Part shown: one piece after another, positions 1-39,568 of the stretch
How the letters are laid out: each line of letters starts with the position of its first letter
How positions within the stretch are numbered: the stretch's first letter is position 1
Assembly (NCBI GenBank): GCA_947643405.1
Contig: CANRVY010000014.1
Location: forward strand, 1-39,568
Source: an uncultured Mycoplasmatota bacterium
GTDB lineage: Bacteria > Bacillota_I > Bacilli_A > RF39 > UBA660
Direction of reading: 5' to 3'
DNA: 39,568 nt
The notes under the pieces: generated by a model
Told to the model about the DNA's origin: nothing
The model's database searches: none
Seen by the model: the letters and a program-made list of their open reading frames with translations, nothing else
Program-made: the position numbers and the translations under genes

Positions 1-41
1 AGGTAGAATTAAATTATGATTAAATTGGTGCGGTTGAAATT

Positions 42-85
42 ACAATAAAGAAAAAGTTGGAAAATCCAACTTTTTTCTTTATTGT
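42..85 (-). terminator. Terminator of the lipoprotein gene, probably bidirectional
   Basis: A near-perfect inverted repeat has arms of 19 and 20 bases around an AAAAT loop. The GC core GTTGG/CCAAC is flanked by A and T runs, so both strands show a hairpin followed by a U-tract. The stop codon of the lipoprotein gene lies inside the right arm. Confidence 0.8.
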
Positions 86-609
86 GCTTTTTTTACTTCA
101 AAATCAATACTGATTTTTTCACTAAAATTATTAAATTCAACTGTATATGTTCCATCGCCATCATATAATACATAGAAATATTTTGTATATGATGCATCTG
201 TTCTTAAATCTCCAGCATAATCTACACTATCTTCTGAAAAATAAGCGGATACTGAATCTAACTCAGTTCCCTTAGAACCATAAAAATCATAGTAAAACAT
301 ATTTAACCCATGAGTTTCTTCTGATAAATTTTTCACAGTTACAGGAATTTTAATAACTTCTTTTTGATGATGGTCAGAATATTTATTGTCAACAATTGCA
401 TATGTAAATTCGCTTCCAATTGTAATTTCTAAATCATCAAACTTAAAAGCTTTTCCCAAGGCGTATTTTTCTTTTTCTTTATCCTTATTCTCCGTTTCTT
501 GGTTATTGTCTTTACCAGGATTTTTTGTATCAGTGTCATTACTATCACATCCACATAAAAATCCAACACAGCATAAACAGCACAATCCCATTTGTAGTAG
601 TTTTTTCAT
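79..609 (-). CDS. Lipoprotein, DUF4352-like extracellular domain
   Basis: The 176-residue product begins with a lipoprotein signal peptide: Lys-Lys, a short Leu/Cys-rich core and a lipobox LCGC with the lipidated Cys at residue 21. A charged Asn/Asp/Lys/Glu linker (about 22-50) is followed by a single beta-rich domain (about 50-175) that resembles the DUF4352 / telokin-like domains common in lipoproteins of Bacillota; that assignment is by eye. It should sit on the outer face of the membrane; its ligand is unknown. The RBS AAGGAG lies 7 bases before the ATG, and an extended -10 lies upstream, so it is probably a single-gene unit at the end of the long mfd operon. Confidence 0.75.
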   Translation of the reverse strand: MKKLLQMGLCCLCCVGFLCGCDSNDTDTKNPGKDNNQETENKDKEKEKYALGKAFKFDDLEITIGSEFTYAIVDNKYSDHHQKEVIKIPVTVKNLSEETHGLNMFYYDFYGSKGTELDSVSAYFSEDSVDYAGDLRTDASYTKYFYVLYDGDGTYTVEFNNFSEKISIDFEVKKAQ

Positions 610-653
610 TTTTTCACTCCTTACTAAACCAACTATAACAGTTTGTTAACACC

Positions 654-662
654 ATTATATCA
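654..662 (-). promoter_or_regulatory. Promoter of the lipoprotein gene (extended -10)
   Basis: On the minus strand TGATATAAT forms an extended -10 (TG-N-TATAAT) about 45 bases before the ATG. No good -35 is visible, which is normal for extended -10 promoters. Confidence 0.6.
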
Positions 663-743
663 TAGTTTTTTCATTTTTAGAAAAAAAATATAAATCTACA
701 TTTTTTATATTATTTCAAATTAAATGGTAACATTTTTTCAAAA

Positions 744-3700
744 TTACGATTGGCATTTTTCTAAAATTTCTAAAAGTTCTATTAAATAATAAATATAATG
801 TTTATCCAAATGAACAATATCTAAGGTTATTACTAATCTTGAAAAACGACTACTAAAACGAATTGACCTTGACAATTCAGAAGCTTTTAAAAATAATTTT
901 TCTCCATCTATTAATTTCATTTTTTTAGGATTCAAAATTAATTCAATAGAATTTTTTGTCTGCTTCACATTTTCTATATCTAATTGATGAGCTAATTTTT
1001 CAAACCACTGTTCATACATATAAATTTCTAATGAATCAGAAATTTTACCAAATCTATCTTCTATTTCTTTTTTAACTTCCAAAAGTTTTTCTTTTGAATT
1101 AATTTGATTTACTTTTTGATGAATTTCAATTTTTAATTCAGTATCTGAAACATAATCATTATCTATTGCTGTTTCTACATCTAGTAATGGTTGTTCTTCT
1201 TCTTTCTTTTCTTCAATTATATTTCCTTTTTTCTTTTCTACAGCTTCGTTTAACATTTCTAAAAACAAATCCATTCCTACAGTATCAATAAAACCAGCTT
1301 GTTCACTCCCTAATACGTCCCCTGCTCCACGTATTGATAAATCTCTCATGGCAATTGAAAATCCACTTCCTAATTCTGTAAAATCTTTAATGACTGTTAA
1401 TCGTTTGGTTGCTATTTCTGATAAACTTTTTCCTGGAGTATACATCAAATAGCAATAAGCAATTTTATTACTTCTTCCTACTCTTCCTCTGATTTGATAA
1501 AGTTGTGATAAGCCAAAGTAATCTGCTTCTAAAATGATTAATGTATTCACATTTGGCATATCAATTCCTGTTTCAATAATTGTTGTACATAATAAAATGT
1601 CATACTTTTGATTTATAAAATCCATAATTTTATCTTCCATATCATTTTTATCCATCTGACCATGCACACTGATTATTCTAGCCTCTGGTATTAATTGTTT
1701 TATCTCTTGCTCTTTTCTTTCCATACTTTCAATATGATTATATAAGATAAAAACTTGTCCATTTCTCCCTAATTCTTTATAAACAGCATCTTTTATCATT
1801 TGCGCATTTTCTGCTAATACATAAGTCTGAACAGGATAACGATTTACTGGAGGGGTTTCTATTAAAGACATACTTCTAATCCCAGCGATTGACATTTGAA
1901 GAGTTCTTGGAATTGGAGTTGCTGATAAAGTTAATACATCAATATTATTTTTGTACTGCTTTATCTTTTCTTTATGTTTTACTCCAAACCTCTGTTCTTC
2001 ATCAATGACCAATAATCCCAAATCTTTAAATTTTACATCATCACTTAATAAACGATGTGTCCCTATGACCAAATCTATTTTTCCTTCTTCGATTTTCTTT
2101 AAATTTTCTTTCAATTGTTTCGGCTTGACAAATCGATTTAAAAGACAAATATTAAACGGATAATTTTGATAGCGTTCTATTGCATTTCTATAATGTTGCC
2201 CTGATAATATGGTTGTTGGACAAAGAAATGCTACTTGTTTTCCAGAATGAATTGCTTTAAAAATGGCACGAAATGCTACTTCTGTTTTTCCATAACCAAC
2301 ATCTCCACATAGTAGTCTATCCATAGGATGTGGTTTTTCCATATCTTTTTTGATTTCTGTAGATACTTTTATTTGGTCTAATGTTTCTTGATATGGAAAT
2401 TCTTTTTCAAATTCCAATTGTTCTTTTGAATCTTCTTCAAATGCAAAACCTTCTATGGATTCTCTTGAGGAATAAAGTTCTAATAATTCTCCTGCGATAC
2501 TTTCTGCCCGCTCTCTTGCCTTTAATTTTTTCTTCTGCCATTCTGTTCCACCCAATTTACTCAGTTTTGGCATTGCTGTATCTTTAGATGAATATTTATG
2601 AATAAATTCTATCTTTTCTACTGGTACATATAAATGGTCGCCATCTTTATATTCAATATTCAAATAATCTTTTTTAAAACCATTTTTCACTAATGTTTTT
2701 AATCCACAATATTTTCCAATTCCATGGGCGACATGAACGACATAGTCTCCTTCTTCTAGACTGGATAAATTTTTTATTTTTGTTCCTATTTTAAAGTTAC
2801 TTTTATATTTACTAGAATAATCTTGTTTCGCAAATAATTCTCGTTCACTAATAACAACATAATCTTTAAATAGAAATCCTTGCGTTATTGGATAGATTAC
2901 TATATTAATCGCATTCTCTACTATTTCATTTATTGAAGTAAAAGCAATTGAAATATCATTCCATTCTTCTAGTAATTTATTAACTTGATAACGATTCGAT
3001 ACACAAATAATAATTGTTTTCTTTCTATATTTTAATATTTCTGCTTTTACTTTCTCGCTTGCTCCATGTAATATTTCTAGCTCCTGTGAGTGAAATTGTT
3101 CTCTTTTATTTTCTCCATTGATTTGATTATCAAAGTTGTTTAAATATAATATATCATTTGCTTTTATATTTTCTAAAGAATGCATATAAGGATATTTTTC
3201 ATGATTATTATTTTGATATTCAAATATTTCTTCTGATAATGTTTGATAACCTCTCTTAACATCTTCATAATTTTCAAACACCAATATAGGATTTTCTACA
3301 AAGTCCAATAGCATTGAAGGTTGTATATAGTTTCCCAATTCTCTTTGTTTTGGTTCTATATCTAAAATCTCATCGATTAAAAACTCTGTATTTGGAGTTA
3401 TCTCGATTTCTTCTATTTCTGTAATGGTTAGCTGGCTATCAACGTCAAATTCTCTAATAGAATCAATTTCATCTCCCCATAGTTCGATTCGAATTGGATG
3501 ACTTGCTCCGAGTGGAAATATGTCTAAAACAAAACCTCTTATCGCAATTTCGCCTGTTTTATTTACAATTGTTTCCTTGATATATCCAAGTCTTAATAAT
3601 TGTTCTATCACTTGATGCATATCAATTTGGTCATGAACATGCATTTTTATTCTTGCCTTTTTATATGTTTCTTTAGAGGGAAGAAAACGTAAAAATCCCA

Positions 3701-4022
3701 TTAAATTGGTTACAATAATTCCATTATTTTTTGATATGAAATGATTTAATGTTTCTAATCTTGTTACTTTAAATTCTGGACTAATAGCCAAGGCTTCACT
3801 CGTAAGAAAATCATCCATTGGAAAAAAATATACTTCTTCTGTATATTTACTTAATCTTTGATAACACCTATTTGCTTCATACAAACTATTGGCTACAAGT
3901 AAAATATTTCTTTTTTTTAGATTCCACAATTGATATAAATATATCATTTTTAATTCTTGGGTTAATCCTGTAATTTCTCCAGATGTTTGAACATTTGGGA
4001 ACAAGGAATGAAAAAGTTTCAT
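744..4022 (-). CDS. mfd: Transcription-repair coupling factor Mfd
   Basis: Mfd is a DNA translocase that pushes stalled RNA polymerase off damaged templates and recruits UvrA. The 1092-residue product has the full family layout: an N-terminal UvrB-like region, a CarD-like RNA-polymerase-interaction domain at about 420-470 (GDYVVHVAHGIGKY), a RecG-like motor with Walker A GDVGYGKTE at about 570 and a DEEQ box near 672, motif VI GRVGRS, and the C-terminal TRCF domain. I chose the ATG of MKLFHSLF because AGGAGG lies 8 bases before it; an upstream in-frame start would add 11 residues. It follows pth in the same direction and is the last gene of the long minus-strand run, as pth-mfd is in Bacillus. 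No clear terminator follows. Confidence 0.97.
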   Translation of the reverse strand: MKLFHSLFPNVQTSGEITGLTQELKMIYLYQLWNLKKRNILLVANSLYEANRCYQRLSKYTEEVYFFPMDDFLTSEALAISPEFKVTRLETLNHFISKNNGIIVTNLMGFLRFLPSKETYKKARIKMHVHDQIDMHQVIEQLLRLGYIKETIVNKTGEIAIRGFVLDIFPLGASHPIRIELWGDEIDSIREFDVDSQLTITEIEEIEITPNTEFLIDEILDIEPKQRELGNYIQPSMLLDFVENPILVFENYEDVKRGYQTLSEEIFEYQNNNHEKYPYMHSLENIKANDILYLNNFDNQINGENKREQFHSQELEILHGASEKVKAEILKYRKKTIIICVSNRYQVNKLLEEWNDISIAFTSINEIVENAINIVIYPITQGFLFKDYVVISERELFAKQDYSSKYKSNFKIGTKIKNLSSLEEGDYVVHVAHGIGKYCGLKTLVKNGFKKDYLNIEYKDGDHLYVPVEKIEFIHKYSSKDTAMPKLSKLGGTEWQKKKLKARERAESIAGELLELYSSRESIEGFAFEEDSKEQLEFEKEFPYQETLDQIKVSTEIKKDMEKPHPMDRLLCGDVGYGKTEVAFRAIFKAIHSGKQVAFLCPTTILSGQHYRNAIERYQNYPFNICLLNRFVKPKQLKENLKKIEEGKIDLVIGTHRLLSDDVKFKDLGLLVIDEEQRFGVKHKEKIKQYKNNIDVLTLSATPIPRTLQMSIAGIRSMSLIETPPVNRYPVQTYVLAENAQMIKDAVYKELGRNGQVFILYNHIESMERKEQEIKQLIPEARIISVHGQMDKNDMEDKIMDFINQKYDILLCTTIIETGIDMPNVNTLIILEADYFGLSQLYQIRGRVGRSNKIAYCYLMYTPGKSLSEIATKRLTVIKDFTELGSGFSIAMRDLSIRGAGDVLGSEQAGFIDTVGMDLFLEMLNEAVEKKKGNIIEEKKEEEQPLLDVETAIDNDYVSDTELKIEIHQKVNQINSKEKLLEVKKEIEDRFGKISDSLEIYMYEQWFEKLAHQLDIENVKQTKNSIELILNPKKMKLIDGEKLFLKASELSRSIRFSSRFSRLVITLDIVHLDKHYIYYLIELLEILEKCQS

Positions 4023-4068
4023 ATAATTGCCTCCTATACGCCAAAAAAGTGACACATTTGTATCACAA

Positions 4069-4629
4069 CTATTTTTTATTATATTTATTCATGACACTTT
4101 CAAAAGAATTTATACAAAAATCGTCAAAAATATCAATTACTGTATTTAGTACACTATCTATTTTTTCCTTTTCTTCTATTGAAAATCTTCCTAATACATA
4201 ATCTTTTGTATCATAATTTTTATTATTTGAAATTCCTATTTTTAGTCTTTTATATTCTTGCGTTTTTAAATGTTGTTCTATGTTTTTTAGTCCATTATGG
4301 CCCCCTGAGCTTCCTTTATATTTCAACTTAATTTTCCCAGTTGGCATATCTAAATCATCACTGATGATTAATATATCTGATACTGCTATTTTATAATATT
4401 GCATCAATGCTTTCACAGCTTCCCCAGATAGGTTCATATAGGTAAGCGGTTTTAATAATAATATTTTTTCATCTTCTTTTTCAAAAATTGTATAAATCCC
4501 ATTTCCTTTTTTTGAGTTCAAGGTAACATGATTTTTTAAAGCAATTTTATCAATTGCCATAAAGCCAACATTGTGTCGCGTATTTTCATATTCTTTTCCT
4601 GGATTTCCTAATCCTACTATCATTTTCAT
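4069..4629 (-). CDS. pth: Peptidyl-tRNA hydrolase
   Basis: Pth cleaves the ester bond of peptidyl-tRNAs released by stalled ribosomes, recycling tRNA. The 186-residue protein has the family motifs GLGNPG near the N-terminus, TRHNVGF with the catalytic His, PLTYMNLSG, DDLDMP and the substrate-binding GSSGGHNGLKNI. Its length is typical. The ATG overlaps the rsmI stop codon as ATGA, implying translational coupling; AGGTGG lies 5 bases before this ATG and 11 bases before a second ATG two codons later, so the start could be at either. Confidence 0.97.
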   Translation of the reverse strand: MKMIVGLGNPGKEYENTRHNVGFMAIDKIALKNHVTLNSKKGNGIYTIFEKEDEKILLLKPLTYMNLSGEAVKALMQYYKIAVSDILIISDDLDMPTGKIKLKYKGSSGGHNGLKNIEQHLKTQEYKRLKIGISNNKNYDTKDYVLGRFSIEEKEKIDSVLNTVIDIFDDFCINSFESVMNKYNKK

Positions 4630-5477
4630 AAATCCACCTGCTTTATCCCATGATACTCATTATATATTTCACTCGTTTTTACATTTCTATCTTTCGCTAC
4701 TTTTTTTATTGCTTCTTTTGTATTATAACCTTGTATTAAATAAATATTAACATGGTCTATAATAGATAAAGAATCATAATTTTTTTCATCATGATTTCCA
4801 GTAACTATTAATACCATTTCTCCTTTGGCATCTTCTATTTCTAGTAATACCTCACTAATGGTTCCACGATAAACTTCTTCAAATTTTTTTGTTATTTCTC
4901 TTGAAATGCTGATATTTCGTTCCCCAAAAATATGAGATATATTTTGAAGAGTATCTTTTATTCGATGTGGTGCTTCATAAAAAATCAATGTATAAGGAAA
5001 ATCTTTTAAATTTTCGAGTTCTTTTTTTCTTTTACTTTCTTTACTGCTTAAAAATCCATAAAACAAAAATGGATTTGGTTCTATCCCAGATGAAGTGAGG
5101 GCTGGAATAAGAGCGGTTGCTCCTGGAAGAGATACTACATTATATCCTGCTTCTATTGCTATTTTTGATAAAGCATATCCTGGGTCACTAATAATAGGAG
5201 TTCCTCTATCACTCGCTAGTCCAACATTTTTTCCTTCTTTTAAAAATTGTATTAACTTCTCACTATTTTGTCTTTCATTATGTTCATGATTTGCGATTAA
5301 AGGCTTTTTTATATTTAAACTTTTTAATAATTGTCCTGTTACTCTTGTATCTTCTGAAAATATAACATCTACAAACTGTAATATTTTAATCGTTCTAAGT
5401 GTAATATCGTCCATGTTCCCAATAGGAGTTGGAATTAAATATAAGGTTGGACTATTATCATAACTTTTCTGTGACAT
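4626..5477 (-). CDS. rsmI: 16S rRNA (cytidine-1402-2'-O)-methyltransferase RsmI
   Basis: RsmI 2'-O-methylates C1402 of 16S rRNA in the decoding centre using SAM. The 283-residue product shows the tetrapyrrole-methylase fold signatures IPTPIGNMDDITLR, SEDTRVTG, DRGTPIISDPGY and SLPGATALIPALTSSG, then a small C-terminal helical region. The ATG of MSQKS is preferred because AGGTGA precedes it; a GTG three codons upstream lies inside that Shine-Dalgarno. It sits between trmN6 and pth and ends in TGA overlapping pth. The GIY-YIG gene that stands between trmN6 and rsmI in Bacillus is absent. Confidence 0.96.
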   Translation of the reverse strand: MSQKSYDNSPTLYLIPTPIGNMDDITLRTIKILQFVDVIFSEDTRVTGQLLKSLNIKKPLIANHEHNERQNSEKLIQFLKEGKNVGLASDRGTPIISDPGYALSKIAIEAGYNVVSLPGATALIPALTSSGIEPNPFLFYGFLSSKESKRKKELENLKDFPYTLIFYEAPHRIKDTLQNISHIFGERNISISREITKKFEEVYRGTISEVLLEIEDAKGEMVLIVTGNHDEKNYDSLSIIDHVNIYLIQGYNTKEAIKKVAKDRNVKTSEIYNEYHGIKQVDL

Positions 5478-5491
5478 TTTTCTCACCTCAC

Positions 5492-6205
5492 TTATGAAAA
5501 ATACTTCATTACTTCTTCTGTATAGCTTCCATCTTTATGGTGTACATATAAAGGGGGAAGAATTTTCAATCCAGAATTACCATTCTTTTTTCCTTCTATT
5601 AATAGAATGTGACTATTTTCTTTTGCATTTGGATATACATATTGAATTTTTTTAGGTTCAATATTATTCTTTCTCATTTCTACTAAAATATCAACCAAGC
5701 GTTCAGGTCTATGAACCAAAGCGATAACACCACCATTTTTTAATAATTTTCGAGCTACTCTTAAAACATCTTCTAAAGTTAATGTTACTTCATGACGTGC
5801 TATTGTTTTCTCATCTTTTTCATTAAAATGAGAATTTTCGCATACTTTAAAAAAAGGAGGATTACAAGTAATCACATCATATTGGTCCGTTTCAAATGAA
5901 TAACTTCTAATATCATCCTCTATAATTTGAACTTGATTTTCCAAATTATTTAATACTACTGATTTTCTAGCTAGTTCGGCACTCTTCTTTTGAATTTCTA
6001 TTCCAATTATCTGTGCTTCTGTTTTTGTCGATAAAATAAGAGGGATTGGTGCATTTCCTGTTCCTATATCTAATATTTTTTTTACATTTTTATTTATGGT
6101 TACAAAGTTTGGCAATAATATCGAATCAATTGAAAATCGAAAACTATCACTATCTTGAATAATCTTTAAATTTTCATAACCCAATACATAATTAATGATT
6201 TCCAC
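5492..6205 (-). CDS. tRNA1(Val) (adenine-37-N6)-methyltransferase-like protein (TrmN6/YabB family)
   Basis: This 237-residue Rossmann-fold methyltransferase has the SAM motif DIGTGNAPIPLIL (about 45-57) and the NPPF motif typical of N6-adenine methyltransferases (near 116). It matches the YabB/TrmN6 family, which modifies A37 of tRNA-Val in E. coli; the substrate in Bacilli is less certain, so the family is sure and the exact target inferred. It overlaps the end of ricT by 14 bases, so the two are co-translated. In Bacillus yabA lies between these two genes; here it is missing. Confidence 0.9.
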   Translation of the reverse strand: MEIINYVLGYENLKIIQDSDSFRFSIDSILLPNFVTINKNVKKILDIGTGNAPIPLILSTKTEAQIIGIEIQKKSAELARKSVVLNNLENQVQIIEDDIRSYSFETDQYDVITCNPPFFKVCENSHFNEKDEKTIARHEVTLTLEDVLRVARKLLKNGGVIALVHRPERLVDILVEMRKNNIEPKKIQYVYPNAKENSHILLIEGKKNGNSGLKILPPLYVHHKDGSYTEEVMKYFS

Positions 6206-6983
6206 AAACTTCTTCTTCTCTTACACCAATTCCTGAAATTTCCACTGAATATTTTTTATTCAAAATATCAACTGACACTACTTTTCCTCTTCCTTCTTCT
6301 GTCTCTATTATTTCTCCTATTTTAGGTAAACACTTTCTACATTCTGAATAGGTTTCATCCTCATATTTTAAACAACATAATAATCTTCCACAGGCACCAT
6401 TTATTTTTGTTTGATTGAGTGAGATATTTTGATTTTTTGCCATATTAATAGAAACAGATTCAAAATCATTCAAAAAGCATGAGCAACATAAAGGTCTTCC
6501 ACATGGTCCAATTCCGCCAATTTCTTTTGCTTTGTCACGTACTCCTACTTGCCTCAATTCAATTCTAGTTTTATAAATAGAAGCCAGCTCTTTTGCTAAA
6601 TTTCTAAAATCAACCCTAGAATCCGCTAAAAAACGAAATACAAGTTGTGTTCTATCAAATGTATAATGAGCATCTATAATCTGCATGTTTAAATGTTCTT
6701 TGATTGCTAAGTCTCTACATTTTTTGAGTGCTTCTTCTGCATCTTTTAAGTTTTTCTTATTTGCATAATAATCTTGTTTGGTGGCAATTCGAACCACGTT
6801 TTTTAATGGAGACATTAGTTTTTTTTCTTCTATAGAAAAGGCTTCTTTTGTTACTTTTCCAAACTGCTCTCCTTTGTCTGTTTCCACTATTACTGTAATA
6901 TTATTTTTTAGTTTCAAATTATTTGGTGAAAAATAGTACATTCTACCTTTTTCTTCAAATGAAATTCCTACTACTTCTATCAT
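6192..6983 (-). CDS. ricT: RicT (YaaT), PSP1-domain Y-complex subunit
   Basis: The 263-residue PSP1-domain protein carries the cysteine clusters CGRPLCC-SCF and CGRLLCCLKYE followed by a CRKC pair, which in B. subtilis RicT bind an iron-sulfur cluster. RicT works with RicA and RicF, neither in this window, to guide RNase Y in mRNA maturation; loss in B. subtilis affects competence, biofilm formation and sporulation. The gene lies between holB and trmN6 as in Bacillus. Co-occurrence with a comK homologue in the same window is suggestive only, since ricT is also present in non-competent species. Confidence 0.95.
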   Translation of the reverse strand: MIEVVGISFEEKGRMYYFSPNNLKLKNNITVIVETDKGEQFGKVTKEAFSIEEKKLMSPLKNVVRIATKQDYYANKKNLKDAEEALKKCRDLAIKEHLNMQIIDAHYTFDRTQLVFRFLADSRVDFRNLAKELASIYKTRIELRQVGVRDKAKEIGGIGPCGRPLCCSCFLNDFESVSINMAKNQNISLNQTKINGACGRLLCCLKYEDETYSECRKCLPKIGEIIETEEGRGKVVSVDILNKKYSVEISGIGVREEEVCGNH

Positions 6984-6987
6984 TCTC

Positions 6988-7947
6988 TCACCGCCTTGTT
7001 AGTTCTAATATTAATTTATCGATTAAAAGATTATTATTCATATTTACTTTGATTTTCTTTTTCAATTCCATAATGATATTCACTTTTTTAGATATTTGTT
7101 CTATTTCATTTTTAAGTGCTAATTCATTTATAAATGTTTGTTCATCAAAGAAAATATGTAAATTTCTTCCACATTTTATATTTAGTACATCATTATAAAA
7201 AAATATCATGATATCAAATGCTAATAAAAATTCCTCTTTTTCTTTTATCATTGTGTGCCATAATTTATTTGTATAAAGCAACGTATCAATTCCCTTTTTT
7301 TCGACATATTCTATAAAATGAATTACATTATGAATAAAATTCTGATATTTTTCTTGTTCCTCTTCTTGTTCTAATTCAAAAATATTATTTTTAATATATA
7401 TCTTTGCTCTCGAAATCGTTGTTTCTTCTATCTCCTCTTTTTTTTCTTTTGTTAAAGACAAAATTTGGCAGCGGCTTCTTATTGTTTCCAAAACTTGAAA
7501 TATGTTTCCTGTTGTTAAAATTGCAATAATCCCTGCCTCTGGTTCCTCTAAAAATTTAAGCAAAGAATTAGCGGCTGCTTTATTTAGTCGCTCTACTTGA
7601 TGAATAATATATATTTTATATAATCCTTCTAAAGATTTTTTGCTAAATTCTTCTTGGAGCTCGTCCATTTGCTCTTTTTTTATCCAAAGACCATCTGGCT
7701 CTACAATTTTTAATTCAATATAATTAAAATCAGCTATTTTTTGACATTGTGTACATTGTCCACAATCTAAATTAGTCGTTTTATGGGATGGACATAATAG
7801 ATATTTTACAAAAGAAAGTACCATTTGTTCTCCAAATGCACAATTTTTCGTATCAATCAAATATGCATGGGATAATTTATTATTTATCACTGCATTTTTC
7901 ATCATTCGATATACAATTGGCTGTTTTTCTTTGTAATCATCTAACAT
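6988..7947 (-). CDS. holB: DNA polymerase III delta-prime subunit
   Basis: The 319-residue protein is the stator subunit of the clamp loader, working with DnaX to load the DnaN clamp. It has the clamp-loader ATPase fold but no intact P-loop (residues after SHAYLI lack GxxxxGKT), as expected for delta-prime. Zinc-ligand cysteines (CPSH...CGQCTQC), LLKFLEEPE and the SRC motif (IRSRCQIL) are present. The ATG of MLDDYK is chosen because AGGTGA lies 5 bases upstream; a GTG three codons earlier overlaps the RBS. The tmk gene that normally precedes holB in Bacillus is absent; bofA is the upstream neighbour. Confidence 0.93.
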   Translation of the reverse strand: MLDDYKEKQPIVYRMMKNAVINNKLSHAYLIDTKNCAFGEQMVLSFVKYLLCPSHKTTNLDCGQCTQCQKIADFNYIELKIVEPDGLWIKKEQMDELQEEFSKKSLEGLYKIYIIHQVERLNKAAANSLLKFLEEPEAGIIAILTTGNIFQVLETIRSRCQILSLTKEKKEEIEETTISRAKIYIKNNIFELEQEEEQEKYQNFIHNVIHFIEYVEKKGIDTLLYTNKLWHTMIKEKEEFLLAFDIMIFFYNDVLNIKCGRNLHIFFDEQTFINELALKNEIEQISKKVNIIMELKKKIKVNMNNNLLIDKLILELTRR

Positions 7948-7962
7948 ATCTCTCACCTACTT

Positions 7963-8151
7963 TTAAAAAATCGCTAATAAAATTACCAAAAATCCAAATA
8001 AGGCTGGAAGGCCTAATATAGAAATTGTTAAAACTGTTATAAAATTTAAAGGAATACTAATATTGAGTGGTGCTACTATTAAATTAAATCCATATAGCAA
8101 AAATCCACTCACTACAATTTTTTTAAAAAAAGAAAATATTTTTTTTATCAT
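7963..8151 (-). CDS. bofA: BofA-family small membrane protein
   Basis: The 62-residue protein is nearly all hydrophobic, with two predicted membrane segments (about 10-30 and 38-61). It matches the BofA (pro-sigma-K processing inhibitor) family in the motif PLNISIPLNFITV followed by LGLPALFGF. In B. subtilis BofA holds the SpoIVFB protease inactive in the mother cell. It lies just downstream of recR, as in Bacillus. No other sporulation gene is in the window, so a sporulation role here is not shown; BofA homologues also occur in non-sporulating Bacillota. Confidence 0.82.
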   Translation of the reverse strand: MIKKIFSFFKKIVVSGFLLYGFNLIVAPLNISIPLNFITVLTISILGLPALFGFLVILLAIF

Positions 8152-8181
8152 ATTATCACCAGTATAGTTTATGATAACAAT

Positions 8182-8802
8182 TTAAGAATTATTTTCTTCT
8201 TTATTCGATATTTTTTTTCTATCTTCTAATGCCATCTCTAAAGTTAAAGTATCAATATAATCCATATCAGCTCCAAGAGGAACTCCATGAGCAATTTTAG
8301 AAACAACGACTTCCTTTTTTTCTAATAATTTTAATATATAAAGTGAAGTTGTTTCTCCTTCTATACTTGGTTTGACTGCAATTATAACTTCTTTAATATT
8401 ATCTTTTTCAATTCTATCAATCAATGTTTCTATTTTAATATCTTCTGGGTTAATTCCATCTAATGGTGATATTAAACCATCTAGTACATGATATAGTCCA
8501 TGATAAGAACCTAATTTTTCAAAAAGTGCTACATTCTTAGGGTCTTCTACAACACAGACAATATCACGTTCTCTAGTACTATCTTTACAAATACTACATA
8601 CATCTTCTTCTGATAAATTATTACAAACTTCACATCGTCTAATTTTAGTTTTGGTATTCTCTAAAGATTCAGAAAATAAATGAATGATTTCTGCATCTAA
8701 ATTTAAAGTAGAAAGAGCCAAACGTTCTGCTGTCTTTTCACCAATACCTGGAAGTTTTTTAAAACATTCAATCAAATGTTTTATTGTTGTTGGATAATTC
8801 AT
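8182..8802 (-). CDS. recR: Recombination mediator RecR
   Basis: RecR acts with RecF and RecO to load RecA on gapped DNA. The 206-residue product has an N-terminal helix-hairpin-helix (LPGIGEKTAERLA), a four-cysteine zinc finger (CEVCN...CSIC), a Toprim domain starting VCVVEDPKNV and a C-terminal Walker-B-like region, matching the usual length of about 200. I start at MNYPTTIKHL, one base past the ybaB stop codon; a longer reading would run 20 residues into ybaB and has no family support. The AGGG ten bases upstream is a weak ribosome site, so coupling to ybaB is likely. Confidence 0.96.
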   Translation of the reverse strand: MNYPTTIKHLIECFKKLPGIGEKTAERLALSTLNLDAEIIHLFSESLENTKTKIRRCEVCNNLSEEDVCSICKDSTRERDIVCVVEDPKNVALFEKLGSYHGLYHVLDGLISPLDGINPEDIKIETLIDRIEKDNIKEVIIAVKPSIEGETTSLYILKLLEKKEVVVSKIAHGVPLGADMDYIDTLTLEMALEDRKKISNKEENNS

Positions 8803-8803
8803 T

Positions 8804-9100
8804 TTAGAAAAGCCCTGGAAGTCCTTGTGTATATTTTCCCATTTTTTGTTCTGTAGTATCATCTACTTTTTTTAGTGCTTCATTTGTTGCTACTAAAATC
8901 ATATCTTCTAACATTTCTATATCGTCTTTCTCTAAACTGTCTTGTTCTATTTTTACACTTAATATTTCTTTTTTCCCGTTTGCTTTTACAGTAACAAAGG
9001 AAGAAGTTCCTTCAAATTCCATTTTATCAATTTTTTCTTTTTCTTCCATCATATCTTTTTGTAATTTCTGCGCTTGCTTCATCATTGCTTGTATATTCAT
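8804..9100 (-). CDS. Nucleoid-associated protein YbaB/EbfC family
   Basis: The 98-residue protein begins with the typical Gln/Met/Lys-rich helix ([17 protein letters not shown]) and ends with the GLPGLF motif of YbaB/EbfC dimers, which bind DNA. It lies between dnaX and recR, its conserved place in most bacteria. The ATG of MNIQ is preferred, with AGGAG nine bases upstream; a GTG two codons earlier is too close to that site. Confidence 0.95.
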
Positions 9101-9112
9101 TTTCACACTCTC

Positions 9113-10828
9113 CTATTCGCTATATTCTATGATATCTTCAAACATACTTTCTATTTTATTTTTTTCTGTTTTAATAAACTCATTTTCTAATTCATGATAA
9201 AGTTCTGGCTCTTCTTGCCAATCATACGTTTTCGATTTTGAATTAAATTCCTGTTTTATTTCATTCCAATCATCAATGTTAGTTGCTACCACTTTTATAT
9301 CTTCCTCATACGTTCTCTTGATAATTGATTCTATTGGCTGCCAATTATGATTAAATAAATATTCCATTGGTTCATCTTTATATACAAAAATCATATATCC
9401 TTTTCCTGCTGCTTTTAATTCACCATCTAGAATCAAAGATGCCCACTGACTACAGTTTTCGTCTATCAAACAAGTAGAAATCATATTTATTTTTTCTTTA
9501 TATTCTAAAAGTTGTTTTCTATTAAAGATACATAAAGTATTATTAATTCTTATTTTTTTTATTTCTTCTATTCTATTTTCATCTATTTTTTCCGTTTTAT
9601 TTTCAGCTTTCTCATTTTCCCTTTTATTTTCAACGGTTTTCGGTATTTGCGTTATTTCTACGCTAAAGTCGTTTTTTGCTGTTTTTTCAGGCATTTTATT
9701 ATTTTCTGTCTCTTTTTCTGCTATTTTGTCACTTTTATTTTCATTTTTATATTCTTTTTGAGATAAATTTAACATTTTTATTAAATGTAATTCTAATGTT
9801 ATTTTTTCATTATCTGAATTTTTCATTTCATATATTGCTTCTGAAAATTGATGAATATAATTTAATAATAAATTTTGATTCATATTATGACTTAATCCTA
9901 AATAGTTTTGCTGTTCTGTTTTATCAAAATAATCAGGCGCTATTTGAAATACTAATATATTTCTCAGATAATAGATTAATTCTTCTACTAGTTTTATCAA
10001 ATTCTTACCTTTATCGTCCAATTCATCAAATTTTTTCAGTAATTCTGTAATATTATTATCCAATATCATCTGGATAATATGATTCATTTCTTCATTTCCA
10101 ATTGTTCCATTAATATCATGCACATCTTGACAAGTTATATTATTTGGACAATACGAAATAACTTGGTCTAATAAACTAATGGAATCTCTCATTCCACCTT
10201 GTGATAGAATTGCAATTTCTTTTAATGCTTCTTCTTCAATCATAATATTTTCTTGCTCTACTATTTTTTTTAAATTTTCCATTATCTTATTTACACTTAT
10301 TTTTTTAAAATCAAATCTTTGGCATCTTGATAATATTGTTGCTGGAATTTTATGAGCTTCTGTTGTTGCCAAAATAAATAAGATATGAGATGGAGGTTCT
10401 TCTAATGTCTTTAATAGTGCATTAAAAGCGCCTGTGCTTAACATATGAACTTCATCAATAATATAAACTTTGTATTTACTATTAGATGGTACCAAGTTTA
10501 CTTTACTTTTTAGTTCTCTAATTTCATCCACGCCATTATTTGATGCTGCATCTATTTCAATAATGTCTGTACTCTGCTTATTATTTATTTGAATACAACT
10601 ATCACATTCATTACAAGGTTCAAACCCCTTTAAGTTTTGACAATTGATAGTTTTAGCTAATATTTTAGCTGTGCTTGTTTTTCCTGTTCCTCTTGGTCCA
10701 GAAAATAAATAAGCATGGGTTAATTTATTATTTGCGATTGCATTTTTTAATGTTTGAACAATTGTGTCCTGACCTATTACATCATCAAATCTAGTTGGCC
10801 TATATTTTCTATATAAGGCTTGATACAT
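9113..10828 (-). CDS. dnaX: DNA polymerase III subunits gamma/tau
   Basis: DnaX is the ATPase of the clamp loader and, through its C-terminal part, tethers polymerase and helicase. The 571-residue product has Walker A GPRGTGKTS (about 45), a zinc module (C...CNECDSC), the DEVHML Walker B, the sensor SRC motif and a long Lys/Glu/Asn-rich linker (about 370-440) before a C-terminal domain. The start at MYQALYRKYRP has a strong GGAGG six bases upstream; the open frame continues 19 codons further without family support. It lies between tadA and ybaB. Confidence 0.97.
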   Translation of the reverse strand: MYQALYRKYRPTRFDDVIGQDTIVQTLKNAIANNKLTHAYLFSGPRGTGKTSTAKILAKTINCQNLKGFEPCNECDSCIQINNKQSTDIIEIDAASNNGVDEIRELKSKVNLVPSNSKYKVYIIDEVHMLSTGAFNALLKTLEEPPSHILFILATTEAHKIPATILSRCQRFDFKKISVNKIMENLKKIVEQENIMIEEEALKEIAILSQGGMRDSISLLDQVISYCPNNITCQDVHDINGTIGNEEMNHIIQMILDNNITELLKKFDELDDKGKNLIKLVEELIYYLRNILVFQIAPDYFDKTEQQNYLGLSHNMNQNLLLNYIHQFSEAIYEMKNSDNEKITLELHLIKMLNLSQKEYKNENKSDKIAEKETENNKMPEKTAKNDFSVEITQIPKTVENKRENEKAENKTEKIDENRIEEIKKIRINNTLCIFNRKQLLEYKEKINMISTCLIDENCSQWASLILDGELKAAGKGYMIFVYKDEPMEYLFNHNWQPIESIIKRTYEEDIKVVATNIDDWNEIKQEFNSKSKTYDWQEEPELYHELENEFIKTEKNKIESMFEDIIEYSE

Positions 10829-10881
10829 ATTCCACCTCCAAACAGTTTTATTATAACACAAATTTATCCTATAATAAAAGG

Positions 10882-11340
10882 TCAATCTTTCATTTGACCT
10901 CTTTTATCTTTGAAAAATTTTTTTAATAGATTTGATGCTTCTATTTCACAAACTCCTTTTTCTATAATTGGAATATGATTGTTTTTTTCATTCGTCATTT
11001 TATTCAAACTTTCTATATATCCAAATTTAGGACTAGATGTTGCATACACTAGCTTTTTAATTCTCGATTGAATGATTGCACCTGCGCACATTAAACAAGG
11101 TTCTAAAGTAACATATAAAGTGCATTCTTCTAAGTGCCAATTTTGAAATTGTTCACAGGCTTCTTTTATCACCAATATTTCAGCATGGTCTATTGCATTT
11201 CTATTGATTTCTTTTCGGTTATGATTTTTAACAATAATTTTATCGTTGTAAACCAGAACTGCTCCTACAGGTACATCTCCTTCTTTATATGCTTTCTCTG
11301 CTTCTTTTATTGCTTCTTCCATATAATATTTATCTTCCAA
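10882..11340 (-). CDS. tadA: tRNA-specific adenosine deaminase TadA (probable TTG start)
   Basis: TadA deaminates A34 to inosine in the tRNA-Arg(ACG) wobble position. The zinc/catalytic motifs are HAEILVIKEA (His and the proton-shuttle Glu) and PCLMCAGAI (two zinc Cys). By alignment with Bacillus TadA the protein should start just before EDKYYMEEAIKEA. The TTG at 11338-11340 fits this and has AAGGA about 10 bases upstream; the first ATG in frame (11322) would shorten it by six residues. A longer frame runs into the SRP RNA and is rejected. It begins only about 20 bases after the SRP RNA T-tract, so it may depend on read-through. Confidence 0.93.
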   Translation of the reverse strand: MEDKYYMEEAIKEAEKAYKEGDVPVGAVLVYNDKIIVKNHNRKEINRNAIDHAEILVIKEACEQFQNWHLEECTLYVTLEPCLMCAGAIIQSRIKKLVYATSSPKFGYIESLNKMTNEKNNHIPIIEKGVCEIEASNLLKKFFKDKRGQMKD

Positions 11341-11360
11341 ACTAATCACATCCTTATACA

Positions 11361-11444
11361 AAAAAATGACGCACACACTCAGAGGTTTTTAAGGCTGCTA
11401 TCTTCCAATTCTGACCTGGTTCAAACATGAATGTTGCGTCATAT
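11361..11444 (-). ncRNA. ffs: Signal recognition particle RNA, small bacterial type
   Basis: The minus strand carries the SRP RNA core: CCAGGTCAG, a GGAA tetraloop, then GATAGCAGCC, equivalent to the universal apical loop that binds Ffh. The outer ends pair (TGACGCAAC with GTGTGCGTCA), giving one rod-like hairpin of about 80 nt without an Alu domain. Seven T residues follow at 11360-11366 and act as the terminator. The bases next to the tetraloop differ from the common form (TT and GA replacing CC and GG) in a way that can still pair. The 5' end is approximate. Confidence 0.93.
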
Positions 11445-11446
11445 AT

Positions 11447-11475
11447 AGGATATATCATTTAATGATTATTTGCAA
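11447..11475 (-). promoter_or_regulatory. Promoter of the SRP RNA
   Basis: On the minus strand TTGCAA (11470-11475) and TATCCT (11447-11452) are separated by 17 bases and end a few bases before the SRP RNA 5' stem. Fair but not consensus hexamers. Confidence 0.5.
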
Positions 11476-11485
11476 ACAATTTTAA

Positions 11486-11501
11486 TGTTCCACGTGAAAC
11501 A
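11486..11501 (+). promoter_or_regulatory. parS site 1
   Basis: The 16-mer TGTTCCACGTGAAACA matches the bacillar parS consensus (TGTTNCACGTGAAACA) exactly. It is the ParB loading site for chromosome segregation. It lies about 9 kb from dnaA in the gap between gyrA and the SRP RNA gene. Confidence 0.93.
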
Positions 11502-11520
11502 TTTTATTTTTCCACTTCGA

Positions 11521-11536
11521 TGTTTCACGTGGAACA
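11521..11536 (-). promoter_or_regulatory. parS site 2
   Basis: TGTTTCACGTGGAACA is the exact reverse complement of parS site 1, so it is a perfect match in the opposite orientation, 19 bases further on. Confidence 0.93.
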
Positions 11537-11565
11537 TTCTTTCTTATTCTCTTATCGACCCTATA

Positions 11566-11581
11566 TGTTTCACGTGGAACA
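11566..11581 (-). promoter_or_regulatory. parS site 3
   Basis: A second copy of TGTTTCACGTGGAACA in the same orientation as site 2, with 29 bases between them. It borders the gyrA terminator. Confidence 0.93.
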
Positions 11582-11584
11582 TAC

Positions 11585-11616
11585 AAAAACCAGAAGCACT
11601 TTTATGCTTCTGGTTT
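11585..11616 (-). terminator. Terminator of recF-gyrB-gyrA
   Basis: A perfect 12-base stem (AAACCAGAAGCA and its complement) with a six-base loop is followed on the minus strand by five T. The gyrA stop codon sits in the loop and the last codons of gyrA form one arm. Confidence 0.88.
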
Positions 11617-14070
11617 ATCCTCTACAACGTCTTCAGAGTCTTCCTTTGTTTCACTTTCTTCTTTATCAATAACAGCCGCTGTAGCTACTTTTTGTTCCTC
11701 TTTTAAATTTATCAAACGAACACCTTGTGCTACTCTTCCTGTTTTTGATACTTGTCCTAAAGAAATTCTAATAATAATACCACTATCTGTTACTATCATC
11801 AAATCCTCTTCTCCATGCACAGAATGGAATGCTACAATACTGCCGTTTTTATCTGTAATATTTAATGCTTTTACTCCTTTGCTTCCTCTATGAGTAATTC
11901 TATATTCTTCTAAGTCAGTCTGTTTTCCGTATCCTTTTTCTGTGACAATTAAAACTTGCTGATTTGCTTCTGCTATTTCTAGTCCTACAGCAATTCCTTC
12001 ATCCATTTCAATTCCTTTTACTCCTGAAGCACTACGTCCCATAATTCTAATTTCATTTTCATCAAATCTTATCATCCGACCATTTGATGATGCAATTAAA
12101 ATTTCGTTTTCTCCCGTTGTTTTCTTTACTGAAATGAGCTCATCATCTTCTCTAAGAGAAATTGCTAATTTACCATTTGTTCTAATGTTATCAAATTCAG
12201 AAAGTGCTGTCCTTTTTACAAGACCTTTTCTTGTACAGAATACCAAATATTTAGAAATTTCTTCACTGCTCACTTTTAACATTACATTAATCGTGTCATC
12301 TTTATCTATCGGCAATAAATTGACTATTGGTAACCCTTTTGATTGTCTACTATATAAAGGAATTTCATATCCTTTCATCCGATAAACTTTTCCTTTATTC
12401 GTAAAGAATAATAAGTAATCATGTGTTGTCATAGAAACCAAATTTTCTACAAAGTCTTCTTCATTTGTTGCCATTCCCTTTATTCCTACACCTCCACGAT
12501 TTTGCGTTTTATATGTTTCACTTGTCATTCTTTTTATATACCCTTTATTTGTTAAAGTTATAACAACATCCTCTACTGGGATTAAAGATTCATCTTCTAT
12601 GAAGTCTATCGCTGTCATGTCAATATTGGTACGTCTTTCATCTCCATATTTGTTTTTAATCTCTGTTAATTCTTCTTTAATAATTGCTAATACTCTTTCT
12701 GATTTTTCTAAGATATCTTTTAAATCTGCAATTGTTAATTCTAATTCTGCTAATTCAGATTCTATTTTTTCTCTTTCCAATCCAGTCAAACGTCTTAATT
12801 TCATTTCTAAAATTGCTTTTCCTTGCGTTTCACTAAGACCGAATCTCTCCATTAATTCTTTTAATGCTTCTTCATCATTTTTTGATTTTTTCAATAATTG
12901 CACAATTTCATCTATATGGTCTAATGCAATTTTTAGTCCTTCTAAAATATGTTCTCTGGCTAATGCTTTATCCAAATCAAATTGCGTTCTTCTAATTATT
13001 ACAATTCTTTGATGTTCAATATAAGTTTCTAGTATTTCTTTCAAGCTTAATATTCTAGGTTCTTTATTTACTATTGCTAGATTATTAATTCCATAAGTTG
13101 TTTGAAGTGATGTATGCTTATATAAATTATTTAAAACTACATTTGGATTAGCATCTCTTCTAATCTCTATTACAATTCGAATTCCATCTCTGTTTGATTC
13201 ATCTCGTAAATCCGTAATTCCATCTATCACTTTTTCTCTTACCAAGTCTGCTATTTTACTAATTAATACCGCTTTATTTATCATATATGGAATTTCATTT
13301 ACAATAATCTGAGATTTCCCACTTTTTGTTTCATGAATTTCTGCCTTAGAACGTACTGTTATAATGCCTTTTCCTGTTTCATATGCTTTTCTTATTCCAG
13401 CATTTCCTAATATTGTTGCTCCAGTTGGAAAATCTGGCCCTTTAATATATTCCATCAGTTCTACTACTGATAATTCAGGATTATCAATTAGTGCAATAAT
13501 ACCATTGATTACTTCTGTTAAATTGTGTGGTGGGATATTTGTTGCCATTCCTACTGCTATTCCTGTTGCACCATTTACCAAAAGGTTTGGAAAACGAGAT
13601 GGTAATACACTTGGTTCATTTTCCTCTGCTGTGTAAGTAGGTTCAAAATCAACTGTATTTTTATTGATATCCCGTACTAATTCCATACTCAATTTTGACA
13701 TTCTAGCTTCTGTATAACGTTGAGCTGCTGCTCCATCTCCATCTATGGAACCGAAATTACCATGTCCATCTACTAACATATAACGATATGAGAAATCTTG
13801 AGCCATACGTACTAATGCTTCATAAATACTTGAATCTCCATGTGGATGGAAACGTCCCATTACATCTCCAGTAATACGTGCTGATTTTTTATGCGCTACA
13901 TTTGATGTTGCTCCCAAATCGTTCATTCCATAAATTATTCTTCGTTGTACTGGTTTAAGACCATCCCTTACATCTGGTAACGCACGAGCTACAATAACAC
14001 TCATTGCATAATCTAAGAAGGATTTTCTAATTTCTTTTTCAAAATGTAAATCTTTTAATATTTCTGCCAT
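11602..14070 (-). CDS. gyrA: DNA gyrase subunit A
   Basis: GyrA is the DNA-cleaving subunit of gyrase. The 822-residue product has the catalytic tyrosine at 119 ([10 protein letters not shown]) and, in its C-terminal wrapping domain, a GyrA-box-like motif ([10 protein letters not shown]) that separates it from ParC. The quinolone-determining region reads [10 protein letters not shown], so the residues equivalent to E. coli Ser83 and Asp87 are Ser80 and Glu84, the usual susceptible Bacillota state. The acidic tail (about 795-822) is rich in Glu and Asp. RBS GGGGGTG precedes the ATG. It is the last gene of recF-gyrB-gyrA, 13 bases after gyrB. Confidence 0.98.
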
Positions 14071-14083
14071 TTTAATTCACCCC

Positions 14084-17135
<3,052 letters not shown>

Positions 17136-17211
17136 GAATTCTCCTCTTTTCCTATTTTTAAGCTCATTATCACATTTTTTAGAAAGATATGTACTCCTAT
17201 ACACATCTATT

Positions 17212-17220
17212 ATTATATCA
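17212..17220 (-). promoter_or_regulatory. Promoter of recF-gyrB-gyrA (extended -10)
   Basis: On the minus strand TGATATAAT forms an extended -10 about 75 bases before recF. The -35 region (about TTATTA) is weak. It lies just after the comK terminator. Confidence 0.6.
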
Positions 17221-17231
17221 TAAATTTGATT

Positions 17232-17268
17232 AAAATAATAAAAAATAAGCCTTAAAAGACTTATTTTA
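17232..17268 (-). terminator. Terminator of the comK homologue
   Basis: On the minus strand the hairpin AAATAAG-N10-CTTATTT is followed by a T-rich run. The comK stop codon overlaps the stem. Confidence 0.6.
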
Positions 17269-17715
17269 TGCAAGTTTTCTTTTTCTAAGAATTGATTCTA
17301 ATCTTGTTGCTCTTAAAATCTGATTTTCTAATGAACCATATGAAATTTCTAATTCTAAAGAATTGCCATTTTTGAAGTAAATAAAGGTTGCACAATCTTT
17401 TTTTGTATAATCTTCAATATGATTTAAAGAAATCCAAATGCATTCTTTTATTCTTGGTGATGTTGTTGGAAAAAAGATTAATTCCATTGTTTCTTCTACT
17501 ATAATTGGCGATTTATAATTTACTCCAATTAAGTTTTTTGTCCCCTCATGTCTTCCCATATAAGAACTTCCAAAAAATTTACAACTTTCATCAATAATCT
17601 GTGTAGATGATTGATTGACTAAAAAGCTATCTTCCAGTTCGATAATTTTTGATGTTGTTTGGTCTACTGGAACAATTGCTACTGTGGCAGAATTAATTTC
17701 ATAATTCTGTTTCAT
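17266..17715 (-). CDS. comK: ComK-family competence transcription factor homologue
   Basis: The 149-residue product matches ComK, the master activator of competence in Bacillus, along its whole length. Conserved stretches are YEINSATVAIVP (5-16), IIDESCKFFGSSYMGRHEGT (40-59), KSPIIVEET (68-76), LIFFPTTSPR (79-88), WISLNHI (94-100) and YGSLENQILRATRLE (126-140). It ends where B. subtilis ComK has about 40 more residues, including the FMLYPK element that binds the adaptor MecA, so that tail is absent. It stands alone between dnaN and recF, with terminators on both sides, in the place of the S4-domain yaaA of Bacillus. RBS AGGAGGGG precedes the ATG. Family membership is strong; a role in DNA uptake is inferred. 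Confidence 0.9.
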   Translation of the reverse strand: MKQNYEINSATVAIVPVDQTTSKIIELEDSFLVNQSSTQIIDESCKFFGSSYMGRHEGTKNLIGVNYKSPIIVEETMELIFFPTTSPRIKECIWISLNHIEDYTKKDCATFIYFKNGNSLELEISYGSLENQILRATRLESILRKRKLA

Positions 17716-17787
17716 AAAATCCCCTCCTAAAGATATTCTTCTATAAAAGAACCTCTTTGTCCTATCTTATAACACTATATTTTGTCA

Positions 17788-17793
17788 AATTTT
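17788..17793 (-). promoter_or_regulatory. Candidate -35 of the comK homologue
   Basis: A perfect TTGACA on the minus strand lies about 75 bases before comK. No convincing -10 follows at 16-18 bases (the sequence there is ATAGGA-like), so the promoter may need an activator. I see no clear ComK box (AAAA-N5-TTTT). Confidence 0.35.
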
Positions 17794-17824
17794 GTAGAAA
17801 AAAGTCGAATTTGTTCTAAAAATA

Positions 17825-17857
17825 GCAAAAAAAAGGAAAATTCATCAAATTTTCCTT
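17825..17857 (-). terminator. Terminator of dnaA-dnaN
   Basis: A perfect 10-base stem (AAGGAAAATT) with a five-base loop is followed on the minus strand by a run of T. The dnaN stop codon lies at the edge of the stem. Confidence 0.9.
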
Positions 17858-18977
17858 AATAAGTCCTAATTGGTAATATCAATTGAATTAGGTCCTCTAC
17901 TTCTGGATTCTTAATTATAATTGGTTTTATTTCCCCATTAAATAATAATTGCACATCTTCCGCATCAAATGATTTTAAGGCTTCCATCATATACTTAGAA
18001 CTGAATGCAATACTGATTTCTTCCTCTTTATTTTTTATTATTTCTACTCTATCTTCTACATTTCCAATTTCTGGAATATTAGAAGATATGATTGCTACAT
18101 CACTTTTTGTGGAAAGTTTAATGGTATTTTTATCTGCTTCATTTGTTAATAATGAGGCTCTATCAATTGAATTATACAGATTTGAAAGGTTTACTTTAAA
18201 ATCCATTGAAAATTCTGTTGGAATTAGTTTAGATGTATCTGGATACTGTCCATTAATTAATCTAGACATTAAAATAATGGTATCAAATTTAAATATAATT
18301 TTATTATTAAAAATGTGTAATTCTACATCCTCTTCTTCTTCATCAAATAAACGAATTAATTCATTTAGATTTTTTGTTGGAACTATAATATTGATGTTTT
18401 CTGTTAAACTTGTGGATAACTCTATTTTCTTTTTTGCTAATCTATAAGAATCAGTTGCTGTACATTCTAAGATATTTCCCTCTATTTTAAAGTTAATACC
18501 AGTTAAAACAGGTCTAGATTCTTGAGTTGATGTTGCGAATGAAGTTTGATTAATAATTGTTTTAAACAATTTTTTAGCTATTGTAATTGGTGTTTTATTA
18601 TCTTCTAATTCTAAATCAGGAAATTCAGATGCATTATTACAATTTAATGTAAATGAAGAATTAGTTGTTGTAATATAGATTTTAGAATCCATTACTTCTT
18701 CTATACTGATTAAGTCATTTGGAAGTTTTCTAACAATTTCATAAATATATTTTCCAGATACAACAATATCTCCAGTAATTTCAATATTTTCAATATCTTT
18801 TTTATCAATAAATGTTTTAATAGCAATTTCATTATCTGTACTCATTAAATATAATCCATCAGAAGTTAGTTCAAATTTAATACAATTTAAAATTGGGATT
18901 AAATTCTTACTTGATATTCCTTTTATTACATAATTTAAATGTTTTAATAATATGTTTTGTTTGATTAATAGTTTCAT
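17856..18977 (-). CDS. dnaN: DNA polymerase III beta sliding clamp
   Basis: The 373-residue product is the DnaN processivity clamp: three repeated clamp domains, starting MKLLIKQNILLKHLNYV and ending with the typical LILPIRTY. Family motifs include SRPVLTGINFKIEG and TDSYRLAKKKIEL. It follows dnaA by 161 bases that hold DnaA boxes. AGAAGG precedes the ATG. A strong terminator follows, separating it from comK. Confidence 0.97.
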   Translation of the reverse strand: MKLLIKQNILLKHLNYVIKGISSKNLIPILNCIKFELTSDGLYLMSTDNEIAIKTFIDKKDIENIEITGDIVVSGKYIYEIVRKLPNDLISIEEVMDSKIYITTTNSSFTLNCNNASEFPDLELEDNKTPITIAKKLFKTIINQTSFATSTQESRPVLTGINFKIEGNILECTATDSYRLAKKKIELSTSLTENINIIVPTKNLNELIRLFDEEEEDVELHIFNNKIIFKFDTIILMSRLINGQYPDTSKLIPTEFSMDFKVNLSNLYNSIDRASLLTNEADKNTIKLSTKSDVAIISSNIPEIGNVEDRVEIIKNKEEEISIAFSSKYMMEALKSFDAEDVQLLFNGEIKPIIIKNPEVEDLIQLILPIRTY

Positions 18978-19138
18978 ATAAATCCTTCTTTCTTTATTCT
19001 TATTTTTATACTTATTATTCTTATTATTGGTGTGGAATCTGTGGAAAAGTGTAAAATGCTTTACAAAATCTTATAAAATGTAAATTTTTAGGTTGTGGAT
19101 AATGAAAAATGTAAACTGACATTTTCCACACATATTCA
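18978..19138. other. dnaA-dnaN gap with DnaA boxes (part of the origin)
   Basis: This gap contains one perfect DnaA box, TGTGGATAA at 19094-19102, and near-consensus copies TGTGGAATC (19031-19039), TGTGGAAAA (19040-19048) and TTTTCCACA (19122-19130). The stretch between them is very AT-rich. In B. subtilis the unwinding element lies in the equivalent gap, so this may be the second half of a bipartite oriC. No terminator is visible between dnaA and dnaN. Confidence 0.75.
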
Positions 19139-20491
19139 TTATCTTATTTGATTTATTATCTTATTTATCTCTTTTTCCAAATTTACGTCGTTTTTAATTT
19201 CTTTTTTTATTTTGTCAACTGAATGCATAACGGTTGTATGGTCTTTTCCACCAAATTCTATTCCAATTTTAGGTAAAGATTCTTCCAATACTGTTCTACA
19301 TATATACATTGCGATTTGTCTTGGAACCGCAATTTTGGCGACTCGTTTTTTGCTTTTCATTTCTTCTACTGTAATATTATAATTACTAGCAACTAGTTGC
19401 AATACCTGCTCTACTTTGCTTTTTGATATGATACTTTTTACAAAATAGTCTTTTAATGCGTCAACAGCTAAATCTAAAGTGATATCAGAACCATTCATAA
19501 TTGTTGCATAAGCGAATATTCTAGTAATGGCTCCTTCTAGCTTTCGAATGTCAGAAGTGCAATTACTAGCAATATATTCTTTCACTTCTTGTGGAAAAGG
19601 TTTTGCCATATCATGTCCTTCTATTTTCTTATCAATGATATCCATACGAAGTTTAAAGTCAGGTGGTAGAATATCAATGGTAAGTCCCCAGTTAAATCTC
19701 GTGCGAAGGCGTTCTTCTAATTTTTTTAAGTCATCTGGAGAACGGTCAGAAGAAATGATGATTTGTTTGTTATTGCAATGTAATTCATTAAATGTATTAA
19801 AGAATTCTTGTTGTGTTTTACTTGCAATTTCTAAATATTGTATATCATCTATCATGAGAACATCTATTTCCCGATATTTCTTTTTAAATTTTTCAACAGT
19901 TTCAAAGTTTGTTTCTTCATTATTTTTTCTATAAATGTTTAAAAAGTCATCAACAAATTTTTCACTTGTTACGTATAGAACTTTTTTATGTGTCGTTTTA
20001 TAAATATAGTTTCCAATAGCATGCATTAAATGTGTTTTTCCAAGTCCACTGCTTCCATATATAAAAAGAGGATTATACATGAAGCCTGGTTGTTCTGCTA
20101 CGGCAATAGAAGTGGCTTTTGCAAATTTATTACTCTCCCCTACTATAAAATTTTCAAATGTATATCTTGGGTCCAAATTTGATTCAAAAGTTGGGTCTTC
20201 ATTGGCATTCGTATTGCCAGAAGCAATATTCACATTATTTTCTAAGTCTTCTTCAATAAAAAATTCAAATTTGAAATTAGAACCTGCAACTTCAGTGAAT
20301 ATTTCTTCAATGATATCATTGTAATTTTCTTTCAAATGTTTTTTATGTACTGGCATTGGAACCAATACTTTTGCGCTATTCCCTTTTAATTCTAACAGTT
20401 TTGTTTCTGAAAACCATGTTTCATATAACATTGGAGAAAGATTTTCCTTTATTTTCTCAAGAAACATGTTCCAGATGGTGTCCAAATTCAT
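19139..20491 (-). CDS. dnaA: Chromosomal replication initiator DnaA
   Basis: The 450-residue product has all four DnaA domains: an N-terminal domain (MNLDTIWNMFLEKIK), an Asn/Glu-rich linker (about 85-115), the AAA+ domain with Walker A GSSGLGKTHLMHAIG and Walker B LMIDDIQYL, and the C-terminal DNA-binding domain with GGKDHTTVMHSVDKI. The start at MNLD has GGGGGTG 6 bases upstream; a frame seven codons longer overlaps that site. The promoter is not clear: TAAAAT is a possible -10, with a GGGAAAT motif in its spacer. Confidence 0.98.
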   Translation of the reverse strand: MNLDTIWNMFLEKIKENLSPMLYETWFSETKLLELKGNSAKVLVPMPVHKKHLKENYNDIIEEIFTEVAGSNFKFEFFIEEDLENNVNIASGNTNANEDPTFESNLDPRYTFENFIVGESNKFAKATSIAVAEQPGFMYNPLFIYGSSGLGKTHLMHAIGNYIYKTTHKKVLYVTSEKFVDDFLNIYRKNNEETNFETVEKFKKKYREIDVLMIDDIQYLEIASKTQQEFFNTFNELHCNNKQIIISSDRSPDDLKKLEERLRTRFNWGLTIDILPPDFKLRMDIIDKKIEGHDMAKPFPQEVKEYIASNCTSDIRKLEGAITRIFAYATIMNGSDITLDLAVDALKDYFVKSIISKSKVEQVLQLVASNYNITVEEMKSKKRVAKIAVPRQIAMYICRTVLEESLPKIGIEFGGKDHTTVMHSVDKIKKEIKNDVNLEKEINKIINQIR

Positions 20492-20869
20492 GAATAGCAC
20501 CCCCACTTCCATAAATACACCCCTATTTTACAATATTTTTATGGGAAATAAAAGCAAAAACCTAAAAAAGTGTGGAAAAAAAGCGAGTTTTTAAATTCCA
20601 CAACTTTTTCCCCTATTTTTTCTATTGAAAACCAATTATTTCCCAACTTATACACAGTACCTGTGGAAAACTCTTACACATAATATTTCCCAAGTGGATT
20701 AATTATTCACAATTATGTGGAAAAACAAGCTTTAAATAGGAATTTGAGAAGAGTGAGTTGTTGAAAAATATGTTAATTATGAAAAAATCTTGGGAAATAA
20801 TTGAAAAATATCCACCATATTGTTGACAACAAAAGTTATTTTTAGTAAGATAAGCCCTGGTGATTTTTT
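20492..20869. other. oriC region upstream of dnaA
   Basis: This 378-base intergenic region separates the two replichores. It holds several one-mismatch DnaA boxes: TGTGGAAAA at 20571-20579, 20662-20670 and 20716-20724, TTATACACA at 20648-20656 and TTATTCACA at 20703-20711. It also holds the heptamer ATTTCCC or its complement four times (20543, 20638, 20685, 20792). The gene direction switches here and the order dnaA | rpmH-rnpA-yidC is the classic origin arrangement. I see no gene in it. Confidence 0.88.
20823..20851 (+). promoter_or_regulatory. Promoter of the origin-proximal membrane gene
   Basis: TTGACA and TAAGAT are separated by exactly 17 bases, 18 bases before the ATG of the next gene. 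Confidence 0.75.
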
Positions 20870-21475
20870 ATGGAACGAAAATTAGATGATATAGAACTAG
20901 AAGAATTTGTACATTTTCATATAGACCAAACAACCTTAATTGTTAGAACAAATTCAGAAACAATATCTTATTCATATCCAAATTCGTTAGAGTTATTAAG
21001 AAGAATAGGGTATTTATTACATCGTTATGAAGTAGAATACAATAGAAAAGAGGAACAAACAAAAGCAGTATCTAAAGTTCCTTTAACTCCAATTCAAAAA
21101 GAATGTCAAAAGCGATTATTGATAGGTCGTAATATTGTTTTTGGAACATATTTTGTTTATATACTACTAACTATGTTATTTCCCAATATAACTCCCTTTT
21201 TATTTAATATATTTTTGGTAATTGATGGAGCAGCTTTAATAACTGGAATAAAGGATGCAAGTATAATAAGAAGTGAGACATTAAAGCAGGAAGAAACGAA
21301 ACAAAATAAGCAATCACAATTAGAAAAGGGTTTTGAGTCATTAAAAGAAACTGCACTTTCTTATTTAAATAAAATAATGAAAGATAATACAAAATTTACT
21401 GTGGAGGAAAAACATTACATAGAAGTAATAGAAAAAGGATTTCAAAAAAGAATTGGTACTTATCCACAACAATAG
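20870..21475 (+). CDS. Unknown two-helix membrane protein inside the origin region
   Basis: I do not recognise this 201-residue protein. It has a soluble N-terminal part (1-80) rich in charged residues, two hydrophobic segments (about 84-104 and 107-126) forming a hairpin, and a charged Lys/Gln/Glu-rich C-terminal helix region (132-200). No signal peptide is present, so both ends probably face the cytoplasm. It has a consensus-like promoter and GGTGA 6 bases before the ATG. It sits between dnaA and rpmH, where most bacteria have no gene, and its last codons contain a perfect DnaA box. Confidence 0.75.
   Translation: MERKLDDIELEEFVHFHIDQTTLIVRTNSETISYSYPNSLELLRRIGYLLHRYEVEYNRKEEQTKAVSKVPLTPIQKECQKRLLIGRNIVFGTYFVYILLTMLFPNITPFLFNIFLVIDGAALITGIKDASIIRSETLKQEETKQNKQSQLEKGFESLKETALSYLNKIMKDNTKFTVEEKHYIEVIEKGFQKRIGTYPQQ
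21460..21468 (+). promoter_or_regulatory. Perfect DnaA box at the end of a coding gene
   Basis: TTATCCACA matches the DnaA box consensus exactly. It lies within the last codons of the membrane-protein gene and directly before the rpmH promoter, so DnaA could affect rpmH transcription or extend the origin. Confidence 0.65.
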
Positions 21476-21476
21476 T

Positions 21477-21505
21477 TTGACAAAAAAGAGTTTTCTCTAT
21501 ATAAT
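21477..21505 (+). promoter_or_regulatory. Consensus promoter of rpmH
   Basis: TTGACA (21477-21482) and TATAAT (21500-21505) with a 17-base spacer: a perfect sigma-A-type promoter, fitting a strongly expressed ribosomal gene. Confidence 0.9.
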
Positions 21506-21547
21506 GTTAAAAGCAACCAAAATTAGAAAAGTTCAGGAGGTGTTAAG

Positions 21548-21670
21548 ATGAAAAGAACATATCAACCAAATAGTAGAAGAAGAAGTAAAAAAATGGGTTT
21601 TTTAGCACGTATGAAAACAAAAATGATTAATAGCCGAAGAAGAAAAGGACGTAAAGTATTAGCTCATTAA
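21548..21670 (+). CDS. rpmH: 50S ribosomal protein L34, short form
   Basis: The 40-residue, Arg/Lys-rich protein starts [12 protein letters not shown] and ends [11 protein letters not shown], which is clearly L34. The usual bacterial length is about 44. The difference lies in the middle: GFLARMKTK is followed by MINS and then RRRKGR, where most L34 proteins have an eight-residue NGRKVLAN-type stretch. The RBS is AGGAGG. It is followed by a hairpin and then rnpA, as in nearly all bacteria. Confidence 0.96.
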
Positions 21671-21680
21671 TAACTAGCTT

Positions 21681-21712
21681 AACACCACTGATAAGTTCAG
21701 TGGTGTTTCATT
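21681..21712 (+). terminator. Hairpin between rpmH and rnpA
   Basis: A perfect 11-base stem (AACACCACTGA with its complement) and a five-base loop, followed by a T-rich but interrupted run. It may be a partial terminator that lowers rnpA and yidC expression relative to rpmH. Confidence 0.7.
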
Positions 21713-21738
21713 ATCTTAAAGTAGGAGTAGGGAAGCTT

Positions 21739-22077
21739 ATGAAAAAAATAAATATCTTAAAGAAAAATGAAGATTTTAATAGAATAATTGCTTCTATAAA
21801 ACCATATAAATATAAAGATTATATTATATATAAGGAAAAACATAACTTTGGAATTTCTCATTTTGGAATATCCGTTGGAAAAAAAGTAGGGAACGCAGTT
21901 ACTCGAAATCATATAAAAAGGCAATTAAAAAATATAATTGACCAAATTCCCTATAAAAATAACTTTAATTGTATTATAATAGTGAGGAAAGGAATTATAG
22001 GAAAATCATTTTTGGAAATGAAAAATGATTTAACAGAAGCAATGAAACAAGTACATATATTGGAGGAAAATGAATGA
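21739..22077 (+). CDS. rnpA: Ribonuclease P protein component
   Basis: RnpA is the protein subunit of RNase P, which trims the 5' leader of tRNA precursors. The 112-residue product has the substrate-binding RNR-type motif (GNAVTRNHIKRQLKNII) and the central strand GISHFGISVGKKVGN. The usual third Arg of the motif is replaced by Lys. I start at MKKINILKKNEDF because the family begins there and GGAGTAGGG lies upstream. Its stop overlaps the yidC start as ATGA. Confidence 0.94.
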   Translation: MKKINILKKNEDFNRIIASIKPYKYKDYIIYKEKHNFGISHFGISVGKKVGNAVTRNHIKRQLKNIIDQIPYKNNFNCIIIVRKGIIGKSFLEMKNDLTEAMKQVHILEENE

Positions 22078-23021
22078 AGAAAAAAAAATTAATATTAATT
22101 ATGATGTTATGTGCAATCACATTATCAGCAACAGGATGTACAACACTTTTAAAAGATGAAAAAGGGAAGGCTGTTCAAAATCCTGTAACTGGCCAAAATC
22201 TTCCTAAGAACATTTTATGTAGACCAGAATCTAAAAAAACAATTGAATTATATGAAGATAATAAAATAGAATTAAATAAGTTGCCAAAATGTTCAGAGTT
22301 TGTTCCAGCTTCAGGAGGTTATGAAGGAATCTGGACAACCATATTTGTAAAACCACTAGCATGGATAATTATTCAAATTGGTAAAATTGTAAAAAACTAT
22401 GGATTAGCAGTTATTTTAATTACTTTATTAATTCGTATGATAATGTTTCCTTTAACGCAAAAGTCTGCAGTGCAATCAGAAAATTTAAAATTAGCAAAGC
22501 CTGAACTGGATAAATTAGAAAAAAAATATAAAAACCGTCAAGACCAAGAAGCTATGATGCAAAAAAGTCAAGAAATGTTGGTTATTTATAAAAAATATAA
22601 AATTAATCCAATGGCAGGATGCTTATATGCCTTTATTCAATTACCATTATTTTTGGCATTCTATGAAGCACTTAATAGATTACCACTGATTTTTGAAGGA
22701 AGTTTCTTAGGACTTCATTTGGGAATGACTCCATTAACAGGAATTACATCTGGAAGAATTTATTATATTATCATTGTTATATTAGTTGGTTTGGTAACAT
22801 ATTACTCATTTAAATTGAATAGTGGAGCTAGCATGAGTGAAGATCAAGCAAAACAAATGAAGATGATGACAAATATTATGACAGGAGTTATTACATTAAG
22901 TTCATTAACAATATCAAGTGCGATTGGTTTATATTGGATTACCAATAGTGGATTTACAATTGTACAAAACTTAATTGTAAAAAGGAGAAAAAATAATGGA
23001 AAAGATAGTAATAGAAGATAA
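22074..23021 (+). CDS. yidC: Membrane protein insertase YidC, lipoprotein type
   Basis: The 315-residue product has a lipoprotein signal with the lipobox Cys at 22 (SATGC), as in Gram-positive YidC/SpoIIIJ. Five membrane segments follow a short extracellular part. The conserved positively charged residue of the hydrophilic groove is in ITLLIRMIMFPLTQKSA, and the family motifs MAGCLYAFIQLPLFLAFYEAL and GLYWITNSGFTIVQN are present. It inserts membrane proteins alone or with SecYEG, working downstream of the SRP whose RNA is also in this window. It overlaps khpB by 26 bases. Confidence 0.96.
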   Translation: MKKKKLILIMMLCAITLSATGCTTLLKDEKGKAVQNPVTGQNLPKNILCRPESKKTIELYEDNKIELNKLPKCSEFVPASGGYEGIWTTIFVKPLAWIIIQIGKIVKNYGLAVILITLLIRMIMFPLTQKSAVQSENLKLAKPELDKLEKKYKNRQDQEAMMQKSQEMLVIYKKYKINPMAGCLYAFIQLPLFLAFYEALNRLPLIFEGSFLGLHLGMTPLTGITSGRIYYIIIVILVGLVTYYSFKLNSGASMSEDQAKQMKMMTNIMTGVITLSSLTISSAIGLYWITNSGFTIVQNLIVKRRKNNGKDSNRR

Positions 23022-23601
23022 AGAAAAAGAGAATGCTTATAAAAAATTAGAAGAGGTTGCATCTTTAACTGAACTATATTATAAAGAAACTGTTGAAGAA
23101 GGAAAATTATTTAAGAGTGGAAAATGCAAAATAGAAGCTATTAAAAAAGAAGATGTAAAACAATATATAAAAGAATTCTTAAATAAAATTGGGGAATTAA
23201 TGGAAATTGAGCTTCATTCTGAAATTAGAATTGATGAAGATATAATTAATGTTAGTATTATTTCTGATAATAGTCCTATTATGATAGGAAGAGAAGGAAA
23301 AAACTTAGATGCATTACAAACTTTATTAAGACAGTCATTAAGCAATCAAACAAATATGTTAATCAAAGTAAATTTAGATGCTTCAGATTATAAGTTAAAA
23401 AAACAAAAACGTTTAGAAAGAGAAATAAAAAATATAGCACGCGAAGTATTAAAAACAAAGATAGATGCAAAATTAGATCCAATGAATGCTTTTGATAGGA
23501 GAATTGTTCATTCCGTGATTAGTACTTATGATAATTTAGAGACAGAAAGTTTAGGAGAAGTTCCAAATCGTTATGTTACAATTAAATATAAAGAAAATTA
23601 G
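22996..23601 (+). CDS. khpB: RNA-binding protein KhpB (Jag)
   Basis: The 201-residue protein has a KH domain with the loop GREGKNLDALQ (about 98-108) and a C-terminal R3H domain (RRIVHSVISTY and GEVPNRYVTIKYK), the signature of Jag/KhpB. KhpB pairs with KhpA and influences cell elongation and small-RNA biology in streptococci. The N-terminal region differs from the usual Jag-N domain. RBS AAAGGAG lies within the end of yidC. Confidence 0.95.
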   Translation: MEKIVIEDKEKENAYKKLEEVASLTELYYKETVEEGKLFKSGKCKIEAIKKEDVKQYIKEFLNKIGELMEIELHSEIRIDEDIINVSIISDNSPIMIGREGKNLDALQTLLRQSLSNQTNMLIKVNLDASDYKLKKQKRLEREIKNIAREVLKTKIDAKLDPMNAFDRRIVHSVISTYDNLETESLGEVPNRYVTIKYKEN

Positions 23602-23624
23602 AAGCCGTAAAGGTTTCTTTTTTT
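23600..23624 (+). terminator. Terminator of rpmH-rnpA-yidC-khpB
   Basis: A seven-base stem AGAAGCC/GGTTTCT with one G-U pair and a GTAAA loop is followed by seven T. The khpB stop codon overlaps the stem. Confidence 0.8.
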
Positions 23625-23627
23625 GAA

Positions 23628-23656
23628 TTGACTAAACAAAATACTTATAGTAGAAT
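23628..23656 (+). promoter_or_regulatory. Promoter of the HD-domain gene and mnmE
   Basis: TTGACT and TAGAAT with a 17-base spacer, 20 bases before the ATG. Confidence 0.65.
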
Positions 23657-23676
23657 ACAATGGAAGGAGACTCAAT

Positions 23677-24216
23677 ATGGCAAAAAAAGATATAGAAAGT
23701 TATTTAGTTCCAGGTAATGAGTATTATGAGATCGTAAAAGAAATATTAGAAAGCCCAGAATTTCAAAAAAGAAAAACTTATCCCCATCATGAAAACTGTA
23801 GTGTTTATGAACATTGTTTAATGGTTTCTTTTTTATCTTATTTATGGGCAAAAAAATGGAATTTAGATTATAAGAGTGCAGCAATAGGTGGATTATTACA
23901 TGATTTTTATGATAAACCTTGGCAAACTAATAATCACAAACTTTCTAAAAAGCAGAAAACGAAGTTTTTTAAACAACATGGTTTTGTTCACGCAGGGGAA
24001 GCTGTTATAAATTCCTATCATTATTTTCCAACGCTTATGAATAAAAGAGTTGAAAATATTATAAAAAGACATATGTTTCCTTTAAATATTTATCCACCAA
24101 GATATGGAGAAGCTTGGATCATTACTTGTGTAGATAAATATGTATCGGCAGATATTTTAAGAAATCCTAAAGTCTGGGCAAAATATTTAGGTTTAGGAAA
24201 AAAAGAAGAGAAGTGA
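23677..24216 (+). CDS. HD-domain phosphohydrolase family protein
   Basis: The 179-residue protein carries HD-superfamily metal motifs in order: H in SVYEHCLMVS (about 46), HD in GLLHDFYD (about 75), a further His pair region (GFVHAGEA, IIKRHMFPL) and Asp in CVDKYVS (about 151). Such proteins hydrolyse phosphomonoesters, nucleotides or cyclic nucleotides; the substrate cannot be read from sequence. It precedes mnmE by four bases and shares its promoter. Confidence 0.85.
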   Translation: MAKKDIESYLVPGNEYYEIVKEILESPEFQKRKTYPHHENCSVYEHCLMVSFLSYLWAKKWNLDYKSAAIGGLLHDFYDKPWQTNNHKLSKKQKTKFFKQHGFVHAGEAVINSYHYFPTLMNKRVENIIKRHMFPLNIYPPRYGEAWIITCVDKYVSADILRNPKVWAKYLGLGKKEEK

Positions 24217-24220
24217 GAAT

Positions 24221-25573
24221 ATGGAAGATACAATAGCAGCAATATCAACATCATTAGGAGTAGGTGCAATCTCTATTATTAGAGTCAGTGGAAAAGAATC
24301 TATTCCTATTGTAAACAAAATTTTTAAAGGAAAAGATTTAAACCAAGTTCCAAGTCATACCATTCAATATGGACATATTGTGGATGGTTTAGAAGTGATT
24401 GATGAAGTATTGATTTCAGTTATGAAAGCGCCAAAAACATTTACGGTAGAAGATGTAGTAGAAATTAATGCACATGGTGGAATTGCTACAACACATCGCA
24501 TTTTAGAGTTACTTTTAAAAAATGGTTGTCGTCCTGCATCTCCTGGAGAATTCACAAAACGTGCTTTTTTAAATGGTCGTATAGATTTAATAGAAGCAGA
24601 ATCTGTTATGGATTTGATATCTGCCAAAACAGAAACAACAAGAAAGATGGCTTTGTCTGGAGTAGACGGCAAAGTATCAGCTCTCATACATTCTCTTCGG
24701 AATAAAATCATTTCCTTATTAGCAAATATTGAAGTAAATATTGATTATCCAGAATATGAGGATATTGCAGAAATGACAGTGGAAGAGTTAAAAAAGAGTA
24801 TGACATCTATAGAAGTAGAATTAAAAGAAATTTTAAAAAATAGCAAAGAAGGAAAAATGATAAAAGAAGGAATAAAAACTTCTATTATTGGAAGACCAAA
24901 TGTAGGAAAAAGTAGTATATTGAATCGATTATTAAATGAAGAAAAGGCAATTGTTACAGATATAGAAGGAACAACAAGAGATGTAGTAGAGGGAAATATC
25001 ATTATAGATGGTGTTATGCTTCATATTTTAGATACAGCTGGAATTAGGCAAACAGAAAATGTAGTAGAGCAAATTGGAGTAAAAAAAAGTTTAGAATTAC
25101 TAGAAGAATCAGAACTCGTACTTATCGTCCTAAATTATAATGAAGCTTTAACAGAACAAGATAAACAAATCTTAGAACAAGCGAAGAATAAAAATCATAT
25201 TGTAATTGTTAATAAAAAAGATTTAAAAAGAAATTTGGATATTGAAGCGTTAGAACAGCAATATATTGAAGTGAGTGCTTTAAATGATGATGGTATTGAT
25301 AAAATTAAAAACAGAATCCGAGAATTGTTTCATTTAGAGCAATTTGAAAATAGGGATATGACATATCTTACCAATGCAAGAAGTATTGCGCTTGTAGAAA
25401 AAGCTTTGGACAGTTTAGAAGAGGTAAAAAAAGGAATAGAACAGAATTTGCCAATTGATATGATAGAAATTGATTTGAAAAATGTATGGAATATATTAGG
25501 CGAAATTACTGGAGAAACTTACCAAGATGAGCTGATAGACCAATTATTTAGCCAGTTTTGTCTAGGAAAATAA
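24221..25573 (+). CDS. mnmE: tRNA modification GTPase MnmE
   Basis: MnmE with MnmG makes the 5-carboxymethylaminomethyl modification at U34 of several tRNAs. The 450-residue product has the tetrahydrofolate-binding N-terminal domain (DTIAAISTSLGVGAISIIRVSG), a G domain with GRPNVGKSS (about 224), TTRD, DTAG and NKKD, and the C-terminal catalytic Cys in FCLGK. The length is typical. Confidence 0.97.
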   Translation: MEDTIAAISTSLGVGAISIIRVSGKESIPIVNKIFKGKDLNQVPSHTIQYGHIVDGLEVIDEVLISVMKAPKTFTVEDVVEINAHGGIATTHRILELLLKNGCRPASPGEFTKRAFLNGRIDLIEAESVMDLISAKTETTRKMALSGVDGKVSALIHSLRNKIISLLANIEVNIDYPEYEDIAEMTVEELKKSMTSIEVELKEILKNSKEGKMIKEGIKTSIIGRPNVGKSSILNRLLNEEKAIVTDIEGTTRDVVEGNIIIDGVMLHILDTAGIRQTENVVEQIGVKKSLELLEESELVLIVLNYNEALTEQDKQILEQAKNKNHIVIVNKKDLKRNLDIEALEQQYIEVSALNDDGIDKIKNRIRELFHLEQFENRDMTYLTNARSIALVEKALDSLEEVKKGIEQNLPIDMIEIDLKNVWNILGEITGETYQDELIDQLFSQFCLGK

Positions 25574-25600
25574 TATATAAGAAAAATCTTATATATTTTA
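25572..25600 (+). terminator. Terminator of mnmE
   Basis: A perfect 11-base AT-rich stem with an AAAA loop, then TTTT. The mnmE stop codon overlaps the left arm. With no GC core it may be weak. Confidence 0.6.
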
Positions 25601-25629
25601 TTGTGCAATAAAAAAAATGATAGTATAAT
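25601..25629 (+). promoter_or_regulatory. Promoter of mnmG-rsmG
   Basis: TTGTGC (25601-25606) and a perfect TATAAT (25624-25629) with a 17-base spacer. Confidence 0.7.
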
Positions 25630-25655
25630 AAAACGCGAGTAGAGGAGGTGTTCTG

Positions 25656-27530
25656 ATGGAATATGAAGTAATTGTAGTAGGTGGAGGACATGCTGGTTGT
25701 GAAGCAAGTCTTGCTGCTTCTAGAAAAGGACACAAGACAATATTAATAACGGGAAATATTAAAAATATTGCAGATATGCCTTGTAATCCTTCCATTGGAG
25801 GAAGCGCCAAAGGAATTGTGGTTAGAGAAATTGATGCATTAGGCGGAGAAATGGGGAAAAATGCAGACAAAGGGCAACTTCAGATGAAAATGCTAAATCA
25901 TAAGAAAGGACCAGCAGTGCAAGCTTTGCGTGCTCAAGCAGATAAAATCACATATCCAAAAGAAATGTTAAAAACATTAAATAAGGAAAATAATTTGACC
26001 ATTTGGGAAGCATTGGTTGAAGATTTAATTGTAGAAAATCATAAAATTAAAGGTGTCATTTTAGAAAATGGAAACCAGATATTTGGGAAAGCTGTTATTT
26101 TAACAACAGGAACTTATTTAAAAGCAGATATTATGGTAGGAAATACAAGACACAGAGAAGGGCCACACGGGGAAAGACCTAGTCAATATTTGAGTGATAA
26201 CTTAAAAAAATTAGGATTTCAAATTATTCGTTTAAAGACAGGAACACCACAGCGAATCGATAAAAAAACAATAGACTTTTCTAAAACGAAGGAAGAATAT
26301 GGAAGTGACCAAAAATACACTTTTAGTTTTGATAATGAGCCAAATTACAGTCTGGAAGACCAAATTCCATGCCATTTAATTTATACAACTCCAGAAACAC
26401 ATCAAATTATAAGAGATAATTTAAATAAATCAAGCATGTATGGTGGATTAAATGATATTACTGGAGTAGGTCCTAGATATTGTCCTTCTATTGAAGATAA
26501 AATTGTAAGATTTAGTGACAAAGAAAGACATCAATTATTTTTAGAACCAGAAAGTTTATATTATGATGATATCTATATTCAAGGGTTTTCTACCTCAATG
26601 CCTCATAATATACAAGAAAAGATGGTTCATAGTTTGCCAGGGTTAGAAAACGCTAAAATATTGAAATATGCTTATGCAATTGAATATGATGCAATTTATC
26701 CCACACAACTGAAGCTTTCTTTAGAAACAAAATTAATAGAAAACTTATTTACAGCAGGACAAATAAATGGTACTAGTGGTTATGAGGAAGCTGCTTGTCA
26801 AGGATTAATCGCTGGAATTAATGCATGTCTTAAATTAGAAGGAAAAGAACCATTAATTTTAAAAAGAAATGAAGCATATATAGGAGTTTTGATAGATGAT
26901 TTGGTAACAAAGGGAGTAATAGACCCATATCGTTTATTGACATCTAGAGCAGAATATCGTTTATTATTAAGACATGATAATGCTGATTTACGATTGCGAG
27001 AATATGGGTATCAAGTAGGATTAATTAATGAACCGCAATATCAAAAGTTACAATATAAAAAAGAAGAAATGAAAAAAGCAATAGAGTATTTAAAAAATCA
27101 CAAAATGGTTCCTACTGAGGATACAAATTGTTTTTTAGAAGAAATCGGTTCTTCTATATTAAAAGATGGAATTACTTTATATGATTTATTAAAAAGACCA
27201 GAGATAAAGATAGAACATTTACAGCACTTTTATGAATTATCTTTTGATAAAGATGTTTTAGAGCAGGTTGAAATTGAAATAAAATATGAAGGATATATAA
27301 AAAAGGCTCTTCATGAAGCCGAAAAAATGATAGATTTAGATAATAAAAAAATACCAGATGATATTGATTATAGTAGAATTCATAATTTAGCAAGTGAAGC
27401 CAAGCAAAAATTAAATGAAATAAGACCAACTTCAATTGGCCAAGCTCTTAGGATTAGTGGAGTGAATCCAGCCGATATTTCCCTTCTAATGGTCTATATA
27501 AAAAAGGAGTATCATTATGACAGAGGATAG
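25656..27530 (+). CDS. mnmG: tRNA uridine 5-carboxymethylaminomethyl modification enzyme MnmG
   Basis: MnmG (GidA) is the FAD partner of MnmE. The 624-residue product has the FAD-binding GGGHAGCEASLAASR (about 8-22), CNPSIGGSAKG (about 45-55) with the conserved Cys, RHREGPHGERPSQ, the GQINGTSGYEEAACQG motif and SRAEYRLLLRHDNAD. The C-terminal helical domain ends GVNPADISLLMVYIKK. It overlaps rsmG by 14 bases. Confidence 0.97.
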   Translation: MEYEVIVVGGGHAGCEASLAASRKGHKTILITGNIKNIADMPCNPSIGGSAKGIVVREIDALGGEMGKNADKGQLQMKMLNHKKGPAVQALRAQADKITYPKEMLKTLNKENNLTIWEALVEDLIVENHKIKGVILENGNQIFGKAVILTTGTYLKADIMVGNTRHREGPHGERPSQYLSDNLKKLGFQIIRLKTGTPQRIDKKTIDFSKTKEEYGSDQKYTFSFDNEPNYSLEDQIPCHLIYTTPETHQIIRDNLNKSSMYGGLNDITGVGPRYCPSIEDKIVRFSDKERHQLFLEPESLYYDDIYIQGFSTSMPHNIQEKMVHSLPGLENAKILKYAYAIEYDAIYPTQLKLSLETKLIENLFTAGQINGTSGYEEAACQGLIAGINACLKLEGKEPLILKRNEAYIGVLIDDLVTKGVIDPYRLLTSRAEYRLLLRHDNADLRLREYGYQVGLINEPQYQKLQYKKEEMKKAIEYLKNHKMVPTEDTNCFLEEIGSSILKDGITLYDLLKRPEIKIEHLQHFYELSFDKDVLEQVEIEIKYEGYIKKALHEAEKMIDLDNKKIPDDIDYSRIHNLASEAKQKLNEIRPTSIGQALRISGVNPADISLLMVYIKKEYHYDRG

Positions 27531-28221
27531 ATTTGAAAAAGAACTTGAATTACTGGGAATATTATTGTCAGAAACGCAGAAAACTCAATTAGAGACTTAT
27601 TATAAGTTATTAGCTGAATGGAATGAAAAAATGAATTTAACTGGAATTACAGAAAAAGAACAGGTATATTTAAAACATTTTTATGATAGTGCAACTTTGG
27701 TAAAAGTAATAGATTTAAAAGAAGAAAAAACTTTATGTGATATAGGAACAGGTGCAGGATTTCCAGGTCTGGTATTAAAAATTTTATTTCCGCATTTGGA
27801 AGTAACTTTGGTAGATGCATTAAATAAAAGAATTGTATTTTTAGAAAATGTGATAGAAACATTGAAATTAGAAAATATCAAAACAGTCCATGTAAGAGCA
27901 GAAGAGTATGCAAGAGAACATAGAGAAAAATTTGATGTGGTTACATCTAGAGCTGTAGCTGCTCTTCCAATGTTATTAGAATACTCTGTTCCGCTAGTGA
28001 AAATAGGAAAATATTTTATACCAATGAAAGGCGATATTGCCCAGGAAATAAAGGCTTCAGAGCATTCTATTAAACTTTTGAATGTCAATTTAGAGTGTCA
28101 AGAAAAATTTTCACTTCCACTCGAAAATAGTACTAGAACAATATTAAAATTTCGAAAAGAGAAAAGTTCACATGTAAAGTATCCAAGAAAATTTAGTGAG
28201 ATGAAGAAGAATCCATTGTAA
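27517..28221 (+). CDS. rsmG: 16S rRNA (guanine-527-N7)-methyltransferase RsmG
   Basis: RsmG (GidB) methylates G527 of 16S rRNA. The 234-residue product has LTGITEKEQVYLKHFYDS, the SAM motif CDIGTGAGFPGLVLKI (about 69-84) and VTSRAVAALPMLLEYS. AAAGGAG precedes the ATG within the end of mnmG. A terminator follows, so it is the last gene of its unit. Confidence 0.96.
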   Translation: MTEDRFEKELELLGILLSETQKTQLETYYKLLAEWNEKMNLTGITEKEQVYLKHFYDSATLVKVIDLKEEKTLCDIGTGAGFPGLVLKILFPHLEVTLVDALNKRIVFLENVIETLKLENIKTVHVRAEEYAREHREKFDVVTSRAVAALPMLLEYSVPLVKIGKYFIPMKGDIAQEIKASEHSIKLLNVNLECQEKFSLPLENSTRTILKFRKEKSSHVKYPRKFSEMKKNPL

Positions 28222-28231
28222 AAAGAATATC

Positions 28232-28262
28232 AAAAAAATATCAAAAAAAGATATTTTTTTAT
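28232..28262 (+). terminator. Terminator of mnmG-rsmG
   Basis: A perfect 11-base stem (AAAAAAATATC and complement) with a seven-A loop; the right arm is itself a T-tract. Confidence 0.7.
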
Positions 28263-28263
28263 T

Positions 28264-28294
28264 TTTGGGAAATGATATTGAAATATTTCCCAAA
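28264..28294. promoter_or_regulatory. Everted ATTTCCCAA pair in the noc promoter (candidate operator)
   Basis: TTTGGGAAAT, an 11-base spacer and ATTTCCCAAA form an inverted repeat that overlaps the -35 and spacer of the noc promoter. The half-site resembles one half of the Noc binding site, but the halves face the opposite way. Binding by Noc itself would give autoregulation; this is inference. Confidence 0.55.
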
Positions 28295-28306
28295 GTATAG
28301 TATTAT
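28278..28306 (+). promoter_or_regulatory. Promoter of the noc-family gene
   Basis: TTGAAA and TATTAT with a 17-base spacer, about 30 bases before the ATG. The spacer contains one ATTTCCC element. Confidence 0.6.
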
Positions 28307-28334
28307 AGTATATAGAATAAAAAGGAGGATGACT

Positions 28335-29843
28335 ATGGATAATAGAAAAATTGTCGAGCTAGACTTAAATGATATATTGCCAAATAGATTTCAGCCAAGA
28401 ATTAAGTTTAATGAAGATTCTATTACAGAACTAGCTGAGTCAATTAAAGAACATGGTGTCATTCAACCTATTGTTGTAAGACCTTTAGGGGATAGATATG
28501 AAATTATAGCTGGAGAAAGACGTTATAAAGCAAGCGTATTAGCTGGAAAAGAAACAATTCCAGCAATTGTAACTGAGTTAAATGATAAAGATAGTGCAGA
28601 AGTAGCACTTATAGAAAATGTACAACGTCAAGATTTAACTCCAATAGAGGAAGCAATTTCATATAATAAAATTCTTGATATGGGATATTTAACACAGGAA
28701 GAATTGGCACTCAAATTAGGAAAAACACAATCAACTATTGCAAATAAACTAAGATTATTAAAACTTGATGATGAAGTACAAGAAGCATTATTAGAATCTA
28801 AAATCTCAGAGAGACATGCAAGGTCTTTATTAAAGTTAACGGATAAAAATAAACAAAAACAAATGTTAGCAAAAATAATTAATGAAAGATTAACTGTACG
28901 AAAAACAGATGAGGAGATAAGTAAAATGATGAATGAAAATGATAATAAGAATATAGAAATAATTGATTTTGGAAATACAAATAATACAACAACTCCAATT
29001 AATCAAGGAATAAATTATAACATTCCAACAACACCAATTGTAGAGGAGCCGGTTATTCCACAAGCTCCAGTGCAAGAAACACCAGTTGTAAATCCTGGAT
29101 TTATGAATGTAGAACAAATAGAACAAACAGCACAGGATATTAATGTGGCACCACCAGTAGCAAATATGGATGCATTGTTAACTCCAGCTGATATGTTGAA
29201 TACGGTTCCAACTCCACAAACAAATGTTAATCCAGTAAATCCATTTGGAGTATCAATGGAAACAAATGATGCAGATGATAGTTCAGCAGAAGCAATATTG
29301 AAACCTGGAAAGTTTTTTAACTTGTCAGATTTAGAAAACCCTGTTCTAGAGCAACCACAACCAGTACAAGAAGCTCCAGTAGAACAGCCAAATCCAATTT
29401 TGACAAATCCAACAGTGAATGTTCAACCAACTGTGGAAGTAGCTCCTGCCAGTCCAATCGTTGAACAACCTGTAATAGGGCAACCAACAGAGGTAGCAAA
29501 TAACTTTGTAACAAATTTTGATAATACTATGACTGAAAAACCAACTCCAATTATTCCTGCTAATCCAGAGCCACTTATTCAAACTCCAATAATGGAGCCA
29601 ATGAGTAATCAAACAATTGCGGTTCCTAATTATAATGAATTAGAATCAACAATGTATGGGGCGGTAAGTCCAATAACTCCATCAGTTTCTGAAATACCAG
29701 TTGGACAGAATAATATGAAGCAAGTAATTGATATTATTAGAGAGTGTTCTTCTAAAATAGAAGCCTTGGGATTTGAGATAGAAACTGAAGAATATGATTT
29801 TGAAGACATGTATCAAGCAATCTTTAAGATAAATAAGAAATAG
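28335..29843 (+). CDS. noc: Noc/ParB-family nucleoid protein with long disordered insertion
   Basis: The 502-residue product has a ParB-type N-terminal CTPase domain (GERRYKAS at 60-67; ENVQRQDLTPIEEA at 94-107), a helix-turn-helix domain (about 118-200, with GKTQSTIANKLRLLKL) and a C-terminal dimerisation domain (461-502, ending EDMYQAIFKINKK). The reading helices and C-terminus resemble Noc more than Spo0J/ParB, and the place after rsmG is that of noc in Bacillus. Between 205 and 455 lies a Pro/Gln/Asn/Val-rich segment with no counterpart in the roughly 280-residue B. subtilis proteins. The membrane-binding N-terminal helix of Noc is absent. GGAGG lies six bases before the chosen ATG. No parA gene follows. 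Confidence 0.9.
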   Translation: MDNRKIVELDLNDILPNRFQPRIKFNEDSITELAESIKEHGVIQPIVVRPLGDRYEIIAGERRYKASVLAGKETIPAIVTELNDKDSAEVALIENVQRQDLTPIEEAISYNKILDMGYLTQEELALKLGKTQSTIANKLRLLKLDDEVQEALLESKISERHARSLLKLTDKNKQKQMLAKIINERLTVRKTDEEISKMMNENDNKNIEIIDFGNTNNTTTPINQGINYNIPTTPIVEEPVIPQAPVQETPVVNPGFMNVEQIEQTAQDINVAPPVANMDALLTPADMLNTVPTPQTNVNPVNPFGVSMETNDADDSSAEAILKPGKFFNLSDLENPVLEQPQPVQEAPVEQPNPILTNPTVNVQPTVEVAPASPIVEQPVIGQPTEVANNFVTNFDNTMTEKPTPIIPANPEPLIQTPIMEPMSNQTIAVPNYNELESTMYGAVSPITPSVSEIPVGQNNMKQVIDIIRECSSKIEALGFEIETEEYDFEDMYQAIFKINKK

Positions 29844-29864
29844 CACTTAAATAGTGCTATTTTT
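29839..29864 (+). terminator. Terminator of noc
   Basis: A nine-base stem AATAGCACT with a TAAAT loop and a T-rich tail. The stop codon is in the left arm. Confidence 0.85.
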
Positions 29865-29888
29865 CTATCTTTTTCGTTAAAATTAAGA

Positions 29889-29894
29889 TATAAT
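29889..29894 (+). promoter_or_regulatory. -10 of the large repeat-protein gene
   Basis: A perfect TATAAT lies 26 bases before the ATG. The -35 position reads TATCTT, which is weak. Confidence 0.5.
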
Positions 29895-29920
29895 ATCCAT
29901 AGTTAGATGGGGGGATTATA

Positions 29921-32900
29921 ATGCTAACATATGAACAATTTATGAAGCTTGTTCCAAAAGAAACAGCAGCATTTGTATCAAAGGTATTACCTTATTTAGA
30001 TGGATATATGAGAGAAGATGTAAAGCTTCGATTTAAAGGTGATAATCAAGCTGGTCATAAAGATAGTAAAGCAAACTTTTTATTATTATATTGTCTTGCA
30101 GATTGGAAGGAATATAGTACTTTTTTAAAAAATTATGGCTTTGATATAGATAAATATAAAATAAATAGAGATTGGGTAGACTTAAAAGCAAACAGAGAAA
30201 TATTGTTTGAGAAGTTTAGTGGAATTTTTAATCTTTATGAAGATGAAACTTTATATACGAGTTTGACTCCATTAGATATTGTGAAAAGAGCATTTGAAAA
30301 ATATATTTCAAATTGTTCTATTTCAATTTTTGAATATTTATTTCCTAATATAGGATCTAATTCATTCTTAAAAGAATTAGAAAAAATGAGACAAGCTGAA
30401 AAGGTAGAAATAGAACATCAAACGGAGCAAGAAACTTATGGAAAACTTTCTATTTCAGTTATTTCATATTTAGAGACAGCTTCTAAAATAAGAACGCTAT
30501 TATATTCTGGTATCAAACAAAATAATGAATTGGTAAGATTAAATGATGAAGATATTGTTCCAATTTCATTATTATTTGCTTTATATTATTATAAAGATAC
30601 TCCATTAGCAGAAGAGGAAATAACGGAACAAAGTATTATTCAGTCAATGCTACAAGAAAAAGGGATAAATTTAGAAAAAATTTCAAATGCAATTGGGCAA
30701 AGTTTTTATGTCAATACAATAAGAGAAGCGAGAAAAAATGTAGATGCTATTAGATTATTATATTCAAAATATTATCATAGTGGATCAAATGAGAAAATAG
30801 AAGAAGCAAACATTACAGTGTCAAACATATTAAATAATTTATTTGATCGTAATTTTACAAATAGTTATGCAATAGAAAAAGTGTTTGCAAAATTAAACTG
30901 TTATGTAGGTGCCTTTTTACCAGTAGAAGAAAAAGTCGCAAAATTAAGAGATTCAGAAGAGCGAATTCATTCTTTGTCATATGTGAAAAATTTTTATGCA
31001 GAACTTTCAAAAGAATCTGGAGATTTTATTGAATTTACAACAAAGACTTATTTACTATTATTGGAAAAGATGAAAGAAAAAAATCATAATGCAGAAATAT
31101 TAGTAGATGAAGATGATGCTGATACATTAGCTTTATTTATTGCATCTTGTTATTATAAATTAGATGTTAGTGAATTCTTTGGCGATTATGGTATATCTTT
31201 AGAAAAAGTCTTTGAACTTTTAAATTTACAAGTTACCAAAGAGGAAATAGAAGCAATGAAGTTAAATCAAAAAGTTTTAGTTGATCGTTATAAGAGATTT
31301 GTATATGAAGGCGTAAATCGAAATAGATCAGCTAAGATAATACGTATTACAGATATTGCTCACAATCTTTGTAATAGAGAATTTAATCGTAGTATGATTA
31401 TGGAAAGTATTTTCTTTGAATTAACAAAGTCTACAGATTTACAGAGTGACTTTTTAGAACAATTAAGACTTCATTTAGAAAAAAAAGAACAAAATAGAAA
31501 GATGAGATTAACGCAACGATTATTTAAAGATATGCCAGTTAGTACTATGGAATATTTAGAAAATGCATCCATTATACATCAATTTCTTCTTGAGCACATA
31601 AAACAATATAATGAGATGGATATTCAAGTTTTATCTCTTTTGCTTTCTACCTTTGTATCTCAAAAATCAGATATTGCAGATTTTTTAAATTCTAAGAAAT
31701 TAACACTTAATAGTGTTTGTAGTTTTTTAAATATATCATCAAATAGCTTAACGAGAGGTTCTATTAATATTGATATTTTAGCGGAGCAATATGGAATGTT
31801 TATTTTTGGAGGTCACAATAAAGATTTAGAAAGAAAAGATTTAACGGTATTTAACATCATAAGAAATATTTTTTCAAAAGATGTTTATAATAGTGTTTTA
31901 ATTAGTAAATTACTGGGAAATTTTGGCTTATCATATGAAGATTTTGAAAATTTTAAAGAGAAATTTGAGACTTATTTAAAGGAAACAGAAGAAGCTAAAA
32001 AAATAGAAGAAGCAAAAGGAATATTAAATAGCTTTAGGGAAAATCCAAGACAATATATTATAAATGTTATACGCATTCATCAGCGATTAGTAAAAATTGC
32101 ATATCAAGATGAATCTGTAGCACGTTTAATTCCAAATATAACAGATGTAAGAGAGTTATCACTTTTATTAGGAATGTTTACAATCGAAAATGATGTTCAA
32201 CATTTTTTTGAAAAAAATAGAGTGACTCTTGAAAACATATGCGCATTAATTGGATTAGATAAGGATATTATAAAGGAACTAGAAGGAGAAGAGGTCAATT
32301 ATAAATTAATTTCTGATACTTATGAGCCTTGGATTCAATATGGAAGCTCAAATTATAATAGAACTGTATCAGATTTAATTTCTAGAGTTTTTGATAAAAC
32401 GATTGGAAAAGAAAGTTTAATCCTTGAAGAAATTGTATCATTTGTTGGTTCTAATTATGATATTTTAAAAGAAGAAGTGGAGTCTAAAAAGGATCATGAA
32501 TTATCTTTATCAATTGATGATAGAATTAAAGTATTATCAGAAGAAAGTGTAGACTCATTAGATTTAACTGATGTAAAAAGTATTCTCCACTTTGGGAATT
32601 CATTATCGATTCATTCAAAATATATTCATGACGAGTTACCAAGATTGATGATGAGTGATGCACATGATAAATCAGTAGAGACAATTAGTCATATTGTAGA
32701 TAAAATATATACTGAAGTTCCAGTAGAAAAGAAAAAAAGATCTTTGTTTGATCGTTTATTTGGTGTTGTAGTAGAAGATGAAGAACCTAAGTTGGTATTA
32801 AATCCAGATGCCATTCAAGAATTAAAAGATGCAATTGATTCTAATATAGAATCATTGTCAAAAGAATTATTAGGTTATGATGCTATTCGTAAATATATAG

Positions 32901-33547
32901 AAGCATACCGTAAGAAAAATCGCTCTCATCTTCTTGTTGCAATGTCAGAAACTGAAAAGGTAGAAGAAGAAGTTCAAAGTTTAAATCCAAAAAAAGAAGA
33001 AGATTATGCAGCATTTTTGTTAGCTACATCTAGATTACAGATTATGAGAGATAAAACAAATCGTTTTAGTACTTCTAATCATTTAATGAAACAAGAATTA
33101 TTGAAGGTAAACCAAGCAATTGTGAATCATTTTATTACAATAAATGCATTAGAGATGGCAAAAGATGATTTGCTTCCATTAATAGGTTCTGAATTAGCGC
33201 TTACACAAGGTAGAAATACTGAGAATAAGAGTTTAAATTTATCTGAAAATGTAATAGGATTATTTCAGTCTTTATTATCTAGAAATGTAGCAGGAGCAGT
33301 TGAAAATATGGAAAAGTTAAAAGGAGCGAACTTATCTGCTGATACTTTTGCCTTATTAAATAGGGATATTGAAGTTTATTTGCAAGGTCTCAATCAAGCT
33401 ACTCAATTAGAAGGAAGAGTAGAGCCATTAGATATCGATCAAGTTACAATGACTTCTGATTATACACCAAAATTAGTGTTAACAGGACAAGAAGATTCTA
33501 TTGATCAAAAAAATAAACAGATGATTTTGGAATATCCAAAAGAGTAA
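29921..33547 (+). CDS. Large cytoplasmic repeat protein of unknown function
   Basis: I do not recognise this 1208-residue protein. It has no signal peptide or membrane segment and reads as almost wholly helical. Residues about 1-860 form roughly five units of about 170 residues. Recurring pieces are a helix like ISVISYLETASKIRTLL (178-194), PVSTMEYLENASIIHQFL (539-556) and PRQYIINVIRIHQRLVKI (709-726); a hydrophobic ISLLFALYYY / LALFIASCYY / LSLLLSTF / LSLLLGMF helix; a G/T-I/L-LEKI element (INLEKISNAIG, ISLEKVFELLN, VTLENICALIG); and T-V-S-x-I-L-x-x-L-F-D. The C-terminal part (about 955-1180) recalls the helical TelA family, a weak impression only. It has its own promoter and terminator next to noc. 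Confidence 0.85.
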   Translation: MLTYEQFMKLVPKETAAFVSKVLPYLDGYMREDVKLRFKGDNQAGHKDSKANFLLLYCLADWKEYSTFLKNYGFDIDKYKINRDWVDLKANREILFEKFSGIFNLYEDETLYTSLTPLDIVKRAFEKYISNCSISIFEYLFPNIGSNSFLKELEKMRQAEKVEIEHQTEQETYGKLSISVISYLETASKIRTLLYSGIKQNNELVRLNDEDIVPISLLFALYYYKDTPLAEEEITEQSIIQSMLQEKGINLEKISNAIGQSFYVNTIREARKNVDAIRLLYSKYYHSGSNEKIEEANITVSNILNNLFDRNFTNSYAIEKVFAKLNCYVGAFLPVEEKVAKLRDSEERIHSLSYVKNFYAELSKESGDFIEFTTKTYLLLLEKMKEKNHNAEILVDEDDADTLALFIASCYYKLDVSEFFGDYGISLEKVFELLNLQVTKEEIEAMKLNQKVLVDRYKRFVYEGVNRNRSAKIIRITDIAHNLCNREFNRSMIMESIFFELTKSTDLQSDFLEQLRLHLEKKEQNRKMRLTQRLFKDMPVSTMEYLENASIIHQFLLEHIKQYNEMDIQVLSLLLSTFVSQKSDIADFLNSKKLTLNSVCSFLNISSNSLTRGSINIDILAEQYGMFIFGGHNKDLERKDLTVFNIIRNIFSKDVYNSVLISKLLGNFGLSYEDFENFKEKFETYLKETEEAKKIEEAKGILNSFRENPRQYIINVIRIHQRLVKIAYQDESVARLIPNITDVRELSLLLGMFTIENDVQHFFEKNRVTLENICALIGLDKDIIKELEGEEVNYKLISDTYEPWIQYGSSNYNRTVSDLISRVFDKTIGKESLILEEIVSFVGSNYDILKEEVESKKDHELSLSIDDRIKVLSEESVDSLDLTDVKSILHFGNSLSIHSKYIHDELPRLMMSDAHDKSVETISHIVDKIYTEVPVEKKKRSLFDRLFGVVVEDEEPKLVLNPDAIQELKDAIDSNIESLSKELLGYDAIRKYIEAYRKKNRSHLLVAMSETEKVEEEVQSLNPKKEEDYAAFLLATSRLQIMRDKTNRFSTSNHLMKQELLKVNQAIVNHFITINALEMAKDDLLPLIGSELALTQGRNTENKSLNLSENVIGLFQSLLSRNVAGAVENMEKLKGANLSADTFALLNRDIEVYLQGLNQATQLEGRVEPLDIDQVTMTSDYTPKLVLTGQEDSIDQKNKQMILEYPKE

Positions 33548-33568
33548 TTTTTTACTCTTTTTCTTTTA
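33538..33568 (+). terminator. Terminator of the large repeat-protein gene
   Basis: A perfect ten-base stem AAAAGAGTAA with a TTTT loop and T-rich tail; the stop codon is in the left arm. Confidence 0.85.
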
Positions 33569-33577
33569 TGCTATAAT
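33569..33577 (+). promoter_or_regulatory. Promoter of the reductase pseudogene (extended -10)
   Basis: TGCTATAAT is an extended -10, 20 bases before the ATG. The promoter is still intact although the gene is broken. Confidence 0.6.
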
Positions 33578-33597
33578 ATAAAATGTAGGAGAAGAAT

Positions 33598-34645
33598 ATG
33601 AAAAAAGAATATCAAGTAGTTATTATAGGTGCAGGACCTTCTGGGTTATCCGCTGCTCTTCATTTAAAAAAATATGGAGTAAAAAATATTTTAGTAATTG
33701 AAAAAGATATATTTCCAAGATATAAGTGTTGTGCTGGCTATATTACAACTAAAACAAGAAAGTTTTATGAAAGTTTAGGGCTCAAATTGGAGAATTGTCA
33801 CTATACATTAATAAAAGATTTTCATATTTTTTATGAGTATAAAAAGAGACAGACCATTGATAATAAATTTCTGTATACAAATAGAAAGATAGATCGAGTA
33901 GAATTGGATTATGAATTTTATAAATTAGCAAGAGAAAAGAATATAGAAATTTTAGAAGGAATAAAAATAAGGTCACACAATATAGAAAAATCAGAGCTTT
34001 ATTTATCAAATTCTGAAATAATTGCTTATCAAAATTTAATTTTTGCAGATGGGACTTTAGGATATGGTAGTAGATATCAAAAAAATAAAAAACGAAATAT
34101 TGCTCTTCAGCTCACATTTCCAAATGATCATTTAGATGAAATACAAATTCATTTTGGAATTACGAGAAAGGGATATGGGTGGGTAAGTAGTTATTAGGGG
34201 ATAACAAATGTAGGACTTACAGATGTGTATGATAGTCACAATAACTATAGAAAAATATTTTCAGAGTTCTTAAAGGAGTTAAACTTTGATATAAATTTGG
34301 ACAATTTGAAAGGAGCATTTACTCCAATTGGAATTAGGAAGCCAATTATTTATAATAATATTTTTTATGTTGGAGGTGCTGTAGAGCTTGTGATCCGCTT
34401 ACGTTGTCTGGTTTACGATATGGTTTAATGACAGGAGAAAAATGTGCTCTATTAATTGCAACAAAAATAAAAATGTTTATAAAAATTGTATTAGATGTTT
34501 AAAATGTAAGTTTCAATTTATGAAACTATTACAAAAAATATTTTATGTAAAGTGTGTTTTATTTTTAGTTTTTAATATAGGCTGTCGTTATTTTCATAGT
34601 CTTATAAGCTTCGCTTTTAATAATTTCTTTATTAATAAAAAGTAA
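33598..34645 (+). pseudogene. Broken FAD-dependent reductase (geranylgeranyl reductase family)
   Basis: The first 199 codons encode the start of a flavoprotein of the geranylgeranyl reductase family: dinucleotide-binding GAGPSGLSAALHLKK (11-25), FPRYKCCAGYITTK and RVELDYEFYKLA. After GYGWVSSY comes an in-frame TAG (34195). The same frame then continues with GITNVGLTDVYDSHNNYRKI up to VGGAVE. The reading then shifts to another frame, giving CDPLTLSGLRYGLMTGEKC, and later shifts again so that a Phe-rich C-terminal part (KLLQKIFYVKC...) ends at 34645. One nonsense codon and at least two frameshifts make it a pseudogene unless they are sequencing errors. Such enzymes reduce isoprenoid double bonds; the original substrate is unknown. 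Confidence 0.85.
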
Positions 34646-34733
34646 TATATTTACAAAATATAAAGTAGGGAATATAAGAATAGTAAGTATGTAAAAGAAA
34701 AAAATAATAATTCTTCTGTTTTTTCTATATACA

Positions 34734-34742
34734 TGATATACT
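34734..34742 (+). promoter_or_regulatory. Promoter of the cadherin-like surface gene (extended -10)
   Basis: TGATATACT is an extended -10 that puts the transcript start near 34749, which supports the ATG at 34766 over one at 34745. Confidence 0.55.
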
Positions 34743-34765
34743 AAATGTGGAAGATTGGTGTATTT

Positions 34766-35848
34766 ATGAAAAAATTGTTATGTTATATTATTTTTAGTTT
34801 GCTATTTTTATTACCAATATCTGCAAAAGCAGAAGTAAAAATAGAATCGACATCGTTAAATGGACCTTTGAAAGTAGAAGAAGGAACATCTTTTACGATG
34901 ACTGTAAATATTAATGTATCAGGATTAAGTATAGCGACAGATTCCACTTTAGGCATTGCCTCTGTAGTATTTGTTTTTGGTATAGATGAAGATGTATTTA
35001 TATTGGAGTCCGTTTCAGCAGAAGGTTTTGAATCAGCTGCTCAAGAGGTTAATGGAGTGTATTATATAGCAAGTGCTCCATTGCCAAATAATAATTGTGG
35101 ATTAGGCGTTTTATATTGTGGAAATTATAAGGCAGAATTAAAGTTTTATGTAAAAAATACAACTTTAAATTCTTCGGTAATTACATTAGGAGAAACAGGA
35201 ATTGGATTAATTGATGTAGAAACTTATCAAACAGAAGAGGATGTCATTGTTAAAAGATATGATGAATATAAGCCTCATTCAATTATGATAGATCACAAAA
35301 AAGATTCAGAAGTGATAGAACCACCAAAAACAATAATTATAGAAAAAACAGAAAAACCGAAAGTAACAGAAACGCCTAAAGTAAATAAACCAGTTATAAA
35401 GTCTTCTAATGCGTTATTGAAATCATTAACAGTAGAAAATTATGATATTAAATTTGATACATATTTATTAGAATATACATTAGAGATAGAAGAGAATATA
35501 AATAATCTTTCAATAAAAGCAGAGACAGAAGATGAGAAGGCCAATTATAAAGTTGTTGGTGCAGAAGATTTAAAAGCAAATGGAAATAAAATTACAGTAG
35601 AAGTTACTGCTGAAAATGGCAATAAGAAAATATATACTATTAATACAAAAGTAAAAGAAAAAAAATCAGAAAAAGAAAAACCAGTCGACCGAGAAGATGA
35701 ACCAAAAAAAGAAGAGGCAAAAGTTAATAAGAAATTCTTGTTATATTTAGGCATTCTTTTTGGAGGTATTGTTTTACTTGCTATATTTGGATTTATTATT
35801 TCAAAAATAAGAAGTAGAAAGCTTAATAAAATGTTAGATCAACTATAA
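34766..35848 (+). CDS. Surface protein with cohesin-like and cadherin-like domains and a C-terminal anchor
   Basis: The 360-residue product has a signal peptide cleaved after AKA (residue 22), a beta-rich domain (about 24-165) that looks cohesin-like, a Pro/Lys/Thr linker with EKTEKPKVTETPKV (about 190-212), a cadherin-like beta-sandwich (about 217-298; ALLKSLTVENYDIKFD, LEYTLEIEE, NGNKITVEVTAENGNKKIYT), a charged stalk and a transmembrane helix (about 325-350) with a basic cytoplasmic tail. It should be held in the membrane with its domains outside. Such domains are adhesion or binding modules; the partner is unknown. The C-terminal sorting signal LPxTG is absent. Confidence 0.8.
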   Translation: MKKLLCYIIFSLLFLLPISAKAEVKIESTSLNGPLKVEEGTSFTMTVNINVSGLSIATDSTLGIASVVFVFGIDEDVFILESVSAEGFESAAQEVNGVYYIASAPLPNNNCGLGVLYCGNYKAELKFYVKNTTLNSSVITLGETGIGLIDVETYQTEEDVIVKRYDEYKPHSIMIDHKKDSEVIEPPKTIIIEKTEKPKVTETPKVNKPVIKSSNALLKSLTVENYDIKFDTYLLEYTLEIEENINNLSIKAETEDEKANYKVVGAEDLKANGNKITVEVTAENGNKKIYTINTKVKEKKSEKEKPVDREDEPKKEEAKVNKKFLLYLGILFGGIVLLAIFGFIISKIRSRKLNKMLDQL

Positions 35849-35874
35849 AGGATATCTATTTTGATATCTTTTTT
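35847..35874 (+). terminator. Terminator of the surface-protein gene
   Basis: A ten-base stem AAAGGATATC/GATATCTTTT with one G-U pair, a TATTTT loop and a T tail; it starts at the stop codon. Confidence 0.75.
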
Positions 35875-35890
35875 CAAAGGAGTAGAATTT

Positions 35891-36526
35891 ATGAAATATT
35901 ATAAAGGAAAATTGTCAAATCAGGAAATAGCAGAAATATCAGAAGAAATAAAAAAAGGGAAAATATTTGTGTTTCCAACGGAGACAGTTTATGGAATAGG
36001 AACAAATGCTTATAATGAAGAATCTTGTAAGAAGATTTATGAGATAAAAAAACGTCCAAATTGGAAGCCTTTGATTGTATTAATCTCGGATATTGAAATG
36101 CTAAAAAATTTAACAGAAGAAATAAATGATATTGAAAAAAAACTAATAGAAGCATTTTGGCCAGGACCACTTACAATTATATTTCAAAAAAATAAAAATA
36201 TATCAATTTCAAAATATGTAAGTGCAGGATTAGATACAATCGGGGTGCGTATGACAGATGGAGAAATGATTCAAAAAATTATAAAAAAAGCCAATGTTCC
36301 AATAGTGGCACCAAGCGCAAATTTATCTGGAAAAACAGATGGTACTAAAATACAAGAAATAATGGATGAAATTGGAAATGACATAGATGGTATTATAGAT
36401 ATTGGAGATATTTATGATTCAAATCCATCAACACTTGTGCAAGTAATGGATAACCAGATCAAAGTTTTAAGAGAAGGAAAAATATCAAAAGAGCAACTAT
36501 CTGAAATAGCAGAAGTTATGATATAA
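35891..36526 (+). CDS. tsaC: Threonylcarbamoyl-AMP synthase (TsaC/Sua5/YrdC family)
   Basis: This enzyme makes threonylcarbamoyl-AMP from Thr, bicarbonate and ATP for the t6A modification at A37 of ANN-decoding tRNAs. The 211-residue product has the YrdC-domain motifs FPTETVYGIGTNA (about 28-40), KKRPNWKPL, WPGPLTIIF, GVRMTD and VAPSANLSGKTDGT. It is the short form without the C-terminal Sua5 domain. AAAGGAG lies nine bases before the chosen ATG; a frame ten codons longer starts inside the terminator. Downstream is the zinc-ribbon gene, 16 bases away. Confidence 0.93.
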   Translation: MKYYKGKLSNQEIAEISEEIKKGKIFVFPTETVYGIGTNAYNEESCKKIYEIKKRPNWKPLIVLISDIEMLKNLTEEINDIEKKLIEAFWPGPLTIIFQKNKNISISKYVSAGLDTIGVRMTDGEMIQKIIKKANVPIVAPSANLSGKTDGTKIQEIMDEIGNDIDGIIDIGDIYDSNPSTLVQVMDNQIKVLREGKISKEQLSEIAEVMI

Positions 36527-36542
36527 TGAACTTGGTGATAAT

Positions 36543-36962
36543 ATGGGAAGATTTTGTACAAATTGTGGAGCAGAATTAAAAGATAATGCAGATATTTGTT
36601 TGAGCTGTGGATCAAAGACACATGCGAATGAATTTAATGGAACATGGAGTAATCAAACAAGAGAACTCGTTGCAGCTCATAATATAGAGGAAACAATAGA
36701 AATTGTATTAAAAGCTGTAAGTGATATAAAATCATTTAAAGTAAAAAAAGTTGACTCAGAAGAGCATATTATTTATGTAAATGTTCGTATGTCTATGTTT
36801 TCTTGGGGAGAAAGATTAACTGTTTATTTAAATAAAATGGATGATAATAAAACACAATTATCATTTAATAGTAAAAGTAAACTTGGAACAGAAATAGCAG
36901 CAAATTCAAAAAATAAAAAAAATATTGAAAAATTAATAAATGCAATTAATCAATATATTTAG
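36543..36962 (+). CDS. Zinc-ribbon protein of unknown function
   Basis: The 139-residue protein starts with a zinc ribbon (FCTNCG at 4-9 and CLSCGS at 19-24) of the type found at the start of many membrane or regulatory proteins. A soluble alpha/beta domain (about 40-139) with VRMSMFSWGERLTVYLNKMD and a C-terminal helix NKKNIEKLINAINQYI follows. There is no membrane segment. It lies 16 bases after tsaC and may be co-transcribed. I cannot assign a function. Confidence 0.75.
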   Translation: MGRFCTNCGAELKDNADICLSCGSKTHANEFNGTWSNQTRELVAAHNIEETIEIVLKAVSDIKSFKVKKVDSEEHIIYVNVRMSMFSWGERLTVYLNKMDDNKTQLSFNSKSKLGTEIAANSKNKKNIEKLINAINQYI

Positions 36963-36963
36963 T

Positions 36964-37002
36964 GCTCTTTTTTGTTTAGCTTGTAGAAATTTTAAAAAGA
37001 GC
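36964..37002. repeat. Inverted repeat after the zinc-ribbon gene
   Basis: GCTCTTTTT and its complement AAAAAGAGC are separated by 21 bases directly after the stop codon. No T-tract follows on the plus strand, so it is at best a weak terminator. Confidence 0.4.
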
Positions 37003-37082
37003 CAGATGATATTAATTGTTCATGTAATGAAAAAGATATGTTATTAAATATTCAAATGTTTTTTTATTAAAAGGTGATTATA

Positions 37083-38075
37083 ATGCCAGAATATATATGT
37101 ACTATGGGTCCTAGTATTTATAATTTTAATAAATTATTAGAATTGTATAATTTAGGATTGCGTGCAATAAGATTTAATATGTCTCATATTGATTATGATA
37201 TGGATGAAGTTTTAAGAATGATCGATGAAATAAAAAAAATAAGTGGAGAGCAAATAGAAACTATGTTAGACACTTGCAGCTCAGAAGCCAGAATTCAAAT
37301 AGCTGAATCAAAAGAGGTTTTTATAGGAGATATAATGGTTTTAGGGATCGATTTTACGATTGATGTGCCTTATCAATCTGTTTTAAGTATCAATGATATT
37401 TTGCAAATAGATGATGGAAAAATTCAATTTCAGATAATTGGGGTAGAGCCTTTTGTATTAAAATCATTAACACATGGTAAATTAAAGAATGGAGCAGGCG
37501 TATATTCTCCAAAACTTTCTATCAATTTGCCTTTTCTTTCGGAAAAAGGCAAAGAAGATATTAACTTAGCCTTTTCAAAGAACTTAGATTGGATTGCATG
37601 CTCCTTTGTAAAAACAAAGGAAGATGTTGATGAAATAAGGAGAATGAAACAAAACTATCCAGAATGCCGAACAAAAATTATGGCAAAAATTGAAACAGTA
37701 GAAGCAGTTCAAAATCTGGAAGAGATTATTTCTGTTAGTGATGGAATAATGATTGCTAGAGGGGACTTGGCTGTGGCGTTTCCAATTCATGAAATAGCAG
37801 CTTTGCAAGATTATATAGCAAATAAGGCAAAGGCAGCATTGATTCCATTAGTGATTGGAACAGGTTTTTTGAGATCTATGAAAAAAAATTCCATACCAGA
37901 AAGATCAGAGGTAACAGATTTATACCATGCTTTTAAGCTTTCTCATAAAATTATGTTTAGTGGGGAAACAGCAATAGCAGATAACCCAGCACATATATTA
38001 ACAACTGTAAATGATATTTTTAAAACTGTAGATTCTTTTAAAATATATGAATTAATAAAATGTTCAAGAAATTAA
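37083..38075 (+). CDS. Pyruvate-kinase-like protein lacking the C-terminal domain
   Basis: The 330-residue product aligns with the barrel of pyruvate kinase: CTMGPS (6-11), RFNMSH (30-35), INLPFLSEKGKEDI (147-160), AKIETVEA (201-208), ARGDLAV (225-231) and MFSGETA (291-297). The catalytic Lys202 and the metal ligands Glu204 and Asp228 are kept, as are R30, N32 and S34. Unusual points are DTCSSEAR (63-70) in place of DTKGPEIR, loss of Gln in the ATQML motif (GTGFL, 259-263), a small B domain, and no C-terminal allosteric domain (normal enzymes exceed 470 residues). It may be a reduced enzyme or a repurposed paralogue. AAGGTG precedes the ATG; a WYL regulator follows. Confidence 0.82.
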   Translation: MPEYICTMGPSIYNFNKLLELYNLGLRAIRFNMSHIDYDMDEVLRMIDEIKKISGEQIETMLDTCSSEARIQIAESKEVFIGDIMVLGIDFTIDVPYQSVLSINDILQIDDGKIQFQIIGVEPFVLKSLTHGKLKNGAGVYSPKLSINLPFLSEKGKEDINLAFSKNLDWIACSFVKTKEDVDEIRRMKQNYPECRTKIMAKIETVEAVQNLEEIISVSDGIMIARGDLAVAFPIHEIAALQDYIANKAKAALIPLVIGTGFLRSMKKNSIPERSEVTDLYHAFKLSHKIMFSGETAIADNPAHILTTVNDIFKTVDSFKIYELIKCSRN

Positions 38076-38128
38076 AAAATTTTAAAATAACGAATATCAT
38101 TTTAATATATAAAGGTGGTGGTTAAAAT

Positions 38129-38755
38129 ATGTCTAAATTATCTAATGTACTGTTGATGTTACAATTGCTTCAAAATGGAAGAAAATATAGTATTAAAGAA
38201 TTGGCAGAGAAAATTGAAGTATCTGAAAGAATGATTAGAAAATACAAGGAAGAACTTGAAATTTCAGGAATATACATAGATACAATAAAAGGTCCTTATG
38301 GTGGATATGTATTAAATAAGGATTTTAATGTACCTTATTTAAATCTTAATGATAAAGATTTGAATATTATTGTTAAAACAAGCGAAGTCATTACTGATCA
38401 TAATATTAAAAAGGATTTAGAAAATATAAAATCAAAAATTATTTTAAATCTAAATAATAAAGAAAATAATAGAAAATTGCCTTTTTCGAATGATTCCGAG
38501 TTAAACGTATTTAATAAAATAAATAATGCATATAAAAATAATTTTAAAGTGAAAATAATATATTACAATTTGAAATATGGAAAATCAATAAGAACAATTT
38601 ATCCGCTTGGATTATATCTATTTCAAAATGAATGGTGGGTATCAGCATATTGGGAAGAGAAAGATGATATGAGACAGTTTCATTTAAAAAGAATCAAGGA
38701 TTGTCAAATATTAGATTCAAAATTTAATCCAAATGAAATAAATTTAAAATTTTAA
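38129..38755 (+). CDS. WYL-domain transcriptional regulator
   Basis: The 208-residue protein has an N-terminal winged helix of the HTH-11 type (about 5-60: YSIKELAEKIEVSERMIRKY, GPYGGYVL) and a C-terminal WYL domain (about 130-200: IIYYNLKYGKSIRTIYPLGL, EWWVSAYW, FHLKRIKD). WYL domains sense nucleic-acid or nucleotide ligands. It is shorter than the usual 300 residues because the region after the WYL core is missing. The AAAGGTGG upstream is a good ribosome site. It may control its neighbours. Confidence 0.88.
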   Translation: MSKLSNVLLMLQLLQNGRKYSIKELAEKIEVSERMIRKYKEELEISGIYIDTIKGPYGGYVLNKDFNVPYLNLNDKDLNIIVKTSEVITDHNIKKDLENIKSKIILNLNNKENNRKLPFSNDSELNVFNKINNAYKNNFKVKIIYYNLKYGKSIRTIYPLGLYLFQNEWWVSAYWEEKDDMRQFHLKRIKDCQILDSKFNPNEINLKF

Positions 38756-38814
38756 TAATGACATAAATAGTTCCTCTAATAATGTTAGACTTGTTATGAA
38801 AGGAGGAATTATTT

Positions 38815-39498
38815 ATGTTTTCTTATTACTTATGTGGTGATGGTGAAACAATATATAGAGTAGAATTTTCATTAAAACAAGATGAAAAAAAGAAGTATTT
38901 ATCTTTACTTGAAAATTATTTGAGCGAATTAATATATGTAGAAGAAGTAGAAATAAAAAAAATAATGAAAGAAGAGGAAATTAAAAAAGAAAATAAAGAA
39001 GATTTTAGTATAGAAGATTGTATGATCTTTTTTAAAAGCACAACTGTTATAGATGTGTGCAATATAGAAGCATATCTTCCTTCTGTAGTTACTTTGAAAA
39101 TAAAAAGATTTTCTTTACTTCGTTTTTGGACTATCTTTTTATTAATAAAATTATTATCAGAAGATCTAAAATGTTTTGGTAATCCAAATATTATTAAAAT
39201 CGCGCATTTATTAGGTTATTCGGAGTATATAGATTTTAGCTTAATGAATTCAGTATTTTTTGATGGAGCCGGAAATTTATTTCCAGAACGATTTTATGAT
39301 TATCATTCTTTAATAGAATTACTAAGAAGTTTAGAAGTAACGATTACAGAAAAGTATTCTAGAAGTTCACTAATAAATTTTTGGCAAGGAGATGAAGCAG
39401 AAAGAGAACTTGCAGATGGAATTGTTTTAGATTCATCGGCTAATCGAAAAGCGTTAAAAAATTTGAATTTTCAGCTAACGCTAGTAAATAAAAGGTAA
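38815..39498 (+). CDS. Orphan protein of unknown function
   Basis: I do not recognise this 227-residue protein. It starts with a short beta-rich part (1-20), then a Lys/Glu-rich helix (about 25-70, with EVEIKKIMKEEEIKKENKE), a hydrophobic stretch (about 100-118, FSLLRFWTIFLLIKLLS) that is short for a membrane span, and an alpha/beta C-terminal half. A perfect-strength RBS (AAAGGAGG) lies 8 bases before the ATG. Two hairpins follow the stop codon. Confidence 0.7.
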   Translation: MFSYYLCGDGETIYRVEFSLKQDEKKKYLSLLENYLSELIYVEEVEIKKIMKEEEIKKENKEDFSIEDCMIFFKSTTVIDVCNIEAYLPSVVTLKIKRFSLLRFWTIFLLIKLLSEDLKCFGNPNIIKIAHLLGYSEYIDFSLMNSVFFDGAGNLFPERFYDYHSLIELLRSLEVTITEKYSRSSLINFWQGDEAERELADGIVLDSSANRKALKNLNFQLTLVNKR

Positions 39499-39515
39499 GA
39501 ACATTGTTCTTACCT
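39493..39515. repeat. Perfect 23-base palindrome over a stop codon
   Basis: AGGTAAGAACA and its exact complement flank a single T. It spans the stop codon of the orphan gene. With no T-tract behind it, it may be a protein-binding site rather than a terminator. Confidence 0.55.
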
Positions 39516-39527
39516 CAGACTGTTGAC

Positions 39528-39564
39528 AAAGTGGTATATTCAAAAAGAATATGCTACTTTTTTT
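39528..39564 (+). terminator. Terminator of the orphan gene
   Basis: A 14-base stem (AAAGTGGTATATTC paired to GAATATGCTACTTT with G-U pairs) and an A5 loop, followed by further T. A TTGACA lies just before it (39523-39528). Confidence 0.8.
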
Positions 39565-39568
39565 ATCT

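Follow-up and report, generated by a model that had tools for sequence, protein, structure and literature searches.

An order-wide RF39 variant of the Noc protein carries a motif-bearing disordered linker and is probably an origin tether

Members of RF39, an order of uncultured gut bacteria, possess a variant of the Noc protein in which a long linker with conserved short motifs separates the DNA-binding core from the dimerisation domain, and this variant probably acts as an origin tether and not as a guard of the entire chromosome. The analysis centres on a stretch of 39,568 bp from an uncultured Mycoplasmatota bacterium (the window) and covers relatives from the same genus, family, order and class. 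Homology to the Noc clamp, disorder of the linker, loss of the N-terminal helix, conservation and selection of the linker motifs, and confinement of NBS to the origin region within the order were established by computation.

The window encodes a Noc-type CTPase clamp

The noc orthologue is encoded at 28335..29843 on the forward strand. The ATG at 28335 is the better start, as it is spaced six bases downstream of an AGGAGG, and leads to a protein of 502 aa; the alternative ATG at 28329 would add two residues. The core (residues 1-199, 28335..28931, +) consists of the CTPase (ParB_N) and HTH_ParB domains, which Pfam assigns to residues 7-99 and 101-201, respectively, when numbered from the ATG at 28329. 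The CTPase motifs GERRxxA and EN(V/I/L)QR are present together with HTH_ParB. The dimerisation domain (residues 459-502, 29709..29840, +) is found at the C-terminus and has the arrangement helix-strand-strand. AlphaFold2 models based on 72 orthologues reach a pLDDT of 80-97 for the core and of 90+ for residues 461-500.

By sequence as well as by fold, the top PDB matches are to Noc (7NG0/7NFU), with Noc structures scoring 218 bits versus 180 bits for Spo0J. The DNA-specificity residues were compared with those described for NBS recognition by Noc (PMC7383237). At the positions corresponding to Q173, K179, K184 and R201, the window protein has the Noc-type combination Q-K-K-R; across the order, Q, K and R are retained in nearly all readable members, and position 184 is usually N. 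The gene order mnmE-mnmG-rsmG-noc is present at the window locus. Because of the PDB ranking by sequence and fold, the QKKR residues and this synteny, the protein is considered a Noc orthologue, and the Noc-type CTPase clamp claimed in the original prediction is supported.

With Spo0J/ParB (TIGR00180), the protein shares the ParB_N and HTH_ParB folds and origin-proximal sites. However, its specificity residues are QKKR and not of the parS type, it has no LGRGL-type N-terminus, and parA is not adjacent; a second, ordinary ParB adjoins parA elsewhere in the genome. With the Noc proteins of B. subtilis and Geobacillus (TIGR04285; PDB 7OL9, 7NFU, 7NG0), it shares the CTPase and HTH core, the NBS specificity residues, the small C-terminal domain and a gene position after rsmG, as in other Firmicutes. 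RF39 Noc differs from these proteins in lacking the N-terminal helix, in having a motif-bearing disordered linker of 93-547 aa, and in that the NBS of the order are restricted to the oriC region instead of being spread over the chromosome. It also stays below the curated TIGR04285 cut-off of 315 bits, which refers to the full-length score and is passed by none of the 288 order members. The window protein falls short by a small margin, with 293.4 bits over residues 7-207, the position at which the match stops.

In the genus, noc is directly followed by a gene for a 1208-residue protein of unassigned family (29921-33547), with only a sub-threshold match to DUF7687. This neighbour was rejected as a dedicated Noc partner, being sporadic and more distant elsewhere. 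A FAD-binding oxidoreductase is represented at 33598-34197 by its N-terminal half (199 residues) and is possibly truncated.

A long disordered linker of variable length and composition

An insertion of about 250 residues between the DNA-binding and dimerisation domains had been predicted at 28947-29700, which corresponds to residues 205-456 when counted from the ATG at 28335. This was confirmed, and the insertion spans residues 200-458 (259 aa; 28932..29708, +). In the window protein it contains 15% Pro, 12% Asn, 7% Gln, 12% acidic and 2% basic residues, and is devoid of Cys and Trp. The predicted disorder holds for most of the linker, with an AlphaFold2 pLDDT of 36-50 (72 orthologues) and a dN/dS of 0.30-0.60 outside the motifs, but the linker is not featureless throughout, since conserved motifs lie within it. 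An exception to the low pLDDT are residues 251-285 (63-74), with a helix at 259-265. A second orthologue, whose linker is shorter, gave the same pattern.

The long linker is an order-wide property of RF39, being present in every complete orthologue checked and absent from the Noc proteins of the other class families sampled. Assignment of the order to RF39 of GTDB relies on relatives that bear the names Candidatus Faecisoma and Candidatus Coprosoma (PMC8035907). It measures 93-472 aa in 34 of 34 checked genomes of the order and 102-547 aa in 105 complete order sequences, the two ranges resulting from a slightly different delimitation. The parAB-linked ParB proteins of the same genomes (mostly 291-306 aa) have no long linker. 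The same is true for the strong Noc/ParB matches from other families of the class, which are open frames of 254-306 aa; one such frame has 370 aa, owing to a long 5′ extension.

A comparison among orthologues had been proposed along with the original prediction. Neither a conserved length nor a conserved Pro/Gln/Asn composition was found among order members: length varies from 93 to 547 aa and composition drifts, with 5-17% Pro and 10-27% acidic residues. What is kept instead are short ordered motifs. In G035 (L048/L115) and G028 (L055), linkers are enlarged by near-perfect tandem protein repeats, e.g. of QPEPFNPFSAPVQNEMPQMDQ-like units, and such repeats are a likely route for changes in linker length.

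Conserved motifs within the linker are under purifying selection

An unsupervised EM search retrieved four motifs with log-likelihoods of 275, 214, 186 and 172, while the best of eight shuffled sets, which served as control, reached at most 152. Motif M1 (YNIPTTPI, residues 228-235, 29016..29039, +; consensus (Y/F)NIPxxPI) occurs in 27 of 64 non-redundant linkers, compared to 4.5 after shuffling. Motif M2 (VNPGFMNVEQIEQTAQDI, residues 252-269, 29088..29141, +; consensus NPGFxDIxKIExxAxDI...LL) is found in 43 of the 64 (0.5 after shuffling). It is predicted to form a conditional helix; the pLDDT is 63-74 for the window protein, and the second orthologue reaches 61-69. Motif M2b (ANMDALL, residues 276-282, 29160..29180, +) is based on the EM search and the alignment. 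Motif M3 (GKFFNLSDLE, residues 325-334, 29307..29336, +), a candidate for membrane or partner binding, was detected in 46 of the 64 linkers versus 1.6 after shuffling. Its consensus is (G/N)(K/R)FF(N/S/T)-hydrophobic-acidic, also seen as a G-K-F-F-N-hydrophobic-hydrophobic-acidic run. M2 is located upstream of M3 in 32 of 35 linkers.

The 64 linkers share ancestry, and the shuffles gauge composition, not independence; selection is the stronger test of motif conservation. By a simple counting method applied to these short motifs, the within-genus dN/dS is 0.02-0.07 for M3, 0.06-0.21 for M2 and 0.05-0.32 for M1, compared to 0.30-0.60 for the remaining linker and 0.02-0.07 for the CTPase core. 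The linker motifs are under strong purifying selection, with M3 being constrained like the CTPase core.

A combined M2-M3 profile matched in 23 of the 38 genomes of the family, once per genome, whereas matches were absent from 258 other genomes of the class. Wherever coordinates are comparable, the matches sit in the Noc frame, and no other protein of the window's genome was found to contain the M2-M3 segment.

M1 was considered as a mimic of the FtsZ tail, but this was rejected: FtsZ of the same genome ends with DDTIIPAFLRKRGF and only Ile-Pro is in common. Residues 402-442 (29538-29660; KPTPIIPANPEPL...VPNYNELESTMYG) appear well conserved within the genus and are perhaps a further genus-level motif.

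M3 is a candidate substitute for the missing N-terminal helix

RF39 Noc lacks the N-terminal amphipathic membrane helix, as only 8-25 residues precede PNRFQPR, and these do not show a consistent hydrophobic cluster. The original prediction had noted this absence, which was borne out, and had considered an alternative tether plausible. The latter gains support from M3, which looks tether-like and is constrained as strongly as the CTPase core. M3 resembles FSRFFG, the core of the Noc anchor, and also the SepF N-terminus of the same genome (MAFSLKKWFNDEEPD). SepF is a membrane-anchored FtsZ tether and has, like M3, a short basic-aromatic-acidic motif; it differs in that the anchor is N-terminal and the protein fold unrelated.

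The function of B. subtilis Noc depends on 10 residues at its N-terminus, for which an unrelated amphipathic helix can substitute, and an N-terminal helix was predicted in all Noc homologues examined (PMC4331003). CTP has been proposed to switch the exposure of this 10-residue anchor helix (PMC8429893). The helical moment of M3 in the window protein (GKFFNLSDLENP) is 0.13, with 0.20 for the best 11-residue window, while the B. subtilis anchor has values of 0.36 and 0.50. Over the order, M3 is at the 7th percentile of its own linker, versus the 28th expected by chance. The helical moment thus provides modest support for M3 as a membrane helix, and weak support for the window's own M3. In the AlphaFold2 models of two orthologues, M3 is disordered, with a pLDDT below 50.

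Helix loss need not mean replacement, because Noc proteins with neither an N-terminal helix nor a linker exist in other families of the class, and about one in four of the members sampled has no clear M3. M3 is likely to be a relocated membrane or partner tether that replaces the N-terminal helix.

Canonical NBS of the order cluster near oriC, in many relatives together with parS

Canonical NBS in RF39 are restricted to the surroundings of oriC, and in many relatives they are interleaved with parS. With TATTTCCCGGGAAATA as search pattern (perfect or with one mismatch), NBS were found in 25 of the 32 order genomes tested, compared to a control total of a single match. There are 1-8 sites per genome, with 23 in one case. 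The noc contig holds 22 of the 39 NBS clusters, where 2.4 are expected, and 21 are within 30 kb. One closed chromosome of the order (1,256,952 bp) has four NBS and four parS, every one of which is located at 1,031,226-1,037,658, i.e. within 6.4 kb, and this array is about 8-15 kb from dnaA and from the GC-skew minimum. A chromosome-wide spread was not seen in the order genomes, the sites being clustered near oriC, whereas NBS are widely spread in B. subtilis except for the terminus region (PMC7383237).

Tandem arrays beside oriC, made up of parS alternating with NBS at a short and constant distance, occur in L170, L171, L174, L175, L177, L179 and L181-L184. Eight parS-NBS pairs, 44-46 bp apart, are found in L170, and the array of L171 has a 79-bp repeat. 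The exact composite parS-NBS pattern was detected in 49 of 288 order genomes, which represent 30 of 102 genera, while the reversed control did not give any match. Since the NBS are confined to the surroundings of oriC and mixed with parS, the role of Noc is likely to be altered. In S. aureus, too, Noc is connected with initiation and with the origin half of its chromosome, but there it binds 41 loci across that half and not a cluster adjacent to oriC (PMC5540599). Neither motif-bearing Noc linkers nor composite parS-NBS arrays were found described in the open literature searched; this is weak evidence for novelty, as most subscription journals are outside that scope.

The genus of the window does not have canonical NBS, and in the window's own genome the 14-bp site was not found with up to one mismatch. 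For this reason, the argument based on NBS covers the order and reaches the window's genome by extension only. The window contains dnaA, dnaN, gyrB and gyrA. Three perfect parS sites (11486..11581) are located between gyrA and a deaminase gene, the place (11377-11601 in the window) at which relatives have their interleaved parS and NBS arrays. The NBS-like sequence TATTGCCCAGGAAATA (28035..28050, +) lies within rsmG, 300 bp upstream of noc, and is the sole genome site with at most two mismatches.

The predicted noc promoter TTGAAA-N17-TATTAT (28278..28306, +) carries the NBS half-site element TATTTCCCAAA (28284-28294) exactly between its -35 and -10 hexamers, and GGGAAAT is found upstream of it (28267-28273, +). 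There are only 3 copies of TATTTCCCAAA in the 1.55-Mb genome. At the majority of RF39 loci, at least one such half-site is located in or beside a predicted noc promoter (28264-28306 in the window). The half-site within the promoter suggests that Noc may be autoregulated.

Possible functions of the linker

It had been proposed that the linker increases the reach of the clamp. Spacer length alone is insufficient as an explanation, because short motifs are conserved in fixed order. A plain flexible spacer, which extends the reach of the clamp or aids condensation and in which the motifs are incidental, would agree with the disorder in the AlphaFold2 models, the wide variation in length and the tandem repeats of some members. 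Maintenance of motif order and a constraint equal to that of the catalytic core are unexpected for a pure spacer, and we consider this explanation very doubtful. That the region is a sequence artefact or is decaying might be thought from its low-complexity composition, but this is refuted, with practically no probability left: the frame is open in more than 100 genomes, dN/dS is below 1 throughout, and in the large majority the C-terminal domain is in frame.

It is quite possible that the motifs dock protein partners (e.g. the divisome, ParA/SMC or replication proteins) and not the membrane, Noc being an origin hub or a regulator of replication. The strongly conserved M2 with its predicted conditional helix, the weak amphipathicity of the window M3 and the confinement of sites to the origin all fit such docking, as does the control of replication initiation by S. 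aureus Noc (PMC5540599). It is less easily reconciled with the likeness of M3 to known membrane anchors, and the M2-M3 segment is matched by no other protein of the genome. Alternatively, M2 or M3 could fold back on the CTPase domain and control the clamp, like the anchor helix in the apo-Noc of Geobacillus, which is autoinhibitory in the crystal structure (PMC8429893). The raised AlphaFold2 confidence of M2 would be in line with this, but the pLDDT of M3 is below 50 in both models, and we regard fold-back as rather unlikely.

We give about even chances to the reading that RF39 Noc is a clamp with an acidic, disordered, motif-presenting linker which ties the region around the origin to the membrane or else to a partner. 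For such a tether we infer the following steps. The linker would join the CTP-dependent clamp (1-199) to the dimerisation domain (459-502) and display short binding motifs. The clamp would load at Noc sites near oriC and then slide outwards, with the linker reaching out from it. M3 (basic-Phe-Phe-polar-hydrophobic-acidic) may insert weakly into the membrane, or into a membrane-bound partner, in place of the lost N-terminal amphipathic helix, while M2 may become helical upon binding a putative partner. Many loaded clamps could then jointly hold the origin region at the membrane.

More tentatively, ParB and Noc of RF39 might be two CTP-fuelled clamps that are co-loaded from a composite parS/NBS centromere beside oriC, with the Noc linker motifs, relocated from the N-terminus, as membrane tether. 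If this is true, a two-clamp, membrane-anchored partition complex replaces nucleoid-wide occlusion. Noc has been portrayed as invariably bearing an N-terminal membrane helix and as acting from sites distributed over the chromosome; RF39 Noc would illustrate, for a whole order, that changes in tether and sites alone can rewire a ParB-type clamp. This bears on the question whether Noc is fundamentally an origin-membrane tether.

Follow-up and report, generated by a model that had tools for sequence, protein, structure and literature searches.

A large accessory protein of uncultured Bacilli joining five Clp_N-like units to a TelA-like domain

We analyzed a stretch of 39,568 nucleotides (the window) from the 1.55-Mb draft genome of an uncultured member of the Bacilli and found that a gene located after noc, here called gene X, encodes a new domain architecture built from known modules. 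Five helical units, which probably share ancestry with Clp_N, are followed by a C-terminal domain that profile comparison and a predicted structure identify as a distant homologue of TelA (PF05816). This architecture is constant among full-length relatives and the sequence is constrained, while the gene is patchily distributed and its locus varies between genomes.

Open reading frame, transcription unit and constraint

Gene X is a single intact open reading frame encoding a 1208-residue protein, as the first-pass annotation of this DNA had stated. The features of the locus and of the protein are as follows (window coordinates).

29836-29864, + strand: terminator hairpin 3' of noc, between noc and gene X, 12-pair stem with a U-tract
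29889-29894, + strand: TATAAT box 5' of gene X, a consensus match only
29909-29914, + strand: Shine-Dalgarno sequence of gene X, a G-run read upstream of the ATG
29921-33547, + strand: gene X, 1208 aa, ATG start; five Clp_N-like units, then the TelA-like domain
29921-30436, + strand: unit 1, aa 1-172, divergent; the sole unit retained in a 554-aa relative (genome G126)
30437-30970, + strand: unit 2, aa 173-350, from profile self-comparison and the AlphaFold2 model
30971-31510, + strand: unit 3, aa 351-530, one of the most constrained units by dN/dS
31511-32020, + strand: unit 4, aa 531-700, from profile self-comparison and the AlphaFold2 model
32021-32515, + strand: unit 5, aa 701-865, matching the N-domain of a ClpB/C-type AAA+ protein in genome G527
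32516-33445, + strand: TelA-like domain, aa 866-1175, with a [ST]I-x-x-[FY]G motif, a short head and two very long helices
32729-32767, + strand: basic amphipathic stretch KKKRSLFDRLFGV, aa 937-949, in the coiled-coil head; TelA proteins have a similar stretch
33446-33544, + strand: disordered C-terminal tail, aa 1176-1208, pLDDT <50
33539-33560, + strand: AT-rich inverted repeat over the gene X stop codon, followed by a T-rich run; likely terminator

The noc terminator, the TATAAT box, the Shine-Dalgarno sequence and the hairpin after the stop codon make it plausible, from sequence features, that gene X is a single-gene transcription unit with its own promoter and terminator, as had been proposed. 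A promoter scan around the gene gave matches no better than chance level. The hairpin at 33539-33560 was read from the sequence, in which the A+T content is too high for a terminator scan. Two congeneric copies were 86% and 84% identical to the window protein. Among the three congeners, dN/dS was 0.115-0.146 overall and 0.06-0.24 in each unit and in the C-terminal core; these low values in all parts indicate that the entire protein is under purifying selection. Neither a signal nor a membrane helix was found in the protein, in agreement with the first-pass annotation; the highest 19-residue Kyte-Doolittle mean was 1.06.

Repeat units and C-terminal domain

For self-comparison of gene X, profiles were derived from a 15-sequence alignment and cut into segments. 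Units spanning residues 165-352, 345-535, 525-705 and 695-868 matched mutually in a single register (P 1e-16 to 1e-26), and unit 1 (1-172) was more divergent, with P values of 1e-4 to 5e-7 against the other units. The C-terminal 343 residues matched no unit. In the AlphaFold2 model of residues 1-868 (mean pLDDT 86.9), every unit has the identical series of helices, with long linker helices between units. The placement of the units relative to one another is unsure because the pTM of this model was 0.49. The first-pass annotation had described about five helical units of ~170 residues and a different C-terminal helical domain faintly recalling TelA. The repeat signal was retained in self-comparison and the distinct C-terminal domain was recovered, and the likeness to TelA was confirmed by the profile alignment, structural search and Pfam matches of relatives given below.

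Scans of the window protein alone against Pfam, NCBIfam, PADLOC and PHROG gave nothing usable, and a PDB sequence search gave chance matches only. The weak Pfam names DUF7687, RdfA, Gp-FAR-1, MPM1 and Egg_lysin were rejected, being below cut-off and differing between relatives. The earlier statement that the protein has no recognisable family therefore holds only as long as this one protein is scanned directly; its relatives bring out TelA and, probably, Clp_N.

We assign the C-terminal domain to a distant homologue of TelA rather than to a canonical member, because the window protein alone lies below the Pfam threshold: it has no TelA match at the 30-bit cut-off, and the C-terminal domain alone has none at E 0.1. 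Against a profile of clean TelA proteins from other Bacilli, hhalign aligned the C-terminal domain over 275 colinear columns (probability 94.3%, P 1e-7), and the units did not match this profile. TelA was also the commonest Pfam family among the C-terminal domains of relatives (7 of 25 matched, best E 3.3e-9). The domain of one full-length relative (L040) scored 33.6 bits against the TelA gathering score of 30, and those of other relatives scored 20-30 bits or nothing. The PHROG 'tellurite resistance' family matched L038.

The AlphaFold2 model of the C-terminal domain (pLDDT 81.8) predicts a small head and two very long helices. In a blind Foldseek search against BFVD (viral structures), tellurite-resistance/TelA entries took ranks 1, 3, 4 and 6 (probability 1.00, best E 2.9e-4), with TM values of about 0.35-0.48 and bent long helices. 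Long helical hairpins of the ClyA/AhlC type, matched by Foldseek in the PDB at E 0.06 or worse, were set aside as a likeness common to long hairpins, given that the protein contains neither a signal nor a membrane helix and that the match to TelA is far stronger. The head carries a conserved basic amphipathic stretch, KKKRSLFDRLFG, with comparable stretches in TelA; some relatives have only a weak version of it or none. In the window protein, residues 937-949 of this stretch are proposed to contact the membrane.

We consider it probable that the units share ancestry with Clp_N, as degenerate Clp_N double repeats. The evidence is moderate, each single test being below significance, and makes the assignment likely. 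A pooled unit profile aligned with Clp_N over 132 columns covering both halves (P 1e-4 to 2.5e-4, without database calibration). The highest-scoring Clp_N sequences came out at the top of a set of ~590 unrelated control segments, other Clp_N sequences being unremarkable; these ranks exclude eight segments from the gene X family or the G527 N-domain. Within each unit, the predicted short helices follow the order that a ClpC N-terminal double repeat would have. The sole PDB target of Foldseek with TM >0.5 was 8b3s (ClpC-NTD; TMt 0.52), at an E value of 7.4 that is not significant alone. The weakest match of the family-wide profile search (E 8.7e-4) was the N-domain of the ClpB/C-type AAA+ protein of G527, in which Clp_N was also faintly seen by Pfam. 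This protein (L121:7534-9195) has 553 aa, with a diverged Clp_N and apparently a single ATPase module. Pfam matched Clp_N (PF02861) in 2 of 18 relatives (best E 0.016, below the 20.7-bit cut-off) and not in the window protein. The glutamates that we take to form the phospho-arginine/adaptor site of Clp_N align, by eye in a weak profile alignment, with leucine and variable positions, and appear to be unconserved in the units.

Distribution, architecture variants and genomic context

In whole-genome profile searches, relatives of gene X were confined to the GTDB family of the window. They were found in 18 of 288 genomes of the order sample and 21 of 386 of the family sample (about 6%); the five positive genomes among the 395 of the class sample all lie within that family. 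Phage and plasmid collections contained no relative at tblastn sensitivity.

All 18 full-length proteins (17 relatives and the window protein) consist of divergent unit 1, four further units and the TelA-like domain, and three of them, from one genus, have an additional N-terminal extension. Shorter relatives comprise a 554-aa protein that has, besides the C-terminal domain, unit 1 alone, and proteins of 564 and 794 aa with fewer units. The TelA-like domain is also joined to other N-terminal parts, including BspA-type leucine-rich repeats, behind which it is fused in L047:7746-9032 and L120:2800-4806. Genus g4 encodes an additional TelA-like protein, the N-terminal domain of which differs and is unnamed (L046:5469-7181 and L119:7229-8833); its genes lie near apparent pheS/pheT and a DinB-like polymerase gene. 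Gene X decays in some genomes (G433 and G002), and the G433 copy (L117:144-3665) contains many stops and frameshifts.

Three species of the window's genus are the only ones in which gene X follows noc. In G003, of the same genus, noc is directly followed by tsaC, an empty site in which window position 29836 joins 35924. In G002, also of this genus, a different 1224-aa gene follows noc and a broken gene X fragment lies elsewhere. G003, G006 and G007 have noc and lack gene X. The linkage to noc, the conservation of which the first-pass annotation had left to be checked, is a feature of one genus. As that annotation also claimed, gene X occupies the position that soj-spo0J has in certain other genera of the family; in the window's genus, however, soj-spo0J lies elsewhere irrespective of gene X (G001 and G003).

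Several other genes at these loci were recorded. The product in the slot after noc in G002 (L152:6330-10004, 1224 aa) is an unusual sigma-factor-like protein with region 4 multiplied; Pfam identified sigma-70 regions 2 and 3 and six region-4-type stretches. Noc of the window (28272-29843) has 523 aa; its DNA-binding core is followed by a long low-complexity stretch rich in Pro, Gln and Val. In relatives, noc ORFs are between 467 and 890 aa long. At 33598-34428, an FAD-dependent oxidoreductase gene (geranylgeranyl-reductase-like) is apparently broken into 199-aa and 67-aa pieces; at the same site, the congeners G001 and G005 each have one unbroken ORF (349 and 360 aa). A ComK homologue (17266-17715) lies just upstream of gyrB/gyrA and suggests a competence regulator in this lineage.

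In other genera, the neighbors of gene X differ; their names come from sequence reading unless scanned. The order murB-X-ftsQ-ftsA-ftsZ is found in G008 and G289, and G518 is alike as far as the contig end. In G483, a bona fide telA lies 3 bp upstream of gene X and ftsW lies downstream. Gene X follows spoIVA in G065, G072 and G227, a linkage of genus g58 only, and lies beside uvrB or folE in other genomes. At L034, a recombinase-like gene adjoins it. The murB-X-ftsQ and telA-X-ftsW loci may reflect a connection to division or the cell wall; these links could also be chance, because the neighbors of gene X vary so much.

In the noc tree, the window's genus groups with G008/G289, G483 and G189 (support 99/98). 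In the gene X tree, in which long branches are present, G008/G289/G483 stand apart from the window's genus (support 100/100), and the AU test rejected the window's genus and G008/G289 as one clade (p 1.6e-95). Either horizontal exchange or an ancient duplication followed by loss is needed to explain this conflict. These results suggest that gene X is an apparently mobile accessory gene. The window contains no tRNA, and no obvious recombination repeat was seen around the noc-tsaC interval.

Proposed role and relation to known systems

Substrates and adaptors dock on Clp N-domains. Proteins of the TelA family occur widely and have been linked to envelope stress and tolerance of antimicrobials. 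In B. subtilis, the TelA homologue yaaN (xpaC-yaaN) belongs to the core sigma-W regulon (PMC3498285); in Pfam scans of the window neighbors, xpaC (5-bromo-4-chloroindolyl phosphate hydrolysis protein) was not named. Disruption of telA in Listeria resulted in greater nisin and tellurite sensitivity, as cited in PMC12791056. Because of the analogy with TelA/YaaN, which belong to envelope-stress regulons of Gram-positive bacteria, and with the docking function of Clp N-domains, the most likely role of gene X is that of a horizontally exchanged accessory cytosolic adaptor or scaffold, docked at the membrane and serving envelope stress or maintenance of the cell wall and division; we propose this tentatively, at somewhat short of even confidence. 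The five tandem Clp_N-like domains would form an elongated arm, with the TelA-like coiled coil at the opposite end. This coil would dock at the inner membrane face via its basic amphipathic head and oligomerise, and the arm may bind one or several cell-wall or division client proteins under envelope stress. The amphipathic head, the telA-X pair in G483 and the recurrent nearness of cell-wall and division genes support this reading, as does the link of TelA/YaaN to envelope stress in the literature (PMC3498285; PMC12791056).

Given its mobility and the swapping of modules, the leading alternative is that gene X encodes a conflict/defence or phage-stress sensor, with the TelA-like domain as common effector or transducer and the N-terminal modules as interchangeable sensors. 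The patchy presence in 21 of 386 family genomes, the tree conflict, the many insertion sites with one empty in a congener, the recombinase-like gene at L034, the exchange of N-terminal modules for others such as BspA-type repeats and the carriage of TelA by phages are consistent with it. We nevertheless regard it as rather unlikely: gene X matches no PADLOC model, has no nuclease, NTPase or toxin domain, is absent from the phage and plasmid collections searched, and adjoins no recognised defence genes in the window. It is decidedly unlikely that the protein is a structural spacer of unrelated function (e.g., cytoskeletal or spore-related), its Clp_N likeness being helical convergence. The all-helical architecture is generic, the Clp_N statistics are weak per test and spoIVA adjoins gene X in genus g58, but several independent methods indicate Clp_N and the spoIVA linkage is limited to that one genus.

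The resemblance of the units to Clp_N could also mean that they bind ClpC ligands or adaptors, delivering or withholding substrates at the membrane as a Clp-protease adaptor or decoy. ClpC is encoded in the window's genome, and stand-alone Clp_N proteins acting on Clp ligands exist (ClpC2). The extreme divergence of the units from ClpC, the apparent loss of the ligand-site glutamates and the lack of an adjoining clp gene in the contexts read make this quite improbable. As for the first-pass suggestion of a scaffold in segregation or division, the scaffold-like build was supported and the segregation role was not, because noc linkage is limited to three species and the gene X tree rejects the grouping in the noc tree. 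Although gene X adjoins noc in these species and division genes in other genera, noc linkage is absent from all other genera read, the site is empty in G003 and filled by another gene in G002, and three genomes with noc lack gene X. A scaffold for chromosome segregation or division working with Noc is therefore very improbable, and the part concerning Noc is largely refuted. An accessory, apparently mobile gene with Clp_N-like repeats and a TelA-like coil is likelier to encode a membrane-side adaptor than a segregation scaffold, and the case illustrates that a neighbor of noc may be accessory cargo without belonging to segregation.

The natural fusions of a TelA-like coil with arrays that probably bind proteins suggest a TelA domain acting as a platform on the membrane side, to which clients are recruited. 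It is conceivable, if somewhat unlikely, that gene X is the first of a class of multivalent adaptors, exchanged horizontally and docked at the membrane, that combine a TelA-like coil with interchangeable N-terminal recognition modules (five Clp_N-like domains, leucine-rich repeats and others); these would form a previously undescribed modular system for envelope stress or conflict.

Compared with Clp_N (PF02861) of ClpC, ClpB and ClpA, an eight-helix double repeat of ~145 residues, the unit profile can be aligned, weakly, across both halves, and ClpC-NTD is the best compact PDB match of the units. Unlike these proteins, gene X has five tandem copies with long linker helices and no AAA+ domains; the sequence identity is very low and ligand-site residues are apparently lost. 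ClpC2-type proteins have a stand-alone Clp_N and act on Clp ligands. Gene X shares with them Clp_N-like domains without an ATPase, but has five such domains and a TelA-like domain, whereas the ClpC2 type has one domain and no TelA-like part. With TelA/YaaN/KlaA (PF05816), the C-terminal domain shares a near full-length alignment, the I-x-x-[YF]G start, an amphipathic F-rich head, a conserved proline near its end and a matching predicted structure in the blind search. The TelA proteins seen here are free-standing and of about 375-390 aa, whereas the domain of gene X forms the tail of a 1208-aa protein.
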